Below, piece after piece: positions 1 to 64,000 of a stretch of DNA of 64,000 nucleotides. Numbering within the stretch: position 1 is the first letter of the stretch; every line of letters starts with the position of its first letter. The position numbers were made by a program, and so were the translations under genes. Below the pieces are notes generated by a model, which worked only from the letters and a program-made list of their open reading frames with translations, was not told the origin of the DNA and searched no databases. The stretch lies in the NCBI RefSeq assembly GCF_028867935.1, contig NZ_JAPQNS010000009.1:124001-188000 (forward strand), in the 5' to 3' direction. The stretch comes from Flavobacterium sp. SUN052 (GTDB lineage: Bacteria > Bacteroidota > Bacteroidia > Flavobacteriales > Flavobacteriaceae).

Positions 1-423
1 GGGCGTCGTAGGTTGTTCGGGCAGCAGTTCCGTTGGGCGACGAACTAACTCGTAGTAAGCCTGTGCCTTCAAGGCTGCTCGTAAAAACTCCTCGTAATTA
101 AAGGGCTTCAGCAGGTAATCGAGCGCATCGACCCGGTATCCTTCCAGCGCATACTGGTTGTAGGCTGTTGTGAAAATAACACGCGGGGCAGAGCGGCCAT
201 TGTTACCTGCGTCGAGAACGCGGGCCAGTTCGAGACCCGTCAGATCGGGCATCTGAATATCTAAAAACAACACATCAACGGGTTGCTCATGCAATCCCCG
301 AAGGGCTTCGATAGCGTTGCTGTAGCGTCCGGCCAGACGCAGGAAAGGCGTTTGTTCAATAAACGCACAGACCAGCCCAAGGGCCAATGGTTCATCGTCG
401 ACAGCAAGGCAGGAAAGGGTCAT
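1..423 (-). CDS. LytTR-type response regulator, N-terminal part (cut by window edge)
   Basis: This is the receiver half of a response regulator that should be phosphorylated by the histidine kinase just upstream. The start is an ATG at 423, and the frame stays open to base 1, giving 141 codons. Visible receiver features are the acidic pair VDDEP near residue 10, the phospho-acceptor aspartate in VLFLDIQMPD, the TTAYN switch region and the conserved lysine in LLKPF. A linker rich in Pro and Thr begins at the window edge. A DNA-binding LytTR domain beyond the edge is expected from the partner kinase type but is not visible. The kinase stop lies 6 nt upstream, so the two genes are very likely co-transcribed. 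Confidence 0.85.
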   Translation of the reverse strand, partial: MTLSCLAVDDEPLALGLVCAFIEQTPFLRLAGRYSNAIEALRGLHEQPVDVLFLDIQMPDLTGLELARVLDAGNNGRSAPRVIFTTAYNQYALEGYRVDALDYLLKPFNYEEFLRAALKAQAYYELVRRPTELLPEQPTTP

Positions 424-429
424 AACTGT

Positions 430-1497
430 TTACTGTAGTGTTAGACCCAAATCTACAACATATTCCTGGCGGTCAGTGTCATGAACGGCGCTGAGTTGAT
501 ACTGACCGGGGTAGAGCAGGTCGAGTCGACGGCGGGTATTGGTTAAACCAATCCCACTGCTTACTTCGAGCGAAGTGGATTTCTCCGGGAAAACTGTATT
601 TCGAACCTGCATCCGTAGTCGCTTACCGGTTTGGGTAATATCAATTTCGATACGACTAGGCAGCAGCGCGCTGACACCATGTTTGAAGGCATTTTCTACA
701 AAAGGCAACAAAAGCATGGTGGCAATCTGGGCATCGTGCAGTGGCGTAGGCTGAACAAACAGAACCTTTACTTTGTCGGTCAGGCGGAGTTGCATCAGCT
801 CAATATAATCCTGTACAAAAGCGATTTCCTGGCTTAGTTGTCCCGTTCCATTCGGGTTTTCATATAGCACATAGCGCATCATACGGGAGAGCCGGTGCAG
901 CGCTTCGCGGGCTTTCACGACATCGAGCAGGGTGAGGGCGTAAATGTTGTTAAGCGTATTGAAAAAGAAATGCGGATTGATCTGCGCTTTCAAAAACAGC
1001 AATTCTGAACTGACTTTAGCCTGTTCCAGATCCTGCCGTAACTGAGCATCCCGTTGCCAGGTGCGCACGGCTGTGATACTGGTACTGATGCCCAGGATAA
1101 ATAGCGTTGATAATAACGTTCCCTGAAACCAGCGACCGGGCCGCGGGGGCTTTCCGCCACCGTCGGGATTGTAGGCCCGATGAATCAGCACGTGTAATTC
1201 AAAGTAGGACTCAAACGCCCAGATAAAGAGCAAGATTCCGGCGACCACTGCTACCAGGGCACCCATGTAAACTCCGATCCTGTCGCGGAAGAGTAACTGC
1301 GGAGCCATCACTTCCGAATTCAGGTAGAATGCTGCGATCAATAATGCACATAAAAGCCCTTGTTTCACCCAAAATAAATTGGGCAGGTCTACCCCCGAAC
1401 TAAGGGGCTGATACAGCAGAAATGTGAATAGCAATAACCCCCAACCCAAAATATGGATTAGTACCGGAACATACGTACGGATGGTTTTAACAGACAT
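430..1497 (-). CDS. LytS/YehU-family sensor histidine kinase
   Basis: A 355-aa membrane histidine kinase of the PF06580 (His_kinase) type. Four hydrophobic segments occupy about residues 10-30, 45-60, 75-95 and 125-145, followed by a short helical linker. The phospho-acceptor is H176 in the motif QINPHFFFNTLNNI, typical of this family. An ATPase region follows with N-box LPFVENAFKHG and glycine box GIGLTNTRRRL. There is no separate extracellular sensor domain, so the membrane bundle itself is the likely sensor. The response regulator starts 6 nt after the stop. The stimulus cannot be told from the sequence. Confidence 0.88.
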   Translation of the reverse strand: MSVKTIRTYVPVLIHILGWGLLLFTFLLYQPLSSGVDLPNLFWVKQGLLCALLIAAFYLNSEVMAPQLLFRDRIGVYMGALVAVVAGILLFIWAFESYFELHVLIHRAYNPDGGGKPPRPGRWFQGTLLSTLFILGISTSITAVRTWQRDAQLRQDLEQAKVSSELLFLKAQINPHFFFNTLNNIYALTLLDVVKAREALHRLSRMMRYVLYENPNGTGQLSQEIAFVQDYIELMQLRLTDKVKVLFVQPTPLHDAQIATMLLLPFVENAFKHGVSALLPSRIEIDITQTGKRLRMQVRNTVFPEKSTSLEVSSGIGLTNTRRRLDLLYPGQYQLSAVHDTDRQEYVVDLGLTLQ

Positions 1498-1594
1498 GAG
1501 TTCTCAGTTATCAGTGAACAACGAACAGTGAACAGTTAATAACGAGCAAGAGAACTACTTACTGATAGCAGTTCGCTGCTCACTGTTCACTGTT
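1498..1594. repeat. Intergenic inverted repeat built of CAGTGAACAGT-like words
   Basis: Words such as GAACAGTGAACAGTT (about 1523-1537) are answered in inverse orientation by CTGCTCACTGTTCACTGTT (about 1575-1593). The second arm lies inside the 3' end of the hydrolase gene and encodes its last dozen residues. It resembles the repeat at 15238-15352 in style, using short AGT and CAGT words. Confidence 0.55.
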
Positions 1595-2502
1595 TTTTCC
1601 AGCCATGTACCGAAAAGCTCGATCCAATGGTCGGAAGGAAGATTGTTTTTACGCATTCCGAAACCGTGACCTCCGTTTGCATACAGATGCAGTTCGGCTG
1701 GTTTTTTGGCTTTGGTCCAGTCAGTATATAATTGAACGCTATGCGGAGCCAAGCCCAACTGATCGTCGGTAGCGGCCAGAATAAACGCTGGTGGTGCATC
1801 AGCAGGAACGTCCTTTTTGATGACCCACTCGTACTGCAAATAAATAGGGCCACCAAAATCGGGGCGAGTCTGGGGTGTGTAATTGTACATTACCGATGCG
1901 GCCACCGTACCACCCGCCGAAAAACCGATGATGCCAATTCGTTTTGGGTTCAGACCATAGTCAGCTGCGTGTTGCCGAACGTAGCCAACTGCTGCCAGCC
2001 CATCGGCCATCGCTAGTTTTATGATCGGGGTTACCTCGGTTTCCATTTGCTGGCTATTTTTTGCCGTCAGTTCGGCGGTCGGGTCAGTCGTTTTGCTGGC
2101 TACTAATCGGTACTTAAGAACAAAACAGGTGACCCCTTTGGCCGCCAGCCAACGGGCTACTTCATAACCCTCGCTATCGATTGACAGGGCGTGAAATCCA
2201 CCGCCAGGACAAATTACAACCGAGGTTCCATTAGACGCAACGGTCGGTTTGAAAATCGTCAGTGTGGGGTCGGTAACGTTATATACGATACGAGTTTGCC
2301 ACATATTACTAGTATTCTCGGCTTCTTTTTGTTTCCAATCTTCTGATCCGGGAGCTGCCCCCGGATAGAGTCGCACCACAGTTGGCGAGCTAGCAGTCGG
2401 TGAGGTAGATTTTGGTTTTGTAGTTACTTGATCGGCTAACAGGCGTTGTGCTTGAACAGATGCAGACAAAGCCAGTAGACCACTGACAATAAGGTACTTC
2501 AT
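1555..2502 (-). CDS. Exported alpha/beta hydrolase (acetylxylan-esterase-like)
   Basis: A 315-aa secreted serine hydrolase. A signal peptide occupies residues 1-19 and ends ASVQAQ. A Ser/Thr/Pro-rich linker covers about residues 25-42. The hydrolase core carries an oxyanion-hole stretch CPGGGF (about 98-103), the nucleophile elbow GFSAGG with Ser195, an acid at Asp246 or Asp247, and His279 in NGGHGFG. This layout matches the BD-FAE/acetylxylan-esterase branch that de-acetylates plant polysaccharides; the substrate is inferred only. The last residues come from an intergenic repeat, so the C-terminus was probably remodelled. Downstream in the same direction lies the LytS-type kinase. Confidence 0.8.
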   Translation of the reverse strand: MKYLIVSGLLALSASVQAQRLLADQVTTKPKSTSPTASSPTVVRLYPGAAPGSEDWKQKEAENTSNMWQTRIVYNVTDPTLTIFKPTVASNGTSVVICPGGGFHALSIDSEGYEVARWLAAKGVTCFVLKYRLVASKTTDPTAELTAKNSQQMETEVTPIIKLAMADGLAAVGYVRQHAADYGLNPKRIGIIGFSAGGTVAASVMYNYTPQTRPDFGGPIYLQYEWVIKKDVPADAPPAFILAATDDQLGLAPHSVQLYTDWTKAKKPAELHLYANGGHGFGMRKNNLPSDHWIELFGTWLEKTVNSEQRTAISK

Positions 2503-2782
2503 GAGGAGGTTTAAATGAGGAAACGTACTAAGGAATAATAAACATACAGCCTATTCAACTAGAATCAAGCTGGGTATAGATGGCTTCTGCAAATGAATCG
2601 ATAAGCAGCCCATTTTTGTCGCTTAGTCTAGTTGGGAGAATGAATATATAAAACAAGATACTATTTCGCACATTCATCGGTGAAAACCGGCATTCTGACG
2701 ATAGTCGGTGGGGGGCTGTCTATTGGACTTTTTTAAGAAACAGTACGGTTGTTGTTTTGTAGCATTCACTATACAGAATACT

Positions 2783-5449
2783 ATGAAAACAAACGTACTA
2801 CTACTATTCACCTTCCTGACAGTATCTTCATCTATTGCGCTTGCCCAGTTTCCCGGCGGAGGGGGTGGTGGTTTTGGTCGCCCCGGCGGTGGCGGAGGAG
2901 GAATGGACGGCGAACGCCGGACACGCTCCAATACTGATTCGAGAATGCCCGGTAACCCAATGGAGCAGGCACAACCTATTCCCAAAGGCAACGGTAAAAT
3001 CAGCGGTCTTCTACTCGACTCTACCAGCAGCAAGCCTGTTGAATATGCAACAGTAGCCCTTATCAATCAGAAAACGGGTAAACCCGTTGACGGAACCACC
3101 GCCGACGATAAAGGTCGTTTTACGCTGAGTAAAATTGCTCCCGGTGATTATAGCATCCAGGCCACTTTTTTGGGCTTTCAGAACAAAACGATCAAGGATA
3201 TTCACATCGATAAAAACGCTGATATTCAAATTGGTCTGGTAAAACTGTCGCCCGATGTGCGCACGCTCTCCGAAGTAGAAGTGACCGGGCAGCGGGCTGT
3301 TGTGGAAGAGAAAGTGGATCGGCTGGTTTACAATGCCGAAAAAGATGTGACCAGCAAAGGGGGCGATGCTGCCGATGTGATGCGTCGGGTACCAATGCTC
3401 TCAGTTGACTTAGACGGCAATCTGTCGTTGCGGGGAAGCAGCAACGTTCGGGTATTGATCAACAACAAACCGTCGACTATTGTGGCGGGTAGCGTGGCTG
3501 ATGCGCTGAAGCAGATTCCGGCCGATATGATTAAAACGGTGGAGGTCATTACCTCGCCATCGGCTAAATATGATGCCGAAGGTTCAGCGGGTATTATCAA
3601 TATTGTGACCAAGAAAAACACCCTGCGCGGAGCTACACTTGGCGTTGATGGTGGCTTGGGCAACCGGGGTAGCATGTTGGGCCTGAATGGTAATTACCGC
3701 ACGGGAAAAATGGGTTTCTCGCTGTCTGGTCATGGCCGGGCACAGTACAACGTCAAAGGCCAGTTTGTGAATGAGCAGACGCGCGGTACTTTGCTAACCA
3801 TGCAACAGGCCGACACCAAAAACAGCAGCCTGAACGGATCGTATAATTTGGGTTGGGATTACGACATCGACTCGAAAAACGTAATTACGGCGGGTGTTCG
3901 TTACGGCGCCAGAAACCAACTGAATAGCCAGGAACTGTTTACCCGGATTTCGGGCGGTAGCTTGACCACACCTTCGCTGTCATACCGCAGTGTAGACGTG
4001 AAAGACCTGTCGGGAACGGTGGATGTGAACGTGGACTATACCCGGACACTCAAAAAACCACAGCAGGAAATCAGCATTCTGACTCAGTTTAGCCGCAACA
4101 ATCGTACAAACAATTACGTCTCTGATTTACTCAACGATACCCGCAGTAGCGTTATCGGCGGAACGCGTAACGACAACGATAGCTACAATCAGGAAAGCAC
4201 CATTCAGATTGATTATCAGTCGCCGGTTGGCAAGAACCAGCAGATCGAGTTCGGTGGAAAAGGCATTTTCCGGCAGGTACAAAGTGATTACCGCTATCTG
4301 ACCCTGCTAAATGGTAGTTATATCGATAACATTCAGCAACCTGCCAACGGCCTCGACTACAATCAGAACGTGATGGGTTCCTACCTGTCCTATACCTACC
4401 AGTCGAAAAGCAAAGTCACGATCAAAGCGGGTGGACGGTATGAGTACACGATGATTGATGCCAAGTTCCGCACCGAGCAACCCAGTTCGGGCATCAACAT
4501 TCCTGATTACGGTAACTTTGTGCCCAGCATCAACCTCTCGAAAAGTCTGAGCGGGGGAAAAATGGTCAAACTGTCTTTCAACCGTCGATTGCAGCGGCCT
4601 GGTATTCAGTTCCTGAACCCGAACGTGAATGCAGCTAACCCGCAGAACATCACCGTTGGTAATCCGTACCTCTCGCCCGAGTTAAGCAATAACGTGGAGG
4701 CAAGTTTCAGCACGTATGTAAAAACGCTGTATGTAAACCTGACGGTATTTGGTCGCCAGACAAACAATTCGATTCAGAGCATCCGTACCTCGAACGATCT
4801 GGGTGTTATCACAACAACCTACGACAACATCGGGCAGGAGCAGGCAACAGGTATCAACCTGTTTGGTAATGCTACGCTGTTCCAGAAATGGCAGCTCGGC
4901 GGTGGTATCGATGCTTACTATGTGTATCTGACAAACAACCGTAGTAGTACCCTGATGGACCCCACCCTGAAACAGAGCAATTCTGGCGTAGTTGTTTCGG
5001 GTCGTTTGTTCACCAATGTGCAGCTTAAAAACGGATGGGGTGTGCAGGGCTTTAGCTTTATTCGGGGCAACCAGGTTACGCTTCAGGGAACATCAGGCAG
5101 TTTTTACATGTACAGCCTGGGCGTGAAAAAAGACTTCGTAAATAAGAAAGGTAGCCTTGGTTTAGCCGCTGAGAACTTCCTGGCTAACTCGATGAAGATA
5201 CGTACTATGGTTAATACCCCTACGTTCACGCAAAACAGTACGAATCAAATGTTCAATCGTGGGGTGCGTTTGACGTTCTCGTATAAGATTGGTAAAATGA
5301 CGTTTGAGCAGCCAAACCGTCGACGGAAGAAATCAGTTAGCAACGACGACGTTAAAGGCGATGGCGGTGGCGGTAACGATCAGCAGCAGGCAGCGCCAGC
5401 AGCTACACCAGCAGCAGGCGGTGGTGGCGGTGGTCGACCAAGACAGTAG
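2783..5449 (+). CDS. TonB-dependent-receptor-like outer membrane protein (PF14905 type), paralogue 1
   Basis: An 888-aa outer-membrane barrel. The ATG at 2783 is chosen over an upstream in-frame codon because it gives a clean signal peptide ending IALAQ. A Gly-rich stretch follows, then a carboxypeptidase-regulatory-like domain (about residues 75-155), a plug domain (about 165-285, with VEVTGQ, NVRVLINNKP and EVITSPSAKYDAEG) and a long barrel of the Outer_membrane_b-barrel family. After the last predicted strand (LTFSYKIGKMTF) comes a basic patch RRRKK and a Gly/Ala/Gln tail of about 40 residues, instead of the usual terminal aromatic residue. The substrate is unknown. A close paralogue lies at 16976-20107. 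Confidence 0.87.
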   Translation: MKTNVLLLFTFLTVSSSIALAQFPGGGGGGFGRPGGGGGGMDGERRTRSNTDSRMPGNPMEQAQPIPKGNGKISGLLLDSTSSKPVEYATVALINQKTGKPVDGTTADDKGRFTLSKIAPGDYSIQATFLGFQNKTIKDIHIDKNADIQIGLVKLSPDVRTLSEVEVTGQRAVVEEKVDRLVYNAEKDVTSKGGDAADVMRRVPMLSVDLDGNLSLRGSSNVRVLINNKPSTIVAGSVADALKQIPADMIKTVEVITSPSAKYDAEGSAGIINIVTKKNTLRGATLGVDGGLGNRGSMLGLNGNYRTGKMGFSLSGHGRAQYNVKGQFVNEQTRGTLLTMQQADTKNSSLNGSYNLGWDYDIDSKNVITAGVRYGARNQLNSQELFTRISGGSLTTPSLSYRSVDVKDLSGTVDVNVDYTRTLKKPQQEISILTQFSRNNRTNNYVSDLLNDTRSSVIGGTRNDNDSYNQESTIQIDYQSPVGKNQQIEFGGKGIFRQVQSDYRYLTLLNGSYIDNIQQPANGLDYNQNVMGSYLSYTYQSKSKVTIKAGGRYEYTMIDAKFRTEQPSSGINIPDYGNFVPSINLSKSLSGGKMVKLSFNRRLQRPGIQFLNPNVNAANPQNITVGNPYLSPELSNNVEASFSTYVKTLYVNLTVFGRQTNNSIQSIRTSNDLGVITTTYDNIGQEQATGINLFGNATLFQKWQLGGGIDAYYVYLTNNRSSTLMDPTLKQSNSGVVVSGRLFTNVQLKNGWGVQGFSFIRGNQVTLQGTSGSFYMYSLGVKKDFVNKKGSLGLAAENFLANSMKIRTMVNTPTFTQNSTNQMFNRGVRLTFSYKIGKMTFEQPNRRRKKSVSNDDVKGDGGGGNDQQQAAPAATPAAGGGGGGRPRQ

Positions 5450-5611
5450 AAATCTCAGTTAGTTGTCATTAATAGTCATTCATTGTCATGATTCGTTCTG
5501 GCAATGATTGACTTTTTTTGTGGCTTTAAACCTAATGGCCACAGTGCAATCAAATGACTGCTAATGATGCCAAAGGCAGATGACAATTTAACGACCATAA
5601 ACAAATGACCC
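5450..5611. repeat. Degenerate GTCATT / AATGAC intergenic repeat
   Basis: Several GTCATT words (TTGTCATTAATAGTCATTCATTGTCAT near 5462) face AATGAC-type words near 5553-5610. The last one, AAATGACC, supplies the start codon of the next gene. The same words occur at 7461-7559 and 24823-24858, each time between genes. Confidence 0.5.
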
Positions 5612-6486
5612 AAATCACTCGCCGTACTGTACTGAAAGCCGGTGCCCTTGCCCTAACAGCCCCTTTTCTGTCGAAACTCGATGCACTTGCTGCTAAACCC
5701 AAAGCTGCTGGTCTTCAACTCTATACCCTTCGGAATGAAATTGCCAAGGATGTAGATGGAGTGATTGCTAAAGTAGCCCAGATCGGCTATAAAAAAGTGG
5801 AGAACTTTGGCTATGCCGATGGTAAGTTCTTTGGTAAAACACCCAAAGAGTACGCTGCCCTGCTCAAAAGTCACGGACTAACGGCTCCAAGTGGTCATTA
5901 CACCACAGGTAATACCATGCCCAAGGCAAAAGGCACGCTCACCAATGACTGGAGCCGGGCTATTGATGATGCCGCCGAACTGGGGCAGAAATACATGATT
6001 TGCGCGTTTTTGTTTCCCGAGGAGCGCAAAACCATCGACGATTACAAACGCCATGCCGACCTGTTCAATAAATCGGCCGAAGCTTGCAAAGCGCATGGAA
6101 TTCAGTTTGCGTACCACAACCACGATTTTGAGTTTAAGACAGTCGATGGACAACTGCCCTACGATTTGTTGCTGAAAAGCACAGACTCGAAACTGGTTAA
6201 GATGGAATTAGATTTGTACTGGACTGTTTTTGCAGGAAAAGATCCTGTGGAAATCTTTAAACAAAGCCCCGGTCGTTTCCCGCTATGGCACTTAAAAGAC
6301 ATTGCCAAGACGGAGAAACGGGAGTTTGCCGAAGTTGGAACAGGCAGTATCGACTTTGCCCGTATTCTGGCTGCTAAAAAAACGGCTGGCTTGGTCCATT
6401 CATTTGTAGAGCAGGACGTGTGTCAGCGGCCTCCGCTCGAAGCAATTGCTATCAGCTATGCGAATGTGCAGAAGCTAGATATTTAA
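5605..6486 (+). CDS. Tat-exported sugar phosphate isomerase/epimerase-like TIM barrel
   Basis: A 293-aa protein of the xylose-isomerase-like TIM-barrel family (PF01261). The N-terminus TRRTVLKAGALAL followed by TAPFLSKL reads as a twin-arginine export signal, so the enzyme probably works in the periplasm. Metal-site motifs expected for the family are visible: AYHNHDFEF (about residues 170-178), KMELDLYW (about 200-207) and WHLKDI (about 231-236). It is followed by a strong hairpin terminator. Many Bacteroidota encode such Tat-exported paralogues near sugar genes. The actual sugar cannot be deduced. Confidence 0.85.
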   Translation: MTQITRRTVLKAGALALTAPFLSKLDALAAKPKAAGLQLYTLRNEIAKDVDGVIAKVAQIGYKKVENFGYADGKFFGKTPKEYAALLKSHGLTAPSGHYTTGNTMPKAKGTLTNDWSRAIDDAAELGQKYMICAFLFPEERKTIDDYKRHADLFNKSAEACKAHGIQFAYHNHDFEFKTVDGQLPYDLLLKSTDSKLVKMELDLYWTVFAGKDPVEIFKQSPGRFPLWHLKDIAKTEKREFAEVGTGSIDFARILAAKKTAGLVHSFVEQDVCQRPPLEAIAISYANVQKLDI

Positions 6487-6510
6487 TAGTAGTCACAGCG
6501 TTGCGCAGTG

Positions 6511-6596
6511 AAAGCACCGGTACGCCAGAGCGGGAGTGTCACGAAGGGAAATTAAAAGCTCTGTGAAACTCACACTCCGGCGTACCGGTGCTTTTT
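6511..6596 (+). terminator. Rho-independent terminator after the sugar isomerase
   Basis: A perfect 16-bp stem pairs AAAGCACCGGTACGCC (6511-6526) with its inverse at 6579-6594. A second inner stem pairs GGAGTGT (6533-6539) with ACACTCC (6572-6578). A T run follows at 6591-6596. Confidence 0.85.
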
Positions 6597-6711
6597 ATAT
6601 GTAGGACAGACAGGGAAAGCCACCCCCCGTTTTCGTACTTGCTTTGAGTAAGATTTAGGGGTCTTATCCTCTCTATAAAGTTACTCCATTGCAAATTACT
6701 CACTACCTGTT

Positions 6712-7461
6712 ATGACCGTTGGGTTATTCATCCCTTGCTACGTTGATCAGTTTTACCCGAAGGTAGCTATTGCTACGCTCGAACTTCTTGAAAAACAGCG
6801 TATTAATGGCGAGCCTATAAAAGTGGTTTTCCCCAAAGGGCAAACCTGTTGTGGCCAGCCAATGGCTAATTCGGGGTTTGAGCACCTAACCAGCACGCTC
6901 AACGAGCGGTTTGTGGAGCAGTTTGGAGAGGTCGATTATATTGTGTGTCCATCAGGGAGTTGCACACTTCATCTGAAAGAGCATTTACACACTAAAACTA
7001 ACGATTCGGAGGCTGTAGCCGTACGAAAACGCATTTACGAACTGACTGAGTTTCTGACCGATGTCGTAAACATTTCCAGTATAACAGCGCGTTTCCCCCA
7101 TAAAGTAGGGCTGCACCAAAGTTGCCACGGGCAACGCGGTTTGCACCTGTCGCAGATGAGTGAACTGGTTGCCAAGCCATATTCAAAACCTGTTCGCCTG
7201 CTCAACATGGTTAACGGGTTGAGCCTGGTTGATCTCGACCGACCCGACGAATGTTGTGGTTTTGGAGGCACTTTTTGTGTGATGGAAGAAGCGGTATCAT
7301 CCAAAATGGGTAAAGACCGGGTGGCTGACCATCTCCGTCACGGAGCCGAATATATTACAGCGGCCGATATGTCGTGCCTGATGCATCTGGAAGGCATTCT
7401 ACGGCGGCAAAAAAGTCAGACGAAAGTGATTCACATTGCTGAAATTTTAAATAGTCATTGA
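6712..7461 (+). CDS. lutA: LutA, lactate utilization (Fe-S)-binding subunit
   Basis: A 249-aa protein of the cysteine-rich-domain family and first gene of lutABC, whose products together oxidise L-lactate to pyruvate. Two CCG-type motifs are present: TCCGQPMANSGF (about residues 45-56) and ECCGFGGTF (about 180-188). An additional CPSGSC lies near residue 83. These cysteines bind an iron-sulfur cluster in related proteins such as the heterodisulfide reductase subunit and GlpC. Start and length fit LutA of Bacillus and Bacteroidota. The gene is followed by lutB and lutC in the same direction. Confidence 0.9.
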   Translation: MTVGLFIPCYVDQFYPKVAIATLELLEKQRINGEPIKVVFPKGQTCCGQPMANSGFEHLTSTLNERFVEQFGEVDYIVCPSGSCTLHLKEHLHTKTNDSEAVAVRKRIYELTEFLTDVVNISSITARFPHKVGLHQSCHGQRGLHLSQMSELVAKPYSKPVRLLNMVNGLSLVDLDRPDECCGFGGTFCVMEEAVSSKMGKDRVADHLRHGAEYITAADMSCLMHLEGILRRQKSQTKVIHIAEILNSH

Positions 7462-7559
7462 GTTGTCATTCGCTTCGCTATCATTGGTCATGGGTACATC
7501 TAATGACAGCGAAGCTAATGACTAATAACAGCGAAGCAAATGACCAATGACCAAATGAC
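7461..7559. repeat. GTCATT / AATGAC repeat between lutA and lutB
   Basis: GTCATTCGCTTCGCTATCAT (from about 7465) is mirrored by words such as AATGACAGCGAAGC and AATGACCAATGACC (about 7501-7559), giving a large imperfect hairpin. The right arm runs into the first codons of lutB. Confidence 0.55.
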
Positions 7560-8922
7560 TACTCTTGATCACGCTGAACGGGCCGACGTTTTTAACCGCG
7601 ATGAAGAGCGTGTTGACTGGCACGATCAGACGCTCTGGTTTATCCGCCAGAAGCGCGACCGGGCGGCTAATACGTTGCCCGAATGGGAAGCACTGCGCGA
7701 GGCAGCGTCACAGATAAAACATAACGTTCTGGGTAATCTGGACGAATATCTGGTAGAGTTTGAAGCCAATGCTCAACGCAACGGAATAACGGTGCATTGG
7801 GCCGCCGATGCTGCTGAACACAACAAGATTGTGCATCAGATATTAGTTGAACAGGGTGTTACCCAGATGGTCAAAAGTAAGTCGATGCTGACCGAAGAGT
7901 GCCACCTCAACGAATTTCTGGGTGAAAATGGCATCGAGGTGATCGACACCGACCTAGGCGAACGCGTTGTGCAGCTAGCGGGTGAACCACCCAGCCATAT
8001 TGTGATGCCCTGCATTCACAAAAAGAAGGAGGAAATCGGCGAAATTTTCCATTACCATATGGGTACCGAAGCCGGCCTAAGCGATCCCCAGATCCTGACC
8101 GGACTGGCCCGCGCCGACCTTCGCGAACGATTTCTGACCCGTCGGGTTGCACTCACAGGTGTTAACTTCGCCGTTGCCGAAACGGGGGAGTTTGTGGTTT
8201 GCACCAACGAAGGGAATGCCGATATGGGCGCGCATCTTGCCGATGTACACATCGCCTGCATGGGTATGGAAAAGATTATTCCGAAGCGGGAACACCTCGG
8301 CGTTTTTCTACGGCTACTGGCTCGTTCGGCAACGGGTCAACCCAGCACCACGTACACGAGCCATTTCAAGAAACCCCGTACCGGCCAGACAATGCACCTT
8401 GTCATTGTAGATAATGGCCGCACGGTACAATTGGGTCGCCCAGACTTTCGAAATTCGCTGAAATGCATCCGGTGTGCGGCCTGTATGAACACCTGCCCCG
8501 TGTATCGGCGGAGCGGAGGGCATAGCTACCACAATGCAATTAGCGGGCCGATTGGGTCAATACTGGCTCCTAATCTGGATATGAAGAAGTATGCCGATCT
8601 GCCGTTTGCCAGCACCTTATGCGGTTCGTGCAGCAACGTGTGCCCGGTCAAGATTGACATTCACCAGCAGCTTTACAAATGGCGGCAGGTATTGGTCAAA
8701 GAAGGCTACGTAACCTCGGCAAAAGCCGCCAGCATGCAGGCAATGAACACCGTGCTGTCAAATCGGCGGTTTTTTGAAGTCGCCGGTGGTGTTGGGCGAA
8801 CCATGATGAAATGGTTTCCTGGCATTGTTAGCAACAGCATGAATCCCTGGTACAAACACCGCGAAATGCCCACTCCCCCTGAACAATCGTTCCGGGATTG
8901 GTACGCTGAAAACAGAAAATAA
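7540..8922 (+). CDS. lutB: LutB, lactate utilization iron-sulfur protein
   Basis: A 460-aa protein with an N-terminal LUD domain (about residues 60-290) and a C-terminal ferredoxin-like region. Two cluster motifs, CIRCAACMNTCP (about 309-320) and CGSCSNVCP (about 361-369), can ligate two 4Fe-4S clusters, as expected for LutB/YkgF. The start is ambiguous. ATGs at 7540 and 7555 are in frame, and the first five residues (MTNDQ) are encoded by the intergenic AATGACC repeat, so Met at 7555 may be the true start. The gap to lutC is 2 nt, which indicates an operon. Confidence 0.92.
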   Translation: MTNDQMTTLDHAERADVFNRDEERVDWHDQTLWFIRQKRDRAANTLPEWEALREAASQIKHNVLGNLDEYLVEFEANAQRNGITVHWAADAAEHNKIVHQILVEQGVTQMVKSKSMLTEECHLNEFLGENGIEVIDTDLGERVVQLAGEPPSHIVMPCIHKKKEEIGEIFHYHMGTEAGLSDPQILTGLARADLRERFLTRRVALTGVNFAVAETGEFVVCTNEGNADMGAHLADVHIACMGMEKIIPKREHLGVFLRLLARSATGQPSTTYTSHFKKPRTGQTMHLVIVDNGRTVQLGRPDFRNSLKCIRCAACMNTCPVYRRSGGHSYHNAISGPIGSILAPNLDMKKYADLPFASTLCGSCSNVCPVKIDIHQQLYKWRQVLVKEGYVTSAKAASMQAMNTVLSNRRFFEVAGGVGRTMMKWFPGIVSNSMNPWYKHREMPTPPEQSFRDWYAENRK

Positions 8923-8924
8923 AC

Positions 8925-9509
8925 ATGGTCAGTAGCCGCGAAAAAATTCTTCAGGCCGTTCGGCAAAACAAACCCACGGCTTCTGCAATTCCTGCCATTC
9001 CCGAAAGCACCACGTTCGCGGATCGGAAGGTCGAACGCTTTACCGAAACACTCAGTAACATTGGCGGACAGGTGATCCCTGTCCGCAATTTCGACGATAT
9101 AATAGAGTATGTGCGCCTGAACTACGCTCCCCAGCGGGTAATTACCACGCTTCCCGAACTGGCTGATGTGGGCGAAGTTCACTGGCACGAAGTTGGCCCC
9201 CACGAACTGGCTGATGTTGAGTTTGCCGTACTGATTGCCCATTTCGGGGTGGCCGAAAACGCAGCTGTCTGGCTCACTGATCCACTAATGATGCACCGTG
9301 CAGCCCCTTTTATTTGCCAGCATTTGGGTGTAGTACTGTCGGCCTCCGACATTATGGCGAATATGCACGAAGCCTACACCCGAATTGGTGCCGATGAATA
9401 CGGGTTCGGATTGTTTATTGCTGGTCCTTCCAAAACTGCCGACATTGAACAGTCGCTGGTGCTGGGTGCTCACGGCCCCAAAACAATGACTGTGTTTTTG
9501 ATGGGGTAG
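8925..9509 (+). CDS. lutC: LutC, LUD-domain lactate utilization protein
   Basis: A 194-aa protein with a single LUD (YkgG) domain and the third gene of lutABC. Family hallmarks are GVAENAAVWL (about residues 109-118) and FIAGPSKTADIEQSLVLGAHGP near the C-terminus, split here over about 164-185. It starts 2 nt after lutB, so the two are translated from one message. LutC is needed with LutA and LutB for growth on lactate in other bacteria. No lutR-type regulator or lactate permease is found beside the cluster in this window. Confidence 0.9.
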   Translation: MVSSREKILQAVRQNKPTASAIPAIPESTTFADRKVERFTETLSNIGGQVIPVRNFDDIIEYVRLNYAPQRVITTLPELADVGEVHWHEVGPHELADVEFAVLIAHFGVAENAAVWLTDPLMMHRAAPFICQHLGVVLSASDIMANMHEAYTRIGADEYGFGLFIAGPSKTADIEQSLVLGAHGPKTMTVFLMG

Positions 9510-9521
9510 GGGATAAGGTGC

Positions 9522-9553
9522 GTAAAAATGGTATACTTGCCCACCTTTTTACG
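9522..9553. terminator. Weak hairpin between lutC and the beta-galactosidase gene
   Basis: CGTAAAAA (9522-9529) pairs with TTTTTACG (9546-9553), only 6 nt before the next start codon. An alternative pairing of AGGTG with CACCT is also possible. It is AT-rich, so it may be a weak terminator or a 5' leader structure. Confidence 0.3.
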
Positions 9554-9558
9554 ATAAG

Positions 9559-11658
9559 ATGAAAGCCGTACTCTTAACTTTTGTTTTTGCGCTTTTCGCA
9601 TTCCCTCAAACTCTTCGGGCCCAAAAGCCCAAAATAGACGAGTTACTTTTTGGCGTTGCTTATTACGACGAGTACATGCCCTATGACCGGCTGGATAAGG
9701 ACATCCAGATGATGCGTGAAGCCGGTATCAACGTTGTCAGAATCGCCGAGTCAACCTGGAGTACGGTGGAACCGCAGGACGGGCAGTTTGATTTTAAGCA
9801 TATCGACCGGGTACTCAACGCCATGCACAAGGCGGGTATCAAGGTTATCATCGGTACGCCCACCTATGCTGTTCCGACTTGGTTGGCCCGCAAATATCCC
9901 GATGTGCTGGCTATGACCCCACAAGGGCAAAATCAATACGGTGTCCGGCAGAACATGGATATTTCGAACCCCCATTTTCGGCTTCACGCCGAGCGGGTTA
10001 TTCGGAAAATCATGGACCATGTGAAAGCCCATCCCGCTATTATTGGCTACCAGGTCGACAACGAGACGAAACACTACAATACGGTCGGACCAGCTGTACA
10101 AAAGCAGTTTGTACAGTACATGAAAACCAAGTTCAAGACGACCGATGCGGTAAACAAAGCGTTTGGACTGGACTATTGGAGCAACCGCATCAACAACTGG
10201 GACGATTTCCCGTCGACGGTAGGGTCTATCAATGCAGGGTTCCGGGCTGAGTTCTCCAAGTTTCAGCGGCAATTGGTCACCGACTATCTGGCGTGGCAAG
10301 CTGCTATCGTTCGGGAGTATAAGAAACCGGCCCAGTTTATTACCCAGAATTTTGATTTGGAATGGCGAGGCTATTCCTACGGCATTCAACCTGATGTGGA
10401 TCATTTTGCGGCTGCTAAATCATTGGATATTGCCGGTATCGACATTTACCACCCCACGCAGGATCAGCTGACCGGAACCGAAATTTCGTTGGGAGGGGAT
10501 ATAGCCCGCTCTATGAAAGCTGATGCGTCGAACCGGGGCCAAAATTACCTGGTGCTGGAAACCGAAGCGCAGGGGTTTCCACAGTGGGTACCGTATCCGG
10601 GTCAACTACGGTTGCAGGCTTTTAGCCACCTGGCTTCAGGGGCTAATTTATTGGAATATTGGCATTGGCACTCCATTCATAACTCAGCAGAAACGTATTG
10701 GAAAGGGCTGCTGAGTCATGATTTCGAACCCAACCCCACCTACAATGAAGCCAAAACTATTGGGAAAGACTTCCAGAAAGTAAGCCCATTGTTGGTGAAT
10801 CTCAAAAAGAATAACAAGGTAGCCATCCTGTTTAGCAACGAAGCTCTGACTGGTTTCAACGCGTTTAGTTTCGGCTGGGGAGCCAGAGAGAACTACAATG
10901 ATATTCTACGCCCCATGTACGATGCGTTGTATCAGATGAATGTGGGTGTTGATTTCGTGGATCCATCCAGCACCAATCTGGAAACGTATAAAGTGCTGGT
11001 TGTACCCGCTTTATATGCCGCCCCAACCAGCCTGTTAGAACGACTGAACCGCTTTGTGAAAGCGGGCGGCCATATTGTATATACGTTCAAGAGTGGTTTC
11101 TCGGACGAAAACGTGACTGTGCGCACTACTAAACAGCCGGGCATTATCAGCGAAGCTTGTGGCATTGTCTATGACCAGTTTACAATCCCGGTCAATGTCT
11201 CGTTAAAAGGTGATCCGTACCAGGTGGGCAAAGAGGCCAATACTGTCCGCACCTGGATGGAATTGGTAACCCCTACTACAGCAACTGTACTGGCGTCTTA
11301 CGATCATCCAGCTTGGGGGAAATATGCCGCTGTGACTCAAAACAAATACGGCAGTGGGTTAGCTACGTACATCGGTTGCCGAACGAGTGATCTGGTGACG
11401 AAGAAAATTATGGAGGATGTGATCAAAAAAGCCGAAATCTGGGGACTCGATCAGGCTATTGCGTTTCCGCTCATTACCAAATCGGGCACCAATCAGCAGG
11501 GCAAAGCCGTACATTACTACTTCAATTATTCGCCCACGGCCAACACGGTCGCCTATCCGCACCCCGACGGTGTTGAACTGCTGTCGAATACGGCCGCCCT
11601 CAAAAACCAGAACTTGCAACTGGAGCCTTGGGGAGTGAAAATCGTTGTGGAGAGGTAA
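9559..11658 (+). CDS. Exported GH42-type beta-galactosidase
   Basis: A 699-aa glycoside hydrolase. A signal peptide ends at about residue 22 (LRAQ). The TIM barrel starts with FGVAYYDEYMP, and the general acid/base is Glu169 in YQVDNET. The nucleophile is most likely Glu334 in YLVLETEAQGFPQW. A trimerisation-type (Rossmann-like) domain follows (about 400-620), as in GH42 enzymes, with a small beta domain at the end. Its export suggests hydrolysis of galactosides outside the inner membrane. It lies downstream of lutC, so shared transcription with the lactate genes is possible but the hairpin between them argues for partial uncoupling. Confidence 0.87.
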   Translation: MKAVLLTFVFALFAFPQTLRAQKPKIDELLFGVAYYDEYMPYDRLDKDIQMMREAGINVVRIAESTWSTVEPQDGQFDFKHIDRVLNAMHKAGIKVIIGTPTYAVPTWLARKYPDVLAMTPQGQNQYGVRQNMDISNPHFRLHAERVIRKIMDHVKAHPAIIGYQVDNETKHYNTVGPAVQKQFVQYMKTKFKTTDAVNKAFGLDYWSNRINNWDDFPSTVGSINAGFRAEFSKFQRQLVTDYLAWQAAIVREYKKPAQFITQNFDLEWRGYSYGIQPDVDHFAAAKSLDIAGIDIYHPTQDQLTGTEISLGGDIARSMKADASNRGQNYLVLETEAQGFPQWVPYPGQLRLQAFSHLASGANLLEYWHWHSIHNSAETYWKGLLSHDFEPNPTYNEAKTIGKDFQKVSPLLVNLKKNNKVAILFSNEALTGFNAFSFGWGARENYNDILRPMYDALYQMNVGVDFVDPSSTNLETYKVLVVPALYAAPTSLLERLNRFVKAGGHIVYTFKSGFSDENVTVRTTKQPGIISEACGIVYDQFTIPVNVSLKGDPYQVGKEANTVRTWMELVTPTTATVLASYDHPAWGKYAAVTQNKYGSGLATYIGCRTSDLVTKKIMEDVIKKAEIWGLDQAIAFPLITKSGTNQQGKAVHYYFNYSPTANTVAYPHPDGVELLSNTAALKNQNLQLEPWGVKIVVER

Positions 11659-11704
11659 GGAAGGGAATTTTATTCATATCCTTTTAATATCATGACTAGT
11701 TGTG

Positions 11705-11720
11705 CCAAAATCTATTGTTG
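11705..11720. repeat. Left inverted-repeat candidate flanking the Rpn nuclease gene
   Basis: CCAAAATC TA TTGTTG at 11705-11720 is matched in inverse orientation by CCAAAATC CAC TTGTTG read from 12771 to 12755. Between them lies only the Rpn-type gene. The 8-mer TGACTAGT occurs outside both arms (11693-11700 and 12788-12795) in direct orientation. Confidence 0.4.
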
Positions 11721-11791
11721 ACACACAACTTTCCCATGTTGGCGACCTAAAAAGAGGCTTCTGCTGTCGACCCAAGCCGGACCATACAGAG

Positions 11792-12658
11792 CTACCCTTT
11801 TTTTGTCGATAACTCCTGCTGAACTTGAAGTACAAAATCTGCAGAAACGTCATTGTCCTCCGCTATTTCTTCAATCGTGAGCTTACCGCGATTTAGAGCT
11901 TTTGTAATGGCCTCCGTTTTTACTTTCTGAATCTTCTTGTTCTCATTTTCAACTGCCAGAGCGTTAGCAGACAGAGTCATTTCATAAGCCATCCGCTTTT
12001 CTGGAGTCATGGCGCGTGTGTCTAATTCTTTGATGGCTGCCTCTAACCATTCCTCATTCCAGAATTGAGGAAATTGCTTGGGTTTGTTAGCTCTATGTAT
12101 GGTCTTCATCGTATAAATGAGTTTGTCCAAATCGGTATGAATGTTGGATAACCGCTTTTTGAATTTAGCCAATTCGACTGTAATAAACGTAGTCTGGTCG
12201 TCAATCAGTTCGCCTTTCTCGTTTTTAAGAACGGCAATATTGTGACAATCAGCAATGTTTGAAAATATATTGACAGCTAAAATGCCGATGCAGTAAATTT
12301 TAGGTAAACCTTCAAATCGGTATTTACCTTTACGAATTAATGTGTTTAAACGATAAAACGAATAAAATTTCATTCGCTGAATGAAGTCAGGATATTTACT
12401 CAACTGCATTTCAACAATGAACTGATTACCCCGCTCATCCACACAAGCTATATCGTAGATTCCACTACGGCTATCTTTGGTTAGTCCTGGAATCTCGCTT
12501 TCAATGAACTCAACTTTTGCAATCGCTACGGGTGATTGGATGAGTGCCTGTAAAGCCCTTCGCAAAAACCGCGTATCTGATTCATTACCAAATGTTACCT
12601 TGAATCCGTAATCGGATAGGATCGAAATAAACCTCTCGTTGTCATTATACAAGTTCAT
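11792..12658 (-). CDS. Rpn-family recombination-promoting nuclease / PD-(D/E)XK transposase-like protein
   Basis: A 288-aa protein of the PDDEXK_2 (PF12784) family, often annotated as a putative transposase. I chose the ATG at 12658 because the family starts with a short lead into SDYGFKVTFGNE. An upstream in-frame extension of 34 residues looks unrelated. The nuclease core is SGIYDIACVDERGNQFIVEM with Asp, Glu and the following QLSKY, giving the D-(x)n-ExQ form. The C-terminal half is helical and ends in the usual region that repeats ITKALNRGKLTIEEIA. The gene is more AT-rich by eye than its neighbours. A pair of inverted repeats brackets it. Confidence 0.82.
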   Translation of the reverse strand: MNLYNDNERFISILSDYGFKVTFGNESDTRFLRRALQALIQSPVAIAKVEFIESEIPGLTKDSRSGIYDIACVDERGNQFIVEMQLSKYPDFIQRMKFYSFYRLNTLIRKGKYRFEGLPKIYCIGILAVNIFSNIADCHNIAVLKNEKGELIDDQTTFITVELAKFKKRLSNIHTDLDKLIYTMKTIHRANKPKQFPQFWNEEWLEAAIKELDTRAMTPEKRMAYEMTLSANALAVENENKKIQKVKTEAITKALNRGKLTIEEIAEDNDVSADFVLQVQQELSTKKG

Positions 12659-12754
12659 GGGGTAAAGGTATCCAAAAAGCAATTCCGACGCTGGAGAGCC
12701 CAATTGCCAGAAGTGTAATGTGTCCTTTATACTTAGGCGGTTGAGTGACACCGG

Positions 12755-12771
12755 CAACAAGTGGATTTTGG
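12755..12771. repeat. Right inverted-repeat candidate flanking the Rpn nuclease gene
   Basis: On the minus strand this reads CCAAAATC CAC TTGTTG, the partner of the arm at 11705-11720 with a one-base length difference in the spacer. It would set a unit of about 1.07 kb carrying one gene. Confidence 0.4.
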
Positions 12772-12791
12772 TATGAGGAGATAAGTTTGAC

Positions 12792-12824
12792 TAGTGGAGA
12801 AAATCAGCCAATCGTCTCCCACTA
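12792..12824 (-). terminator. Hairpin at the stop codon of the NmrA-like gene
   Basis: TAGTGGAGA (12792-12800) pairs with TCTCCCACTA (12815-12824) with one bulged base, and includes the stop codon of the minus-strand gene. No clear U run follows, so termination is only suggested. Confidence 0.35.
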
Positions 12825-13694
12825 AGCCACTTCCGCAAACTCCTTCACCGTCGTTATCGGTTTTCCCAACTCGGCCCATGTTTTTTGGGCTTCGAATTGC
12901 TCAGGGTAGTTGTTAAGGGCTTCGCCGATGTGTGAGCCGTAGTCGGCCTGCTGCGAGAAGATTTGGCCAAATCGGAGCAGGACTGGTGGAATAACAACAA
13001 CTCGTAGCTTCGTTTTTTTGTAGTGAGCAGCTAATTGCCAGGCGGCTTCAAGTTGGGTAAGCGGTTCCGGGCCTTGAATCACGTATTCTTGTGGCTGGCC
13101 TGGTTGGGCAATCTGGAACGCACGGGCGACTTGCTGTCCGTAGTCGTGGGCCGAAATAAACCAGGGTTTTACAGGCGAGTTACCAACTACCAGCACTAAC
13201 GGACCCATACGCTGGGTCGTTAGCATGGTTTCCATGAAGTTGGAAGGGTAAAAGATGCTGTAATCCAGACCGGACTCTTTTAATAATTGTACAGCTTCGT
13301 GCTTAATTCGAAAGGCCCACCAGTCAAAGCCATTCATACCCTGATACCGCATCGCAATAGATGATAGGTAGCCAATGCGTTGCACACCAGCGGCTTTGGC
13401 TACCGAGAGTAGGTTTCTCAGACCATCGGTTTCAGTATGGAACTCGTCGGGTTTTTCAGTTTGCCGTACCGATAGATTCAGATACACGCAATCTATCCCA
13501 GTAAGAGCTGCGGGGAGACTTTCTGGCTTTGCCAAATCGCCAAAAACAACGGTAGTATCTGGAAAGCTGCGTTGGGCAGCCAGGGTATCGCGAGCAACAA
13601 TACGAATCTCAAAACCAGCTGTTATCAATGCACGGGTAACGGGCTGGCCCAGCATACCCGTAGCACCGATAACGGCTATTGAGCGCAGAGACAT
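12822..13694 (-). CDS. NmrA-like NAD(P)-binding oxidoreductase
   Basis: A 290-aa atypical short-chain dehydrogenase. The Rossmann dinucleotide motif GATGMLGQ is at residues 9-16, followed by an acidic-turn strand VVFGDL (about 50-55) and YLSSIAM (about 107-113). The NmrA-like family includes NAD(P)-sensing regulators and quinone oxidoreductases, and this one lacks an obvious YxxxK pair, so catalysis is uncertain. It starts 1 nt after the stop of the TetR gene. The two form an operon, and the reductase is the probable target of that regulator. Confidence 0.82.
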   Translation of the reverse strand: MSLRSIAVIGATGMLGQPVTRALITAGFEIRIVARDTLAAQRSFPDTTVVFGDLAKPESLPAALTGIDCVYLNLSVRQTEKPDEFHTETDGLRNLLSVAKAAGVQRIGYLSSIAMRYQGMNGFDWWAFRIKHEAVQLLKESGLDYSIFYPSNFMETMLTTQRMGPLVLVVGNSPVKPWFISAHDYGQQVARAFQIAQPGQPQEYVIQGPEPLTQLEAAWQLAAHYKKTKLRVVVIPPVLLRFGQIFSQQADYGSHIGEALNNYPEQFEAQKTWAELGKPITTVKEFAEVA

Positions 13695-13695
13695 C

Positions 13696-14289
13696 TTACT
13701 TCAGATTTCTCGCGAAGCGTCGCATGCTTTCCTGATATATCTGCTGAGATTGATCGAGGCACTGTTGCTCTTTGAGCATCATGGCCAACGCAATCATACC
13801 GTGTGAGATTGACCACCATTCAAAAAATAAACGGCTGATACTCTCTTTAGACTTTGGGATGAAAGCAAAAATGATTCCTTGTATCAACTGCGAAACGGCT
13901 TGCGCTTCATAGCTCTCGTGGACTGGAATGGTGCAGAAAGCGCCGTCGAGGTTGTACATAACCTGATAAACTTCCCGGTGTTTCATAGCAAACTCCCATT
14001 GCACCATCGAAATTTCGTAGAGCCGTTTCTCAGGGTCGCGGTAGAGTTTGTTGATGCGGTCGTATTCAACCAGAAGAAAGCGAAATCCTTCTTTCCGGAT
14101 TTCGTCGAGCAGCACGTCTTTACTATCGAAATATTCGTAAACGATTGGGGGGCTGTAGTCGATGGCTTCGGCGATCTTTCGAATCGAGACGGACTGCCAG
14201 CCTTCGCGACGGGCAATGTCTTTAGCGGTAGTAACGATGCCGTAGCGGGTTTGTTCGCGGGTGCGCTGCTTGCGTTCGAGAACTTCCAT
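13696..14289 (-). CDS. TetR/AcrR-family transcriptional regulator
   Basis: A 197-aa repressor with an N-terminal TetR helix-turn-helix. The DNA-binding region covers about residues 10-60, including IARREGWQSVSIRKIAEA and YSPPIVYEYFDSKDVLL. The C-terminal ligand domain contains a WWSISHGMIALAM stretch seen in the TetR_C_33/WHG-like group. It is the first gene of a two-gene operon with the NmrA-like reductase. Autorepression plus control of the reductase is the natural guess. No clear palindromic operator was recognised in the AT-rich upstream region. Confidence 0.85.
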   Translation of the reverse strand: MEVLERKQRTREQTRYGIVTTAKDIARREGWQSVSIRKIAEAIDYSPPIVYEYFDSKDVLLDEIRKEGFRFLLVEYDRINKLYRDPEKRLYEISMVQWEFAMKHREVYQVMYNLDGAFCTIPVHESYEAQAVSQLIQGIIFAFIPKSKESISRLFFEWWSISHGMIALAMMLKEQQCLDQSQQIYQESMRRFARNLK

Positions 14290-14473
14290 AATATCCGTTT
14301 GGCTAAGTTAACGGTGTTAAACTTTTTGAAAGATACTAGTTTACATTTTTTAATCCATAATAAATTCAATAAATAGTGGAAAAGTATAATTTTTTCGCCC
14401 GATTTTGCCCAATATTCACTGAATCAGCCTATTTATGAACATCAATAAATAAAGACTATTGTTGGATTTTCAA

Positions 14474-15235
14474 CTATTTGCTCAGAACCATCCAGACCCC
14501 CTCGTCACCAACCATAAATGCTTGCTGATCGACTGTTCCAAAAAGACTTTCTACCGTGAAGCCGGCCTGGATGAATAGACGTTTTAATTCGGCTATAGTA
14601 TAAATGTAATACTGCGCCAAGCGCTGTTCTGAAACGATCGCTTGCCCCGGCTCGGAACGGATATAGGTCAAGTGCTGATCAATCCGGCTGTCGGCAGGAT
14701 CGTACTCATTGTCAACCAGTACCGTAACATCATCGCCAATAGGTATCCAATTGCGCTCCTGAAAATCGGGTAAAATCACCTCTGCCACCATGCTTGAGTG
14801 AACGAGTAACCGCCCACCCGGTCGAAGCAAGTGAGCAATACGCTGCATAAACTGGAGCATACCGGCGTAAGGGAAAAACGCAAAACTGTTGCCAAGGCAG
14901 TAGGCCGCATCGAACTGACCCGCACGCTCGTCTAAAGCCAGAGTGGTCAAAAAGTCTGCACAAATGGCTTCAACTGGCCATTTACGGACCTTGGCCTCGG
15001 CCGTCAGCGCCTTTATATATTCGTCCGAAATGTCGACCCCAGTAACGTTGGCGCCCATTTGTGCCAATGGCAGGGCATGGCGGCCATAGCCACAAAAAAT
15101 GTCGAGAACGGCATCACCGGGGCCAAACTCCAGTGTTTCTACAATCAGTTCAAGATCGAGTTGAGTTTGGTCATCCGTTTGGGCAGCACGCCAGGCATCC
15201 TGCGGCAGGCCATGAAAAAAGTTGTGATACCACAT
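14474..15235 (-). CDS. Class I SAM-dependent methyltransferase
   Basis: A 253-aa methyltransferase. The ATG at 15235 (MWYHNFFHGLPQ) is chosen because the in-frame sequence upstream is an intergenic repeat, giving low-complexity LPTAYCYY-like residues. Motif I is VLDIFCGYGRHALPLA (about residues 43-58), motif II is VTGVDIS (about 65-71), and a later motif is FDAAYCLGNSFAFF (about 110-123). The substrate is unknown. Downstream of the peroxiredoxin on the same strand, it is separated from it by the repeat hairpin. Confidence 0.85.
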   Translation of the reverse strand: MWYHNFFHGLPQDAWRAAQTDDQTQLDLELIVETLEFGPGDAVLDIFCGYGRHALPLAQMGANVTGVDISDEYIKALTAEAKVRKWPVEAICADFLTTLALDERAGQFDAAYCLGNSFAFFPYAGMLQFMQRIAHLLRPGGRLLVHSSMVAEVILPDFQERNWIPIGDDVTVLVDNEYDPADSRIDQHLTYIRSEPGQAIVSEQRLAQYYIYTIAELKRLFIQAGFTVESLFGTVDQQAFMVGDEGVWMVLSK

Positions 15236-15237
15236 GG

Positions 15238-15352
15238 GGCAGTTGGCAGTTGGCAGTAGCAGTGAGTAGTAGCAGTAGGCAGTTGGCAGTAGCAGTGGGC
15301 AGTAAGAATAGGCCAGCTCTGGAAACTGCCCACTGCTTACTGCCAACTGTTT
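15238..15352. repeat. CAGTTGGCAGTAGCAGT intergenic tandem and inverted repeat
   Basis: Short words CAGTTGGCAGT and AGCAGT are repeated over 15238-15303. The inverse complement appears at 15324-15349. The stretch 15280-15303 can pair with 15324-15349 with few mismatches. It separates the peroxiredoxin from the methyltransferase and may act as a weak terminator on either strand. Confidence 0.65.
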
Positions 15353-15815
15353 ATTGTAGGTTGTTAAGCGTTTCACGGACGGCCTCGAAGTTGGGAACTT
15401 CGCCCGCATTGTCGAGGACTTCAGCGTATTGCAGCGTGCCTGTGCTGTCGATCACGAAAGCGGAGCGTTTGCTTACTCCCTTCATGTTCATCACAAAGGT
15501 ATCGTACAGGCTTCCGTATGCGGTTGACACTTCCTTGTTAAAATCAGAGAGCAAGGGGAAGGGTAGGTGTTGCTCTTCTTTAAATTTGGCCAAGGTAAAT
15601 GGCGAGTCGACAGAGATAGCCGCTATTTCTGCACTGAGGCCCTGATACGTGGCAATATTGTCGCGCATTTCGCACAGTTCGGCGGTGCAGACGCTGGTAA
15701 ACGCCATTGGGAAAAATAACAGCACCAGGTTTTTACCTTCATACTGCTTCAGCGAAACTTCTTTTTTGTCAGAACTAAAAAGTGTAAACTCAGGAGCGGG
15801 TTGGCCAATTGTCAT
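15351..15815 (-). CDS. AhpE/Bcp-type peroxiredoxin
   Basis: A 154-aa thiol peroxidase of the AhpC/TSA family that reduces hydrogen peroxide and organic peroxides in the cytoplasm. The peroxidatic cysteine is Cys43 in FPMAFTSVCTAELCEMRD. A second cysteine, Cys48, sits five residues on, as in many Bcp/PrxQ enzymes with a CxxxxC pair. The FFPMAFTSVCT form is closest to AhpE. The N-terminus MTIGQPAPEFTLF is standard. It is divergent from the ROK gene. Confidence 0.9.
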   Translation of the reverse strand: MTIGQPAPEFTLFSSDKKEVSLKQYEGKNLVLLFFPMAFTSVCTAELCEMRDNIATYQGLSAEIAAISVDSPFTLAKFKEEQHLPFPLLSDFNKEVSTAYGSLYDTFVMNMKGVSKRSAFVIDSTGTLQYAEVLDNAGEVPNFEAVRETLNNLQ

Positions 15816-15877
15816 TAGTTTCTCGTTTTTTGTGGTCCAAAATTCCCTAATAATTACCGGCTTGCCAAGTGAGCCCG

Positions 15878-15885
15878 TATTTTTG
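15878..15885 (+). promoter_or_regulatory. Candidate -7 box upstream of the ROK gene
   Basis: TATTTTTG matches the Bacteroidota primary sigma -7 consensus TAnnTTTG and lies 73 nt before the ATG at 15959. A properly spaced -33 TTG was not found, so support is partial. Confidence 0.4.
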
Positions 15886-15958
15886 GTTAATTTTCAGCTG
15901 GCTACCCACGCCGACGAACGACTTACAACAAGACTACTTACGACTGACCACATACTTT

Positions 15959-16882
15959 ATGCAAACCTATTGGGGTATCGACCTCGGCGGTACCAAAATC
16001 GAAGGCGTTGTTCTTTCCAAACCCTCTCCCGACGCCGTTATTCTTCGCAAACGCATTGACACTGAAGCCGACAAAGGCTACGACCACATTCTAAGCCGCA
16101 TTGAATTGCTGGTGGATATGCTGCGGGTCGAAACGGGTTACGAACCTGAGCACATTGGTTTTGGTACGCCCGGCACCAATGATCCATCGACCAACACCAT
16201 GAAAAACTGCAACACAACCGTGCTGAACGGACAGCCGATGGTACAGGATTTGGCTCGTCGGTTGGCCGTACCAATTACTGTCGCTAACGACGCTAATTGC
16301 TTTGCCCTGGCTGAAGCTTCGCTAGGTATAGTGCCCGACGTGGTACCTGATTACCGGTGTGTGTTTGGCGTTATTATGGGTACGGGAGTAGGTGGGGGTG
16401 TTGTGTTCAAAACAGCGCTCGATAGTAAGCCGATGGTACTGGGCGGTCTGCACGGTATTGGGGGCGAGTGGGGCCACAACATTCTGGAAGAGAATGGCTA
16501 TGACTGTTACTGCGGCAAACGAGGCTGCAACGAGCAGGTGCTATCCGGTACGGCTTTGCAACGCTTCTATTACGAACAAAGTGGGGAACAGCGTAAGTTG
16601 AAGGATATTCTTGCGCGTCACCGGGAGGGTATTGATCCTGTTGCCTCCGAAACGTTCGAACGAATGCTGGAGTACTTCGGGCGCTCCATCTCTACCATTA
16701 TCAATGTACTTGACCCCGACGCTATTGTGCTGGGTGGGGGCGTTGGCACCGTGGATGAACTATATACGGAAGGGTTTGAACGGATTAAGAAGTACATATT
16801 TAATAATGGTGTCGTACGAACTCCGCTTCTTCGGCCCAAACTGGGTGACAGTGCCGGGGTGTTTGGCGCAGCGATGCTATAG
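15959..16882 (+). CDS. ROK-family sugar kinase (or ROK protein)
   Basis: A 307-aa ROK protein. The ATG at 15959 gives the standard start MQTYWGIDLGGTKIEG, with the phosphate-binding GIDLGGTK at about residues 6-13. Other family marks are TVANDANCFALAE (about 102-114), MGTGVGGGVV (about 139-148), GEWGHN and the zinc motif CYCGKRGCNE near residue 182. There is no N-terminal helix-turn-helix, so it is a kinase rather than a ROK repressor. Glucose, fructose or N-acetylhexosamine are possible substrates; which one cannot be read. Confidence 0.88.
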   Translation: MQTYWGIDLGGTKIEGVVLSKPSPDAVILRKRIDTEADKGYDHILSRIELLVDMLRVETGYEPEHIGFGTPGTNDPSTNTMKNCNTTVLNGQPMVQDLARRLAVPITVANDANCFALAEASLGIVPDVVPDYRCVFGVIMGTGVGGGVVFKTALDSKPMVLGGLHGIGGEWGHNILEENGYDCYCGKRGCNEQVLSGTALQRFYYEQSGEQRKLKDILARHREGIDPVASETFERMLEYFGRSISTIINVLDPDAIVLGGGVGTVDELYTEGFERIKKYIFNNGVVRTPLLRPKLGDSAGVFGAAML

Positions 16883-16903
16883 CTAGTAAAGCCGAACAAA
16901 GCA

Positions 16904-16956
16904 AAAGGGTGGTAAAGTTGAATGACGATTGGCGTCAGCCTGCTTTACCACCCTTT
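16904..16956. terminator. Bidirectional terminator between ROK gene and receptor 2
   Basis: AAAGGGTGGTAAAG (16904-16917) pairs perfectly with its inverse at 16943-16956. A small inner dyad TGACG/CGTCA lies in the loop. The genes on both sides converge on it. Confidence 0.75.
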
Positions 16957-16975
16957 ACTAGTTTATAAGCTGAGA

Positions 16976-19900
16976 CTACCTTGGTCTACGACCGGCACCG
17001 CCACCACCTTGAGGCTGCCCGCCTGTTGCTGGTTGTTGCTGAGCGTTACCGGCATTATCACCACCAGCATCACCGTCTTTTACATCGTCGTTATTCACAC
17101 CCTGCCGACGACGGCGCTGTGGTTGATCGAAACTCATTTTACCAATGCGGTAACTGAAGTTTACACGAACGCCTGAGTTGTACTGGCTGGTAATACTGTT
17201 ACGTGAGAATACTCCCGGTGTTTCCGAAGCTGACTGAATTCTGAACGGGTAGTTGAAGAAGTTTTCAGCAGCAAGGCCCACGCTTCCCCGTTTGTTCTTA
17301 AAGTCTTTCTTCGCTCCAAGGCTATAGAAAATGAAACCACCCTGATAGCCCTGTAATTGCACCTGGCGACCCCGTGCAAAGGCATTTCCCTGGATACCCC
17401 AGCCATTTCTTAGGGTGAAGCTGGTAAACATACGTCCCGAAAGAACAAGTCCTGAGTTGCTGGCTGACACCGTTCCGCCCGGAAGGGTAGTGCCGTCTGT
17501 TCCACTGCGTGGTGCCGTTGGTACCTGACCTCTTAAGTAAGCCACAAAAGCATCAACACCGCCACCGATCTGCCATTTCGACGAGATTGTAGCATTACCG
17601 AACAGGTTCAGACCATATGCATTCTCCGTACCGATGTTTTGATTGGTCGTAAATAAGGCGTTCTGGTAAATAGGCTCCGTTGCGTTGGTGCCTGTCTGAA
17701 CCAGCGTTGTGGTTGTAACGCTGCTGATGGCGTTGTTGGTAAACCGCGCAAACAGCGATCCATTTATATAAATGGCTTTGATATACGTGCTACCGCTAAA
17801 CTCAAAGTTGTCGCTCAGTTCAGGGCGAAGATTTGGATTGCCTTGGGTAACATTGAGCGGGTTCGCTGCATTAATGTTAGGGTTCAGGGATTGGATACCA
17901 GGCCGCTGAATCCGACGGTTATAACCTAATTTAATAGTCTTACCGCCTTTGAGTGCTTTCGAAATGTTTAGGCTCGGTACAAAATTGGAGTAGTCCGGAA
18001 TTTGGTCTACGCTTTGACCGCTACCCTCGTTCGTGAAACTGGCATTGATAAACGTGTACTCGTAGCGAGAACCAACCTTGATCGTGTACTTCGACTTCGA
18101 TTGATAGGTGTACGACAGATATGTAGCGGCAATATTCTGATTGTAATCGAGGGTATTTCCTGGCCGGATTCCGTCGGTTACGAAGTTAAATAATGGAGGA
18201 TTCGCGACGAGATACGAGAACTGGCTGTTCACCTGGCGAGCAATTCCTTTTCCACCGAACTCAATTAACTGATTCGGTGCAATCGGCGTTTGGTAATCGA
18301 TCTGAATCGTGGACTCCTGATTGTAGCTAGGGTTCACGTTACGCTGACGCGCTATGATGGTGTGTAAATCAACGTTATTCAGAATGTCCGCCGTGAAGTT
18401 ATTTTCGCGGTTGTTGCGACTAAACTGCGCCGATAAACTAAACTCCTTCTGCGGTTTTTCGAACGTCCGGGTATAATCGATGTTTGCATCGACTGTGTTT
18501 GAATTGTCGCGGGTCAACACGTCACGAATGCCCAATTGTACTGATGTAGAATTAGGTGAGGTCGTTTCGGTACGCAGATTGTCCTGGGTTGTCGTGTTGT
18601 TACGCAGACCGAATCGAACGCTTGCTGATAGAGCTGTGTACTTGTTGATGTCATAATCCCAACTGAGTGAATAGCGTCCAAAAGCTCCGTTATTCAGGGT
18701 GTTGGCAATCTGACGGGTTGTCGATACACCACTGGTGCTAAAGTTGCGCTGCGTATTGTCGAAGGCCCCTTTCACATTGTAGTTAGCCCGTCCAAAACCA
18801 CCAACGTTGAAGCCCATTTTACCCGTACGGAGGCTACCGTTAAGGCTGAGGTTGGCCCCCCGGTTGCCCACACCTGTGTCGAGGTTGAGGGTAGAACCCT
18901 GCAAGGTATTCTTCTTGGTAATGATGTTAATGATACCAGCCGTGCCTTCTGCATCGTATTTAGCCGAAGGTGACGTAATCACTTCTACCGACTTGATCAT
19001 ATCAGCCGGAATCTGCTTCAAGGCATCGCCAACGCTGCTGGCTACAATGGTCGACGGTTTGTTGTTGATGAGTACCCGTACATTGCTGCTGCCGCGAAGC
19101 GATACGTTACCATCGAGGTCAACAGAAAGCAATGGCACTTTCCGCATTACTTCGGTTGCATCGCCCCCTTTTGAGGTTATGTCTTTATCGGCATTATAAA
19201 CCAGCCGGTCTACTTTCTCTTCAATCAGAGCAGCTTGTCCGGTCACGGTCACTTCGGATAGTGTTCTAGTTTCCGAGCGGAGATTGACAATACCCACATT
19301 GGCTTCGTCGTTTTTGGTCACAACCCGAATTCCCCGAACGGTTTTATTTCGGTATCCCACAAACGAAATCAACAAATTGAATTCGCCAATTGGTACCCGG
19401 TTAATAGTGAACCGACCTTTGTCGTCAGCTGATGCCCCGTCAATAGGTTTGTTGGTTGCTGCATTGATCAGAGCAACGCTGGCAAACTCAACGGGCTGCC
19501 GCGACGCAGAGTCCAGAATGATACCGGAAACTTTAGCTGATCCGCGGTTGGCGTTGTCGGCGTTTGTTCCGGGAATAACGGGGGGCGGGTTTTGCGCTCC
19601 CATTCCCGGCATACCACCTTCAGTACCAGTAGCTGGCCGTTGGGGATATCCTCCGGCACGCTGTGGCCTGCCAGTTGGAGCCGTTTGGGACGGTTGTGTG
19701 CTATCGGGGTTGGCGCGGGCCGGTGTTGCTGTCCGAACGGGAAGACTATCCGTTCTAATTGCACTATTCTGTATAGATAAACTATCTGCTTTCAGTGAGT
19801 TAGTTTGTTGAGGAAGACTATCCGTCCGGGTTGTGCCGGGTAAAGCGGCCCCTGATTGAACACCAGCGGCTGGCCGAGTCGTATCCGCCGGAATGGTAAC

Positions 19901-20107
19901 CGGAGCTGGAGCCGTGGATGGTCGTAACGTATCAGGAGTGGCAGGAACAGCAACAGTAGCCGAAGTGGGCGCAACAGCGCTTGGTTGAGCTACGCCAGGC
20001 ACAGGCCTATTGGTGCTGTTGGGAGGGGTAACGGTCTGCGCTACCGCCAGCGACGAACTGCCCGCGAGCAGCAGGGTCAGTAATTTATTTTTCATCAGGT
20101 TGAACAT
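16976..20107 (-). CDS. TonB-dependent-receptor-like outer membrane protein (PF14905 type), paralogue 2
   Basis: A 1043-aa paralogue of the protein at 2783-5449, with near-identical plug stretches such as KVDRLVYNA and NVRVLINNKPSTIVA. A signal peptide ends SLAVAQ (Met1 or Met5 may be the start). Then comes a long Pro/Thr/Ala-rich region (about residues 25-190), absent from paralogue 1. A carboxypeptidase-regulatory-like domain (about 190-270), plug (about 280-400) and barrel follow. Like its paralogue it ends in a basic RRRR-containing patch and a Gly/Gln-rich tail. The SRAP gene lies 19 nt upstream on the same strand. Confidence 0.86.
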   Translation of the reverse strand: MFNLMKNKLLTLLLAGSSSLAVAQTVTPPNSTNRPVPGVAQPSAVAPTSATVAVPATPDTLRPSTAPAPVTIPADTTRPAAGVQSGAALPGTTRTDSLPQQTNSLKADSLSIQNSAIRTDSLPVRTATPARANPDSTQPSQTAPTGRPQRAGGYPQRPATGTEGGMPGMGAQNPPPVIPGTNADNANRGSAKVSGIILDSASRQPVEFASVALINAATNKPIDGASADDKGRFTINRVPIGEFNLLISFVGYRNKTVRGIRVVTKNDEANVGIVNLRSETRTLSEVTVTGQAALIEEKVDRLVYNADKDITSKGGDATEVMRKVPLLSVDLDGNVSLRGSSNVRVLINNKPSTIVASSVGDALKQIPADMIKSVEVITSPSAKYDAEGTAGIINIITKKNTLQGSTLNLDTGVGNRGANLSLNGSLRTGKMGFNVGGFGRANYNVKGAFDNTQRNFSTSGVSTTRQIANTLNNGAFGRYSLSWDYDINKYTALSASVRFGLRNNTTTQDNLRTETTSPNSTSVQLGIRDVLTRDNSNTVDANIDYTRTFEKPQKEFSLSAQFSRNNRENNFTADILNNVDLHTIIARQRNVNPSYNQESTIQIDYQTPIAPNQLIEFGGKGIARQVNSQFSYLVANPPLFNFVTDGIRPGNTLDYNQNIAATYLSYTYQSKSKYTIKVGSRYEYTFINASFTNEGSGQSVDQIPDYSNFVPSLNISKALKGGKTIKLGYNRRIQRPGIQSLNPNINAANPLNVTQGNPNLRPELSDNFEFSGSTYIKAIYINGSLFARFTNNAISSVTTTTLVQTGTNATEPIYQNALFTTNQNIGTENAYGLNLFGNATISSKWQIGGGVDAFVAYLRGQVPTAPRSGTDGTTLPGGTVSASNSGLVLSGRMFTSFTLRNGWGIQGNAFARGRQVQLQGYQGGFIFYSLGAKKDFKNKRGSVGLAAENFFNYPFRIQSASETPGVFSRNSITSQYNSGVRVNFSYRIGKMSFDQPQRRRRQGVNNDDVKDGDAGGDNAGNAQQQPATGGQPQGGGGAGRRPR

Positions 20108-20126
20108 CGTGGTTAGTTGTATTCAA

Positions 20127-20873
20127 TTAGTGTGCGAATAGTGTGGTCTTCTTGGCTAATTCGGGATACTCAAATGGGGTTAGCACTTCTGGTGCATCAC
20201 TCGATTCGGTGCGTGAAGTAATGCGTTTACTAATGGAGTGGCTGTGCATTCGGTCGGTGGGGTAGGGCGTGGTTAGCAATTCCAGCGTTTGTTGCTCATT
20301 TAGGTCTTCGTGCAGCCAGGCATGTTCCGCTTCTGGAGTGAGCACACAAGGCATTCGTTGTTTTGTATTGTGGATAGCGGCCAACAACGGATTGGCATCG
20401 GACGTTAGTAAGGTATATGTTGGAATTAACTCACCAGATTCCGGATCGGGCCATTCATCCCAGAGGCCAGCCACCGAGAAAATAGGTTGGTCGGTGGTCG
20501 AAATGTAGAATGGATATTTTTTAGAGCCGACAGTATGCCACTCGTAAAACCCTGTCATAGGAATTAGGCACCGCTGGCTTTTCTGAGCGGCTGTACGAAA
20601 AGACGGCTTTTCAAAAATGGTTTCGGCGCGGGCATTGATCGTTTTGGCGCGGATTTGATCGGCATCTTCGGATGATCGAACCCAGCGTGGAATTAACCCC
20701 CAGTGAATAAACTGGAAACGGCCCGGTTCCTGATGAGTCAGAATAGGCCATTTTGGAAAGCCAAACGCGCTGGCATGATACGTAGGGCAGAACGCACCTT
20801 TATCGGTGAGATCAGCCTTAAAACGCTTTTCGAGCGTTGGCGCATCAGTAACAAGTGAGGTATGATAACACAT
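20127..20873 (-). CDS. SRAP (SOS response-associated peptidase, YedK/HMCES family)
   Basis: A 248-aa protein that in this family forms a covalent thiazolidine link to abasic sites in single-stranded DNA and protects them. The ATG at 20873 is fixed by biology: after Met removal the catalytic Cys2 (MCYHTS) must be N-terminal, and an upstream extension would destroy this. Other conserved points are NARAETIFEKPSF (about residues 84-96), the glutamate in GFYEWH (about 115-120) and RMPCVL (about 181-186). It is divergent from the PNPOx-family gene. No SOS box was recognised. Confidence 0.93.
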   Translation of the reverse strand: MCYHTSLVTDAPTLEKRFKADLTDKGAFCPTYHASAFGFPKWPILTHQEPGRFQFIHWGLIPRWVRSSEDADQIRAKTINARAETIFEKPSFRTAAQKSQRCLIPMTGFYEWHTVGSKKYPFYISTTDQPIFSVAGLWDEWPDPESGELIPTYTLLTSDANPLLAAIHNTKQRMPCVLTPEAEHAWLHEDLNEQQTLELLTTPYPTDRMHSHSISKRITSRTESSDAPEVLTPFEYPELAKKTTLFAH

Positions 20874-20998
20874 GAAAGTAACTCGTTTCCTTTGTCTGGT
20901 ATCTTGCAAAGGCGAACGACGACAACGAGTAAACAAACATTCGACAAGAGTAGTTATGAAACCTTCTGAACGAACCGACGAACACCTTATTTTTCCCG

Positions 20999-21634
20999 AT
21001 GGAATTAACCCCTAAGTCGACCGCTCGGATCGATAATTCTGGCCTTTCTTTGACTAATCTTGACCAGGATATCTGGCAGCAATTGAGTGCCGCGCCTACT
21101 GAGAAAAACAATAGATTTAAGCAATATACGTTGGCAACGGCTACTCCAGACGGCTTGCCTGATGCAAGGATAGTAGTGCTTCGGCAAGTGGATGAGGATA
21201 GCAGAAGCCTATGGTTTCATACCGATATTCGGTCGAAAAAAATTGCTCAACTGCAAACCCAACCAGAAGTTCTGCTGCTTTTTTGGGACGATGAGCAACA
21301 GGTCCAGCTTCGATGCCGAGCCAGCATAACCGTACATACTGACAATGCTGAAGCCAGCAACCAGTGGGCCAAAACATGGGAAGGCAACCGAAAAATGTAC
21401 CTGTCGGAGTTTGAACCAGGAAGTGTCCGACCAGAACCCTATCCGGGCTTTCCAGTAACCCTTGGCGAAAATCTGCCTTCTTGTGAAGCATCAGAAGCAG
21501 GCCGACCAAATTTTGCCGTGATTGAATGCCGGGTTGCAACAATAGATTATCTGCACCTCAGCCGAGCTGGGCAAACGCGGGCACGCTTTGAGTATACCAA
21601 TGGGGCTGTAAATCGAGAGTGGCTGGCACCTTAA
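20999..21634 (+). CDS. Pyridoxamine 5'-phosphate oxidase family (FMN-binding split barrel) protein
   Basis: A 211-aa split-barrel flavoprotein of the PNPOx family. The FMN region reads ARIVVLRQVDEDSRSLWFHT (about residues 57-76) followed by TDIRSKKIAQL. The C-terminus NREWLAP is a short echo of the PdxH ending, but the protein lacks the full PdxH C-terminal dimer signature, so it is more likely a PNPOx-like protein than the vitamin B6 enzyme. Its stop codon overlaps that of the convergent collagen-like gene by three bases. A 19-codon reading frame (20956-21015) overlaps its start. Confidence 0.78.
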   Translation: MELTPKSTARIDNSGLSLTNLDQDIWQQLSAAPTEKNNRFKQYTLATATPDGLPDARIVVLRQVDEDSRSLWFHTDIRSKKIAQLQTQPEVLLLFWDDEQQVQLRCRASITVHTDNAEASNQWAKTWEGNRKMYLSEFEPGSVRPEPYPGFPVTLGENLPSCEASEAGRPNFAVIECRVATIDYLHLSRAGQTRARFEYTNGAVNREWLAP

Positions 21635-22251
21635 TCTTTCAATCCAAACGCCTGCCTGACCGATTCATAGTCCTGGAAATTGACAGCTAGTCGTCCGTTT
21701 ATTAATAAACTCGCTGGCACCACCACTACACGCACCGCGTCGAAGTCTTCAGGCCCGAGCCGGAAGTTGGTTGTTCGGCGAATAAATAGGCCTGCTGCCA
21801 GGCCTGAGTTTCCAGGGAAAATATAGTAGCTATAATAATTAGCCACAGGCGTTTGGCCGGGGACAGGATACCAGTAAGCCAGTTTAAAGTTGTCGGCTGT
21901 AGTGGTGGTTATCTTCACGTAAACGTAAAACAAACTCTTCTCGATCTGATCGAACGTGAGCGACGAGGAGGCCGGGAAACTCAATGCCATATCATTGGTG
22001 CCATTGTGCGTGCGTGCCCCGTAGGTAAGCTGTAAAACGTTGGCCGTGCCCTGTACCAATGTCACAACAGTGGTGGAGCCGGGTGTTCCATTTTGCCCCG
22101 ATTGTCCAGTTGCGCCTGTTGGTCCAGTTGCTCCCGTCGGACCAGGAGGGCCTTGCGGGCCAACGGGACCTTGTGGCCCTTCGGGACCACGACATGCAGC
22201 AAATGCTACCACCAGGAAAAGAGCAGACAAAAAAGCTAAAGTCAGGCGCAT
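21631..22251 (-). CDS. Lipoprotein with a collagen-like Gly-X-Y segment
   Basis: A 206-aa predicted lipoprotein. A hydrophobic signal ends in the lipobox-like AFAAC at about residue 19. The next about 37 residues are 12 uninterrupted Gly-X-Y triplets ([15 protein letters not shown], then GPTGAT twice, and so on). The C-terminal 140 residues are a compact beta-rich domain with [19 protein letters not shown] and [15 protein letters not shown], which I do not recognise. Collagen-like segments can trimerise, so the C-terminal part may be displayed as a trimer. Function unknown. Confidence 0.8.
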
Positions 22252-22321
22252 AACGATGACAAGGGTCGGTTAGGGCGCAAACATAGCCGACTTGGGGCGT
22301 TTGTCCAACCTTAACCTATTT

Positions 22322-22420
22322 TGGGGTAGAGGGCCCAGGGTTAAGGGGTTTGGGGTAGAATGCTGGAATACAATCAAAGGCCCTTTACTAAAACCCTTTA
22401 CCCTTTACCCCGAAACCCTC
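22322..22420. repeat. CCCTTTACCC / GGGTAAAGGG inverted intergenic repeat
   Basis: GGGGTAGAGGG and AAGGGGTTTGGGGTAG words at 22323-22358 face AAACCCTTTACCC-type words at 22377-22420. The right arm covers the stop and the last nine codons of nudK, which therefore encode GFGVKGKGF. Confidence 0.6.
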
Positions 22421-22993
22421 AATCCAGAGATGTTGCAGCAACATGATTGTTTTTCCGTCTCTAATCTCGCCGGTTTTTATCATCTGCATAGCCTGGGATA
22501 AGGGCAATTCCAGTACGTCGATTTCTTCCTCGTCGATGCCACCGCCAATGGTTCGCTCCGTGTTGGGGCTGTAATGAGCTATGTAAAAAAACAGTTTTTC
22601 GGTCACCGATCCCGGACTCATATAGGCTTCCATTACCTTCGTAACATCTGTGATTCGATAACCCGTTTCCTCTTCGGTTTCGCGCCGGATGGCTACCTCG
22701 GGCGAGTCATTATCCAGAAGACCTGCGCAGGTTTCAATCAGCATGCCAGAGGCTGGGCTACCGTCGCGGTTACCGTTCACGTACGTGGGGATACGGAATT
22801 GGCGGGTCAGGATAATTGTATCAGTTTCGGGGTTGTGAAGTAGAATTGTAGCTCCGTTTCCCCGATCATAGGCTTCGCGGGATTGCGTAACCCACTGGCC
22901 GTTTTTCTGCTGGTACTCAAAGGTGATTTTATTCAATATGTACCAGTTGTCGGAGAGTACAGTTTGATCTAAAATTCGGACTCGTTCGCTCAT
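22388..22993 (-). CDS. nudK: NudK-type GDP-mannose pyrophosphatase (Nudix hydrolase)
   Basis: A 201-aa Nudix enzyme. The Nudix box runs from GLLDNDSPEVAI (about residue 90) into RRETEEETGY. The flanking YDRGNGATILL (about 43-53), TCAGLLDND, MSPGSVTE and ALSQAMQMIKTGEIRDGKT-like stretch (LPLSQAMQMIKTGEIRDGKT) closely follow E. coli NudK as I remember it. That enzyme hydrolyses GDP-mannose to GMP and mannose-1-phosphate. The protein is about ten residues longer than the E. coli one because its end runs through a repeat. It is divergent from the DeoR regulator. Confidence 0.88.
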   Translation of the reverse strand: MSERVRILDQTVLSDNWYILNKITFEYQQKNGQWVTQSREAYDRGNGATILLHNPETDTIILTRQFRIPTYVNGNRDGSPASGMLIETCAGLLDNDSPEVAIRRETEEETGYRITDVTKVMEAYMSPGSVTEKLFFYIAHYSPNTERTIGGGIDEEEIDVLELPLSQAMQMIKTGEIRDGKTIMLLQHLWIEGFGVKGKGF

Positions 22994-23022
22994 TTCTGTT
23001 TGATTTTGTTTATTTTTGTTTG
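22993..23022. promoter_or_regulatory. Three 10-bp-phased GTTT repeats in the nudK-deoR promoter region
   Basis: GTTT occurs at 22998-23001, 23008-23011 and 23018-23021, exactly one helical turn apart, within TTTCTGTTTG, ATTTTGTTTA and TTTTTGTTTG. The -7 box candidate TATTTTTG (23011-23018) overlaps the last two. Such phased direct repeats are typical of DeoR-family operators, so autoregulation and control of nudK are inferred. Confidence 0.5.
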
Positions 23023-23048
23023 AATATGTGCAAATGAACTGACTTTAG

Positions 23049-23801
23049 ATGAGTTTTCAAATCCGTAAGGCAAAAATTTTACAAGTGCTTGACGAGCGCG
23101 GCACAGCTGATGTCCGTGAACTCGCGGTTTTGCTCAATTTATCAGACATGACCATTCGGCGAGATCTCAATGCTTTAACCCAACAGGGCCTGATTGTCCG
23201 CACCCACGGTGGGGCTATGTTGCCCGGTTTGGGTGATCGGCCGGTGTCGTTTGCCGGAAAAGCTGCTCAACACAGCGAGGCTAAAGAACACATTGCACAA
23301 CTGGCTGCCAAGGAGATTTCGGATGGCGACATCATTTTTATGGACTGCGGCAGTACGGTATTTGCGCTTTGCCCATTCATCCGTCACAAACCGATCACGG
23401 TCATTACCAATTCGTTACCCATTGTGGCTGAGCTGATGAGCTCCAAAGTGACGCTAAATCTGATTGGGGGCGAAGTTGATAAAGCTCGTCAGGCTGTGCA
23501 CGGGCTCACGGCTGAGAGCCACATCGCCCGCTACCGAGCCGACAAAGCGTTTATTGGTGTTGATGGAGTATCCGTTGCCAACGGGCTGAGTGCCAACGGT
23601 GAACTGGAAGCTGCTCATACACTGGCCCTGATGCGGCAAGCAGCCAAAACGTATCTGCTTTGCGACGCCACCAAACTGGAACAGGATCGGTATCTACAGT
23701 TTGCTCCACTCTCCGTTGTTAATACCCTGGTGACGGACAAAAACGCGGATAAATCTGTGCTGAAACGGTACGAGGAAGCGGGATTGCAAGTGCTGTCTTG
23801 A
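23049..23801 (+). CDS. DeoR/GlpR-family transcriptional regulator
   Basis: A 250-aa regulator. The N-terminal DeoR winged helix covers about residues 5-57, including ELAVLLNLSDMTIRRDLNAL. The C-terminal DeoRC sugar-phosphate sensor (about 75-230) has the phosphate-binding stretch DCGSTVFALCPF and the later FIGVDGVS. The ligand is probably a phosphorylated sugar; which one is not shown. It is divergent from nudK, with phased repeats between them. Confidence 0.87.
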   Translation: MSFQIRKAKILQVLDERGTADVRELAVLLNLSDMTIRRDLNALTQQGLIVRTHGGAMLPGLGDRPVSFAGKAAQHSEAKEHIAQLAAKEISDGDIIFMDCGSTVFALCPFIRHKPITVITNSLPIVAELMSSKVTLNLIGGEVDKARQAVHGLTAESHIARYRADKAFIGVDGVSVANGLSANGELEAAHTLALMRQAAKTYLLCDATKLEQDRYLQFAPLSVVNTLVTDKNADKSVLKRYEEAGLQVLS

Positions 23802-23902
23802 ACGTCTTTATTGTTGTGGAAGAGGTAATTTGTAGCCATTTATATAAGCAGATTGCTGGGTTGTGAAAATAAATAGAGGCCTTGCAACTGAAGCGCGTCA
23901 AG

Positions 23903-23921
23903 TGTCGTTATATTTGCGACA
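23903..23921 (+). promoter_or_regulatory. -7 box inside a small dyad upstream of the toxin-antitoxin pair
   Basis: TATATTTG (23909-23916) matches TAnnTTTG and is framed by the dyad TGTCG (23903-23907) and CGACA (23917-23921). It lies 15 nt before the antitoxin ATG. Binding there by the Xre antitoxin would block transcription, an autoregulation scheme known for such pairs. Confidence 0.5.
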
Positions 23922-23936
23922 TCTGGCACAATTACT

Positions 23937-24362
23937 ATGAACCCATACGCAATCAGTCACTATTTTGGCCGGCATAATGCGCCTTTTATCCAGTCTGCAC
24001 TCGATCTAATTGAGGTCAGTCGCTCGGGTCTATCGAAAAAAGCTGTAGCTACTATGGCCAAAACACTAGCCATTCCACAGAATGACTTATACGGTATTCT
24101 TCATATATCGGCTCGAACTTGGCAAAGGTATACTGATGAGAAATTGCTGCCGCAAGATGTAACAGAGAAAGCCCTTCAACTTGCTCAATTATACAGTAAG
24201 GGTGAAAGTGTATTTGGAGATTCCTGGAAGTTCAATGGTTGGATGAATCACCCAAGCCTTGTATTAGGGGGAAAAAAACCTATTGAGTTACTAGATACCA
24301 CTTTTGGCTTTCAGTTTGTAACTGATGAACTTATTCGCATTGAACAGGGTGTGCTGGCATGA
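23937..24362 (+). CDS. Xre/MbcA/ParS-type antitoxin (DUF2384)
   Basis: A 141-aa antitoxin. The N-terminal half carries an Xre-like helix-turn-helix (about residues 35-85: AKTLAIPQNDLYGIL and SARTWQRY). The C-terminal toxin-binding domain (PF09722) is seen in FNGWMNHPSLVLGGKKPIEL and DTTFGFQFVTDELIRIE. The gene overlaps the RES toxin by the sequence ATGA, the classic coupling in this family. It should neutralise the toxin and repress its own promoter. Confidence 0.9.
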   Translation: MNPYAISHYFGRHNAPFIQSALDLIEVSRSGLSKKAVATMAKTLAIPQNDLYGILHISARTWQRYTDEKLLPQDVTEKALQLAQLYSKGESVFGDSWKFNGWMNHPSLVLGGKKPIELLDTTFGFQFVTDELIRIEQGVLA

Positions 24363-24817
24363 TCGAGGTATATCGACTAACTACTGATCCTTACAGCGAA
24401 GATTTGAGCGGCACTGGAGCGGGTATTGCTGGTGGGCGTTGGAATCGCCCCGGTAATGCTGTGTTATATACGGCAAGTTCGCGGGCATTGGCAACGTTGG
24501 AAGTACTGGTGCATGTGCCAGTCACGTTTATTCCTAAAGACTATTATTTACTCACTATTCGTATCCCTGAAGACTCCATTCTTTCAATTCCTTTTGATCA
24601 ATTACCAGAGGAATGGAACGCTATCGCACCCCCCGTTGAGTTAAGAGAAATGTCAGAAAACTGGATCGCCGAAAACCGATTTCTGGTACTCAAAGTCCCG
24701 TCGGCAGTCGTAGCAGGCGACTATAATTTCCTGCTCAATCCTGCTCATTCGCGGATGTCAGAAGTAAAGATTATTGAAAAGCAACCCTTTCGATTCGATA
24801 CGCGGCTGACCCGCTAA
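24359..24817 (+). CDS. RES-domain toxin (NAD+-consuming)
   Basis: A 152-aa RES domain (PF08808) protein. The key residues are Arg in YRLT (about residue 6), GGRWNRPG (about 25-32), the tyrosine in VLYTASS, the glutamate in ATLEVLV (about 47) and the serine-containing NFLLNPAHSRMS region (about 123-134). RES toxins such as MbcT degrade NAD+ by phosphorolysis or hydrolysis. Start and length are typical. With the antitoxin this is a complete type II pair with no sign of decay. Confidence 0.9.
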   Translation: MIEVYRLTTDPYSEDLSGTGAGIAGGRWNRPGNAVLYTASSRALATLEVLVHVPVTFIPKDYYLLTIRIPEDSILSIPFDQLPEEWNAIAPPVELREMSENWIAENRFLVLKVPSAVVAGDYNFLLNPAHSRMSEVKIIEKQPFRFDTRLTR

Positions 24818-24822
24818 CAAGG

Positions 24823-24858
24823 TCATTTAATAGTCATTTGTAGTCGTTAGCGGTCGTT
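24823..24858. repeat. Short GTCATT repeat after the toxin gene
   Basis: GTCATTTAATAGTCATT and a related AGTCGTTAGCGGTCGTT follow the toxin stop. They resemble the repeats at 5450-5611 and 7461-7559. Confidence 0.4.
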
Positions 24859-24898
24859 GTTTGTTTTCCCAAAAGTGAACAACAACCCTTTGTGAACA

Positions 24899-25399
24899 AT
24901 GGCTAACACTGACCGCGCTTTCAACTACGACCTCGACTATCGTAATTTGAACCTCCGCGAACAACCCGAACTGTACCGCGTCGGAAAAGGCGAGATGGGC
25001 GTTCTGTTAGTACGTCCATATAAAGACGAAATTCTGCCCCATTGGCGGTTCAAAACCCCGGCCATTGCGCGCGAGTCGTCGGCAAAAATTTACGAGCTTT
25101 TTCTGGAGTATAAGGCCAACAACGACTTCATCGGCATGGACATGGCCAAGAAGTTTTTGCAAATGGGCTATACCAGAGCCAGACGTTACGCAAACCATGC
25201 CACAGGTAAAAAGTACGATGGTCCCGTTCCCGATGATAAAAAAGGACAGTCTGGCGCTCATGGACGTGAGCAACTTCCACGCAATGAAGATCCCGTAAAA
25301 GCCGAGTCAGCCCGGATATTTTACGGCGTTTATCTTCAGGCCCGTGAAGACCCGGAGTACAAGAAATTGCGTAAAGAGTGGCAGCTGAAATACGGGTAA
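24899..25399 (+). CDS. DUF4385 family protein
   Basis: A 166-aa protein of the DUF4385 family, recognised by FNYDLDYRNLNLREQPELYR at the N-terminus, VLLVRPYKDEILPHWRFKTP (about residues 36-55) and GMDMAKKFLQMGYTRARRYA (about 79-98). The family is widespread and has no assigned function. It has no signal peptide or membrane segment and is probably cytoplasmic. It follows the toxin-antitoxin pair with an 81-nt gap, so it is likely independent of it. Confidence 0.8.
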   Translation: MANTDRAFNYDLDYRNLNLREQPELYRVGKGEMGVLLVRPYKDEILPHWRFKTPAIARESSAKIYELFLEYKANNDFIGMDMAKKFLQMGYTRARRYANHATGKKYDGPVPDDKKGQSGAHGREQLPRNEDPVKAESARIFYGVYLQAREDPEYKKLRKEWQLKYG

Positions 25400-25469
25400 G
25401 AATCAATCAATAAAAACCATCTGGCTTATTTTGCGTTTATAAATACATTAACAATACCTATTCAACGAT

Positions 25470-25769
25470 ATGGACAAAGCACAGAAATTTGAGTTGATGA
25501 ACAAGATCGTTCGCGAGCTCGAAGACCTTCAGAATAGCCAGACGGCTTTAATAACGAAAATTGGTCAGATTGAAGTGGACAACATGAATGGTCTGAACGA
25601 CAAATACTTAGAAGATCACCTTGGCGATATGCACGGTAAGATTGCTGAAAATGTAGATGCTGTTACCGAAATCTTCGCTCACTTTGAGACACAACGTGAT
25701 GAGTACGCCGAGAAAAACCGGGGTGCCATCGAAGCCGCTCAGGCTGCCGCTGCGGCCGCAGCGGTGTAG
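25470..25769 (+). CDS. Small helical protein of unknown function
   Basis: A 99-aa acidic protein that looks all-helical. It begins MDKAQKFELMNKIVRELEDL and contains the regular KYLEDHLGDMHGKIAENVDA, giving possible coiled-coil contacts. The C-terminus is a run of alanines (AAQAAAAAAAV), which is unusual. There is no export signal. I do not recognise the family. It is followed by a strong terminator, which supports it as an expressed gene. Confidence 0.65.
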   Translation: MDKAQKFELMNKIVRELEDLQNSQTALITKIGQIEVDNMNGLNDKYLEDHLGDMHGKIAENVDAVTEIFAHFETQRDEYAEKNRGAIEAAQAAAAAAAV

Positions 25770-25798
25770 TTTCATAAGCGTGATATATAGTTTATAAG

Positions 25799-25845
25799 AA
25801 GCCGCCTAAATCCGCTCGAATAGAATGGGTTTAGGCGGCTTTTTT
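25799..25845. terminator. Rho-independent terminator after the 99-aa gene
   Basis: AAGCCGCCTAAA (25799-25810) pairs perfectly with TTTAGGCGGCTT (25830-25841), with a 19-nt loop and a run of T at 25840-25845. Confidence 0.85.
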
Positions 25846-25873
25846 GCGATGGGTTCACGACCTTTGCGGCATT

Positions 25874-27322
25874 ATGATGCTGCTTCAATTGATTGACGCT
25901 ACCCTTCGGCGACCCAATAAATTCACTATCACGAACATTAACTGGAGTCTCCAGGCGGGTCAGCATTGGGCGATCATGGGGCCGTCGGGTTCCGGTAAAA
26001 GTTTGTTCCTAGACGCGATTGCTGGCCGAGTCCCTTTGTCGAAAGGGCAATTGTTACATCCAATAGGCTCGCTCAAAACACAGGTAGAACTGGTGGCTCG
26101 CGACTATACATTTGACTGGCGCATTGCGGGGGCTACTCAGTTCTATCAGCAACGGTTCAACACGCAGACGGCTGAGGACGCACCTACTGTCCGCGATCTT
26201 TTGCAGAATCAGGTACGGCCTTTGGGTACCATCGACCCGGCATCTGTACCGCTACCTCCGCCCGCTTATGCGACTGAATGGCTAACCAAAGTAGCTGATC
26301 AGATGCGCATTGGGCATCTCCTCGATCGGCGGCTTACCTCGCTATCCAACGGTGAAACCCGCCGGACGCTCCTAGCCCGTTCGTTGCTAAAGCGTCCCCG
26401 GGTGTTGCTGCTCGATAATCCGTTTTCGGGGCTTGATACCGAGAGCCGAGCTCAACTTCACACAACCATAAACCGAGTTGCTCAAACAGGGGTGGCCTTT
26501 GTTATGGTAGTTGATGAACGCGACGTTCCAGACTGTATTACGGATCGGCTTGTGTTGGAGGCCCCCAGACATACTTTAGCTGACACCTTGCATCAGGCTA
26601 TTAATCCCCCTTTAGTTCAAAGTACTCTGCCTGACGCCCTCTTTGCCAACGCTATACGAATGCGAAACATCACAGTTCGCTACGGTGCTAAAACGGTGTT
26701 GGATAACATAAACTGGACCGTTCAACGGGGTGAGAAATGGGCCTTGATGGGACCAAACGGTTCAGGTAAAAGCACGTTACTGAGTTTGGTGACTGCTGAC
26801 AATCCTCAGGCTTATGCCAACGATTTTGAGTTGTTTGACCGGAAACGAGGTACGGGAGAAAGCATCTGGTCAATTAAGCAGAAAATTGGCTATGTCTCCC
26901 CTGAATTGCATTTATACTTTCCCCGGCAAACGCGGGTTTGGGATGTAGTAGCATCGGGCCTGTTCGATACCATGGGTTTATTTCGTAAGCTTAACCCCGC
27001 GCAAGTTGCCTTGGTAGAAAATCAACTACATCAACTCGATCTTTGGGCCATGCGTGATCAACCTTTATCGGCACTCTCGGCCGGGCAGCAGCGGTGGGCT
27101 CTTTTAGGTCGTGCGCTCATCAAAAATCCGCCCCTGCTGGTACTCGACGAACCCACGCAGGGTCTCGACGCAACGCATACCGAGCAGTTTCGCCGACTTA
27201 TCGATCAATGTTGTACAGCTCGGCCCGATCAGACGCTGATTTACGTAACGCATTATCCTGCTGAACTACCCGACAGTATTACCCATACGCTTCGATTAGC
27301 CGAGGGGAGGGTGGTACATTAA
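25874..27322 (+). CDS. ModF-like double ABC ATPase
   Basis: A 482-aa protein with two ABC ATPase domains and no membrane part, resembling E. coli ModF. The ATG at 25874 is used; an in-frame TTG at 25844 is rejected. Domain 1 has Walker A GPSGSGKS, signature LSNGETRR and Walker B VLLLDNPFSGLD, in which the catalytic glutamate is replaced by Asn. Domain 2 has GPNGSGKST, LSAGQQRW and LLVLDEPTQGLD intact. Domain 2 also carries the ModF-like run YANDFELFDRKRGTGESIW. ModF has been linked to molybdate metabolism, but its role is not settled. Site 1 is probably a degenerate ATP site. Confidence 0.83.
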   Translation: MMLLQLIDATLRRPNKFTITNINWSLQAGQHWAIMGPSGSGKSLFLDAIAGRVPLSKGQLLHPIGSLKTQVELVARDYTFDWRIAGATQFYQQRFNTQTAEDAPTVRDLLQNQVRPLGTIDPASVPLPPPAYATEWLTKVADQMRIGHLLDRRLTSLSNGETRRTLLARSLLKRPRVLLLDNPFSGLDTESRAQLHTTINRVAQTGVAFVMVVDERDVPDCITDRLVLEAPRHTLADTLHQAINPPLVQSTLPDALFANAIRMRNITVRYGAKTVLDNINWTVQRGEKWALMGPNGSGKSTLLSLVTADNPQAYANDFELFDRKRGTGESIWSIKQKIGYVSPELHLYFPRQTRVWDVVASGLFDTMGLFRKLNPAQVALVENQLHQLDLWAMRDQPLSALSAGQQRWALLGRALIKNPPLLVLDEPTQGLDATHTEQFRRLIDQCCTARPDQTLIYVTHYPAELPDSITHTLRLAEGRVVH

Positions 27323-27331
27323 TCATTCTCC

Positions 27332-27339
27332 TATCTTTG
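27332..27339 (+). promoter_or_regulatory. Candidate -7 box upstream of folD
   Basis: TATCTTTG fits TAnnTTTG exactly and lies 24 nt before the folD ATG, a usual distance. No good -33 TTG was found at the right spacing. Confidence 0.45.
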
Positions 27340-27362
27340 CGACTTCAACTTGAACCAGCTCT

Positions 27363-28250
27363 ATGCAACTCTTAGACGGTAAATTTCTTTCGGCTCAAAT
27401 CAAACAGGAAATCGCGGCTGAGGTCGCTCAAATAAAGGCTGAGGGTGGCAAAATTCCCCACCTCGTTGCTATTCTGGTCGGAACGGCGGGTCGCTCGGAA
27501 ACATATGTGGCCAGCAAAATGAAAAGTTGTGAAGAAGTGGGTATGCACTCGACCCTGATTCGGTTTGAAGATGATGTGACTGAAGACGAACTGTTGGCCG
27601 CCGTGCAGGACGTAAATGATAACCCCGATATGGACGGCCTGATCGTGCAGCTCCCCTTGCCTAAACACGTGAACCCCGACCGAGTGATGGAAACAATTGC
27701 TCCGGCTAAAGACGTAGACGGTTTTCACCCGACCAACATTGGTCGTATGGCCAAAGGGCTTCCCGCTTATGTGTCAGCAACACCGCAGGGCATTCTGGAA
27801 ATGTTGAAACGCTACGATATCCCAACCAGCGGAAAGCATTGCGTGGTCGTAGGGCGGAGCCAGATAGTGGGTTTGCCTATGTCGATTCTGATGCAGCGTA
27901 ACGATTATCCCGGCAACTGTACCGTTACGCTAACGCACTCCAAAACCCAAAACCTGCCTGAAATTTGCCGTACCGCCGACATTCTGATTGCCGCACTTGG
28001 CAGGCCGGGTTTTATTATGGCTGATATGGTAAAAGACGGTGCTGTTGTGATTGATGTTGGGCTTGAAAAAGTACCTGATGCCAGCAAAAAGAGCGGTTTT
28101 GCTCTAAAGGGTGATGTAAGTTTTGACGAAGTGGCTCCTAAAACCAGCTACATTACACCCGTTCCTGGTGGTGTTGGTCTCATGACAATCTGCTCGCTCA
28201 TGCAGAACACCGTAAAGGCCGCACGGGGAGAGGTTTACGGGAAATTATAA
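27363..28250 (+). CDS. folD: FolD, methylenetetrahydrofolate dehydrogenase/cyclohydrolase
   Basis: A 295-aa bifunctional enzyme that interconverts 5,10-methylene-, methenyl- and 10-formyl-tetrahydrofolate in the cytoplasm. The active-site lysine sits in [13 protein letters not shown] (about residues 50-62). [17 protein letters not shown] and the Rossmann motif [11 protein letters not shown] are all in place. A C-terminal [11 protein letters not shown] stretch completes the family signature. It is followed by a terminator hairpin. Confidence 0.97.
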
Positions 28251-28267
28251 GAAGTAATCAACAAAAA

Positions 28268-28290
28268 GGCCGGTTTCACTGAAACCGGCC
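28268..28290 (+). terminator. Hairpin terminator after folD
   Basis: GGCCGGTTTC (28268-28277) pairs perfectly with GAAACCGGCC (28281-28290) around a 3-nt loop. The T run is poor on the + strand, while AAAAA precedes the stem, giving a T run on the minus strand. Confidence 0.7.
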
Positions 28291-28315
28291 ATTGCGTATT
28301 ACCAAACCTAAACCT

Positions 28316-28453
28316 ATGAGAAAACCCTTACAGTGCCATGTCTTGTTGTTCGTATTTGTTGTTCTGATGATACAAACGTACAACAGCGGGCAGGGGGGCA
28401 ACAACAGTTTTAGGATGGAACGTAGATTTGGGCGGCTGAACCGGCTTTTGTAG
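28316..28453 (+). CDS. Possible small protein with a hydrophobic N-terminus
   Basis: An ATG at 28316 opens 45 codons: MRKPLQCHVLLFVFVVLMIQ, then a Gly/Asn-rich and Arg-rich tail. The N-terminus resembles a signal or membrane segment. It lies alone between the folD terminator and the 3' end of the minus-strand propeller gene. It could be a small membrane protein or the remnant of a longer exported gene; its coding status is uncertain. Confidence 0.3.
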   Translation: MRKPLQCHVLLFVFVVLMIQTYNSGQGGNNSFRMERRFGRLNRLL

Positions 28454-28469
28454 GGGCTCAATTGCTCCG

Positions 28470-31406
28470 TTAAAAGCCAATATCGAGCACCAGCGGGTCA
28501 ATCTGGAACTGCCCGGTGTTGATTGCATATGTAGCCCGAGCCCCCACCTCGAACGGCAACCGGAACCGCAGCGCGTTGAATACAAACGATACATCCGCTC
28601 CAACCGTCGACAGGTTTCGGCGTTCATTTTTGAAGCCTACTAATCGATTATTAACAATGTTGGCAACCTGCAATTGGCCTTGAGCGGCATCATAGAAAAC
28701 CGCCCCCTTGATCCGCTGAATATAGGCTAGTCGGCCAATGCTCCAATGGGTATCGGCAATAGGCAGCCTGTACTCGGCGCTGCCAACGGTAAGTTTATCG
28801 AAACTTGTGTAGAATTGCCCCCGTGGGTAGAACGTGGCCGGACTAAATCGGTATGTATCCTGAAATTGCTGTTGGTATCCTCCCCGGAGCCGAAGCGAAT
28901 GATGCTTCAGGAATCCTGGAAAGAATAAGTTGGTTTGCGCGCTCCATAATTCGCCACGCAATGCTCCTCCAAAGGGCGTGGTGCGCCACGTAAGGGTGAG
29001 CGTTTGTCCCCACGGCGGTGCCACATCGCGCTTGCTTTGCAACAGGAGCCGTTGGTAGGTGGCATAGTAGGTCATTGCATTGAGCAGGCCAGCTCGGCCA
29101 ACCTCGTTGAGGGGAGAAAAAGGCAAGTCATAGCCTGTTACCTGTATCAGGTTATAATTAGCCGAGAGAGTCAGCGTCTGGCTGTATTTTGACTGTGTAA
29201 ACCGGAATGGAAGACGGACGCCAGCAGACAGTTGATTGTATTTCCAACTGTCTGAGCGCAGACTATCCAAAGGTAATCGGCGGTCGATGTAGACGGACGT
29301 TTTACGGCTACCCGCCTGAAAATTTACGTCGAAAACGGGGAAGAGTCCCTGATAGCTAATATCAGCAAAGAAATTGCCGACCTGTTCCGATTGATTATAA
29401 GCATATCCCGTTGAGAGTTGGGTGGTGCCCAGCAAGTCGCGGGAGTCGATACCAATGGTTAAGCCCTGCCCATTAGACGTGAACAGGGGCCCCCAACCAT
29501 AAATGTTCAGGGCGTGGGGCAACCGGCGGTACCGGGTCGTATCAAACGGGGTTGGGGCTACTCCGGGTCGGGTTGGTGATCCGATTGAGTCACCCAAGGC
29601 AGTACGTGCCTGAGCCAAACCGGGTTCCTGAGCAATCATAGGCCCAAAATACCGGACAGTTCGGTCGGCGACTTCAGTAGCGGCTGTCCAGGTGGCTGGG
29701 TCGAGGGGGGCTTCCATAACGCGATACCCGTCCGCCGAAAAATCGTGAAAGGCTAGCGTTTTGCCGTTTGGTGAAATGGCCGCGTGGTAGGCACCCAAGG
29801 GGCGCGAGCTTACCTGAAACGTGCGTCCGTTACGGGTGTCGACGGCATACACATTGTCGATGCCCGACTGGGGCGAGTTATACAATACATAATTACCCCA
29901 GGGTTGGGGATTGCTGATATTCCGGTTCAGATTGGGTAATAGATCCGTGCGCTGGCCGGTGGTGGGGTCAATACGCTGGATCGTTTTTTTTCCGTCGTTC
30001 AGCGCTACGACAATAACACTTTTGCTATCCTCAGACCAACGCGGATGCAGGTAAAAATCACCAAACGGATTAGGTAAGGTTTGTTTTACATTCCCAGTTT
30101 CGGCATCGAGCACCAGCAGCCGATTTTTGTAATCAGTAGTGTTCTCTACAACAACCATACTGAAGCCGTCGGGCGAGAGTGCTACTGCATTATACCGTGT
30201 TTGCGAAGTCATGCGGGTTTGCTGGCCCGTAGTCAAATCGAGCGACCGAATCTCCGACCAGATTTTTTGTCCCCAGCGTGGGTGATACCGAAACTCCACC
30301 CAAACGGCTCGTCCGGCATTCACCGATAACATGTCGGCATCGTTGAAAAGACCCTGTACAAATACTTTCTTTTCGGTGCCATTGCGCCGAAGCAAAACCA
30401 ATCGGTTAATATCGCCCAAGCCGTTTTTTACGGCCAGGATGGTACTGTCCGACATATACTGAGGATACCGATAATTCGTATAAACGCCTTTTTCGGGCTG
30501 GATGGATAGGGGAGTAGCCTGCGTCAGTTTCAGTCCTTCGGCCTGCTTGGCCCAGGTATCAGCAATGTCGTTCACCATTCGTTTGTAGACATTGTCGACC
30601 CGCATCCCGGTCACTTTTTTTACGCTGCCCGAAAACGAAAATGGCCAGGGAAAACGGTGGTAATACTCGTTCAAAACGCGGCTCCACCCGTCGGCACCGT
30701 TTTCACGCCGGAGGTTGGTTGTCATCAAATAACCAAGTACGTAATGGTTTGGAACATTGTGGCGGAAAGAACCACCTACCGATTTATTGTAGCTAAACCG
30801 ACGGCCTGCTAGCACATTGGCCCGGTAGCCCATATCAAAGTTCGGGATTCTTCCGCGGCCACTTTGGGTCAGGGCGGTCTCGGTACCTACAGCATCACCC
30901 TCCGCAAACCAGTCGGGAACGCCCTGAGTGGCCAGCGCCAGTGCGTTATTGCCGAACACCGTATACAGAAATCTCCCAAACCCCTGTAATGCTTTCTCGT
31001 TCTGTACCACGTGCCGGTATTCATGTACCGATAACAGATCGAGCCAGTCATTAGTACCAGCCAGGAACGGGTCCTGTGGGGGTGTTGTAACAAACTCTAT
31101 CCGCCGGGGAGTAAGCGTAAAAAAGCCGTTGCTGATGGTTGACTGATTTTGCAACAGCAGCGATAACCGGCGAGGTTTTTTGGCGAGTGTTGCGCTTACG
31201 GGTTCGTAGAGGGCTTCGAGTTTGCGGGCTGTTCGTTGGGCGGGCGTTCCAAAACCTTCGGGATATAACACCGAAAAGTGAGGAGTTCGAATGCGATACC
31301 AGCGAAGGGTGGCCGGGTTCTGATCAAGAATAGGTAGGGTCTGGGCGGAGGCCGACAACAGTGGCAATGCCGCCAGCAACGACAGGATGCGGGTTCTCAG
31401 AGACAT
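28470..31406 (-). CDS. Exported HExxH peptidase / beta-propeller / outer-membrane barrel fusion
   Basis: A 978-aa protein in three parts. A signal peptide ends SASAQ (about residue 22). The first part (about 25-280) has the zinc motif HEYRH (H128, E129, H132) and WFAEG with E169 as a probable third ligand, the gluzincin layout of the peptidase MA clan. The middle (about 300-620) is a TolB/WD40-like propeller with repeated AVALSPDGFSM and AAISPNGKTLAF blades. The last about 330 residues look like an outer-membrane barrel, ending with the aromatic residue F (VLDIGF). It is probably surface-anchored. It may be exported protease or a sensor; related proteins are found in Bacteroidota but their role is not known. 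Confidence 0.78.
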   Translation of the reverse strand: MSLRTRILSLLAALPLLSASAQTLPILDQNPATLRWYRIRTPHFSVLYPEGFGTPAQRTARKLEALYEPVSATLAKKPRRLSLLLQNQSTISNGFFTLTPRRIEFVTTPPQDPFLAGTNDWLDLLSVHEYRHVVQNEKALQGFGRFLYTVFGNNALALATQGVPDWFAEGDAVGTETALTQSGRGRIPNFDMGYRANVLAGRRFSYNKSVGGSFRHNVPNHYVLGYLMTTNLRRENGADGWSRVLNEYYHRFPWPFSFSGSVKKVTGMRVDNVYKRMVNDIADTWAKQAEGLKLTQATPLSIQPEKGVYTNYRYPQYMSDSTILAVKNGLGDINRLVLLRRNGTEKKVFVQGLFNDADMLSVNAGRAVWVEFRYHPRWGQKIWSEIRSLDLTTGQQTRMTSQTRYNAVALSPDGFSMVVVENTTDYKNRLLVLDAETGNVKQTLPNPFGDFYLHPRWSEDSKSVIVVALNDGKKTIQRIDPTTGQRTDLLPNLNRNISNPQPWGNYVLYNSPQSGIDNVYAVDTRNGRTFQVSSRPLGAYHAAISPNGKTLAFHDFSADGYRVMEAPLDPATWTAATEVADRTVRYFGPMIAQEPGLAQARTALGDSIGSPTRPGVAPTPFDTTRYRRLPHALNIYGWGPLFTSNGQGLTIGIDSRDLLGTTQLSTGYAYNQSEQVGNFFADISYQGLFPVFDVNFQAGSRKTSVYIDRRLPLDSLRSDSWKYNQLSAGVRLPFRFTQSKYSQTLTLSANYNLIQVTGYDLPFSPLNEVGRAGLLNAMTYYATYQRLLLQSKRDVAPPWGQTLTLTWRTTPFGGALRGELWSAQTNLFFPGFLKHHSLRLRGGYQQQFQDTYRFSPATFYPRGQFYTSFDKLTVGSAEYRLPIADTHWSIGRLAYIQRIKGAVFYDAAQGQLQVANIVNNRLVGFKNERRNLSTVGADVSFVFNALRFRLPFEVGARATYAINTGQFQIDPLVLDIGF

Positions 31407-31499
31407 AGGCCCCTAAGTAACGAAGAAAACCGATTGGCCGGATATGCAAACTGGCAGAATGTAACACCTGTAGGTAATCCATTCAATTTTTATCCCGTG

Positions 31500-31507
31500 T
31501 ATGTTTG
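31500..31507 (+). promoter_or_regulatory. Candidate -7 box upstream of the M43-like protease
   Basis: TATGTTTG matches TAnnTTTG, about 128 nt before the chosen ATG. A -33 element was not seen at normal spacing. Confidence 0.3.
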
Positions 31508-31634
31508 TAGCGATTCAAATATCCTTGACAAACAATTTAGCCAGAGGATTTACAGCCAAGTATATTTTTATGTAAATTTATTCGAAAAATTAAAATTTAT
31601 CACTGTATAGTTAAAATTGTTGCCTTCCCTCGCC

Positions 31635-34600
31635 ATGAACACATTTACTCGGAGCCTTTTTGCATGGTTTTCAACGATTCTTCTGTGCCTGCCATTAAGC
31701 TCATTTGGGCAGTCAACGCCACCCTCTACCACCTTCGCTTGTGGGACTGTCTCCCTCAGCCGTGACGAATCACTAAAACTGAATGCACAGGCGAAACAAG
31801 CTTTGCAAAACAAGCTCAACAAAAGCGGCAACGCACCCGCCATTACCTATGTACCAATCCGTCCGCATATTGTCCGGCGGAGCGATGGCACGGGAGGATA
31901 CACACTACCTCGAATGAATCAGGTTATGGCATTGACAAACGCTCACTTTCTCCAAAATGGATCAGGCATTCAGTTTTATTTTGCTGGTACGTCGCCTGAT
32001 TACATGGATAGTGATAGCGCCTATGCAACTGATTATTCGGTCAGTTTTTTCCCCACTAACAATGTGAATAATGCGCTGAACCAATTTTATGTTCAGCCTA
32101 TGCTAAATGCGGCTGGTATAGCTAGTCTTCCGGGAAATAATGTCACAACTACCCGTTCTATTATAGACGTTCAGTACTCAGATAATTATCTGGGCCATGA
32201 GGTTGTTCCTCACGAACTGGGCCACACTCTAAATCTGCATCATACGCATAACAACTTTACGGAAGAGGGTGGTACTTACCCAACTGATGAGCTGGTTACG
32301 CGAGGCACCACTGCCAACTGCGATACCACTGGGGATCTTCTCTGCGATACACCAGCCGACCCATATTACATGGGAGGCTGGAGTCTTTCTTACGTTGATG
32401 GTTGCCCAATATATAGTCCTGGCAGTACGGCTCGCGACGCTAACGGAGAAGCATTTAGTCCGTCTATCTCCAATATCATGAATTACTACCATAGTTTATG
32501 TGTACGCGATTTTACTCCCGGTCAATACGAGCGAATGCAAGAAGGACTAGCTCTCCGGCAAACTCACACTGCCTATACTCTCGATGCGCCACCAACACCT
32601 ATGACTCCCCCCTCTAATCTGGTTGTTCGAGCGGGGACTTTCCCCCTGAGTGTTTCCCTGACCTGGCAGGATAATTCCACTACTGAAATGGGGTATTTCA
32701 TAGAGCGATCTACCTCATCCACAAAAGGGTTTGTGCCCATAGCTGGCGTGGCTCCAAATACAACCACGTTTATAGACAATACTGTAAATTCCAGTACTCA
32801 GTACTATTACCGCATTCGTCCCTCGAACACCACAACTGACCATCTTAGCTCGGTGGCTGGTACATTCACCGGATATTGTATCCCTTTGTACGCCAACGGC
32901 TGCACCAATAACAATGGACTATCGTCGGTTTCGGTTGATGGTGTGGCTCTGAGTCAGAACTCAGGTTGTTCAGTGAGTGGATACGGGCAGTTTACAACTA
33001 TAACTGTTCATCTTAATGCCGGGCAGTCAGTTCCTTTCAGTATAAATTTACTCGATCCAAACCACCCTCATGGTATCACAATTTGGGTCGACTTGAACCG
33101 AAATTTTAGCATTGATGTAGGTGAAGACCTGTATTTATCAAATGGGCCAGTTACGGGCACCATTTCAGGAACTATCGCGATTCCCGCCGGAACCACCAGT
33201 GGTCCTATGCGGCTACGGATATTGTCGGCATACAACACAATGCCTTTCTGGCCTTGTAGTACCAACAATGGTTCGCCCGTTGTGTACGATGCTGGCGAAG
33301 CTGAGGACTATACCGTTCAGGTGCTGCAACCACCCATCACAGGTCTGACAACAACCAGTATTACGGGTACGAGCGTCCAACTCAATTGGAATAGTCTTGG
33401 TTCGGAAATTACGTATGAGGTTCAATATCGAAAGCAGGGAGAGGCTAACTGGACGCAATACAACTCATACACCAATTCTGCATCGCTTACTTTTTTAGCA
33501 CTCAATACCGCTTATGAATGGCAAGTGCGCGAGGCCGGAACGACACTTTTCTCCGGGCCGGTCAGTTTTACAACTCTCTGCCCCGTACTGACTAATACGT
33601 CTAGCTATCCGGCACGTACCTCCGTAATGCTTAACTGGGATTATTTCTCAACGCCTTCGCTTGCTACCAATTTGCGTTGGCGGTTGGCGGGTACTACCGG
33701 CTGGACAACTGTATCGTCGCTAACCAGTAATTCCTATTCGCTGACGGGTCTTAGTTCGAACACCGCTTACGAATGGCAGGTGCAACTCTACTGTGCGGAT
33801 TTTTCGCCCATTCGGTCGTTCACAACACTGACTTGCCTGACCCCTTACTCAGCCTCTACCAATAATCTTTTGTCGAATTCTGTTTATTTATCCTGGTATG
33901 CTTATTATGAACCATCTATCACTTATCGGGTTCAGTATCGACCAACTGGTAACCCTACCTGGCAAACGGTAGAAAGCCTGACGAACAACGGGTATTCATT
34001 AACGGGACTGACACCCAACACGACCTACGAATGGCAGGTGCAACTTATTTGCTCGCCTACCGAAAGCTCCGGGTATCTGGCGGGCCCTGCGTTTACAACA
34101 GTATGCCCGATTCCTTATCAGCCTTATGGGAATCCCACGGCCACTGGGGTCACGCTGAACTGGCAGATAAACCCGGCTGAAACGGTTAATACGTTCAGTC
34201 TTCAGTATCGTCAGGCAGGTACTACCAACTGGACTACAATAAACAACCTGGTTCCAACAGCTTCATATAGCTCTTATCGATCGTATTCGCTAACCGGACT
34301 CTCCCGAAACACGGCCTACGAATGGCGCATGCGAACAAACTGTACGGCGGATATAGTATCTGACTATACAAGTATTAGCAGTTTCACCACCATCTGTGCC
34401 ACGGCTTATTCAGTCAATGTTGGTCAGGTGTCATCGTCGGCAGCACGGCTATATTGGTATGCGCAGGTTGATGCAGATACTCGCTTCGAAATCCGCTGGC
34501 GGCAAACTGGCTCGCCTAATTGGACTGTTGTCAGCAACCTAACTGCCACTCAGGGACAGGGAAACTATCTATTAATGGGGTTAACAGCCAGCACCTCCTA

Positions 34601-34895
34601 TGAGTGGCAGGTACGTACAATCTGTTCACCGAATGAAATAACTGAGTTTACATCATTGGCCACCTTCCAAACGTTGCCGCTCTGTCCCGGTGGAATGTAC
34701 ACGGTCAAAGCGGGTAGCTGGTTAGACCCAACGGTATGGTCGTGCAACCGAATTCCCTTCGACTATGACATCGTGACGGTTCGGCATATGGTGACACTTT
34801 TTAACAACGTGACAGGTAATGCCTTGAAGGTCCAGTTTGAAGGGGGCGGAAAGATCTATTATTCTACAAATAGCCGATTACGACTGGGGCTATAA
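31635..34895 (+). CDS. Secreted M43-like metalloprotease with GEVED domain and Fn3 repeats
   Basis: A 1086-aa secreted protein. The ATG at 31635 gives a signal peptide ending SSFGQ; an in-frame TTG at 31617 is rejected. A metzincin domain carries HELGHTLNLHH (H193, E194, H197, H203) and a Met-turn in SNIMNYY, with Asn where Gly is usual. A first Fn3 domain and a GEVED domain (WVDLNRNF to GEAEDYTV, about residues 480-560) follow. Then come five Fn3-like repeats marked by TAYEWQVR-type strands. The last 60 residues (34710-34892) are a module also found at the ends of two other proteins here. Its stop overlaps the convergent kinase stop. Confidence 0.83.
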   Translation: MNTFTRSLFAWFSTILLCLPLSSFGQSTPPSTTFACGTVSLSRDESLKLNAQAKQALQNKLNKSGNAPAITYVPIRPHIVRRSDGTGGYTLPRMNQVMALTNAHFLQNGSGIQFYFAGTSPDYMDSDSAYATDYSVSFFPTNNVNNALNQFYVQPMLNAAGIASLPGNNVTTTRSIIDVQYSDNYLGHEVVPHELGHTLNLHHTHNNFTEEGGTYPTDELVTRGTTANCDTTGDLLCDTPADPYYMGGWSLSYVDGCPIYSPGSTARDANGEAFSPSISNIMNYYHSLCVRDFTPGQYERMQEGLALRQTHTAYTLDAPPTPMTPPSNLVVRAGTFPLSVSLTWQDNSTTEMGYFIERSTSSTKGFVPIAGVAPNTTTFIDNTVNSSTQYYYRIRPSNTTTDHLSSVAGTFTGYCIPLYANGCTNNNGLSSVSVDGVALSQNSGCSVSGYGQFTTITVHLNAGQSVPFSINLLDPNHPHGITIWVDLNRNFSIDVGEDLYLSNGPVTGTISGTIAIPAGTTSGPMRLRILSAYNTMPFWPCSTNNGSPVVYDAGEAEDYTVQVLQPPITGLTTTSITGTSVQLNWNSLGSEITYEVQYRKQGEANWTQYNSYTNSASLTFLALNTAYEWQVREAGTTLFSGPVSFTTLCPVLTNTSSYPARTSVMLNWDYFSTPSLATNLRWRLAGTTGWTTVSSLTSNSYSLTGLSSNTAYEWQVQLYCADFSPIRSFTTLTCLTPYSASTNNLLSNSVYLSWYAYYEPSITYRVQYRPTGNPTWQTVESLTNNGYSLTGLTPNTTYEWQVQLICSPTESSGYLAGPAFTTVCPIPYQPYGNPTATGVTLNWQINPAETVNTFSLQYRQAGTTNWTTINNLVPTASYSSYRSYSLTGLSRNTAYEWRMRTNCTADIVSDYTSISSFTTICATAYSVNVGQVSSSAARLYWYAQVDADTRFEIRWRQTGSPNWTVVSNLTATQGQGNYLLMGLTASTSYEWQVRTICSPNEITEFTSLATFQTLPLCPGGMYTVKAGSWLDPTVWSCNRIPFDYDIVTVRHMVTLFNNVTGNALKVQFEGGGKIYYSTNSRLRLGL
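34710..34892 (+). other. Shared C-terminal module, copy 1 (end of M43-like protease)
   Basis: The last 61 residues read AGSWLDPTVWSCNRIP, then DIVTVRHMVTL and the final RLRLGL. The pattern GxWxDPTxW-xxRxP-D-V-HxVTL-...-LxLG recurs at 41641-41844 and 54549-54734. It has the look of a short G8-like beta module placed at the very C-terminus. Confidence 0.6.
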
Positions 34896-36266
34896 GTGAA
34901 TGCCTGATGGCATCCGAACTTCGCTGACAAATGTAAAATCCTGCCAGCTCAGTACTAACCGTCCACCCAGCAAGGTGGTTAATCGATGGCTGATCCAAAG
35001 CCCCAGGCCGTGCCCTTCTTTGAGCGGATCGGCTCGAAAATAAGGCTGTAACAGGTCAAGTGTTGGGCCGGTTTCGCGGGTGGTTTTATTCTGTAGCCGA
35101 ATAATTCCGTCTGCTAAAGCATCTACCTGCACGGTTATGGTGCTGCCAATTACCGCATATTTAATAGCGTTTTCGATCAGATTTAGCAGAATGTGTTCCA
35201 GTTTACTGGCATCCGTTTGCCAATATATGGTTGGTAATGGCGTTGGATTCAACTGTAGATTTACCTCGTACTCAACGGCTAGTGACGCAAGTTGACCCAG
35301 GCAACGCTCCAGAAGGGATGCAATAGAAACGGGATTTTTGTTGACTTTGGGCGCACCTTCTTCGGCTTGGCTAAGGGTCATAAACTCGTCGATTAGGCGC
35401 GCCAACCGGCTTACTTCGTCTAGTTGCCCTTTCAGAAATGCTGTCTCTGTGTCGGCCAATGAATCCCGTTTTAGGGTCACTTCCAGTCCAGTTTTCATAA
35501 TGGCAAGTGGAGTCCGCAGTTCATGAGCAGCCGCCCCGAAAAAATGCCGCTGTGTATCCATGTTTTCCCGAATACGGTCGAGCATCTGGTTTAGTGCAAC
35601 GGTTAAACCGTATAACTCGTCGCGGCTTTTGGGCAGGGCTAAAGGGTCAATTCGGGCGGCATTTCCAATGCGGGAAGCCTGGCCCACAAGTTGCTGAATG
35701 GGACGTAATAACCAACCTGCCGCCATGTAGCCCGCCCCGAGTGCCAGCACCAGGCTCAGAAGCCATCCCAGCCCAAACGTCCATCGGAGATTGTTGATGT
35801 CCTTACCTAAGCTGTCGGCTGGAACAACCAGCAGTAATCGAATATGGCTACTTGGAGTTTGATTGGTGGTTGTTTCAGCGACAGCAAGCCGGTAAGACAA
35901 CCACTTTCTGGGCAAACGACCGGGCCAGCCACTAATTGGGCGGTCAGGTTCGGAAGGCTGTTCCACCCATCGATTTTGCCTGATTGGGTCGATGTTAGTG
36001 GGAAAGTGGGGACTACGAAATAAGTCACGAACCGAGCCATACGACTCCACTGTCACCAGCATCTGCTCGTCGTTGAGGGGTAGGGGCACTATCGCCGGGT
36101 CGGGGTTCACTAGCGACAGCAACCAGCCCGCCCGCGTTTGAGCCGCCCGATCAAACGCTCTGATCAGGCTTCGTTCGGCGCGGTTCAGCATCAACCAGCC
36201 TGCAAATGCGCTCACCAGTGCGAATACCAAGGCAACAACCAGTACGATGCGGCTACGTAAACTCAT
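34890..36266 (-). CDS. Sensor histidine kinase (HAMP, HisKA type)
   Basis: A 458-aa membrane kinase of a two-component system. Transmembrane helix 1 is at about residues 7-25 and helix 2 at about 160-190, framing a periplasmic sensor of about 135 residues. HAMP follows at about 185-240. The H-box is FFGAAAHELRTPLAIM (about 243-258), the N-box LLNLIENAIKYA, and the glycine box GHGLGLWISHRL. It overlaps the regulator by ATGA at 36263-36266, so the two are co-translated. The stimulus is unknown; the layout is like CusS/ArlS kinases. Confidence 0.9.
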   Translation of the reverse strand: MSLRSRIVLVVALVFALVSAFAGWLMLNRAERSLIRAFDRAAQTRAGWLLSLVNPDPAIVPLPLNDEQMLVTVESYGSVRDLFRSPHFPTNIDPIRQNRWVEQPSEPDRPISGWPGRLPRKWLSYRLAVAETTTNQTPSSHIRLLLVVPADSLGKDINNLRWTFGLGWLLSLVLALGAGYMAAGWLLRPIQQLVGQASRIGNAARIDPLALPKSRDELYGLTVALNQMLDRIRENMDTQRHFFGAAAHELRTPLAIMKTGLEVTLKRDSLADTETAFLKGQLDEVSRLARLIDEFMTLSQAEEGAPKVNKNPVSIASLLERCLGQLASLAVEYEVNLQLNPTPLPTIYWQTDASKLEHILLNLIENAIKYAVIGSTITVQVDALADGIIRLQNKTTRETGPTLDLLQPYFRADPLKEGHGLGLWISHRLTTLLGGRLVLSWQDFTFVSEVRMPSGIHL

Positions 36267-36937
36267 GCAGTTTTAAGGCGGTAACCCTGCCCAACGAGCG
36301 TTTCGATGAGGTCGGAGATTCCTCCAGCCGCATCTAATTTTTTTCTCAGTTGATACATGTGGACATCAATAACATTACTTCCCCGGTCGTAGTCGACCGA
36401 CCAAACTTTCTCGGCAATTTCGTTGCGAGTCACCACGCGCCCAGCTCGTCGCATAAGCAACTCCAGCAGCGCAAATTCACGATTAGTAAGGTCCAGCCGC
36501 GTACCATTTCTGAACACATCACGGGTTACAAGTCGCATATCGAGATCGGCCACGCGCAAGATCACATCATCGCCGGTTGTGGTCTGGCGTTGCCACACGC
36601 GGATACGAGCCAGCAGTTCATCAAAGTCAAACGGCTTCCGCAGATAGTCGACGGCACCCAGGTCAAGTCCCTGCACGACGGTTGAGGGATCGCTTAGAGC
36701 CGATAAAATCACTACGGGAACATTCAGCCCGAAGGCTCGCATATTTTTAAGTACATCAAAGCCCGTCTGTCCCGGCAACATCAGGTCGAGCAGTACCAAA
36801 TCGTACAAGCCGCCCGCCAGTTGATCCAGCCCTGTAGAACCAGAGTAAGCCAGATCGGCTACGTGTCCCACCTGCTCTAGTCCCTGCTGAATGAAACGGG
36901 CTAGTTTACGTTCGTCTTCGATTACCAGAATTTTCAC
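36263..36937 (-). CDS. OmpR-family response regulator
   Basis: A 224-aa regulator with an N-terminal receiver and a C-terminal winged helix. VIEDE near residue 5, the phospho-acceptor in LVLLDLMLPG (about residues 47-56) and KPF near residue 101 are present. The DNA-binding domain ends in LIETLVGQGYRLKTA. The start codon is GTG (36935-36937), supported by the standard opening MKILVIEDE. It overlaps the kinase gene by ATGA, and the DUF5666 gene lies upstream on the same strand. Confidence 0.93.
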   Translation of the reverse strand: MKILVIEDERKLARFIQQGLEQVGHVADLAYSGSTGLDQLAGGLYDLVLLDLMLPGQTGFDVLKNMRAFGLNVPVVILSALSDPSTVVQGLDLGAVDYLRKPFDFDELLARIRVWQRQTTTGDDVILRVADLDMRLVTRDVFRNGTRLDLTNREFALLELLMRRAGRVVTRNEIAEKVWSVDYDRGSNVIDVHMYQLRKKLDAAGGISDLIETLVGQGYRLKTA

Positions 36938-37028
36938 GAGAGCGTTGTTCAGTACAAGGGCGAATGTACAAAAGTCGGCAACCGAAACGGCAAACCGACT
37001 TTTTACTATTCGATCGTTCAGACTTTAC

Positions 37029-37847
37029 TTATCGTACCAGATATTGCTGGCCGTTGATAGTCAGCACAGAAGCACGTAGGATTTTGGTTTGCTGAAGTTG
37101 AACCTGCCCCTCACGCACTGGCTTTGGATACCCCTGTGCTGTGATCGTTTGTCCTTTGGCCGCCAGATTCGCCAGTTGGTACGATACATTGGGGGGAATT
37201 TGGATCAGGGTGTTGTCGCTGAGTACCAAACCATTTACGCGGCCTTCCTGGTCGAGCCGGTAGTCAGCAATTTTACCCGTTGCGGTGGTCAACGTAGGCT
37301 CCGAAACGGGCGTCGTGGGCATTGTAGGAGGAGCGTCCTGGATGGTTGTTTTGCCTGCGGTTAGACTTGTCATCCGAAAGCGGGTTTCGCCATCGGGCCT
37401 TGTCTCTGAAAAACCAGTTACGCTAACGCTACCTCCATTCGCAACGGCGTTCTGAACCTGTTTCCCCAGGTGAGGAGGAAAAGATACGAGGGTAGCCGGA
37501 GCAGAGCCTGCCTGTAACATGAACCCGTCGAAAAGAAAGTCGTCGTTGCTCATCAGTTTCCCAACGGTCCCTGTTACCGTGGTTAACGAAGTCAACCCTT
37601 CTGGGCGACCTGCGGGACCGCGTTGCTGATTGGGTCCGTTGGGAGAACCGGGCCGATGGTGTTTTCCGGGGCCACCCGGAGGAGGTCCATCGGGTCGGTC
37701 GCCGGGCATGCCCATAGGTGGGGTTGGATTGCCGGAGGTAACTGGCGTTTGAGTCGAGGAACGGCCCGACGTTTGAGCCAGCGTCGGAACAGTGGTAAGA
37801 CCTACTACAAGTAGGGTAAGGGCGAGCACTTTTGTGTTGGTTTCCAT
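37029..37847 (-). CDS. Exported DUF5666-like protein with two similar halves
   Basis: A 272-aa exported protein. The ATG at 37847 (METNTKVLALTLL) is chosen because it gives a normal signal peptide ending TLAQ. A Pro/Gly-rich stretch covers about residues 30-85. Two related halves follow: FMLQAGSAPATLVSFPPHLG to GGSVSVTGF, and LVLSDNTLIQIPPNVSYQLA to GQTITAQGY. This is the OB-like arrangement of DUF5666 proteins. It lies 91 nt upstream of the response regulator on the same strand, so it may be part of that system, perhaps as its sensor partner; this is inference. Confidence 0.7.
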   Translation of the reverse strand: METNTKVLALTLLVVGLTTVPTLAQTSGRSSTQTPVTSGNPTPPMGMPGDRPDGPPPGGPGKHHRPGSPNGPNQQRGPAGRPEGLTSLTTVTGTVGKLMSNDDFLFDGFMLQAGSAPATLVSFPPHLGKQVQNAVANGGSVSVTGFSETRPDGETRFRMTSLTAGKTTIQDAPPTMPTTPVSEPTLTTATGKIADYRLDQEGRVNGLVLSDNTLIQIPPNVSYQLANLAAKGQTITAQGYPKPVREGQVQLQQTKILRASVLTINGQQYLVR

Positions 37848-37880
37848 AATCAACGATTGTTTACTGATTGATTTCGGAAA

Positions 37881-37888
37881 CAAAGCTA
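37881..37888 (-). promoter_or_regulatory. Candidate -7 box for the DUF5666 / two-component operon
   Basis: Read on the minus strand, 37888 to 37881 is TAGCTTTG, a match to TAnnTTTG, 33 nt before the ATG at 37847. Confidence 0.45.
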
Positions 37889-37960
37889 GAGTGGTGGGTT
37901 AAGGTGGATCTGAAGCCCAAATTAAATTTTCTTCATTCGCAAATTGCCCCCTTCCTCTCT

Positions 37961-38782
37961 TTATAATTCCTTCGCTTTTACCTCTATCTGGCTCTGGTGA
38001 TACACTAGAGAAAAGGGCTCTACGCTGCTGGTGAGCCAAACATTACCCCCAATAACAGAGTCGTGACCTACCACCGTTTTGCCACCTAAAATGGTCGCAT
38101 TGGCGTAAATTACCACGTTGTCCTCAATGGTCGGATGCCGTTTTTTCTGCGCCAGATTCTTGGCTACGTGGGTCGCGCCAAGCGTAACGCCTTGGTAAAG
38201 TTTCACGTTTTCGCCAATAATAGTGGTTTCGCCAATGACGATACCCGTACCGTGGTCGATAAAAAACGAGCGGCCAATCACTGCGCCGGGGTGAATGTCT
38301 ATACCCGTTTGGCTATGTGCATATTCGGTTAGCATGCGGGGGAGGGTTGGCACCTCCAGCAACAGAAGTGCATGCGCAAACCGGTATACAGCAATGGCGT
38401 AAAAACCCGGATAGACCGCAATGACCTCTTCAAACCCCTGAGAAGCCGGATCATTATCGGCGATGGCACGCGCATCGTACAACAGATCGTCGTAAATGGT
38501 GCGAAGCTGATCGAAAAATAAAGGCGCTAACTCCTCCGCCGGTTGGTGCAAATGTTGAGTTAACGGTTGCAACAAGCAGATTAACTGATCGTTGAGAAGT
38601 TGGTAAGTGCGTTCAACATCGTTAGTGGCCGACTGACAATCCTGCGTAACGGGAAACAAAAACCGCATCAGCTGATCGATGAACCGGCCTGCATCGGGGC
38701 GCGAAGGCAATTTATAGCGAAAGAGGTTGCGTTGTTGGTGCAGATGGTCGAGCAGGCTGGCGGTTTGATCGGAGCTTATCAT
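37961..38782 (-). CDS. cysE: Serine O-acetyltransferase (CysE)
   Basis: A 273-aa enzyme that acetylates serine with acetyl-CoA, the first step of cysteine synthesis. The ATG at 38782 ([11 protein letters not shown]) is preferred over a GTG at 38833, because the extension lacks family resemblance. The catalytic and hexapeptide region reads [19 protein letters not shown], then [19 protein letters not shown], with H and D in the usual places. The N-terminal helical part (about residues 1-150) is long, as in SATase of this group. The C-terminal tail is short. Confidence 0.88.
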
Positions 38783-38987
38783 GGCGTACAAGTAGGGGAG
38801 TCGATGCCCCGGAGTGAGGAAGTTTTCCAACACCGTTTGGGGCCGTAACGCGGTTTAGGGGGGCGGCTGTTCCTGAGAACGTTACGTTTTTTACATGAAA
38901 AGGGGTTAATAATCAGCTTAGCCGCAAACTGGCCTTACTTTTGACTAGCCAAACATAGACAAAAGCAAGTCTTATTCAAAAGGTATC

Positions 38988-40202
38988 ATGTTCTATAAAA
39001 CGATAACCACACTCTTTCTGTCATTGGCTGCCACAGCAGGGGTTTCCTCGCTGATTGCATTTGCTTGTGGATCGGGTGCCAATGACCCGGCAGCTTCGCC
39101 TGATACAACAGTGCCTGCTGCCGAAACCATTAAATCCGAAAATGCTTTTCCAAAACTAACTTTCTCACAGCCGGTAGAGTTTACCCACGCGGGTGATGGC
39201 AGCAATCGTGTGTTTGTGGTGGAGCAGGCCGGTACCATTCGCGTGTTTGACAATAACGTACAAACAGCTTCGGCCTCAACGTATCTGGACATTAAAAGTA
39301 AAGTGGCCTCTGGTGGCGAAATGGGGCTTCTTGGCTTAGCGTTTCACCCCAAGTTTGAGCAAAATGGCTACTTTTTTGTCAATTACACCAAAAACAATCC
39401 TCGCGAAACCGTCATAAGCCGGTTTAAAGCAGCATCGGCTGGAGCCAATACAGTTGATCCGGCCACAGAAACAGTACTGTTCAAATTCGAGCAACCTTAC
39501 TCCAATCACAATGGGGGTAAGATTCTGTTTGGGCCCGACGGGTTTCTGTACATTGCAACGGGCGATGGTGGTAGTGGGGGGGATCCGCAAAACAATGGTC
39601 AAAACACGGATTCGTACCTTGGTAAAGTGTTGCGAATTGATGTGAACGCGACTGACAAAGGCAATTATGGCATTCCCAAAGACAATCCGTTTGCGGCTGG
39701 AGGTAGTGGTAAACTAGCTGAAGTGTACGCTTATGGCTTGCGAAACCCCTGGCGAATCAGTTTTGATGAGCAAGGAAGGCTCTGGGCGGGTGATGTTGGA
39801 CAAAACAAAATCGAAGAAGTCGACATCATTCAGAAAGGGGGAAATTATGGCTGGCGGTTAAAAGAAGGCCGGTCTGACTATAACAACAACGGAAGCAACA
39901 CAGCTGTAATTGAACCGATTTGGCAGTATTCCCACGATAACGGCGATGTTTCGATCACGGGCGGTGCTGTTTATCGCGGATCAGCCAACGCAAGTTTGAA
40001 AGGTAAGTATATCTACGCCGATTACGCAAGCGGACGGGTATGGGCTTTAACCGCCGACAATACGCCTACGGGGGGTAAAGCAACCAATCAACTGCTCGTG
40101 AACCGGGCTGGGGCCATATCGGCTTTTGGCGAGGATGCCAAAAACGAGCTGTACCTCTGCAACCACGGCGAGGGGAGAATTCTGCGGCTGAGTTCAAATT
40201 GA
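38988..40202 (+). CDS. Exported PQQ-dependent-type sugar dehydrogenase (GSDH family)
   Basis: A 404-aa exported beta-propeller of the glucose/sorbosone dehydrogenase family (PF07995). The N-terminus is hydrophobic and ends LIAFACGSG, possibly a weak lipobox. Family motifs are MGLLGLAFHPKFEQNGYFFV (about residues 105-124), HNGGKILFGPDGFLYIATGD (about 173-192) and AYGLRNPWRISFD (about 243-255). A calcium site is likely near GDPQNNGQN. PQQ dependence is inferred from the family, and no PQQ biosynthesis genes lie in this window. Confidence 0.82.
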   Translation: MFYKTITTLFLSLAATAGVSSLIAFACGSGANDPAASPDTTVPAAETIKSENAFPKLTFSQPVEFTHAGDGSNRVFVVEQAGTIRVFDNNVQTASASTYLDIKSKVASGGEMGLLGLAFHPKFEQNGYFFVNYTKNNPRETVISRFKAASAGANTVDPATETVLFKFEQPYSNHNGGKILFGPDGFLYIATGDGGSGGDPQNNGQNTDSYLGKVLRIDVNATDKGNYGIPKDNPFAAGGSGKLAEVYAYGLRNPWRISFDEQGRLWAGDVGQNKIEEVDIIQKGGNYGWRLKEGRSDYNNNGSNTAVIEPIWQYSHDNGDVSITGGAVYRGSANASLKGKYIYADYASGRVWALTADNTPTGGKATNQLLVNRAGAISAFGEDAKNELYLCNHGEGRILRLSSN

Positions 40203-40288
40203 TGCCGTTCTGCCCCAATCGATTAAATTTGCTGTACTAATAGACAAGTGCTGTCCGTAACTTCTTAAAAAAAGCTCTTTTTCCACTA

Positions 40289-40702
40289 ATGACTTCATCC
40301 AAACCTATTCGCTGCATATTATTAGTTGACGATGATCCCGATGACAACTTTCTTCACCGATTAGTTATTGAAGATTCCGGTTATTGCGATCGGGTTCAGG
40401 TTGCCGAGAATGGACAACAGGCACTCGCTTACCTAACCAATCAGGCCGCACCTAATTACTGTCGGCCCGAAGTTATCTTGCTGGATATTAATATGCCCGG
40501 TATGAACGGCTTTGAATTTTTAGCGGAATACGAAAAATTGAATGAATCGTATCGGGCTAAAGTCGTACTAATGATGCTGACAACTTCGTTAAATCCTGAT
40601 GACAAGCGACGTGCCAACGGCCATGGTGTTGTGATTGGCTATAAAAGCAAACCGTTAACCCGACAAATGCTCGACGAGATTGTAGCGCAGCATTTTTCGT
40701 GA
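40289..40702 (+). CDS. Single-domain CheY-like response regulator
   Basis: A 137-aa receiver without an output domain, close to the Rcp1 group. The acidic pair is VDDDPDDN (about residues 13-20), the phospho-acceptor is in VILLDINMPG (about 63-72) and the lysine is in YKSKPLT. Its partner kinase is not in the window. It precedes the lipoprotein hydrolase by 18 nt, so the two may be co-transcribed. Confidence 0.88.
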   Translation: MTSSKPIRCILLVDDDPDDNFLHRLVIEDSGYCDRVQVAENGQQALAYLTNQAAPNYCRPEVILLDINMPGMNGFEFLAEYEKLNESYRAKVVLMMLTTSLNPDDKRRANGHGVVIGYKSKPLTRQMLDEIVAQHFS

Positions 40703-40720
40703 TTATTGCCCATTTTACTT

Positions 40721-41626
40721 ATGCAACGCTGGTTAATAGGCCTTTTTCTGCTAACGTTGATGACAGGATGTTTCCGGCGGTTCAGCATGACCGAGCGAGA
40801 AATTCGACGGCACTATGTCGGGAAAAAAGCACGACCAACGTTTTACACCATCGAGGATGATAGCACCAAGCTATTTGTTGCTACGCTTGGTGCCGATACA
40901 CTTCCCCCACTATTGCTGATTCATGGAGCACCAGGAAACTGGTACGGCTATCTCCGTAATATGGACGACACCCTGCTTCAGCAGCGATTTCAAATGCTGG
41001 TGGTTGAACGTCCAGGCTACGGTAAGTCGCGGCAACGGCGATCTAAACTGCGTTTGAGATCGCGGATGAGCATTGATTTTCAGGCGCGAAGTATTGCTAA
41101 AGCGTTATCACTCAATCACTCTGGCCAACCAGCCATCGTGTTAGGACGATCTTATGGTGCTCCTATAGCCGTGCGGGTAGCCACGCTGGTACCCGAGAAA
41201 ATAGGCCATCTTTTTCTGATCTCGCCCGCTATTGACCCTGACAAAGAAAAGTTCTGGTGGTTTTCTAAATGGGGACGTATGCCCTTTGTGCAGCTCTTTT
41301 TGCCCCGTTCACTCAACTTAGCCACGTACGAAAAGTACGAACACGCTCGTCAACTTAGAGGTTTACTCCCTTACTGGTCGCAGTTAAAACCGCCCGTAAC
41401 GGTGGTGCAGGGTGCTCAGGACTGGCTTATTGATCAGGGTAATCTAGCCTTTGCCAAAAGGATGTTAGCGAACAAACCCGCTAGTTTCCAGCTGCTTCCC
41501 GACGCGGGCCATTTGATTACCAATTCACACGCTTCATTAGTATGCAGTCTGATTTGCCATACGGCTGACAGCCTGTATCACACTCGGCTCCCAAACATGC
41601 TGGAACACTCCGGCGAGGGAAAGTAG
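40721..41626 (+). CDS. Lipoprotein alpha/beta-fold hydrolase
   Basis: A 301-aa hydrolase. The ATG at 40721 (MQRWLIGLFLL) is chosen over an in-frame TTG at 40706, and gives a lipoprotein signal ending LMTGC. The core has LLIHGAPGNWYGY as oxyanion loop, the nucleophile elbow GRSYGA (about residues 146-151) and a late histidine in DAGHLI (about 265-270). The nucleophile elbow is GRSYG in place of GxSxG with a usual small residue. Substrate unknown. It converges with the SASA esterase, 11 nt apart. Confidence 0.8.
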   Translation: MQRWLIGLFLLTLMTGCFRRFSMTEREIRRHYVGKKARPTFYTIEDDSTKLFVATLGADTLPPLLLIHGAPGNWYGYLRNMDDTLLQQRFQMLVVERPGYGKSRQRRSKLRLRSRMSIDFQARSIAKALSLNHSGQPAIVLGRSYGAPIAVRVATLVPEKIGHLFLISPAIDPDKEKFWWFSKWGRMPFVQLFLPRSLNLATYEKYEHARQLRGLLPYWSQLKPPVTVVQGAQDWLIDQGNLAFAKRMLANKPASFQLLPDAGHLITNSHASLVCSLICHTADSLYHTRLPNMLEHSGEGK

Positions 41627-41637
41627 GCTCATTTCCA

Positions 41638-43617
41638 TTACTGCCCCAACTTTATTGTTCCCCCTGGCTGAAGACGGAGTGTACCTTGTAAGGTCAGTTT
41701 TTTTACGACTACAGTATCTTCCAGAGAAACTACATGGCCGGTTGAGATTTGAACAGAACTTGCGGGGGTAAACATTCGCAAGAATTCCGTGGAAGTAAGA
41801 ACCCGATGCCAATCCCAAGTGGTAAACTTGTTCCAGTGGCCTGTCTGAACGCTAATCAACTGGCTAGTAGCCTGATCGGTTTGTGCTGGCGTATTGCCAA
41901 TTGAGCCAGAAGTAAGGTTTGCCACAGGATTGCTCCGTGGCGCAGGTGGAGCCTCAATGGGTACTTCCCAAAAACTGAATGCATTCAAGCCCCGAGTATT
42001 TTTGACAAAGGGCCCTGGAAAGGCATTGGCATAACCGGGTAGGGGCGTTCCTGTACCATTAACCAGCGGATAATTGGGCGGTAAATACCCTAGTTTTCGT
42101 TCCGATCGCGACCCGTTGAGGGTTAAAATCAACCGGTTACCTTCTGACCGACCTGAAACTACAGCACCTTCCTTTTTGTCAAGAAAAAGCCACTGAGTCA
42201 GTCGATGGGTTAGGGCCTTTCCAGTTGCATCGGCTACTGTTGTGTCTTTTGGCCAAACCAACTGCTGATCATCGTCAAACTGCACGACGATCTCGTTCTG
42301 GGCTGCCGTGCTGTAATACACTCTTCGCACATTGGGCGAGGTAATTTGGGTGGTATCCTTACCACCGTAAAAATCACGAGCTACGAGTCGGAATATCTCA
42401 GCCCCGGTTTGAAGATGGCCCGTAACGTCAAAATGCACTCCATCATATCCTCTTGTGCCAACCGTTGCATGAGTCTGAATAAACGGCAATAAACTACCGG
42501 CCCGGCGCTGATAGTCCCTGAAAACGGCTGTAGGTTCCAGGTTGCCACTCAGCAAATGAATTTGAAAGAGGTAAAACCGCCTGATTTCGGGATAATCAAG
42601 CCGGACGTTTTTGTACAGTTTCTCGAACTCGGCGGGCCAGGCGGGTGCATTTCCGTTTGTTTCGGTCTCGCCTTGCCTAAAGAAATACGCTTTTACTGCA
42701 CCGGTTAAACCCGCTTTTTTGATCCGATACAGCAGTCGCCCGTAGTTGGTAGAAAGATCAGCTGGATTAGCTGCATTGCGGTTGTTCAGGTATTCAATTC
42801 CAGACCCGCCAGACGCTCCATTAATAATGCAAATGGGAATTCCATATTGCTCTGCTATACGGCGGGCCATTTCCATCTCCCAGGTTCCCACTAGTGTAGA
42901 AGGCGACCTGTTTCCAACCGTCCAGAGCGTATCAGCGAGGTTATATGGGTCTTTATTATCATTATTCGCATATACACCAAACGTACGAATGTACTCACTT
43001 TGGTAGGTATAAGCTGGTGGAGGCAGATAAGCAGTAGCATTTGATTGGCCACCAATAACAAAAACATCTCCCGTCACAATATTTTGTCGGTCAGCCACCT
43101 GAACGGAATCTGTAGAGCCAGCCTGATGGACAAAAATCCGTATTCTAAACTCAGCCAGTTCGGCACGGATGTTTGCCGCTATAGAGAACGGGGCTGTACT
43201 GTCGGCATAGACAAGTGGTGCCTTACTATATTGATAAAGCGTAGCATTGCGAAAAACCTGTATGGATACTTTATCGAACCCCTTCAATAAAACCCGACCC
43301 TTTATCGGGATGGTTGCCATCGAATTGGCATTGCGAGGGTAAAGCTGGTTAGAGGCCGGTAGTTGCGAGAATCGAACCAACTGAACTTTTGAAAGAAGCA
43401 ACCGGCATAAACCTCGAAGCAAAGAAGGATTCCTGGAAAGAGTTGCTTGCAGGCTGGGGCTAAGCAAAGGACAACCCGGTGAACCAAGGGCAGATGAACC
43501 TGGGTCTGTCAGAACAAAACCTGTATTTGTACCACGTAACAAACTAGTTGGAACTTGCCCAACTGCCGAAAGACAGAGCAGGCACAAAAAGAGCTGTAAG
43601 GAAACCGTTTTGTACAT
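41638..43617 (-). CDS. Secreted SASA-type (SGNH) esterase with the shared C-terminal module
   Basis: A 659-aa secreted esterase of the sialate O-acetylesterase/CE6-like family. A signal peptide ends SAVGQ (about residue 21). The SGNH core is marked by VIGGQSNAT (nucleophile Ser, about residue 192), ASGGSGIE, RQGETETN and the closing DGVHFD (Asp and His). Sialic acid or acetylated plant sugars are possible substrates. A region of about 230 residues with beta-sandwich character follows. The last 68 residues (41641-41844) repeat the module seen at the end of the M43-like protease. Confidence 0.78.
   Translation of the reverse strand: MYKTVSLQLFLCLLCLSAVGQVPTSLLRGTNTGFVLTDPGSSALGSPGCPLLSPSLQATLSRNPSLLRGLCRLLLSKVQLVRFSQLPASNQLYPRNANSMATIPIKGRVLLKGFDKVSIQVFRNATLYQYSKAPLVYADSTAPFSIAANIRAELAEFRIRIFVHQAGSTDSVQVADRQNIVTGDVFVIGGQSNATAYLPPPAYTYQSEYIRTFGVYANNDNKDPYNLADTLWTVGNRSPSTLVGTWEMEMARRIAEQYGIPICIINGASGGSGIEYLNNRNAANPADLSTNYGRLLYRIKKAGLTGAVKAYFFRQGETETNGNAPAWPAEFEKLYKNVRLDYPEIRRFYLFQIHLLSGNLEPTAVFRDYQRRAGSLLPFIQTHATVGTRGYDGVHFDVTGHLQTGAEIFRLVARDFYGGKDTTQITSPNVRRVYYSTAAQNEIVVQFDDDQQLVWPKDTTVADATGKALTHRLTQWLFLDKKEGAVVSGRSEGNRLILTLNGSRSERKLGYLPPNYPLVNGTGTPLPGYANAFPGPFVKNTRGLNAFSFWEVPIEAPPAPRSNPVANLTSGSIGNTPAQTDQATSQLISVQTGHWNKFTTWDWHRVLTSTEFLRMFTPASSVQISTGHVVSLEDTVVVKKLTLQGTLRLQPGGTIKLGQ
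41641..41844 (-). other. Shared C-terminal module, copy 2 (end of SASA esterase)
   Basis: The last residues begin TGHWNKFTTWDWHRV, run through STGHVVSLEDTVVVKKLTL and end GGTIKLGQ. It matches the copies at 34710-34892 and 54549-54734 in the GxW...TTW...R...HxVxL...LG pattern, with a longer insert after the arginine. Confidence 0.55.
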
Positions 43618-43727
43618 AGAGGCAGAAGTAAAAGAACGGCTTGGATTTCCGTATCAAAACTTCTCCAATAGTACAACGGAGTGCTTTGGTTACAAGCACT
43701 AGTTAGTTAGATTCGATTATACGGTTC

Positions 43728-46700
43728 TTACGCCACTTTACAGGCTACACCATCTAACTGCTCCAGGCCCCGAATCAAGGTATTAGCTGGGTTCACTTTC
43801 ACCGTACGTGAGAGCAAGCTGACCTCAATACGTTCGTCTGGGTCCGACACATTTAGGATGAATGTACAGTTACCGGGGTGTGCTACAACCAGCTCATTGA
43901 TGCGGGCAATCATCTGGGCGTTAACCGATTGCAGAGCCAATGATACTTTAACTTCTTTACATAGCTTTTCCCGCAACTCGTTCAGGAGCCTGATGTTCGT
44001 TGCCTTAAATTCCAGATCAGGAGAACTCCATTTGTTTTGGGTTTTACCCGTCACGTGCAAAAACCGCCCTACCTCAATGTACTGGTTCATCCGAATGTAG
44101 TCTTCGCCAAACAGCGCAATTTCCATCGACCCCTCGTAGTCTTCCAACACAAACTTCATCCAGGGGTTGCCGTTTTTGGCTACCCGGTTTTCAGCCATCG
44201 ACACAATACCGCCAATTTTGATTTCGGGCTGCCTTGTTTCAAAAACCTTTGTCAGCGAACAGTTGCAAAAGGCATCCATCTCAAGCCGGAATTCGTCAAG
44301 AGGATGGCCCGTAATGTAGAAGCCAACCACATCTTTTTCGAACTTCAGTTTCTGAATCTGATTCCATTCAGGAATTAAAGGTGCTTTGGGCCGCGCCAGC
44401 ATGGGCTCGCCCCCGTTTGAACCACCAAACAACGACTGTTGTGCTGCGGCTTTCTCGGTGTGGTAGTTGTTGGCGTACCGAATGATTTTCTCCAGAAACA
44501 CACCTGTTTCGCCAACTGGGGTTTCAAAATATTGCGCCCGGTGGTATTCGTCGAGTGCGTCGAAAGCACCAGCATACGCCAGCGACTCAAGCGTTTTCTT
44601 GTTGACAGTGCGGAGGTTTACCCTTATCGCAAATTCAAATATGTCTTTATAAGGACCACCGGCAGTTCGCTCCTCAATAATAGCTTCCACAGCTGCGTCA
44701 CCCGCGCCTTTAATCCCGGCTAATCCGAAGCGGATTTCGCCCTTTTTATTTACGCCAAACACCCGCTCCGATTCATTTACATCGGGGCCGAGTACGGGGA
44801 TGCCTAGAGCTTTACATTCACCAAGAAAGAAAGTTATTTTGTCGATGTTGCCAAGGCAGGACGTTAACACGGCTGCCATGTACTCGGCTGGGTAATAGGT
44901 TTTTAAGTAAGCTGTCTGATAAGCTACGAACGCATAACAGGTCGAGTGTGATTTGTTGAAAGCGTAACTCGCGAAGGCTTCCCAGTCAGTCCATACTTTC
45001 TCGCAGATTTTAATCGGCAATTTATTGGCTTTGCAGCCATCCATAAACTTACCTTTCATTTTGTCGAGCGTAGCACGGTCTTTCTTGCCCATCGCTTTCC
45101 GTAACACGTCGGCATCTCCCTTTGTGAAGTTACCCAGCTTTTGTGATAACAACATCAGCTGTTCCTGATACACCGTAATACCGAACGTATCAGCCAGATA
45201 CTCCTCCATTTCGGGGAGGTCATACTGAACTTCTTCACGGCCGTGTTTACGGTTAATAAAGGTAGGAATATACTGAATCGGGCCGGGGCGGTAAAGGGCG
45301 TTCATCGCAATGAGGTCCCCAAAACGGTCAGGTTTCAGATCCTTCATGTACTTCTTCATTCCGTCGGATTCAAACTGGAAGATTGCGTTGGTTTCTCCCC
45401 GCTGAAAGAGTTCGTACGGTCTTGGATCGTCTAAGGGAACGGCATCAATGTCAATTGTAATGCCGTAGTTCTGCTTCACCAAGCGCAAACATTCCTTGAT
45501 GATGGTGAGGTTGCGCAGTCCCAGAAAGTCCATCTTGATTACCCCCGCATCCTCAATGACTTTCCCCTCATATTGGGTGATAATCAGGTTGGTATCTTTG
45601 GATGTAGATACCGGAACAATGTTCGATAAATCATCAGGGGCAATAATAATTCCGGCTGCGTGAACGCCCGTGTTGCGCACCGTTCCTTCTAATCGACGTG
45701 CTTGTTGCAGCACGTTCTGCACCTTCTCAGTGTCGATTAATTTCATGGAACGCCCAACTGATTGGTCACCCGTTTCGAGGGCTCGCATCCGTTTCACGTT
45801 CTCCACTTCTTCGGGCTGAATCAGGTTCGCCAAACCACCCGGACCGTCAATTGGATCTTCAAAAATCCGTTTGAGGGTCATGTTGTACGTTGGTTTGTCG
45901 GGTACAAGTTTAGCCAGCTGGTTGGCGTCGCTAAGGGGCAGGTCCATCACCCGCGACACATCTTTAATGGCCGACTTGGCTGCCATAGTACCATAGGTAA
46001 CAATAGCGGCTACCTGTTGCTTTCCGTATTTCTCAACCACATAGTCGATCACTTTCTGGCGGCCTTCGTCGTCGAAGTCCGTATCAATATCGGGCATCGA
46101 TTTCCGGTCGGGATTCAGGAATCGCTCAAACAGCAGGTCGTATTTAATCGGGTCAATGTTGGTAATGCCAATGCAATACGCCACCGCCGAACCAGCTGCC
46201 GATCCCCGACCTGGGCCTACCATAACACCCAGATCGCGCCCGGCTTTAATAAAGTCAGCTACAATGAGAAAATAGCCTGCAAAACCCATGGTTTTTACAG
46301 TAAATAGCTCAAAGTCAAGCCTTTCCTGAACATGGCTCTCAATTTCGCCATACCTCATTTTTGCCCCCTCATAGGTTAGGTGCTTGAGATATTCCCACTG
46401 GTTTGCGACATCGTCGGTGTGAATCTGAAATTCCTGAGGGATCGGGAAATTAGGTAAGAGAATATCACGCTTGAGTTTAAGCGTTTCTACTTTATCAACA
46501 ATCTCGTTTGTGTTGTCGATGGCCTGGGGCAGGTCATGGAACAACGTACTCATCTCCTGCGTGTTTTTGAAATAAAACTGGTCTGAGAAAAAGGCGAAAC
46601 GAGTGTTTTTAGGCATCACCTCGTCGTCGCTGAACTCCTTCATCGACGGAGTGCTTTGTTTCTCGCCCGTATTGACACACAATAGAATGTCGTGAGCAAC

Positions 46701-47345
46701 CCAGTCGTCGCGATCTACGTAATGTGAGTCATTCGAAGCAATGATTTTCACATTGTGCTTCACGGCGAACTTTACCAGTACCTCGTTCGCTTTGATCTGA
46801 TCGGGAATTTCGTGGCGCTGGAGCTCAACATAGTAATCTTCGCCGAAGCGGTCGAGCCACCATTTGAATTCCTTTTCGCCTTCTGCTTCGCCTTTTTTCA
46901 GGATAGTTTTCGGTACGATAGCTCCGATACAGCAGGTAGTAGCAATCAGGCCCTCTTTGTATTGTTCGATAAGCGCTTTAGTGACCCGTGGATATTTGCC
47001 ATAAAGACCCTCCATGTACCCCAGTGAACATAGTTTTACTAAATTCTTATAACCAGTCGGGTTCTTAGCCAGCAATAGCTGGTGGTAACGAATGTCTTTC
47101 TTCTCTTTTGTAAACTGTTTGATCGTATGATCGTCGACCACATAAAATTCACACCCGACAATAGGCTTGATCCCTTGCTTGGCAGCCTCTGCGACAAACT
47201 CAAATACCCCGAACATATTACCGTGGTCGGTAATCGCAACGGCAGGCATATTGTCGGCCTTGGCCTTCTTAATCAGCTTTTTAATGTCGGCCTGCCCGTC
47301 GAGCAGGGAGTACTGGGTATGACAATGGAGGTGAGAGAACTGCAT
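43728..47345 (-). CDS. dnaE: DnaE, DNA polymerase III alpha subunit
   Basis: A 1205-aa replicative polymerase. The N-terminal PHP domain begins HLHCHTQYSLLDG and contains DHGN, its metal ligands apparently intact. The catalytic palm has MPDIDTDFDDEGR (about residues 405-417), with the three acidic residues expected in family C. The finger, tower and OB-fold regions (IKIGGIVSMAENR, about 1035-1047) complete it. No intein or truncation is seen. It is divergent from the sigma-factor gene across a 420-nt region. Confidence 0.97.
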   Translation of the reverse strand: MQFSHLHCHTQYSLLDGQADIKKLIKKAKADNMPAVAITDHGNMFGVFEFVAEAAKQGIKPIVGCEFYVVDDHTIKQFTKEKKDIRYHQLLLAKNPTGYKNLVKLCSLGYMEGLYGKYPRVTKALIEQYKEGLIATTCCIGAIVPKTILKKGEAEGEKEFKWWLDRFGEDYYVELQRHEIPDQIKANEVLVKFAVKHNVKIIASNDSHYVDRDDWVAHDILLCVNTGEKQSTPSMKEFSDDEVMPKNTRFAFFSDQFYFKNTQEMSTLFHDLPQAIDNTNEIVDKVETLKLKRDILLPNFPIPQEFQIHTDDVANQWEYLKHLTYEGAKMRYGEIESHVQERLDFELFTVKTMGFAGYFLIVADFIKAGRDLGVMVGPGRGSAAGSAVAYCIGITNIDPIKYDLLFERFLNPDRKSMPDIDTDFDDEGRQKVIDYVVEKYGKQQVAAIVTYGTMAAKSAIKDVSRVMDLPLSDANQLAKLVPDKPTYNMTLKRIFEDPIDGPGGLANLIQPEEVENVKRMRALETGDQSVGRSMKLIDTEKVQNVLQQARRLEGTVRNTGVHAAGIIIAPDDLSNIVPVSTSKDTNLIITQYEGKVIEDAGVIKMDFLGLRNLTIIKECLRLVKQNYGITIDIDAVPLDDPRPYELFQRGETNAIFQFESDGMKKYMKDLKPDRFGDLIAMNALYRPGPIQYIPTFINRKHGREEVQYDLPEMEEYLADTFGITVYQEQLMLLSQKLGNFTKGDADVLRKAMGKKDRATLDKMKGKFMDGCKANKLPIKICEKVWTDWEAFASYAFNKSHSTCYAFVAYQTAYLKTYYPAEYMAAVLTSCLGNIDKITFFLGECKALGIPVLGPDVNESERVFGVNKKGEIRFGLAGIKGAGDAAVEAIIEERTAGGPYKDIFEFAIRVNLRTVNKKTLESLAYAGAFDALDEYHRAQYFETPVGETGVFLEKIIRYANNYHTEKAAAQQSLFGGSNGGEPMLARPKAPLIPEWNQIQKLKFEKDVVGFYITGHPLDEFRLEMDAFCNCSLTKVFETRQPEIKIGGIVSMAENRVAKNGNPWMKFVLEDYEGSMEIALFGEDYIRMNQYIEVGRFLHVTGKTQNKWSSPDLEFKATNIRLLNELREKLCKEVKVSLALQSVNAQMIARINELVVAHPGNCTFILNVSDPDERIEVSLLSRTVKVNPANTLIRGLEQLDGVACKVA

Positions 47346-47765
47346 ACGAATTGATTTAATGACCTAAAATTAGTCGTTTTTACCCGGCGTAGGGTAGTTA
47401 CGTGCCATTAAAAAGGGAAGTTTCTTTATCATCGTATCAACGTTAGGCAATTCGATTCCCCACCTTTTAAAAAGCAACTCGGTTACGCATTATTGACTCT
47501 TTGCAGCTTGAGGACGTGCTCTGGTTAGGGGTTTATTTTCACATTTTTTGTTCTGTTAGAAAAATTTTTTCCAGCCAGCCCTTTTGGACCACAAAATTTT
47601 TTTCAAGATGAAAAACCCCCATAGAATCATATATTGGCCGATAATTACGATAACTCTCCTCCTAAATGAGCAGTTAACCACTCATAATTGAGGGGAGTAT
47701 ATAGTTGAGAGAAAAAAATATTTACATATCGTGATTACATTTTGATACCCCAAAACGACTAATAC
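47346..47765. promoter_or_regulatory. Long divergent region between dnaE and the sigma-factor gene
   Basis: A 420-nt AT-rich stretch with no coding evidence. It must hold the promoters of dnaE (minus) and of the sigma gene (plus). An extended dyad lies at 47653-47698. The 12-mer AAAACGACTAAT appears at 47752-47763, 3 nt before the sigma start, and in inverse orientation at 47369-47380, about 24 nt from the dnaE start. No TAnnTTTG box is clear. No other structure was recognised. Confidence 0.6.
47653..47698. promoter_or_regulatory. 46-bp dyad upstream of the sigma-factor gene
   Basis: The centre is GTTAAC (47673-47678). ATGAG (47666-47670) and CTCAT (47681-47685) are in inverse positions, and ACTCTCCTC (47653-47661) is mirrored by a GAGGGGAGT stretch (47690-47698) with one mismatch. 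No gene ends here, so it is an operator or a leader hairpin rather than a terminator. Confidence 0.5.
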
Positions 47766-48389
47766 ATGTCAGGCATAAAGCGGGCATTGAATAGCTTGAC
47801 AGATACCGACCTGTTAGCCGGTATTAGAACTGGCAAAGACATTGAACGGGCCATGCGATTTGTTTATCAATCGTACTACCGGATGCTAGAGAACTACGTC
47901 CTGACCAACAGCGGGACTCAGGACGATGCTGCCGATTTGATTCAAGAGGTGATGGTGACGTTTATTGAAATGGTTCAGAAAGAACGGTTCCGAGGTGAAT
48001 CAAGTGTGAAATCATTTCTGTATACATTAATCAAGAATCTTTGGATTAGTGAGTTGAGGAAACGTGAGAATGAAATGAAGCGGAATGAAGAGTTCGAAAC
48101 GGGCAGGGATACGCTTGAGGAAGATATTTCTCAGTTTATGACCTACAAGGAAGCTCAAAAAGCGATCATGGCCTTGTTCGATTCTCTGGGGTCTGGTTGT
48201 AAGCAGGTATTGACTCTGTTTTATTACGAGAACCTGTCAGTGAAGGAGATTGTGGAACGAACTGGTTATGAGAATGAACAGACCGTTCGGAATCGTAAGT
48301 ACAAGTGTTTGAAAGAATTGACAGATTTGGTTCAATCCTCTCCAACTGCCTTTAACAATATAAAAGCTGCTTTACGGCATGCGAAATGA
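47766..48389 (+). CDS. Sigma-70 family (ECF-like) RNA polymerase sigma factor
   Basis: A 207-aa sigma factor with regions 2 and 4 only. Region 2 covers about residues 35-100 (YYRMLENYVLTNSGTQDDAA, then DLIQEVMVTF). Region 4 covers about 140-190 (LTLFYYENLSVKEIVERTGY, then ENEQTVRNRKYKCLKEL). It lacks the sigma 1 and 3 regions, as in ECF factors. The next gene, a membrane protein, overlaps it by 11 nt, the usual place for an anti-sigma factor. The regulon is unknown. Confidence 0.88.
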   Translation: MSGIKRALNSLTDTDLLAGIRTGKDIERAMRFVYQSYYRMLENYVLTNSGTQDDAADLIQEVMVTFIEMVQKERFRGESSVKSFLYTLIKNLWISELRKRENEMKRNEEFETGRDTLEEDISQFMTYKEAQKAIMALFDSLGSGCKQVLTLFYYENLSVKEIVERTGYENEQTVRNRKYKCLKELTDLVQSSPTAFNNIKAALRHAK

Positions 48390-49185
48390 AATGGAAACGC
48401 TTGAACAGATTGACCGGTATCTCGACCGCACCTTAACGCTCGATGAGGCAGTTGGACTGGAGCAGAACCTTCAGACCGATGCTGAGCTACAAAGTCTGTT
48501 CGAAAGAGTCACGGTAGTACGAGACGCTGTTCGTTCAAGTGCATTGCGTAGTCGGGTTAGAAACCTGCACATGCAACTTATTGAAGAGATTAAACAGCAA
48601 GACGAAGCTGCTAACGATAAGCCAGATTACACAAAAGTTCGGCCATTGCGTTACGCTCAGTCATTGCGGTGGGGTGCACGGGTTGCGGCCAGCGGCTTAC
48701 TTCTCCTGGCTGGGTATGGTAGCTACAAGTACGGTAGTACTAACATCGACTCGTATTACAGTGACAAGTTTATGGCATATCAGTTGCCTAACAATAGGGG
48801 TGAAGCCGAGGAAGTTCTTACCTCGCTCGACGCACTCTATCGGTCAGGAAACTTTGCTGGTGTTGTTCAACGGTTTGCCGGTCTTTCAGCGCCTACTGCG
48901 CACGACCAGTTTCTAACTGGTATGGCACACATGCAACAACAGCAATATAAAGAGGCTATCGATCGATTCACTGCTTTACGACTAAGCAACGAACTGAAGA
49001 GCGAGACACTCTTTGAACAAGAGACAGATTATTATTTAGCATTGGCGTTTTTAGGAAGTGGCCGCGTTGGCGATGCCTATCCTTTGTTTGAGAAGATCAA
49101 CAAAACGCCCCGGCACATGTACCACCAGAACGTAACAGACGAGGATCTGTGGAAACTGGGACTACTGCGCTGGAAAAGCAACTAA
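48379..49185 (+). CDS. Single-pass membrane protein with TPR-like C-terminus, candidate anti-sigma factor
   Basis: A 268-aa protein overlapping the sigma gene by 11 nt. The N-terminal part (about residues 1-90) is charged and helical (IDRYLDRTLTLDEAVGLEQN), like the cytoplasmic part of anti-sigma factors, but has no zinc HxxxCxxC motif. One membrane segment is at about 99-116 (ARVAASGLLLLAGYGSYK). The outer part resembles TPR helices (LTGMAHMQQQQYKEAIDRFT, YYLALAFLGSGRVGDAYPLF). Role as anti-sigma is inferred from position and topology. Its terminator lies within the next, convergent gene. Confidence 0.68.
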   Translation: MRNEMETLEQIDRYLDRTLTLDEAVGLEQNLQTDAELQSLFERVTVVRDAVRSSALRSRVRNLHMQLIEEIKQQDEAANDKPDYTKVRPLRYAQSLRWGARVAASGLLLLAGYGSYKYGSTNIDSYYSDKFMAYQLPNNRGEAEEVLTSLDALYRSGNFAGVVQRFAGLSAPTAHDQFLTGMAHMQQQQYKEAIDRFTALRLSNELKSETLFEQETDYYLALAFLGSGRVGDAYPLFEKINKTPRHMYHQNVTDEDLWKLGLLRWKSN

Positions 49186-49229
49186 AGTTCTTTTAGAGTT
49201 TATCATATGGGTTAGGTAGTTAGGAAAGG

Positions 49230-49258
49230 TCACTGTACGATTACGGTGATTTTTTTTT
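49230..49258 (+). terminator. Terminator of the sigma/membrane-TPR operon, inside the CHAT gene end
   Basis: TCACTGTA (49230-49237) pairs with TACGGTGA (49242-49249), with one G-U pair and a 4-nt loop, and is followed by nine T (49250-49258). The same bases encode the last residues and stop of the opposite CHAT gene. Confidence 0.7.
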
Positions 49259-52028
49259 GCCCAAATTTTTGCCAAACTACCCAAATCAGGAGACCAATGC
49301 CCACAAAACCACCCACGATCCAGGGCCAGACCACTGGGTTGCTTTCTGATGGCGAACCCACAAACACCAGATTCGACCAGTATTGCGGAGAGTGAAACTG
49401 GGCGTACTGGCCATTATGAAGTAAATCTAATTTTGCCAGTTGTAAAGAGCGGGCAATAGAGTTGCCTTCGTCGAGGTGTGTATAAAATTGCCGGCTAAGA
49501 TAAGCAGTCGTGTTGTCTTCGGCTTTCCACAGTGAGGTTATCAGGTTTGAGCAACCCGCGTACGACAACGCTCTTGATAAACTCATAACGCCCTCACCGC
49601 GAACTAGTTGCCCACTGGAGGTCTCGCAGGCGCTCAAAAAGATTAGCTTTACCTGGCCTAGAATTCCGTATTGAAGTTCGTGTGCATAGAGCTTGTCCTC
49701 GTTATTTTGTTGAGGAGCGAAAGCAATATATGACTGAGCTGGTACTTCGTTGTTAGCAATGGCGTGAGTAGCCAGATGGATGATTGAGGCTTGACCAGCT
49801 AATTGAAGGAAACGCCCTTTTGTAGCATCTGTATTGGTGAGTTTCACTCCTTTCAGATAATTCACTTCTTCCTCCGAAGCGGGTAATTTCCCTAATAAAC
49901 CATCCAGCCCTTTAATATTAAAAGGAGCCACGGCCAGCACCTGCTCTGGCAGTAATATTGGCTTACTTTCGGGGCGTAAAAAAGAAGCGGAGTATTGATA
50001 GGTTATGTCGAACCGTTCGAGCAGGTAACGTTGCTGATCATCTTCGAGGGCGTCGAACGAAAGCTGTGTCAGTTCATTATGAGGGATGATAATGAGCGAT
50101 GTGTAATCAGACAGATAGTTTTCCAGCGGTTTAATTAGCCGACTGTATAAAAATTGCGCCTGCCGATCAGCCGGATAGCGCGATCCCGCAGATGCTGTTC
50201 GCAAGGCATCAACTAAAATGGCCAGTTGTTTATGGAAAAGAGAATCGTTGGGTGTTTTATGATATTGTAGTCCCTTGCGGGTTAGAACAAAAGTGTAGGT
50301 TGTGGCATCAGTTTGAAAAAAAGAGAGCAGGGCTGTTTTGCTATTCAGCACGTTTTGACGCAGAAAATGAATGTCAATTGTATCGGCTCCGAATTTTTTG
50401 CGGTAATACTCTGGATAGTCGTGCAAACGGTCGGCCATGCGCGAGAGCGCCAGTTTTGCATCACGAACGTCGTTACGCAACCGCGCTATCTCAGCATCGG
50501 AAGTTGCCTTGTCAATACGTCTAAATAACTGAGAGAGAGTAAATTTAAGGTTACGCTCTTGTTGCAGTAACGAATCGGGTATACCCGTATTGGCCTTACT
50601 CTCGTTTTCTTTCCGACCAATATAGAGTACAGCCGCTTTGCTCTGTTCGCTTTGTCGGAAGGCTTCTTCCAGGTAAGATTCCCGTTGCGTTTGTTCATAC
50701 AGGCGGATCAGCAGTGCTACAGCTCGTTGTTGGACAGGCAGTATTTTTTTTAGAGCAAACAACCGAGACTCTTCGTTGTCGAACACTTTCTCGATGTGAC
50801 CGGCCAGTGCAAGGGCTGATCTATAGGTATTCGCTGCTTTTTGTACATCCGTTTCACTGGCTTTTTGCGTCAACATCTGCTCCAGGCAGTTTGCTTTGGC
50901 TGCTATTGTTTCAAATAACAGAAAGCTGTTGAAGCCTTCAATAAATTGAGAAGGGTTGCGACCAACGGCGGTCTCGTTAAACTCGTGATCTAACTGAATT
51001 ATGCCTTGTTGGTAAAATTGGAGCGCTTTAGGGTATTGTTTCTGTTCTACCGCAACATCGCCTAATAGCTTATATGTCAGACCAGCGTTTTTATTCTTTT
51101 TGAATGACCGGTTAGTCGAGCCCCGCTGTTTGTATAAAGAAAGTGCCTGTTCTAAATGCTCGACTGCTAAACTAAACTGACGTTGTTGGATGTAAGCGCG
51201 GGCAAGGGAATTTTCATAAATCAGAGCGTAAGTACTGTCAGGCTTTTTTATTTGTTGTAAATATTGCAGTGCCCGCTTGGGGTCATTTTTTTCGAGATAG
51301 GTAGCTCCAAGATTAATAAGAAGTTCCTGGCGGTTTGTATTCATGAGCAACAGCTTTTCGTACAGCGCTGCTGCTGAATCGAACTGCTCTAAATGGCGAA
51401 GTGCCGATGCAATATTGCTTGTATACTGACTGAAAAAAAATTGGCTGTCTTTAGCCTTAGGTTGATTGAGTTGTAGGGCTTTTTGGAAATAATTGATACT
51501 CTGCTGGTAATTGCCCGCTTCATAATAAATTACTCCAAATGAGTTGTAAAGGCGTTGAGCATCATCAAGTTGTGGATAACGCAAATAAATTTGCTCTGCT
51601 TTCTTATAATAGTAAGTGGACGAGTCAAACGATTGAAGCCGATAATAGGAAGTACCTGCGTATAGGTATGGTTTGAAAAGTAACGAATCCGACAGTTGAA
51701 ATTGCCGACCTATAGAAATGGCTTTCTGGTAAAAGCGTAATGCCGGAATCTGTTTGCTGTGAATTTGAGTTAAAATTCCTGCATTCAAATAGCTAGTAAA
51801 TAATGTATTCGCATTTAGCTTATTGGGAGATAGTTGTTTTATGACTTTTTGGAAATACAATAAAGCCAAACTGTCTGATTGGTCGCTAGGATTAGCTTTG
51901 CTGAATTGACGTAGCGCTTGCTCGTATAAACGTAAAACGGCAGGTTGTTCTGTTCCAGATTGGGCATATACTAGAAGCCTGCTCCAGCAGTAAATCACTA
52001 CTAAAAAAGTAAACAATTGCCTTTTCAT
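49230..52028 (-). CDS. CHAT-domain protease with TPR repeats
   Basis: A 932-aa protein. The ATG at 52028 (MKRQLFTFLVVIYC) gives a signal-type N-terminus. About 400 residues of TPR-like helical repeats follow (for example AGNYQQSINYFQKALQLNQP). A helical linker leads to a CHAT peptidase domain (about residues 560-890) with the catalytic pair His755 in HLATHA and Cys801 in FLSACETSSG. One membrane helix lies near the end (about 899-921). So the protease would face the periplasm, anchored by its end. CHAT proteins are caspase-like; its substrate is unknown. It converges with the sigma operon. Confidence 0.88.
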   Translation of the reverse strand: MKRQLFTFLVVIYCWSRLLVYAQSGTEQPAVLRLYEQALRQFSKANPSDQSDSLALLYFQKVIKQLSPNKLNANTLFTSYLNAGILTQIHSKQIPALRFYQKAISIGRQFQLSDSLLFKPYLYAGTSYYRLQSFDSSTYYYKKAEQIYLRYPQLDDAQRLYNSFGVIYYEAGNYQQSINYFQKALQLNQPKAKDSQFFFSQYTSNIASALRHLEQFDSAAALYEKLLLMNTNRQELLINLGATYLEKNDPKRALQYLQQIKKPDSTYALIYENSLARAYIQQRQFSLAVEHLEQALSLYKQRGSTNRSFKKNKNAGLTYKLLGDVAVEQKQYPKALQFYQQGIIQLDHEFNETAVGRNPSQFIEGFNSFLLFETIAAKANCLEQMLTQKASETDVQKAANTYRSALALAGHIEKVFDNEESRLFALKKILPVQQRAVALLIRLYEQTQRESYLEEAFRQSEQSKAAVLYIGRKENESKANTGIPDSLLQQERNLKFTLSQLFRRIDKATSDAEIARLRNDVRDAKLALSRMADRLHDYPEYYRKKFGADTIDIHFLRQNVLNSKTALLSFFQTDATTYTFVLTRKGLQYHKTPNDSLFHKQLAILVDALRTASAGSRYPADRQAQFLYSRLIKPLENYLSDYTSLIIIPHNELTQLSFDALEDDQQRYLLERFDITYQYSASFLRPESKPILLPEQVLAVAPFNIKGLDGLLGKLPASEEEVNYLKGVKLTNTDATKGRFLQLAGQASIIHLATHAIANNEVPAQSYIAFAPQQNNEDKLYAHELQYGILGQVKLIFLSACETSSGQLVRGEGVMSLSRALSYAGCSNLITSLWKAEDNTTAYLSRQFYTHLDEGNSIARSLQLAKLDLLHNGQYAQFHSPQYWSNLVFVGSPSESNPVVWPWIVGGFVGIGLLIWVVWQKFGQKKITVIVQ

Positions 52029-52113
52029 ATCTTTGGGTTGTTTACAAAGATATGAAAAGACAATCGTCAAACCTTACTCAACTGGGAGTATACAGCTGTG
52101 AATGTACTGTTTA

Positions 52114-53031
52114 TCAGTCACCTACGATAATAATATCTGGTGGACGTGGCGTGCTGCTTGCGCTTGAAGAAGCGTCAGTGACACTCATGGCAGCACCTAC
52201 CGTTGGGGTTGCAGTTGCCTTCCGGAAGGTAGCTGAACTTTTGTAATTGGCCTGACTCAAAAGGCTCGATGGTACTGCGCTCGCGCGGCTATAGTAGTGA
52301 AGCCGTACGTCGATGTAATTGAGCGCCTTATTGCTGGCATCATTCAATCTGTAGTAAAGCCGAAAGTTGCGAACAGTGCCGTCAACCGGTTTATCACCAA
52401 ATACGCCGTTTTCTACCGCTTGGCGCAGGTTTATGGTACCCATTTGCCCATCAATTTGTAAACCTTTTGGTTTTTTTTGCTGAGTATTTGCGCTTACTAA
52501 AGCGGCAACTGTTTTGTCATTTTCGTTACCAAATTCGCTACCAATAACCTTGTTTTCGACGCCAAAAGGGGCTGCCAGATTGTTCTGAACGTTGTACAAC
52601 GGCTTAGCGAATATGTCGCCTGAAGCCAGATTATAGACTCGGCTCTGGAAGTTGATCCCGGCAATGGTCACTTCGCTTAGTGAGGTTTCAGACGATCCTG
52701 TTGGCTTGAACCAAACCTGATATGTCAAACCTGACTCACTCTTATTAACGTCGATGGCACCTGTGGTTGGATTGATAACCAAACCCTTAGGAGTGGCTCC
52801 GTAGGTGCCCGACTGATTTTTCTGGGGTGATTCGATGTAAGCTTCAGCTTGTTCCCGATAATAGAAGACGGGGCTAGAGTACCGTAAGGTACCGGCTGCT
52901 GATGAATTCCCGATGGTAGATACCGTTGCGGGAGTGACGTCGACACCTGGTTCGGTGTCATTCTGACAGCTACTTAGTGAAAATAACACCAAGATAGTCA
53001 GTGCTGAAAGAGGAAATGAAAGAGATTGCAT
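52114..53031 (-). CDS. Lipoprotein of unknown function, upstream of the CHAT protease
   Basis: A 305-aa lipoprotein. The ATG at 53031 (MQSLSFPLSALTIL) is chosen over an in-frame TTG at 53067, and gives the lipobox SLSSC (about residue 22). Two similar motifs, PKGLVINPTTGAIDV (about 92-106) and PKGLQIDGQMGTINL (about 197-211), look like cadherin-/He_PIG-type beta modules. A Ser/Ala-rich stretch precedes the C-terminus RPPDIIIVGD. It lies 85 nt upstream of the CHAT gene on the same strand. A role as CHAT substrate or receptor is only a hypothesis. Confidence 0.65.
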   Translation of the reverse strand: MQSLSFPLSALTILVLFSLSSCQNDTEPGVDVTPATVSTIGNSSAAGTLRYSSPVFYYREQAEAYIESPQKNQSGTYGATPKGLVINPTTGAIDVNKSESGLTYQVWFKPTGSSETSLSEVTIAGINFQSRVYNLASGDIFAKPLYNVQNNLAAPFGVENKVIGSEFGNENDKTVAALVSANTQQKKPKGLQIDGQMGTINLRQAVENGVFGDKPVDGTVRNFRLYYRLNDASNKALNYIDVRLHYYSRASAVPSSLLSQANYKSSATFRKATATPTVGAAMSVTDASSSASSTPRPPDIIIVGD

Positions 53032-53149
53032 GGCTGTGTTTTTCTCTTTGTCGATTCTGACAATCAAAATGTAATCAGCGAGAGAAAATATTTTCTCTAC
53101 GCTTTGTCAGAACCGACTACACAGCCGGGTAACTTGCTGATAGTGAGAC

Positions 53150-53353
53150 CTAAGCTTGGCCCACTGTTCCGCGTATGTCGGTTAAAAAGGCATCAACGTC
53201 TATATGTTCGTTTAATAATACGCGAGTATTGAAGATTTCCCAGAACAATTCGTCGGAGAGTTGATAGTCTTTTTGAAGGCGGATCATATCTCGAATACTT
53301 TCTTTTAACTGGAGGTTGCCCGTTGGTTGATTGGATGAATACATTGGTTGCAT
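53150..53353 (-). CDS. Small protein at the head of the CHAT cluster
   Basis: A 67-aa protein that starts MQPMYSSNQPTGNLQLKESI and is helical over most of its length (SDELFWEIFNTRVLLNEHID). It has no signal peptide or membrane segment. Its gene is first in line with the lipoprotein and CHAT genes, 118 nt before the former. I do not recognise the family. It may start at Met4 instead. Confidence 0.5.
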   Translation of the reverse strand: MQPMYSSNQPTGNLQLKESIRDMIRLQKDYQLSDELFWEIFNTRVLLNEHIDVDAFLTDIRGTVGQA

Positions 53354-53561
53354 GACGGCTGATTGTTTTGTTGGTTAGACTATTGGACTTTTAAAACTCG
53401 CTCATTGACAGGTTGTTCGGCTTTCTGGGATTAAAATTTCAGGTTTCTTACGAGAGTCCTATGGAGGCTATCGAATAAATGCCAATTGGTAAGAATCGCC
53501 TTAGAAAGTTGCAAGCGATAGTGGTATTTGTCATTTTTGGGGGATGTAATCTAAACAAATT

Positions 53562-54443
53562 ATGCAAAATACATGCCTGAAAATTACTGTTTTAGCACTT
53601 GCACTGAGTTCGATTTATTTATCGGAGGCTGCATCTGCAAAACCTAAACCAAAACCTAAAAAACTGACAGTCGCCTGGGAAACCGACACCACCCTGCGTG
53701 TACCAGAATCGGTGTTATACGATGAAGCTGGTCAGGTATTGTTTGTCGCCAATATCGACGGAAAATCTGATGAACTGGATGGCAGTGGATTTATTTCGAA
53801 AGTTGGCTTGGATGGCAAAATTCAGAACCTTCGGTGGACATCGGGGTTGAATGCCCCTAAAGGAATGGGGCTCTACCGCAATCGCTTATACGTCACCGAT
53901 GTGTACCGATTGGTTGTCATCAATACCGAAACCGGTCAGGCTGAAAAGACTTATGATGCTGTAGATCCCAAAAAAGCATTTCTGAACGACGTGACGGTGG
54001 CTAAAGACGGAACCGTATACGTGTCGGATAGCCGCTTCGACAAAATTTACCGGCTAAAAGACGATAAATGGGAAGTCTGGATGGAAGGTGAACAACTCAA
54101 CAAACCCAATGGCTTGCTGGCGATGGGCAAAGACAAGCTCATGATTGGTAGCACAAAAACAGGTGCTTTGCGGTCCGTTGATGTGAATACTAAAACCATG
54201 ACCACCGTGGCCGATGGCATGGCCGCCACAGATGGGATCGTAACCGATGGCAAAGGCAATTTCTTTGTTTCCGACTGGAATGGTCAGCTCTTCTTTGTGC
54301 AGAGCGGGGGTGAAAAACAGCAACTTCTTGACTCCCGTGAACAGAAAATAAATACCGCCGATATTGAGTATATCCGAAGCCAGAAGTTGCTCATAGTCCC
54401 TACGTTTTTTAAGAATAAGTTAGTCGCCTATAAAGTGCAATAA
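53562..54443 (+). CDS. Exported SMP-30/gluconolactonase-like beta-propeller
   Basis: A 293-aa exported six-blade propeller. A signal peptide ends EAASA (about residue 26), and then a KPKPKPKK stretch. Blades are seen in PESVLYDEAGQVLFVANIDG (about 48-67), NDVTVAKDGTVYVSDSRFDK (about 143-162), PNGLLAMGKDKLMIG and TDGIVTDGKGNFFVSDWNGQ (about 223-242). The order E, N, N, D of the SMP-30 metal site fits loosely. Lactonase activity is possible, not shown. A strong terminator follows. Confidence 0.72.
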   Translation: MQNTCLKITVLALALSSIYLSEAASAKPKPKPKKLTVAWETDTTLRVPESVLYDEAGQVLFVANIDGKSDELDGSGFISKVGLDGKIQNLRWTSGLNAPKGMGLYRNRLYVTDVYRLVVINTETGQAEKTYDAVDPKKAFLNDVTVAKDGTVYVSDSRFDKIYRLKDDKWEVWMEGEQLNKPNGLLAMGKDKLMIGSTKTGALRSVDVNTKTMTTVADGMAATDGIVTDGKGNFFVSDWNGQLFFVQSGGEKQQLLDSREQKINTADIEYIRSQKLLIVPTFFKNKLVAYKVQ

Positions 54444-54466
54444 TGGTTTGACTGGCAGTTTAACCG

Positions 54467-54520
54467 GACGGAGCGGGTTCTTACGGATAAAACAAATAAT
54501 CCGTGAGAACCCGCTCCGTC
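54467..54520. terminator. Bidirectional terminator between propeller gene and giant protein gene
   Basis: A 22-bp stem pairs 54467-54488 (GACGGAGCGGGTTC then TTACGGAT) with 54499-54520, with one wobble pair and a 10-nt AT-rich loop. The genes converge on it. Confidence 0.85.
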
Positions 54521-54545
54521 TATTTACTCCGTGTTCGGGTCTGCT

Positions 54546-57500
54546 CTAAAAGCCAAGTTTCAAACGTGTTGCTGGAGAGGCTAACCGAAGTTTAGCTTTC
54601 GAACGATTCGTTACCTTCTTGGCATTGCCAACAGTTGACAGGGTTACGGTATGATTCTGATCAAGCACAACCTGATCGGTTGTCAGCGGAAGCCGCTCCT
54701 GATCCCAGGTTGTGGGGTCTTCCCAATCTCCCGTCCGTATACTGGTGATAATGTTGCTGTTAACGTCATCATTTCGAATAACCGTCGTGACAGATGCCGG
54801 TGTTCCTACTAGGTAATCACCCCCATCGCTGATCGTAATAATAACCGTTTCGTCTGGTTCGAAAAGCGCATCGCTGATGGGATCGATCTGCAGAACAGCC
54901 GTTGTGGCCCCCGCCGGAATCATGATGGTGCCCCCCGAACCATTGACCGTAGCCGATAGCGGCTGACTGGAGGCCGCACTATACGACGTCACGTAATCGA
55001 GGCCATACCGGGCTGTTCCGGCCACGCTAAAGTTCACGATAACATTGTTGGGAGCTGGTTGTGGTAGTCGGAAAGTCACGTTCATTGTCCCGGCAGCATC
55101 CTCGTTGAGCGGGCTGTTAGCAATGGACACTGACAACACGTTGTTGCCGGTTGGCACCGTTGGATTGCCCACTGAAAAACGCCATGTATCAGCCGTAAGC
55201 CTTCCGTTGCCATAATAATCAGGCACGTTAGTAAGGGTTACACTGATCACATCGCCCGCTATGGGAGACAAGCTACTCAGCGGCACCAACACAATCTGAT
55301 TATTAAAACAACCCAGCTGCATGGGCACCGAAGCTCCGTTGGAAATACGCTTTGCGGAAACATTCGCATTCGTTAGGCGGGCGCAACCCAATGGTTCATT
55401 GTAGGTTATGCCGATCACGCTGCCCGGCACATAGATGTCATTGCTGGGGTCGGGCGTGCCGAAGGTTAACGGAGCGGTGCGGTCAATAATGCCCTCTGCA
55501 CCAGCCGAATAAACAACTCCAGTGCCGCCACCACCCAGCGCACACGTCAGTTTGAGACGGAGTTTGTAGGCTCCATCGGGCAAACTGGTCGTGTTGAATG
55601 TGGCAGGTGTTCCGTTAACACTATTGTTAAGTTGCGCAGAAAACATTGCAAAAGCAGTGGCCCAACTGTTCGTGCCTAGTGGTGTATATTCCAGCGCAAC
55701 ATTCGTCAGGTTATTCACCGTATATCCGCTAATGATTACAGGTAGCTGGTTATTATCGGCTCGGGCAACAACCCAGTTGGGTTCGGGCGAGGTGAGCGTT
55801 ACCGAACTACAGGGGTTCTGGAAAAACGCCGACAGACTCACTGTTTTGACAATCTGACCGGTGCAGGCATCCGTTAGCTGAAACTGTAACCCCTCATAGG
55901 CGAATACAGTAGAGGCTGGGCTTTTACTAATCCGTACCGTGACAACCGTTTCGGCCGCCAGGCGAACCAGCGTATAGGTCAATGGCGAAATATAGGGGCT
56001 GCCATTGATCGAGACCAGGGCTGCGTCGGGATTGCTGCCCGGCACCAGCGACAGCAGAAACGTGCGGTCGTTATCGGTGGTGACCTGGCTGACATTACCT
56101 AACCGCAGTGTAAACTGGGCCTCCGTACCGTTCGGAACATTGCTGACAACGGTTACGGGCGCACTAAACTGGATGGCATCGCGGGGCTGGGTATTGTCTT
56201 CGGGCGGGCAACTCGACTTACCACCCAGGAGCGTAAACACGGGGGTGCCATAAGCCGGATCTGCTTTCAAATCGACCGAAAACCGATCGCCCACATCACC
56301 ATCATTCAACACAAATCCGGTTGTGATCTGCTTGGTTGTCGTATTGGTTTCGCTCTCGCCGGATTCCATTTTGAAGTTGTAGGAAAAACCACCGTTAACC
56401 CCCGAACCGGCCGTTTCGAATCCTAAAGCAATCGCAACGTTTACATCAATATCCATCGAAAACTCAATTGTATTGGAGCTCGTTACCGATTTGGATTTCG
56501 ATTGTCTGATTTCGCCAACGCCCCCATCGAACGAAATATTCGACAGAAACTCAGCCTTCTTTTTGTTCTCGTCGTTGTTGGCCAGCACCTGCTCCCACAC
56601 CGATATTTGGTTGGCATAGCGGGCTTTGTCGGCCTCAACTGTTGCTAGACTTCGCAAGTCTTTCAGGTTGGGAATCACTGAATTACGGATTTCGTATTCA
56701 GTGTAATAGTACTGCGTGGCCACGCCCTTATTAGCAACCACCAGCTCACGGGTCGACGCAATGGAACAGCTAACGGGGTCGAAACTGATAACCGTCGAGA
56801 TGGCGTACCACATGTTCAGGGCCGCTCCCACAAACACATCGGATAGGGCACCTGGGTTGACGGGATCGCTCGATGTAGAAATATACCTCTCGGTTGACGT
56901 AGTCAGGATGGCTTCGCTGGCAGAACTATTCCGTTTGCTTACCGTTACATCGCCACCAATGGTACCCCACACTTCGTTCTCCACAGAAAGGCCAATACCG
57001 GTCTGGAATTTTGTGCCGATTTTTACTTCGAGCCAGGCTTTTTCGGCGTTGGTACTGGCCGCAAAGAATCGCATAGCACGCTCCTGGCTGTTGTTTTCCT
57101 GCCAGAAACTGTAGCTGCCATCACCTGGGGGATCGTGTAGGACGAGGAAGGGTATTTGAGGAGAAACGGTTTCGAAGGTAGCGGTACCGGCTTTCACACC
57201 CGTCACTACAATTGAATTATTGAGCGGAGAGGCTGACCGTCCGTAAATATCCGTGTACTGTACATTTAGGCTACGCTGATAAGGGGCAATAATGTTGGGC
57301 TCACCGGGTGTAAGTGTCAGACTTACAATGCCGTTTCTGACGGGCGTGCGAATGTCTTCGCCCGTGTCTTGCCGAACGTTAGTCGATACGAGCACTGTGC
57401 CGCTGTTAACCGGACAACCCTTGCCAATGGGCCCCTGATAAACGGTAACCGAAAAAGATGTTGGTACTCCTTGTTGAACAAGCCCGAATGGCGTGAGTGT

Positions 57501-60500
57501 AGTACAACCAGGAGGAGTTGGCAGGCCCGTAAGTAGTAGGGTTGGCGGCCGTTGATAGACCAGGTTGAGCCGGGTAACGGCGGTAGTACTGGTGAGATCA
57601 CGAATGAGCGAGTCGGGTGTTAACGTCGCCATTTTACTAAAAAATGCCACAAGGTCTGTGCTGACAACGCTACCATTGCCTGGAGTTGACGTGAAGCTGA
57701 CCACACTAACTTGGTATTTGCGGGCAGGCAAAGCAATGGAATAATCACCAGCCGTGGTTGTGGTAACCCGTTTCACAAAACACGAGGTACGGCCATCAGA
57801 CAGTATGTCCCTGAATTCCAAAGTCGCTGAGCCAATCGGGTCGGAGCAGCCCGCCGTCAGTCGCCCGGTGATGGTGCGCGAGGTAGGGCTGGTGAAGTTC
57901 AGATTGGGTACATCGCCAGTAAGAGCCAGCGCCTGCGAAGGTTCGGTAAAAATGTAGTTTCTATAGCTAGGGGTAACGGTATAAGACCCTGGATTGAGCA
58001 CAACCAATCCATAGCGGCCATATACTCCGTCGATGTTACCGCTTTTGGTGGCACTATTGTAGTTGCCGCCAATCACCCGGACATCAACGGAATCGATCGG
58101 GCAGGTCTTATATCCTATCTGTGGGGTTTGCCCCGACATACCGGTGACACAATCAGGGCAGCTTTGGTAAATAGTCCCATTAATGGCATAGGTTGTCAGG
58201 TCAGTGATATTTTGCAGAGTAAGCTCATTGTTGTATTCATTCATCGTAACGGTCAGGCTCGCCGGGTTGAATGAATGGCCGGCTCGGCTTGGCGTAACAA
58301 CAAACGATGACGCCGTGACGGATGCCGGTGTGGTACCACTCCTAAATCCCCAGTAAACGGGGGCAATGTCGTAAATGCCACCCGCTCGGGTCACGGTAGA
58401 ATAAGTGTAATTGTCGGGGCTACCAGCCAGGCCGTTGGTTATTCGCCGGACCGAAATTGTAACGCCTTCTACGCCTGTATTACCATCGCTACTAATTACT
58501 TTACCGCTGATTTTGCCAGTAACGCGCACCACTTTCACCGAGATCGTTGGCGTGTAAGCTGGAGGAATCTGAGTACATCCATTTTGAGCGACACGTCGAA
58601 TCTGGAATGTCTTCACTTCAACGTCGCCAGTGGTCAGAGCAGGCAGGTTAATACTCTGGGCATTCGAGTTCGGAATATTCGTCCAGTTGGTGCCGTCTTC
58701 ACTTTGCTGCCATGTCAGTGATAAGCTGTAACCGGCCGTGGCTGCGGCCGTGGATGCCAGAACAGCCGTACCTTCCTGTGGCGCGGGAACAATGGCTGGA
58801 CCGCTAATGCTCCCGGCGCTAACAGCGGTGTTGGCCGACACAAACGTAATGGTATTGGTATAATACGAGGTGCCATTGCAGTCGAGGGCTACGCGCCGGA
58901 ATATGACAGATTGAGATCCGTTCAAGGTGGCCGTCGTAGCTAATGTGACTCCGGTTTGATCGGGAATGCTGTAAAAGGTTCCACCGCCGTTTGTACTGGT
59001 CTGCCAGGTGTAACCCCGATACGAGAACCCATCATTCTGACTCCGTAACATAGGAATGGTAGTTCCAGGGCAAATTGTGATGGTACCTGAGCCGAATGAG
59101 GTAACAATTGCACCGGCAGAGACGGCGGGTGGAACGGATTGGTATTCAACCGCGCCAAGGTCGGCGGTGCCACCCACAAAGCGGATGTTGCCCAACAGAT
59201 CACTATTCCCTATGGTATTGTCAGTAGCACTGCTGTTGCTACCATTCAGTACGGGTGGACAGGAAAACGTAGCCAGGGTAGTGGTGTTGCTAAACGGCAT
59301 GGTAGCGGTAGTGATATTGCCCGTACCGGTAAAGCCTGTAATTGCATTTTCCAGCAGACTGGATGTAACAGTTATGGTTGACTGGGGCGAATCTTCATTC
59401 ACCAGCGTGTTACTACCACTATTGCCATAAATGATGGAATTGGTGAACTGAACACGGGATTTTAAGCCAACAAATAAGACACCACCCTGGTAGGTACTGG
59501 TTCCCGAGCGGTTCGGGTTACCGTAGAAGCTGCAATTTTGAAAGGATGGCTGAGCGAACGTCGTGGCGAAACTTAACGTATAGATAACCCCTCCGTAGTC
59601 ACCCGCGAAGTTTCGGGTAAAACCACAATTGACAAAAACTGGTGAAGCGGTCAGAAGATACAAAGCACCCCCAACCTTGCTGGAATTTGAGTCAAAGAAG
59701 CAACGGGTAAATGTGGAAACGGTAGCATCACCCACGCCATTTAAGTGTAAGGCACCGCCCTGCCCCGAAATATTGACTGTGCTGTTGTTAAGAAACTTGC
59801 AGTCAGCCATGTACAACTGGTTACGCCCCTGATTAACAGCATTGTCGGCGTTCGCATCCGTTTTTCCGTTGAACACGGCTCCGCCCCGGTAATTGGCTAC
59901 GTTATTGCTGAATGTAGAGTTATAGACATTGATGGCTGCTAAGCCACCAGCATTGGCGAAATTTACCAGAGCTCCGCCTACTCCCGCTGCGTAGCCATTG
60001 GTAAACAGGCAATTACGCAGATTCAAATAACTGACTTGGTTGGCTGGCGCAGCATTTACGACGCACCCCCCGTAACTATCATTGCCTGTTCCATCGGCTG
60101 CTCCGCCACCGACCACAAACCCATCGAAGCCAGTACCCGACACCAGGGCAACAACGTTACGAATTACGTGGTAGCTGTTGTCGGCCCGCGAGCTGGGATC
60201 ACCCAGTTCTCCCGACAGGGTTGTGCTGCTGGGGAAAGTAGTGGGCCGTTGACTCAGCTGGGTTTCGGTTCCTGCAAAGCCGCCGAAGACGACTACCCCA
60301 CTTTTGGGACTGAAGCTCAGGCTTCGGTTGGTGCTGGCGGGGCCCCCTGGCTTGTATAGGCCTGAAGCCACCCAAACAAAATCATTGGGGGCGCTGGCGT
60401 TGATAGCTGCCTGCAAATCAGCCGTGGCATTGGCCCAACTCGTAGCTGTAACGGCATTGGAATTGATGCCATCCACTTTCACATAGCGTATGGTCTGCGC

Positions 60501-60623
60501 TGATACAGAACCACAAAAGGCTAGTATCAGCACAAATGCATTGGCAAAGGTCCGAAAGGCAAACGGCGGGGCCGAATGACTGGGCTTTTTAAAAAGAGTG
60601 TTCAGGTAAAAAGAGTGTTCCAT
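54546..60623 (-). CDS. Giant secreted surface protein (beta-helix, Ig-like, Calx-beta, shared C-terminal module)
   Basis: A 2025-aa secreted protein. I chose ATG 60623 (MEHSFYLNTLF), which leads into the hydrophobic FVLILAFCGSVSAQ at about residues 30-43. A right-handed beta-helix follows (about 45-480), with chlamydial-PMP-like repeats such as GGALVNFANAGG and GGAVFNGKTD. Ig- and carboxypeptidase-regulatory-like domains (KISGKVISSDGNTGVEGVTI, about 704) come next. A Ser/Thr-rich segment of alternating polarity lies at about 1260-1475. A Calx-beta domain (about 1828-1955) and the shared C-terminal module (last about 62 residues) end it. Adhesin or enzyme; not known. Confidence 0.8.
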   Translation of the reverse strand: MEHSFYLNTLFKKPSHSAPPFAFRTFANAFVLILAFCGSVSAQTIRYVKVDGINSNAVTATSWANATADLQAAINASAPNDFVWVASGLYKPGGPASTNRSLSFSPKSGVVVFGGFAGTETQLSQRPTTFPSSTTLSGELGDPSSRADNSYHVIRNVVALVSGTGFDGFVVGGGAADGTGNDSYGGCVVNAAPANQVSYLNLRNCLFTNGYAAGVGGALVNFANAGGLAAINVYNSTFSNNVANYRGGAVFNGKTDANADNAVNQGRNQLYMADCKFLNNSTVNISGQGGALHLNGVGDATVSTFTRCFFDSNSSKVGGALYLLTASPVFVNCGFTRNFAGDYGGVIYTLSFATTFAQPSFQNCSFYGNPNRSGTSTYQGGVLFVGLKSRVQFTNSIIYGNSGSNTLVNEDSPQSTITVTSSLLENAITGFTGTGNITTATMPFSNTTTLATFSCPPVLNGSNSSATDNTIGNSDLLGNIRFVGGTADLGAVEYQSVPPAVSAGAIVTSFGSGTITICPGTTIPMLRSQNDGFSYRGYTWQTSTNGGGTFYSIPDQTGVTLATTATLNGSQSVIFRRVALDCNGTSYYTNTITFVSANTAVSAGSISGPAIVPAPQEGTAVLASTAAATAGYSLSLTWQQSEDGTNWTNIPNSNAQSINLPALTTGDVEVKTFQIRRVAQNGCTQIPPAYTPTISVKVVRVTGKISGKVISSDGNTGVEGVTISVRRITNGLAGSPDNYTYSTVTRAGGIYDIAPVYWGFRSGTTPASVTASSFVVTPSRAGHSFNPASLTVTMNEYNNELTLQNITDLTTYAINGTIYQSCPDCVTGMSGQTPQIGYKTCPIDSVDVRVIGGNYNSATKSGNIDGVYGRYGLVVLNPGSYTVTPSYRNYIFTEPSQALALTGDVPNLNFTSPTSRTITGRLTAGCSDPIGSATLEFRDILSDGRTSCFVKRVTTTTAGDYSIALPARKYQVSVVSFTSTPGNGSVVSTDLVAFFSKMATLTPDSLIRDLTSTTAVTRLNLVYQRPPTLLLTGLPTPPGCTTLTPFGLVQQGVPTSFSVTVYQGPIGKGCPVNSGTVLVSTNVRQDTGEDIRTPVRNGIVSLTLTPGEPNIIAPYQRSLNVQYTDIYGRSASPLNNSIVVTGVKAGTATFETVSPQIPFLVLHDPPGDGSYSFWQENNSQERAMRFFAASTNAEKAWLEVKIGTKFQTGIGLSVENEVWGTIGGDVTVSKRNSSASEAILTTSTERYISTSSDPVNPGALSDVFVGAALNMWYAISTVISFDPVSCSIASTRELVVANKGVATQYYYTEYEIRNSVIPNLKDLRSLATVEADKARYANQISVWEQVLANNDENKKKAEFLSNISFDGGVGEIRQSKSKSVTSSNTIEFSMDIDVNVAIALGFETAGSGVNGGFSYNFKMESGESETNTTTKQITTGFVLNDGDVGDRFSVDLKADPAYGTPVFTLLGGKSSCPPEDNTQPRDAIQFSAPVTVVSNVPNGTEAQFTLRLGNVSQVTTDNDRTFLLSLVPGSNPDAALVSINGSPYISPLTYTLVRLAAETVVTVRISKSPASTVFAYEGLQFQLTDACTGQIVKTVSLSAFFQNPCSSVTLTSPEPNWVVARADNNQLPVIISGYTVNNLTNVALEYTPLGTNSWATAFAMFSAQLNNSVNGTPATFNTTSLPDGAYKLRLKLTCALGGGGTGVVYSAGAEGIIDRTAPLTFGTPDPSNDIYVPGSVIGITYNEPLGCARLTNANVSAKRISNGASVPMQLGCFNNQIVLVPLSSLSPIAGDVISVTLTNVPDYYGNGRLTADTWRFSVGNPTVPTGNNVLSVSIANSPLNEDAAGTMNVTFRLPQPAPNNVIVNFSVAGTARYGLDYVTSYSAASSQPLSATVNGSGGTIMIPAGATTAVLQIDPISDALFEPDETVIITISDGGDYLVGTPASVTTVIRNDDVNSNIITSIRTGDWEDPTTWDQERLPLTTDQVVLDQNHTVTLSTVGNAKKVTNRSKAKLRLASPATRLKLGF
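54549..54734 (-). other. Shared C-terminal module, copy 3 (end of giant protein)
   Basis: It begins TGDWEDPTTWDQERLPL, runs through DQVVLDQNHTVTL and ends TRLKLGF. It matches the copies at 34710-34892 and 41641-41844 and is the best-fitting of the three to the GxWxDPTTW-xxRxP-D-V-HTVTL-LxLG pattern. Confidence 0.6.
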
Positions 60624-60746
60624 TTGGATGAGGTTTTCAAAGTAAATCCGTCGAATTAGTCGGCAAAAAACACAGTGAGGCATTGCTGGATGGAGACGCT
60701 ATGGATTAAGGCAATAACTAGCCGGTTGGGGGAGGACGAAAAAAAG

Positions 60747-60787
60747 GGTTTATCCTGGCGTTGCTGATGCACGCTCGGATAAACCCC
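60747..60787 (-). terminator. Terminator downstream of argH
   Basis: GGGTTTATCC (60747-60756) pairs perfectly with GGATAAACCC (60778-60787). On the minus strand a TTTTTT run follows, so it ends argH transcription. A smaller hairpin ATAGGGC / GCCCTAT lies at 60825-60848. Confidence 0.8.
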
Positions 60788-60912
60788 AAAATTTGGCTCG
60801 ATATATAGACTCTTGACTGTAACATAGGGCTAAAACTATGGCCCTATATGCTGATTAGTCACCGGATTCTGTTAACTGGTATGTAAACTACAAAATGTTT
60901 TAGTCTTACAAA

Positions 60913-62265
60913 TTAGTTGGTACCGTCTAATTCATTTAGCAGGGAATGAATGGCTTCATTTACCCGCTCGGCCCCAAAACCGCTCATGGCTGCGTTCATG
61001 TGTTCGACAATCTGCTCATTCATCAGATTACCGATGCTGCCTTCGTGCGTGTGGTTCAGTTGAGTGGGTCGCTCATAGGTATGTTCCGCGATTTCTTTAC
61101 CCACGGTCTGGTACGCTTCCCGAAAAGGGACGCCCTGTAACACCAACTCGTTTACGCGCTCAACGCTAAACAACAGATCGTACCGGTCGCTGTCGAGCAG
61201 GTTGGTTTTCACTTCGATGTTTTCGAGCATAAACGCGGTTATATCTAGGCAGTCCAGCAGTTCATCGAAAGCGGGCATTAGCACCTCTTTGAGCAACTGC
61301 ATATCGCGGTGATAACCCGATGGCAGATTACTCATCACGAGCGTCACTTCCATGGGCAATGCCTTCAAGCGGTTCGTTTTGGCGCGGAGAAGTTCGGCTA
61401 CATCAGGGTTTTTCTTGTGCGGCATAATGCTGCTGCCAGTGGTAAGCGCGTCGGGTAGGGTCAGGAAACCGAAGTTCTGGCTGTTATACAAACAAATATC
61501 CATAGCCATGCGCGATAGGGTAGTGGCAATGGAAGCCAGCGCGTTCAGGGCAATTTGTTCAGTTTTACCACGGCTCATTTGGGCGTAGACTACGTTGACG
61601 TGCATTCCCTCGAAGCCCAGCAGCTCAGTGGTCATAGTCCGGTTCAGTGGAAACGACGAACCGTAGCCCGCGCCCGATCCCAATGGATTTCTGTTGGCAA
61701 ATCGATAAGCAGTTTGCAGCGTCATCATATCGTCGGCAAGTCCTTCGGCATAGGCTCCGAACCACAAACCAAACGACGATGGCATGGCGATTTGGAGGTG
61801 GGTGTATCCCGGTAATAGATCGTCCTTGTGTTGCTCCGAACGGGTGATAAGTCCATCGAATACGCGCCGGGTGGCTTCGGCAACAGCCCATAGCCGGTCG
61901 CGGGTGAAGAGCTTGAGATCAACCAGGACCTGATCGTTGCGGGAGCGGCCCGCGTGAATTTTCTTACCAATATCACCCAGTTGCCGAGTCAACAGTAGTT
62001 CAACCTGCGAGTGTATATCTTCAACGCCATCTTCAATTGTAAACTCGCCACCCTCAATTTCCTGGTAAATAGCAATCAGTTGCGCTTTGAGCATTAGCAG
62101 TTCCTGCTCGCCCAACAAACCAATGCTTTGGAGCATAGTAGCATGGGCAATATTGCCCAATACATCGAATGGAGCCAGATAAAGATCCATTTCACGATCA
62201 CGCCCAACGGTGAAGCGTTCAATCTGGTCGTTGGTAACGACGCCTTCTTTTTGCCAGAGTTTCAT
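60913..62265 (-). CDS. argH: ArgH, argininosuccinate lyase
   Basis: A 450-aa enzyme that splits argininosuccinate into arginine and fumarate, the last step of arginine synthesis. It starts MKLWQKEGVV and has the fumarase-superfamily signature GSSIMPHKKNPD (about residues 272-283). Upstream active-site stretches are SRNDQVLVDLKL (about 107-118) and LLPGYTHLQIAMP (about 153-165). Length is normal for the family. It is divergent from sufC across an inverted repeat. A good terminator lies 126 nt beyond the stop. Confidence 0.96.
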   Translation of the reverse strand: MKLWQKEGVVTNDQIERFTVGRDREMDLYLAPFDVLGNIAHATMLQSIGLLGEQELLMLKAQLIAIYQEIEGGEFTIEDGVEDIHSQVELLLTRQLGDIGKKIHAGRSRNDQVLVDLKLFTRDRLWAVAEATRRVFDGLITRSEQHKDDLLPGYTHLQIAMPSSFGLWFGAYAEGLADDMMTLQTAYRFANRNPLGSGAGYGSSFPLNRTMTTELLGFEGMHVNVVYAQMSRGKTEQIALNALASIATTLSRMAMDICLYNSQNFGFLTLPDALTTGSSIMPHKKNPDVAELLRAKTNRLKALPMEVTLVMSNLPSGYHRDMQLLKEVLMPAFDELLDCLDITAFMLENIEVKTNLLDSDRYDLLFSVERVNELVLQGVPFREAYQTVGKEIAEHTYERPTQLNHTHEGSIGNLMNEQIVEHMNAAMSGFGAERVNEAIHSLLNELDGTN

Positions 62266-62270
62266 GTATT

Positions 62271-62395
62271 TAACCGCAAAGACGCAAGGTAAAGCGCAAT
62301 GAGCGCGAAGGAAAAGATAGTCTCAATAGGTCACTGCCCTGCAAAGTTGGGGTTTAATTGCGCTCTTTGCGCTATTCTTTGCGACTTTGCGGTAA
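62271..62395. repeat. CGCAAAG-type inverted repeat between argH and sufC
   Basis: The left arm 62271-62310 (TAACCGCAAAGACGCAAGG and on) is answered by the inverse at 62356-62395 (TTGCGCTCTTTGCGC, ACTTTGCGGTAA). The arms match except for a few bases. It can fold as a long hairpin on either strand. Confidence 0.7.
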
Positions 62396-62458
62396 GTAGG
62401 CATCAACTTTTATCGCTCCTTTTTTGTTGCTTTAACACATACCTACGTTGTCAAACGT

Positions 62459-62466
62459 TAACTTTG
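62459..62466 (+). promoter_or_regulatory. Candidate -7 box upstream of sufC
   Basis: TAACTTTG fits TAnnTTTG and lies 32 nt before the sufC ATG at 62499. TTTG/TTG words lie about 30 nt upstream, which is longer than usual spacing. Confidence 0.4.
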
Positions 62467-62498
62467 CGGTTTATTTGAAGCTGCTACAAAAACCTATC

Positions 62499-63260
62499 AT
62501 GCTTACTATTAGTGATTTACAAGCCAGCATCGGCGAAAAGCAAATTTTAAAAGGTATCAACCTCACTATCAACGCCGGAGAAGTACACGCCATTATGGGT
62601 CCCAACGGCTCTGGCAAAAGTACACTCGCATCAGTATTGGCAGGTCGTGAGGATTATGAAGTGACAGGAGGCAGCGTTGATTATGAAGGAAAAGATTTGC
62701 TTGATATGGCCGCTGAAGTGCGTGCTGCCGAAGGTATATTTTTAGCATTTCAGTACCCGGTTGAAATTCCGGGCGTCAGCACTACGAACTTTCTGAAAAC
62801 AGCCATGAACGAAATCCGTAAGTATCGCGGACAAGATCCCTTGGATGCCGTTCAGTTTCTGCGGCTGATGAAAGAGAAAATGAAATTAGTCAATATTGAC
62901 CAGTCGCTGTTGAGCCGTGCCCTGAACGAAGGTTTTTCGGGTGGGGAGAAAAAGCGTAACGAAATATTCCAGATGGCTATGCTCGAACCGAAACTGGCTA
63001 TTCTCGACGAGACTGATTCGGGCCTTGATATTGACGCCTTACGTATTGTAGCTGAGGGTGTGAACGCCCTTCGTTCACCAGAGCGGGCTACCATTGTGGT
63101 AACGCACTACCAGCGCTTGCTTGATTACATTGTGCCCGATTTTGTACACGTTCTGTATAAAGGCCGTATTGTAAAATCAGGGCCGAAAGAACTGGCTTAC
63201 GAATTGGAGGAAAAAGGATACGATTGGATTAAAGCAGAGGTTGCCGCAGCAGGCGTTTAA
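62499..63260 (+). CDS. sufC: SufC, Fe-S cluster assembly ATPase
   Basis: A 253-aa ABC-type ATPase that works with SufB and SufD to build iron-sulfur clusters in the cytoplasm. The ATG at 62499 (MLTISDLQAS) is preferred over an in-frame TTG at 62448. Walker A is GPNGSGKST (about residues 34-42), the signature FSGGEKKRNEI (about 146-156) and Walker B LAILDETDSGLD (about 165-176), the DETDSGLD form typical of SufC. sufD starts 11 nt downstream. sufB is not the upstream neighbour, since argH lies there on the other strand. Confidence 0.96.
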   Translation: MLTISDLQASIGEKQILKGINLTINAGEVHAIMGPNGSGKSTLASVLAGREDYEVTGGSVDYEGKDLLDMAAEVRAAEGIFLAFQYPVEIPGVSTTNFLKTAMNEIRKYRGQDPLDAVQFLRLMKEKMKLVNIDQSLLSRALNEGFSGGEKKRNEIFQMAMLEPKLAILDETDSGLDIDALRIVAEGVNALRSPERATIVVTHYQRLLDYIVPDFVHVLYKGRIVKSGPKELAYELEEKGYDWIKAEVAAAGV

Positions 63261-63271
63261 GACATACGAAC

Positions 63272-64000
63272 ATGACTAATCAACCTCAAAATAGCCCCGT
63301 TCTACCGTTTCGTGATCGTCTGCTGGCCGATTTCCGGGCCTCGGAAGAGCGGATGAACGGCGAGACGAAATCGCCTTTACATCAGGTTCGTCGGGCGGCC
63401 TTGCAAACGTTCGAAACGCTGGGTTTCCCAACGATAAAGCACGAAGAGTGGAAATACTCGAATGTGACGAGCCTTATCAATAAAGCATACGAAATCGATC
63501 AGCCTTCGACCATTTCGGCTGAGGATCTGGATTCGTTACAAATACCGAATCTGTCGGGAAATATTCTGTATTTCGTGAATGGGCAGTACCGCGCCGATCT
63601 GTCGCGGATTGTTAGCCCAGCTTCCGAAGTGCAGATAATGCCATTTCGTGAGGCTCTTACGGAGCAGTCCGAAGCAGTTGGGGCCTACTTTTCGCGGCTT
63701 GCTGATTTTCAGGATAACGCCTTCACAGCATTGAATACCGCTTTTGCATTTGATGGCGTATTTATCCGTGTTCCTGATGGAAAGACGGTAGCTGAGCCAA
63801 TCATCATGCGGTTTATTACTGATGCCCGCACCAACAGTGTGGCTGCGCAACCCCGCAACCTCATTATTGCCGGTCGTAATGCGGAAGTCAAAGTGGTTGA
63901 AGCATACCGGACCCTGGGCGATGAAGCTAGCTTCACAAATGCCGTTACGGAAGTAGTTGTGGCTCGCGATGCCCGCGTCGAGTATTACAAGGTTCAAAAT
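63272..64000 (+). CDS. sufD: SufD, Fe-S cluster assembly scaffold subunit (cut by window edge)
   Basis: The reading frame opens with MTNQPQNSPVLPFRDRLLAD and stays open through 243 codons to the window edge. Visible SufD/SufB-type stretches are FPTIKHEEWKYSNV (about residues 52-65), FVNGQY (about 101-106), and VFIRVPDGKTVAEPIIMRF (about 162-180), the last typical of the scaffold beta-helix. It lies 11 nt after sufC, so the two are one operon. Only the N-terminal half is present here, so the C-terminal SufD region cannot be judged. Confidence 0.9.
   Translation, partial: MTNQPQNSPVLPFRDRLLADFRASEERMNGETKSPLHQVRRAALQTFETLGFPTIKHEEWKYSNVTSLINKAYEIDQPSTISAEDLDSLQIPNLSGNILYFVNGQYRADLSRIVSPASEVQIMPFREALTEQSEAVGAYFSRLADFQDNAFTALNTAFAFDGVFIRVPDGKTVAEPIIMRFITDARTNSVAAQPRNLIIAGRNAEVKVVEAYRTLGDEASFTNAVTEVVVARDARVEYYKVQN

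Follow-up and report, generated by a model that had tools for sequence, protein, structure and literature searches.

A candidate envelope signalling module of an ECF-like sigma factor, a TPR anti-sigma protein, a TPR-CHAT protease and a lipoprotein in Flavobacterium

Introduction

Sigma factors under protease control play a central part in envelope stress, and in the RseA/DegS/RseP pathway a single-pass anti-sigma factor undergoes regulated proteolysis. To our knowledge, the site-1 proteases of Bacteroidota are largely unknown. Separase, a clan CD protease, is the enzyme that separates our chromosomes.

Two described systems come closest to the locus reported here. Type III-E Craspase includes Csx29, Csx30, and CASP-sigma, according to excerpts of PMC10028731, PMC9729208, and PMC11106740; the first of these, in which the RseA/DegS/RseP pathway is also mentioned, describes how Csx29, a TPR-CHAT protein, cuts a sigma inhibitor. 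As far as these excerpts go, the cleavage site is not conserved, falling between L and D, M and K, or A and S in three orthologues. In Myxococcus xanthus, the ECF sigma factor DdvS is required for its own promoter (PMC4374960, in excerpt), and our alignments show that DdvA (PDB 8rot and 8rw5, assigned by title) carries a transmembrane anti-sigma part and a TPR-CHAT-like part in one chain.

Here, we describe four genes within a 64,000-nucleotide stretch of Flavobacterium sp. SUN052 (the window, meaning the whole stretch analysed). They probably form a self-amplifying envelope signalling switch, in which a CHAT protease would cut a membrane anti-sigma factor after R140 to free the sigma factor.

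Results

Four genes form a conserved module

The conserved module comprises the following genes:

47766..48389, + strand: ECF-like sigma factor, 207 aa (PF04542, TIGR02937)
48379..49185, alternative start 48391, + strand: asf, candidate anti-sigma factor (gene context, hydropathy)
49230..52028, - strand: TPR-CHAT protease (CHAT), 932 aa from its ATG, with the reading frame open from TTG 52070 (PF12770, AF2, PDB match)
52114..53031, - strand: lipoprotein of 305 aa with lipobox Cys22, immediately preceding CHAT on this strand

Of the 27 orthologue-clade loci, 23 hold the complete set arranged as sigma-asf > < CHAT < lipoprotein, which is more than chance. The remaining four loci are L042, which ends within CHAT; L102, which has no CHAT; and L105 and L106, which gave no lipoprotein match. 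An earlier note on this DNA had grouped five genes into one candidate system. Four of them belong together, whereas the fifth, encoding a 67-aa protein, was dropped from the module because neither Pfam nor NCBIfam models match it and phmmer over 43 loci found itself alone. The other assignments of that note were borne out, namely the sigma factor, the CHAT-TPR protein convergent on the TPR membrane protein (ATG 52028, stop 49230), and the lipoprotein preceding CHAT (ATG 53031, stop 52114). The overlap that it saw between the sigma and TPR-protein genes is 11 nt if the first ATG of asf is used, and disappears if ATG 48391, the start used in L042 and L043, is correct.

The sigma factor scores above the cut-off with PF04542 (47.3 bits; cut-off 24) and with TIGR02937, the sigma70-ECF superfamily model (76 bits; cut-off 42.9), and below it with the Bacteroidetes ECF subfamily TIGR02985 (79.7 bits; cut-off 126.4). 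A sigma relative adjoins asf in 43/43 loci, all of them selected by asf. Linkage of asf to CHAT was scored from the protease side. In family f36, the 40 top-scoring CHAT places (E up to 4.9e-98) include 33 with an asf match within ~1.5 kb on the same contig (distances compared by hand), and both sigma and asf accompany CHAT in 24 of 27 further, lower-scoring loci of that family. Class-wide, asf exceeds 60 bits in 42/60 CHAT loci; the 18 loci with no asf above 60 bits count against the model. Six arbitrary control stretches held no asf, no CHAT, and one weak sigma match. Searches of the family and genus round G000 gave just weak matches besides G000 itself.

asf and CHAT are separate ORFs in the window and in the scored loci, and also in G134, where a long open frame had raised the suspicion of a fused chain. 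Judged by eye, the module is flanked by dnaE and by genes for proteins resembling SMP-30 and an adhesin.

The candidate anti-sigma factor and the protease are predicted to share the periplasm

The topology and the active site of the two proteins were located at the following positions:

48664..48720, + strand: predicted membrane span of asf, residues 96-114 (hydropathy)
49257..49328, - strand: C-terminal membrane helix of CHAT, about residues 901-924 (AF2 helix 901-931)
49764..49766, - strand: catalytic His755 of CHAT
49626..49628, - strand: catalytic Cys801 of CHAT

asf adjoins the sigma gene and, by hydropathy alone, has a single hydrophobic span with its TPRs C-terminal to it, which is the context of a membrane anti-sigma factor. 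We infer an orientation in which ~90 N-terminal aa lie inside and the TPR region lies outside, so that the cytoplasmic part would hold the sigma factor at the inner membrane. RseA_N (16.6 bits; cut-off 24) and TPR models match asf under their cut-offs, as does zf-HC2 in one asf relative (15 bits; cut-off 22.2); the weakness of the anti-sigma matches speaks against the model. The N-terminal part of asf recurs with other C-terminal parts next to sigma genes in 6/6 loci inspected.

CHAT matches PF12770 at 178.1 bits (cut-off 24). Its AF2 model (mean pLDDT 87.9) matches both Csx29 and separase, in line with a His-Cys dyad in a caspase-hemoglobinase fold; Csx29 of CRISPR Craspase is the best PDB match, and DdvA matches likewise, by structure and by alignment. 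Cys801, which the earlier note had picked out, is the invariant catalytic cysteine, with His755 as its partner (both invariant in 106 rows and in 31 diverse rows). The model begins with a signal-like helix (residues 2-22) and ends with a membrane helix (residues 901-931), and a C-terminal hydrophobic stretch was recognised by eye in 26/26 CHATs. Taken with the position of the asf TPRs after their span, these helices agree with the outward-facing topology first suggested for both proteins: CHAT is predicted to be tethered to the outer face of the inner membrane, so that its body would occupy the periplasm on the same side as the asf TPRs.

A residue of asf varies with two acids of the protease

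Three positions bear on the specificity of the proposed cut:

48796..48801, + strand: predicted CHAT cleavage site between R140 and G141, in the linker between the asf membrane span and the TPRs (conservation)
49866..49868, - strand: E721, proposed S1-pocket acid in AF2 helix 718-723 (column analysis, AF2)
49515..49517, - strand: D838, proposed S1-pocket acid at the start of AF2 helix 838-853 (column analysis, AF2)

The asf site is Arg in 27/27 orthologue-clade anti-sigma proteins and in 21/21 database homologues, and Met in other lineages. The genome of the window has a second module, L248, which carries a Met-class pair. We compared it with the two acids in a discovery set, in 60 fresh loci (the best previously unused class-wide CHAT places, down to E 3.9e-118, with short-frame G371, G381, and G483 skipped), and in a second fresh set of 12 hand-picked loci. 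The D838 rule was fixed ahead of any analysis of the first fresh set, and the E721 rule ahead of the second. We set aside the 18/60 and 6/12 fresh loci without a scoring asf, as well as L134, whose CHAT is cut by the contig end, and L176, also at a contig end. With Arg at the asf site, CHAT has both acids in 38/38 discovery, 22/23 fresh, and 4/5 second fresh loci. With Met, E721 is found in 0/21, 1/17, and 0/1 loci of these sets, and D838 in 2/21, 2/17, and 0/1; with Lys, both acids are present in one of two loci. The exceptions are L287, L292, and L312, joined for D838 by L175, L178, L247, and L265.

Across the discovery and first fresh sets, E721 and D838 are the top two class-separating columns of 764 in CHAT. 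Among 217 asf columns, none separates the classes better than the Arg/Met site, at 1.86 versus 1.16 for the runner-up. L265, the site of which is doubtful, was included in the site/acid counts and excluded from the asf column control and the tree. By secondary structure in the model, we propose that E721 and D838, the latter 37 residues C-terminal of Cys801, sit where the clan CD P1-Arg enzymes covered by excerpts of PMC4357240 and PMC4626109 carry their S1 acids. Separase D2151 (numbering from an excerpt of PMC9729208) aligns four residues past D838, not on it.

Mapped on the tree of CHAT, the Arg/Met class switches only about two times; the resulting contrasts, just two that are independent, do not reach significance in a tree test, and co-inherited lineage differences could mimic such covariation. 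Arg or Lys also occupies the site in 3/6 asf proteins with no CHAT seen nearby (L120, L131, and L133), many CHATs without a seen asf have both acids, and the asf site could be conserved for the folding of the first TPR helix. The few changes on the tree and the Arg or Lys of those three proteins favour an explanation in which the Arg/Met residue serves the structure or sorting of asf, E721 and D838 mark lineages, and CHAT acts on another periplasmic protein. We hold this to be unlikely, given that the two leading columns of CHAT are acids where clan CD enzymes set their choice of P1 Arg and that the leading column of asf is the Arg/Met site itself.

Sigma and lipoprotein genes have a promoter-like motif in common

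Motif searches returned two sites in the window:

47733..47763, + strand: promoter-like site GATTACA-N18-ACTAAT, upstream of sigma
53046..53076, - strand: promoter-like site upstream of the lipoprotein-CHAT pair, with an exact 15-mer in common with the sigma site

With a matrix that was fitted to sigma upstreams, starting from seeds picked by hand, 17/23 lipoprotein upstreams scored beyond the 99th percentile of 1380 background windows, as against 0/26 upstreams of CHAT. By hand tally over 27 loci (507 kb), 45 of the 48 promoter-like sites scoring at least 17 lie at sigma, at the lipoprotein, or in the asf-CHAT stretch. Eleven loci have such a site between asf and CHAT, and in 7/11 the stretch encodes a DUF4382-like lipoprotein (Pfam run on two of the seven). 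Within the genome of the window, the two closest matches, which have 0 and 1 mismatch, lie at the module, and two more have 2 and 3 mismatches; the control gave three. Allowing one mismatch at most, the consensus has 32 matches in 17 genomes, of which 16 are at the module, including all eight that are mismatch-free, versus 16 matches for a control pattern. At this threshold, nothing beyond the module rose above the control in the 17 genomes.

This concentration of sites would also be expected if CHAT and the lipoprotein were outputs only: the sigma factor, freed by another protease or signal, would switch on a periplasmic protease and lipoproteins that handle damage or attackers, and the linkage would reflect regulation rather than the choice of substrate. 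That account leaves the match of the anti-sigma site with the protease pocket unexplained, and we consider it improbable.

The lipoprotein tail is predicted to be a strand

The lipoprotein ends in a conserved motif:

52117..52146, - strand: C-terminal tail RPPDIIIVGD (conserved tail)

RPP occurs in this tail in 36/36 lipoprotein homologues, and RPP or RPA in 23/23 loci. The protein is beta-rich, and its Foldseek matches are weak and Ig/cadherin-like (TM about 0.2). AF2 of the lipoprotein alone turns the tail into a C-terminal strand (residues 299-303; last block pLDDT 91), preceded by disorder at residues 271-292, and this suggests that the tail packs on its own protein. Because of this strand, we demoted the tail as a free CHAT ligand to a bolder reading. 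There, a large class of separase-like periplasmic CHATs in Bacteroidota would be dedicated to cutting TPR anti-sigmas, its Arg/Met specificity switching with the substrate, and in the clade of the window the tail RPPDIIIVG, with Arg followed by a cut-resistant Pro, would be a securin-like pseudosubstrate or a trafficking sentinel that restrains the protease until lipoprotein export fails. We regard this extended scheme as quite doubtful. Surface-lipoprotein export signals follow the Cys as C-X-K-(D/E)2-X or Q-A-(D/E)2 in an excerpt of PMC5080379; among automatic picks that include a few plainly wrong Cys, K is at +3 in 29/57 and D/E at +4 in 22/57. The window lipoprotein reads C-QNDTE here.

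Discussion

We favour the following model. The cytoplasmic part of asf would keep the sigma factor at the inner membrane. On some signal CHAT, acting as a separase-like enzyme whose S1 pocket of E721 and D838 accepts Arg, would cut asf after R140, in the linker that joins its membrane span to the TPRs. As with RseA, a site-2 protease may process the remaining stump and free the sigma factor, which would transcribe both its own operon and that of the lipoprotein and CHAT from the proposed common promoter. The lipoprotein, which the earlier note suggested as a possible activator of CHAT, could be an output or a sensor of envelope state. In related bacteria with Met at the asf position, the proposed protease pocket mostly lacks the acids.

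The proposal of the earlier note that CHAT cuts the TPR anti-sigma factor on its outer side gains from the linkage within the class and the topology, from the structural resemblance of CHAT to Csx29 and DdvA, and from the Arg/Met-pocket match; the cleavage itself is predicted. Judged on sequences, this cleavage model is strengthened, not proven, because the class changed only about two times on the tree. That the module is instead a chromosomal relative of Craspase-type immunity, reporting phage or foreign nucleic acid, is very improbable: the structural match to Csx29 and the similar circuit logic speak for it, but the signal-like and membrane helices put CHAT outside the cytoplasm, the neighbouring genes are those listed above, and a PADLOC search for known defence systems yielded one weak TPR match (E 0.0051).

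Coupling of a TPR-CHAT protein to anti-sigma control is already known from Craspase and, in fused form, from DdvA. The view that this arrangement was undescribed holds in part: in the open-licence literature, no gene set combining a sigma factor, a TPR anti-sigma factor, and CHAT was described other than these two. If the model is true, CHATs that are named by domain in many genomes of the class would be matched with a substrate, the residue at which it is cut, and a pocket code.

Several features set the module apart from known systems. First, CHAT has the TPR-CHAT fold of Craspase, but Csx29 is the partner of an RNA-guided effector, whereas CHAT is predicted to be secreted and membrane-anchored; no Cas7-11 neighbour to act as such a cytoplasmic partner was noticed by eye among the ORFs of 43-58 kb. 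The cleavage site, unconserved in the Craspase excerpts, is here proposed to be Arg or Met by lineage. Second, the module resembles DdvS/DdvA in its ECF sigma factor and in pairing a transmembrane anti-sigma factor with a TPR-CHAT part, yet DdvA is a single chain, whereas here the anti-sigma factor and the protease are separate proteins. Third, a single-pass anti-sigma factor with a first cut proposed outside the membrane recalls RseA/DegS/RseP, where the site-1 enzyme is DegS rather than a proposed CHAT cysteine protease. Lastly, in contrast to separase and the clan CD P1-Arg enzymes in the excerpts of PMC4626109 and PMC4357240, CHAT is bacterial and predicted to be periplasmic, with TPRs and a C-terminal anchor. 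Should the model hold, it would suggest that the type III-E pairing of a TPR-CHAT protein with a sigma inhibitor and the DdvA fusion are part of a wider signalling theme.

A conserved four-gene module encodes a TPR-CHAT protease and a candidate anti-sigma factor

The earlier note grouped five genes in this region into one envelope signalling set. Four of them held up, namely those for a sigma factor, a candidate single-pass TPR anti-sigma factor (asf), a convergent TPR-CHAT protease (CHAT), and a lipoprotein; a 67-aa ORF dropped out because relatives of it are absent from the loci compared, and it may be either specific to its lineage or not a gene at all.

Genes of the proposed set in the window
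47766-48389, + strand: sigma factor gene, with Pfam and NCBIfam support
48379-49185, + strand: asf, TPR membrane protein gene; TPR and RseA_N models below cut-off only
ATG at 52028, - strand: TPR-CHAT gene, after the lipoprotein gene; Pfam and NCBIfam support
ATG at 53031, - strand: lipoprotein gene, upstream partner of the TPR-CHAT gene and facing sigma-asf; no family assigned by Pfam or NCBIfam
53150-53353: 67-aa ORF, no Pfam or NCBIfam family

The AF2 model of CHAT (106 rows, mean pLDDT 87.9) runs from a signal-like helix through a long helical TPR part and the CHAT domain to a C-terminal membrane helix. Asf has a single hydrophobic span at about residues 96-114. Its N-terminal 60-100 residues recur in six other sigma-adjacent proteins, each with a different remainder, as would be expected of an anti-sigma domain; these six (in L055, L062, L067, L068, L069, and L019) are candidates for a wider anti-sigma family. 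Two large - strand ORFs flank the region (41638-43617 and 54546-60683), by eye one esterase-like and the other a 2045-aa adhesin-like protein, and both terminate in a similar ~70-residue segment (TGxW...TTWD...KLG, by eye) that may serve C-terminal sorting in the two proteins.

In the closest relatives that carry a name, MAGs of Rudanella (L042) and of Cytophagales (L043), dnaE, the sigma gene, and asf are all present, and so is CHAT in its convergent orientation; L043 retains the lipoprotein as well, and the L042 contig stops within CHAT. We fetched 40 further neighbourhoods, selected by asf. Among the 27 loci of the orthologue clade, including the window, CHAT is found in 26 and the lipoprotein in 23. 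Within one taxonomic family (f36), asf lies on the same contig, ~1.5 kb away or nearer, for 33 of the 40 top-scoring CHAT genes (compared by hand); all seven others have the lipoprotein on the contig, and contig ends truncate some of them. Sigma and asf also accompany 24/27 lower-scoring CHAT loci fetched in this family, and asf scores >60 bits at 42 of 60 previously unused class-wide CHAT loci; six arbitrary control stretches contained neither asf nor CHAT. Hence, CHAT genes of this class usually adjoin asf, nearly always with its sigma gene. CHAT and asf share a strand at some loci and converge at others, and in one genome (G790, among the seven just mentioned from the top 40) the sigma-asf pair is located on a different contig from CHAT.

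Relatives of asf are no more than weak in the genomes assigned as kin of the window's genome (genus g1, 2.4-6.5 Mb), and the nearest sequences belong to Rudanella and other Cytophagales; the genome may thus have been placed in the wrong group. The window's genome carries at least two more CHAT-TPR genes, one in locus L248 (C1:1333000-1348000), of the Met class described below and with its own sigma and asf alongside, and one at C37:255607-258312. Elsewhere, a short contig (L251, G705:C44:1-10905) carries a run of four same-strand CHAT genes or gene fragments and no asf.

A residue match links the predicted cut in asf to the proposed CHAT pocket

CHAT would cut asf after a conserved Arg (R140), between the membrane span and the TPRs. 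In 27/27 orthologue-clade asf proteins and 21/21 database homologues, this stretch has an Arg whose next residue is either small or Asp; the residue aligned to the Arg in other lineages is Met. Two CHAT acids, E721 and D838, rank first and second in separating the Arg and Met classes across 764 alignable columns. The CHAT residue aligned to D838 had first been seen to follow the Arg/Met class, and the resulting D838 rule was fixed before its test on 60 new loci, where Arg occurred with D838 in 23/23 cases, Met without D838 in 15/17, and Lys with D838 in 1/2. The E721 rule was likewise fixed before a test on twelve further loci, six of them with asf: Arg with both acids in 4/5, Met with neither in 1/1. 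Over all sets, Arg goes with both acids in 64 of 66 measurable cases (38/38, 22/23, and 4/5); among Met loci, E721 is present in 1/39 and D838 in 4/39. All these tallies are of loci rather than events, and close orthologues abound in the discovery set. Conversely, of 217 asf columns, the site column best splits acidic from non-acidic CHATs (1.86 of 2, against 1.16 for the runner-up), and within the acidic class no asf column is better conserved.

In the AF2 model, E721 lies within helix 718-723 and D838 opens helix 838-853, past the strand that follows Cys801. Reviews locate the P1-Arg acids of clan CD in helix alpha1 and in loop L5 or a following helix (PMC4357240, PMC4626109). That D838 lines the pocket is suggested by its position and class pattern rather than by coordinates, and separase D2151 aligns four residues beyond it. 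Scalindua Craspase TPR-CHAT cuts after Leu; it lacks the separase Arg-binding Asp (PMC9729208) and, in our alignment, has no acid at the 838 position either, in agreement with the proposed pocket.

When the Arg/Met label is mapped onto a 99-CHAT tree, just two changes are required, so there are two independent contrasts, which prove nothing by themselves. Both acids are also present in many CHATs for which no asf was seen; the acids alone are therefore no marker of CHAT-asf pairing. The earlier proposal that CHAT cuts the TPR anti-sigma factor gains specific, testable support, with R140-G141 as the candidate cut.

Promoter-like sites are concentrated in the module

The sigma gene and the lipoprotein gene are each preceded by the 15-mer TGATTACATTTTGAT, with no third site in the window at ≤2 mismatches; 4/100 shuffles reach two matches. 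Across the genome, GATTACATTTTG-N11-CGACTAA at ≤3 mismatches gave four sites (reversed control, three): the sigma/lipoprotein pair with 0 and 1 mismatch, and two others with 2 and 3. A promoter matrix, built from hand-chosen seeds and fitted to the sigma upstreams of the 27 loci, was scored against 1380 background windows. Scores exceeded the 99th percentile for 25/27 sigma upstreams (its own training set), 17/23 lipoprotein upstreams, and 0/26 CHAT upstreams, which are inside the operon. By tally, 48 sites in 507 kb scored ≥17: 24 at sigma, nine at the lipoprotein, 12 in the asf-CHAT stretch, and three elsewhere. A consensus scan of 17 genomes found no excess beyond the module, a scan that weaker or differing target promoters would escape. 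With promoters so distributed, the circuit looks self-contained, with positive feedback.

Seven loci (L107, L108, L109, L110, L111, L118, and L121) have a DUF4382-like lipoprotein gene within the asf-CHAT stretch, an assignment for which Pfam was run on L108 and L110 only. Each of the seven has a promoter-like site in that stretch, which at L108 and L111 also includes another small gene of lipoprotein-like type.

The lipoprotein ends in a conserved Arg-Pro tail

Behind a variable-length linker, the lipoprotein C-terminus carries RPP and a hydrophobic run in 36/36 homologues, and all 23 loci have an RPP or RPA tail. AF2 models the last residues as a confident strand, so a structural role would be the plain reading. 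An Arg-Pro tail next to a proposed Arg-specific protease is a striking coincidence, which we keep as a bold case. Resemblance to an export signal is partial.

Relation to known systems

Taken as a whole, a self-amplifying switch in which CHAT cuts asf and frees the sigma factor seems to us the probable reading. In the open-licence papers searched, we found no description of such a system split into separate, membrane-bound proteins and carrying a residue code at the proposed cut. In outline, this kind of system is already known from Craspase (Csx29, type III-E CRISPR) and DdvA of Myxococcus xanthus.
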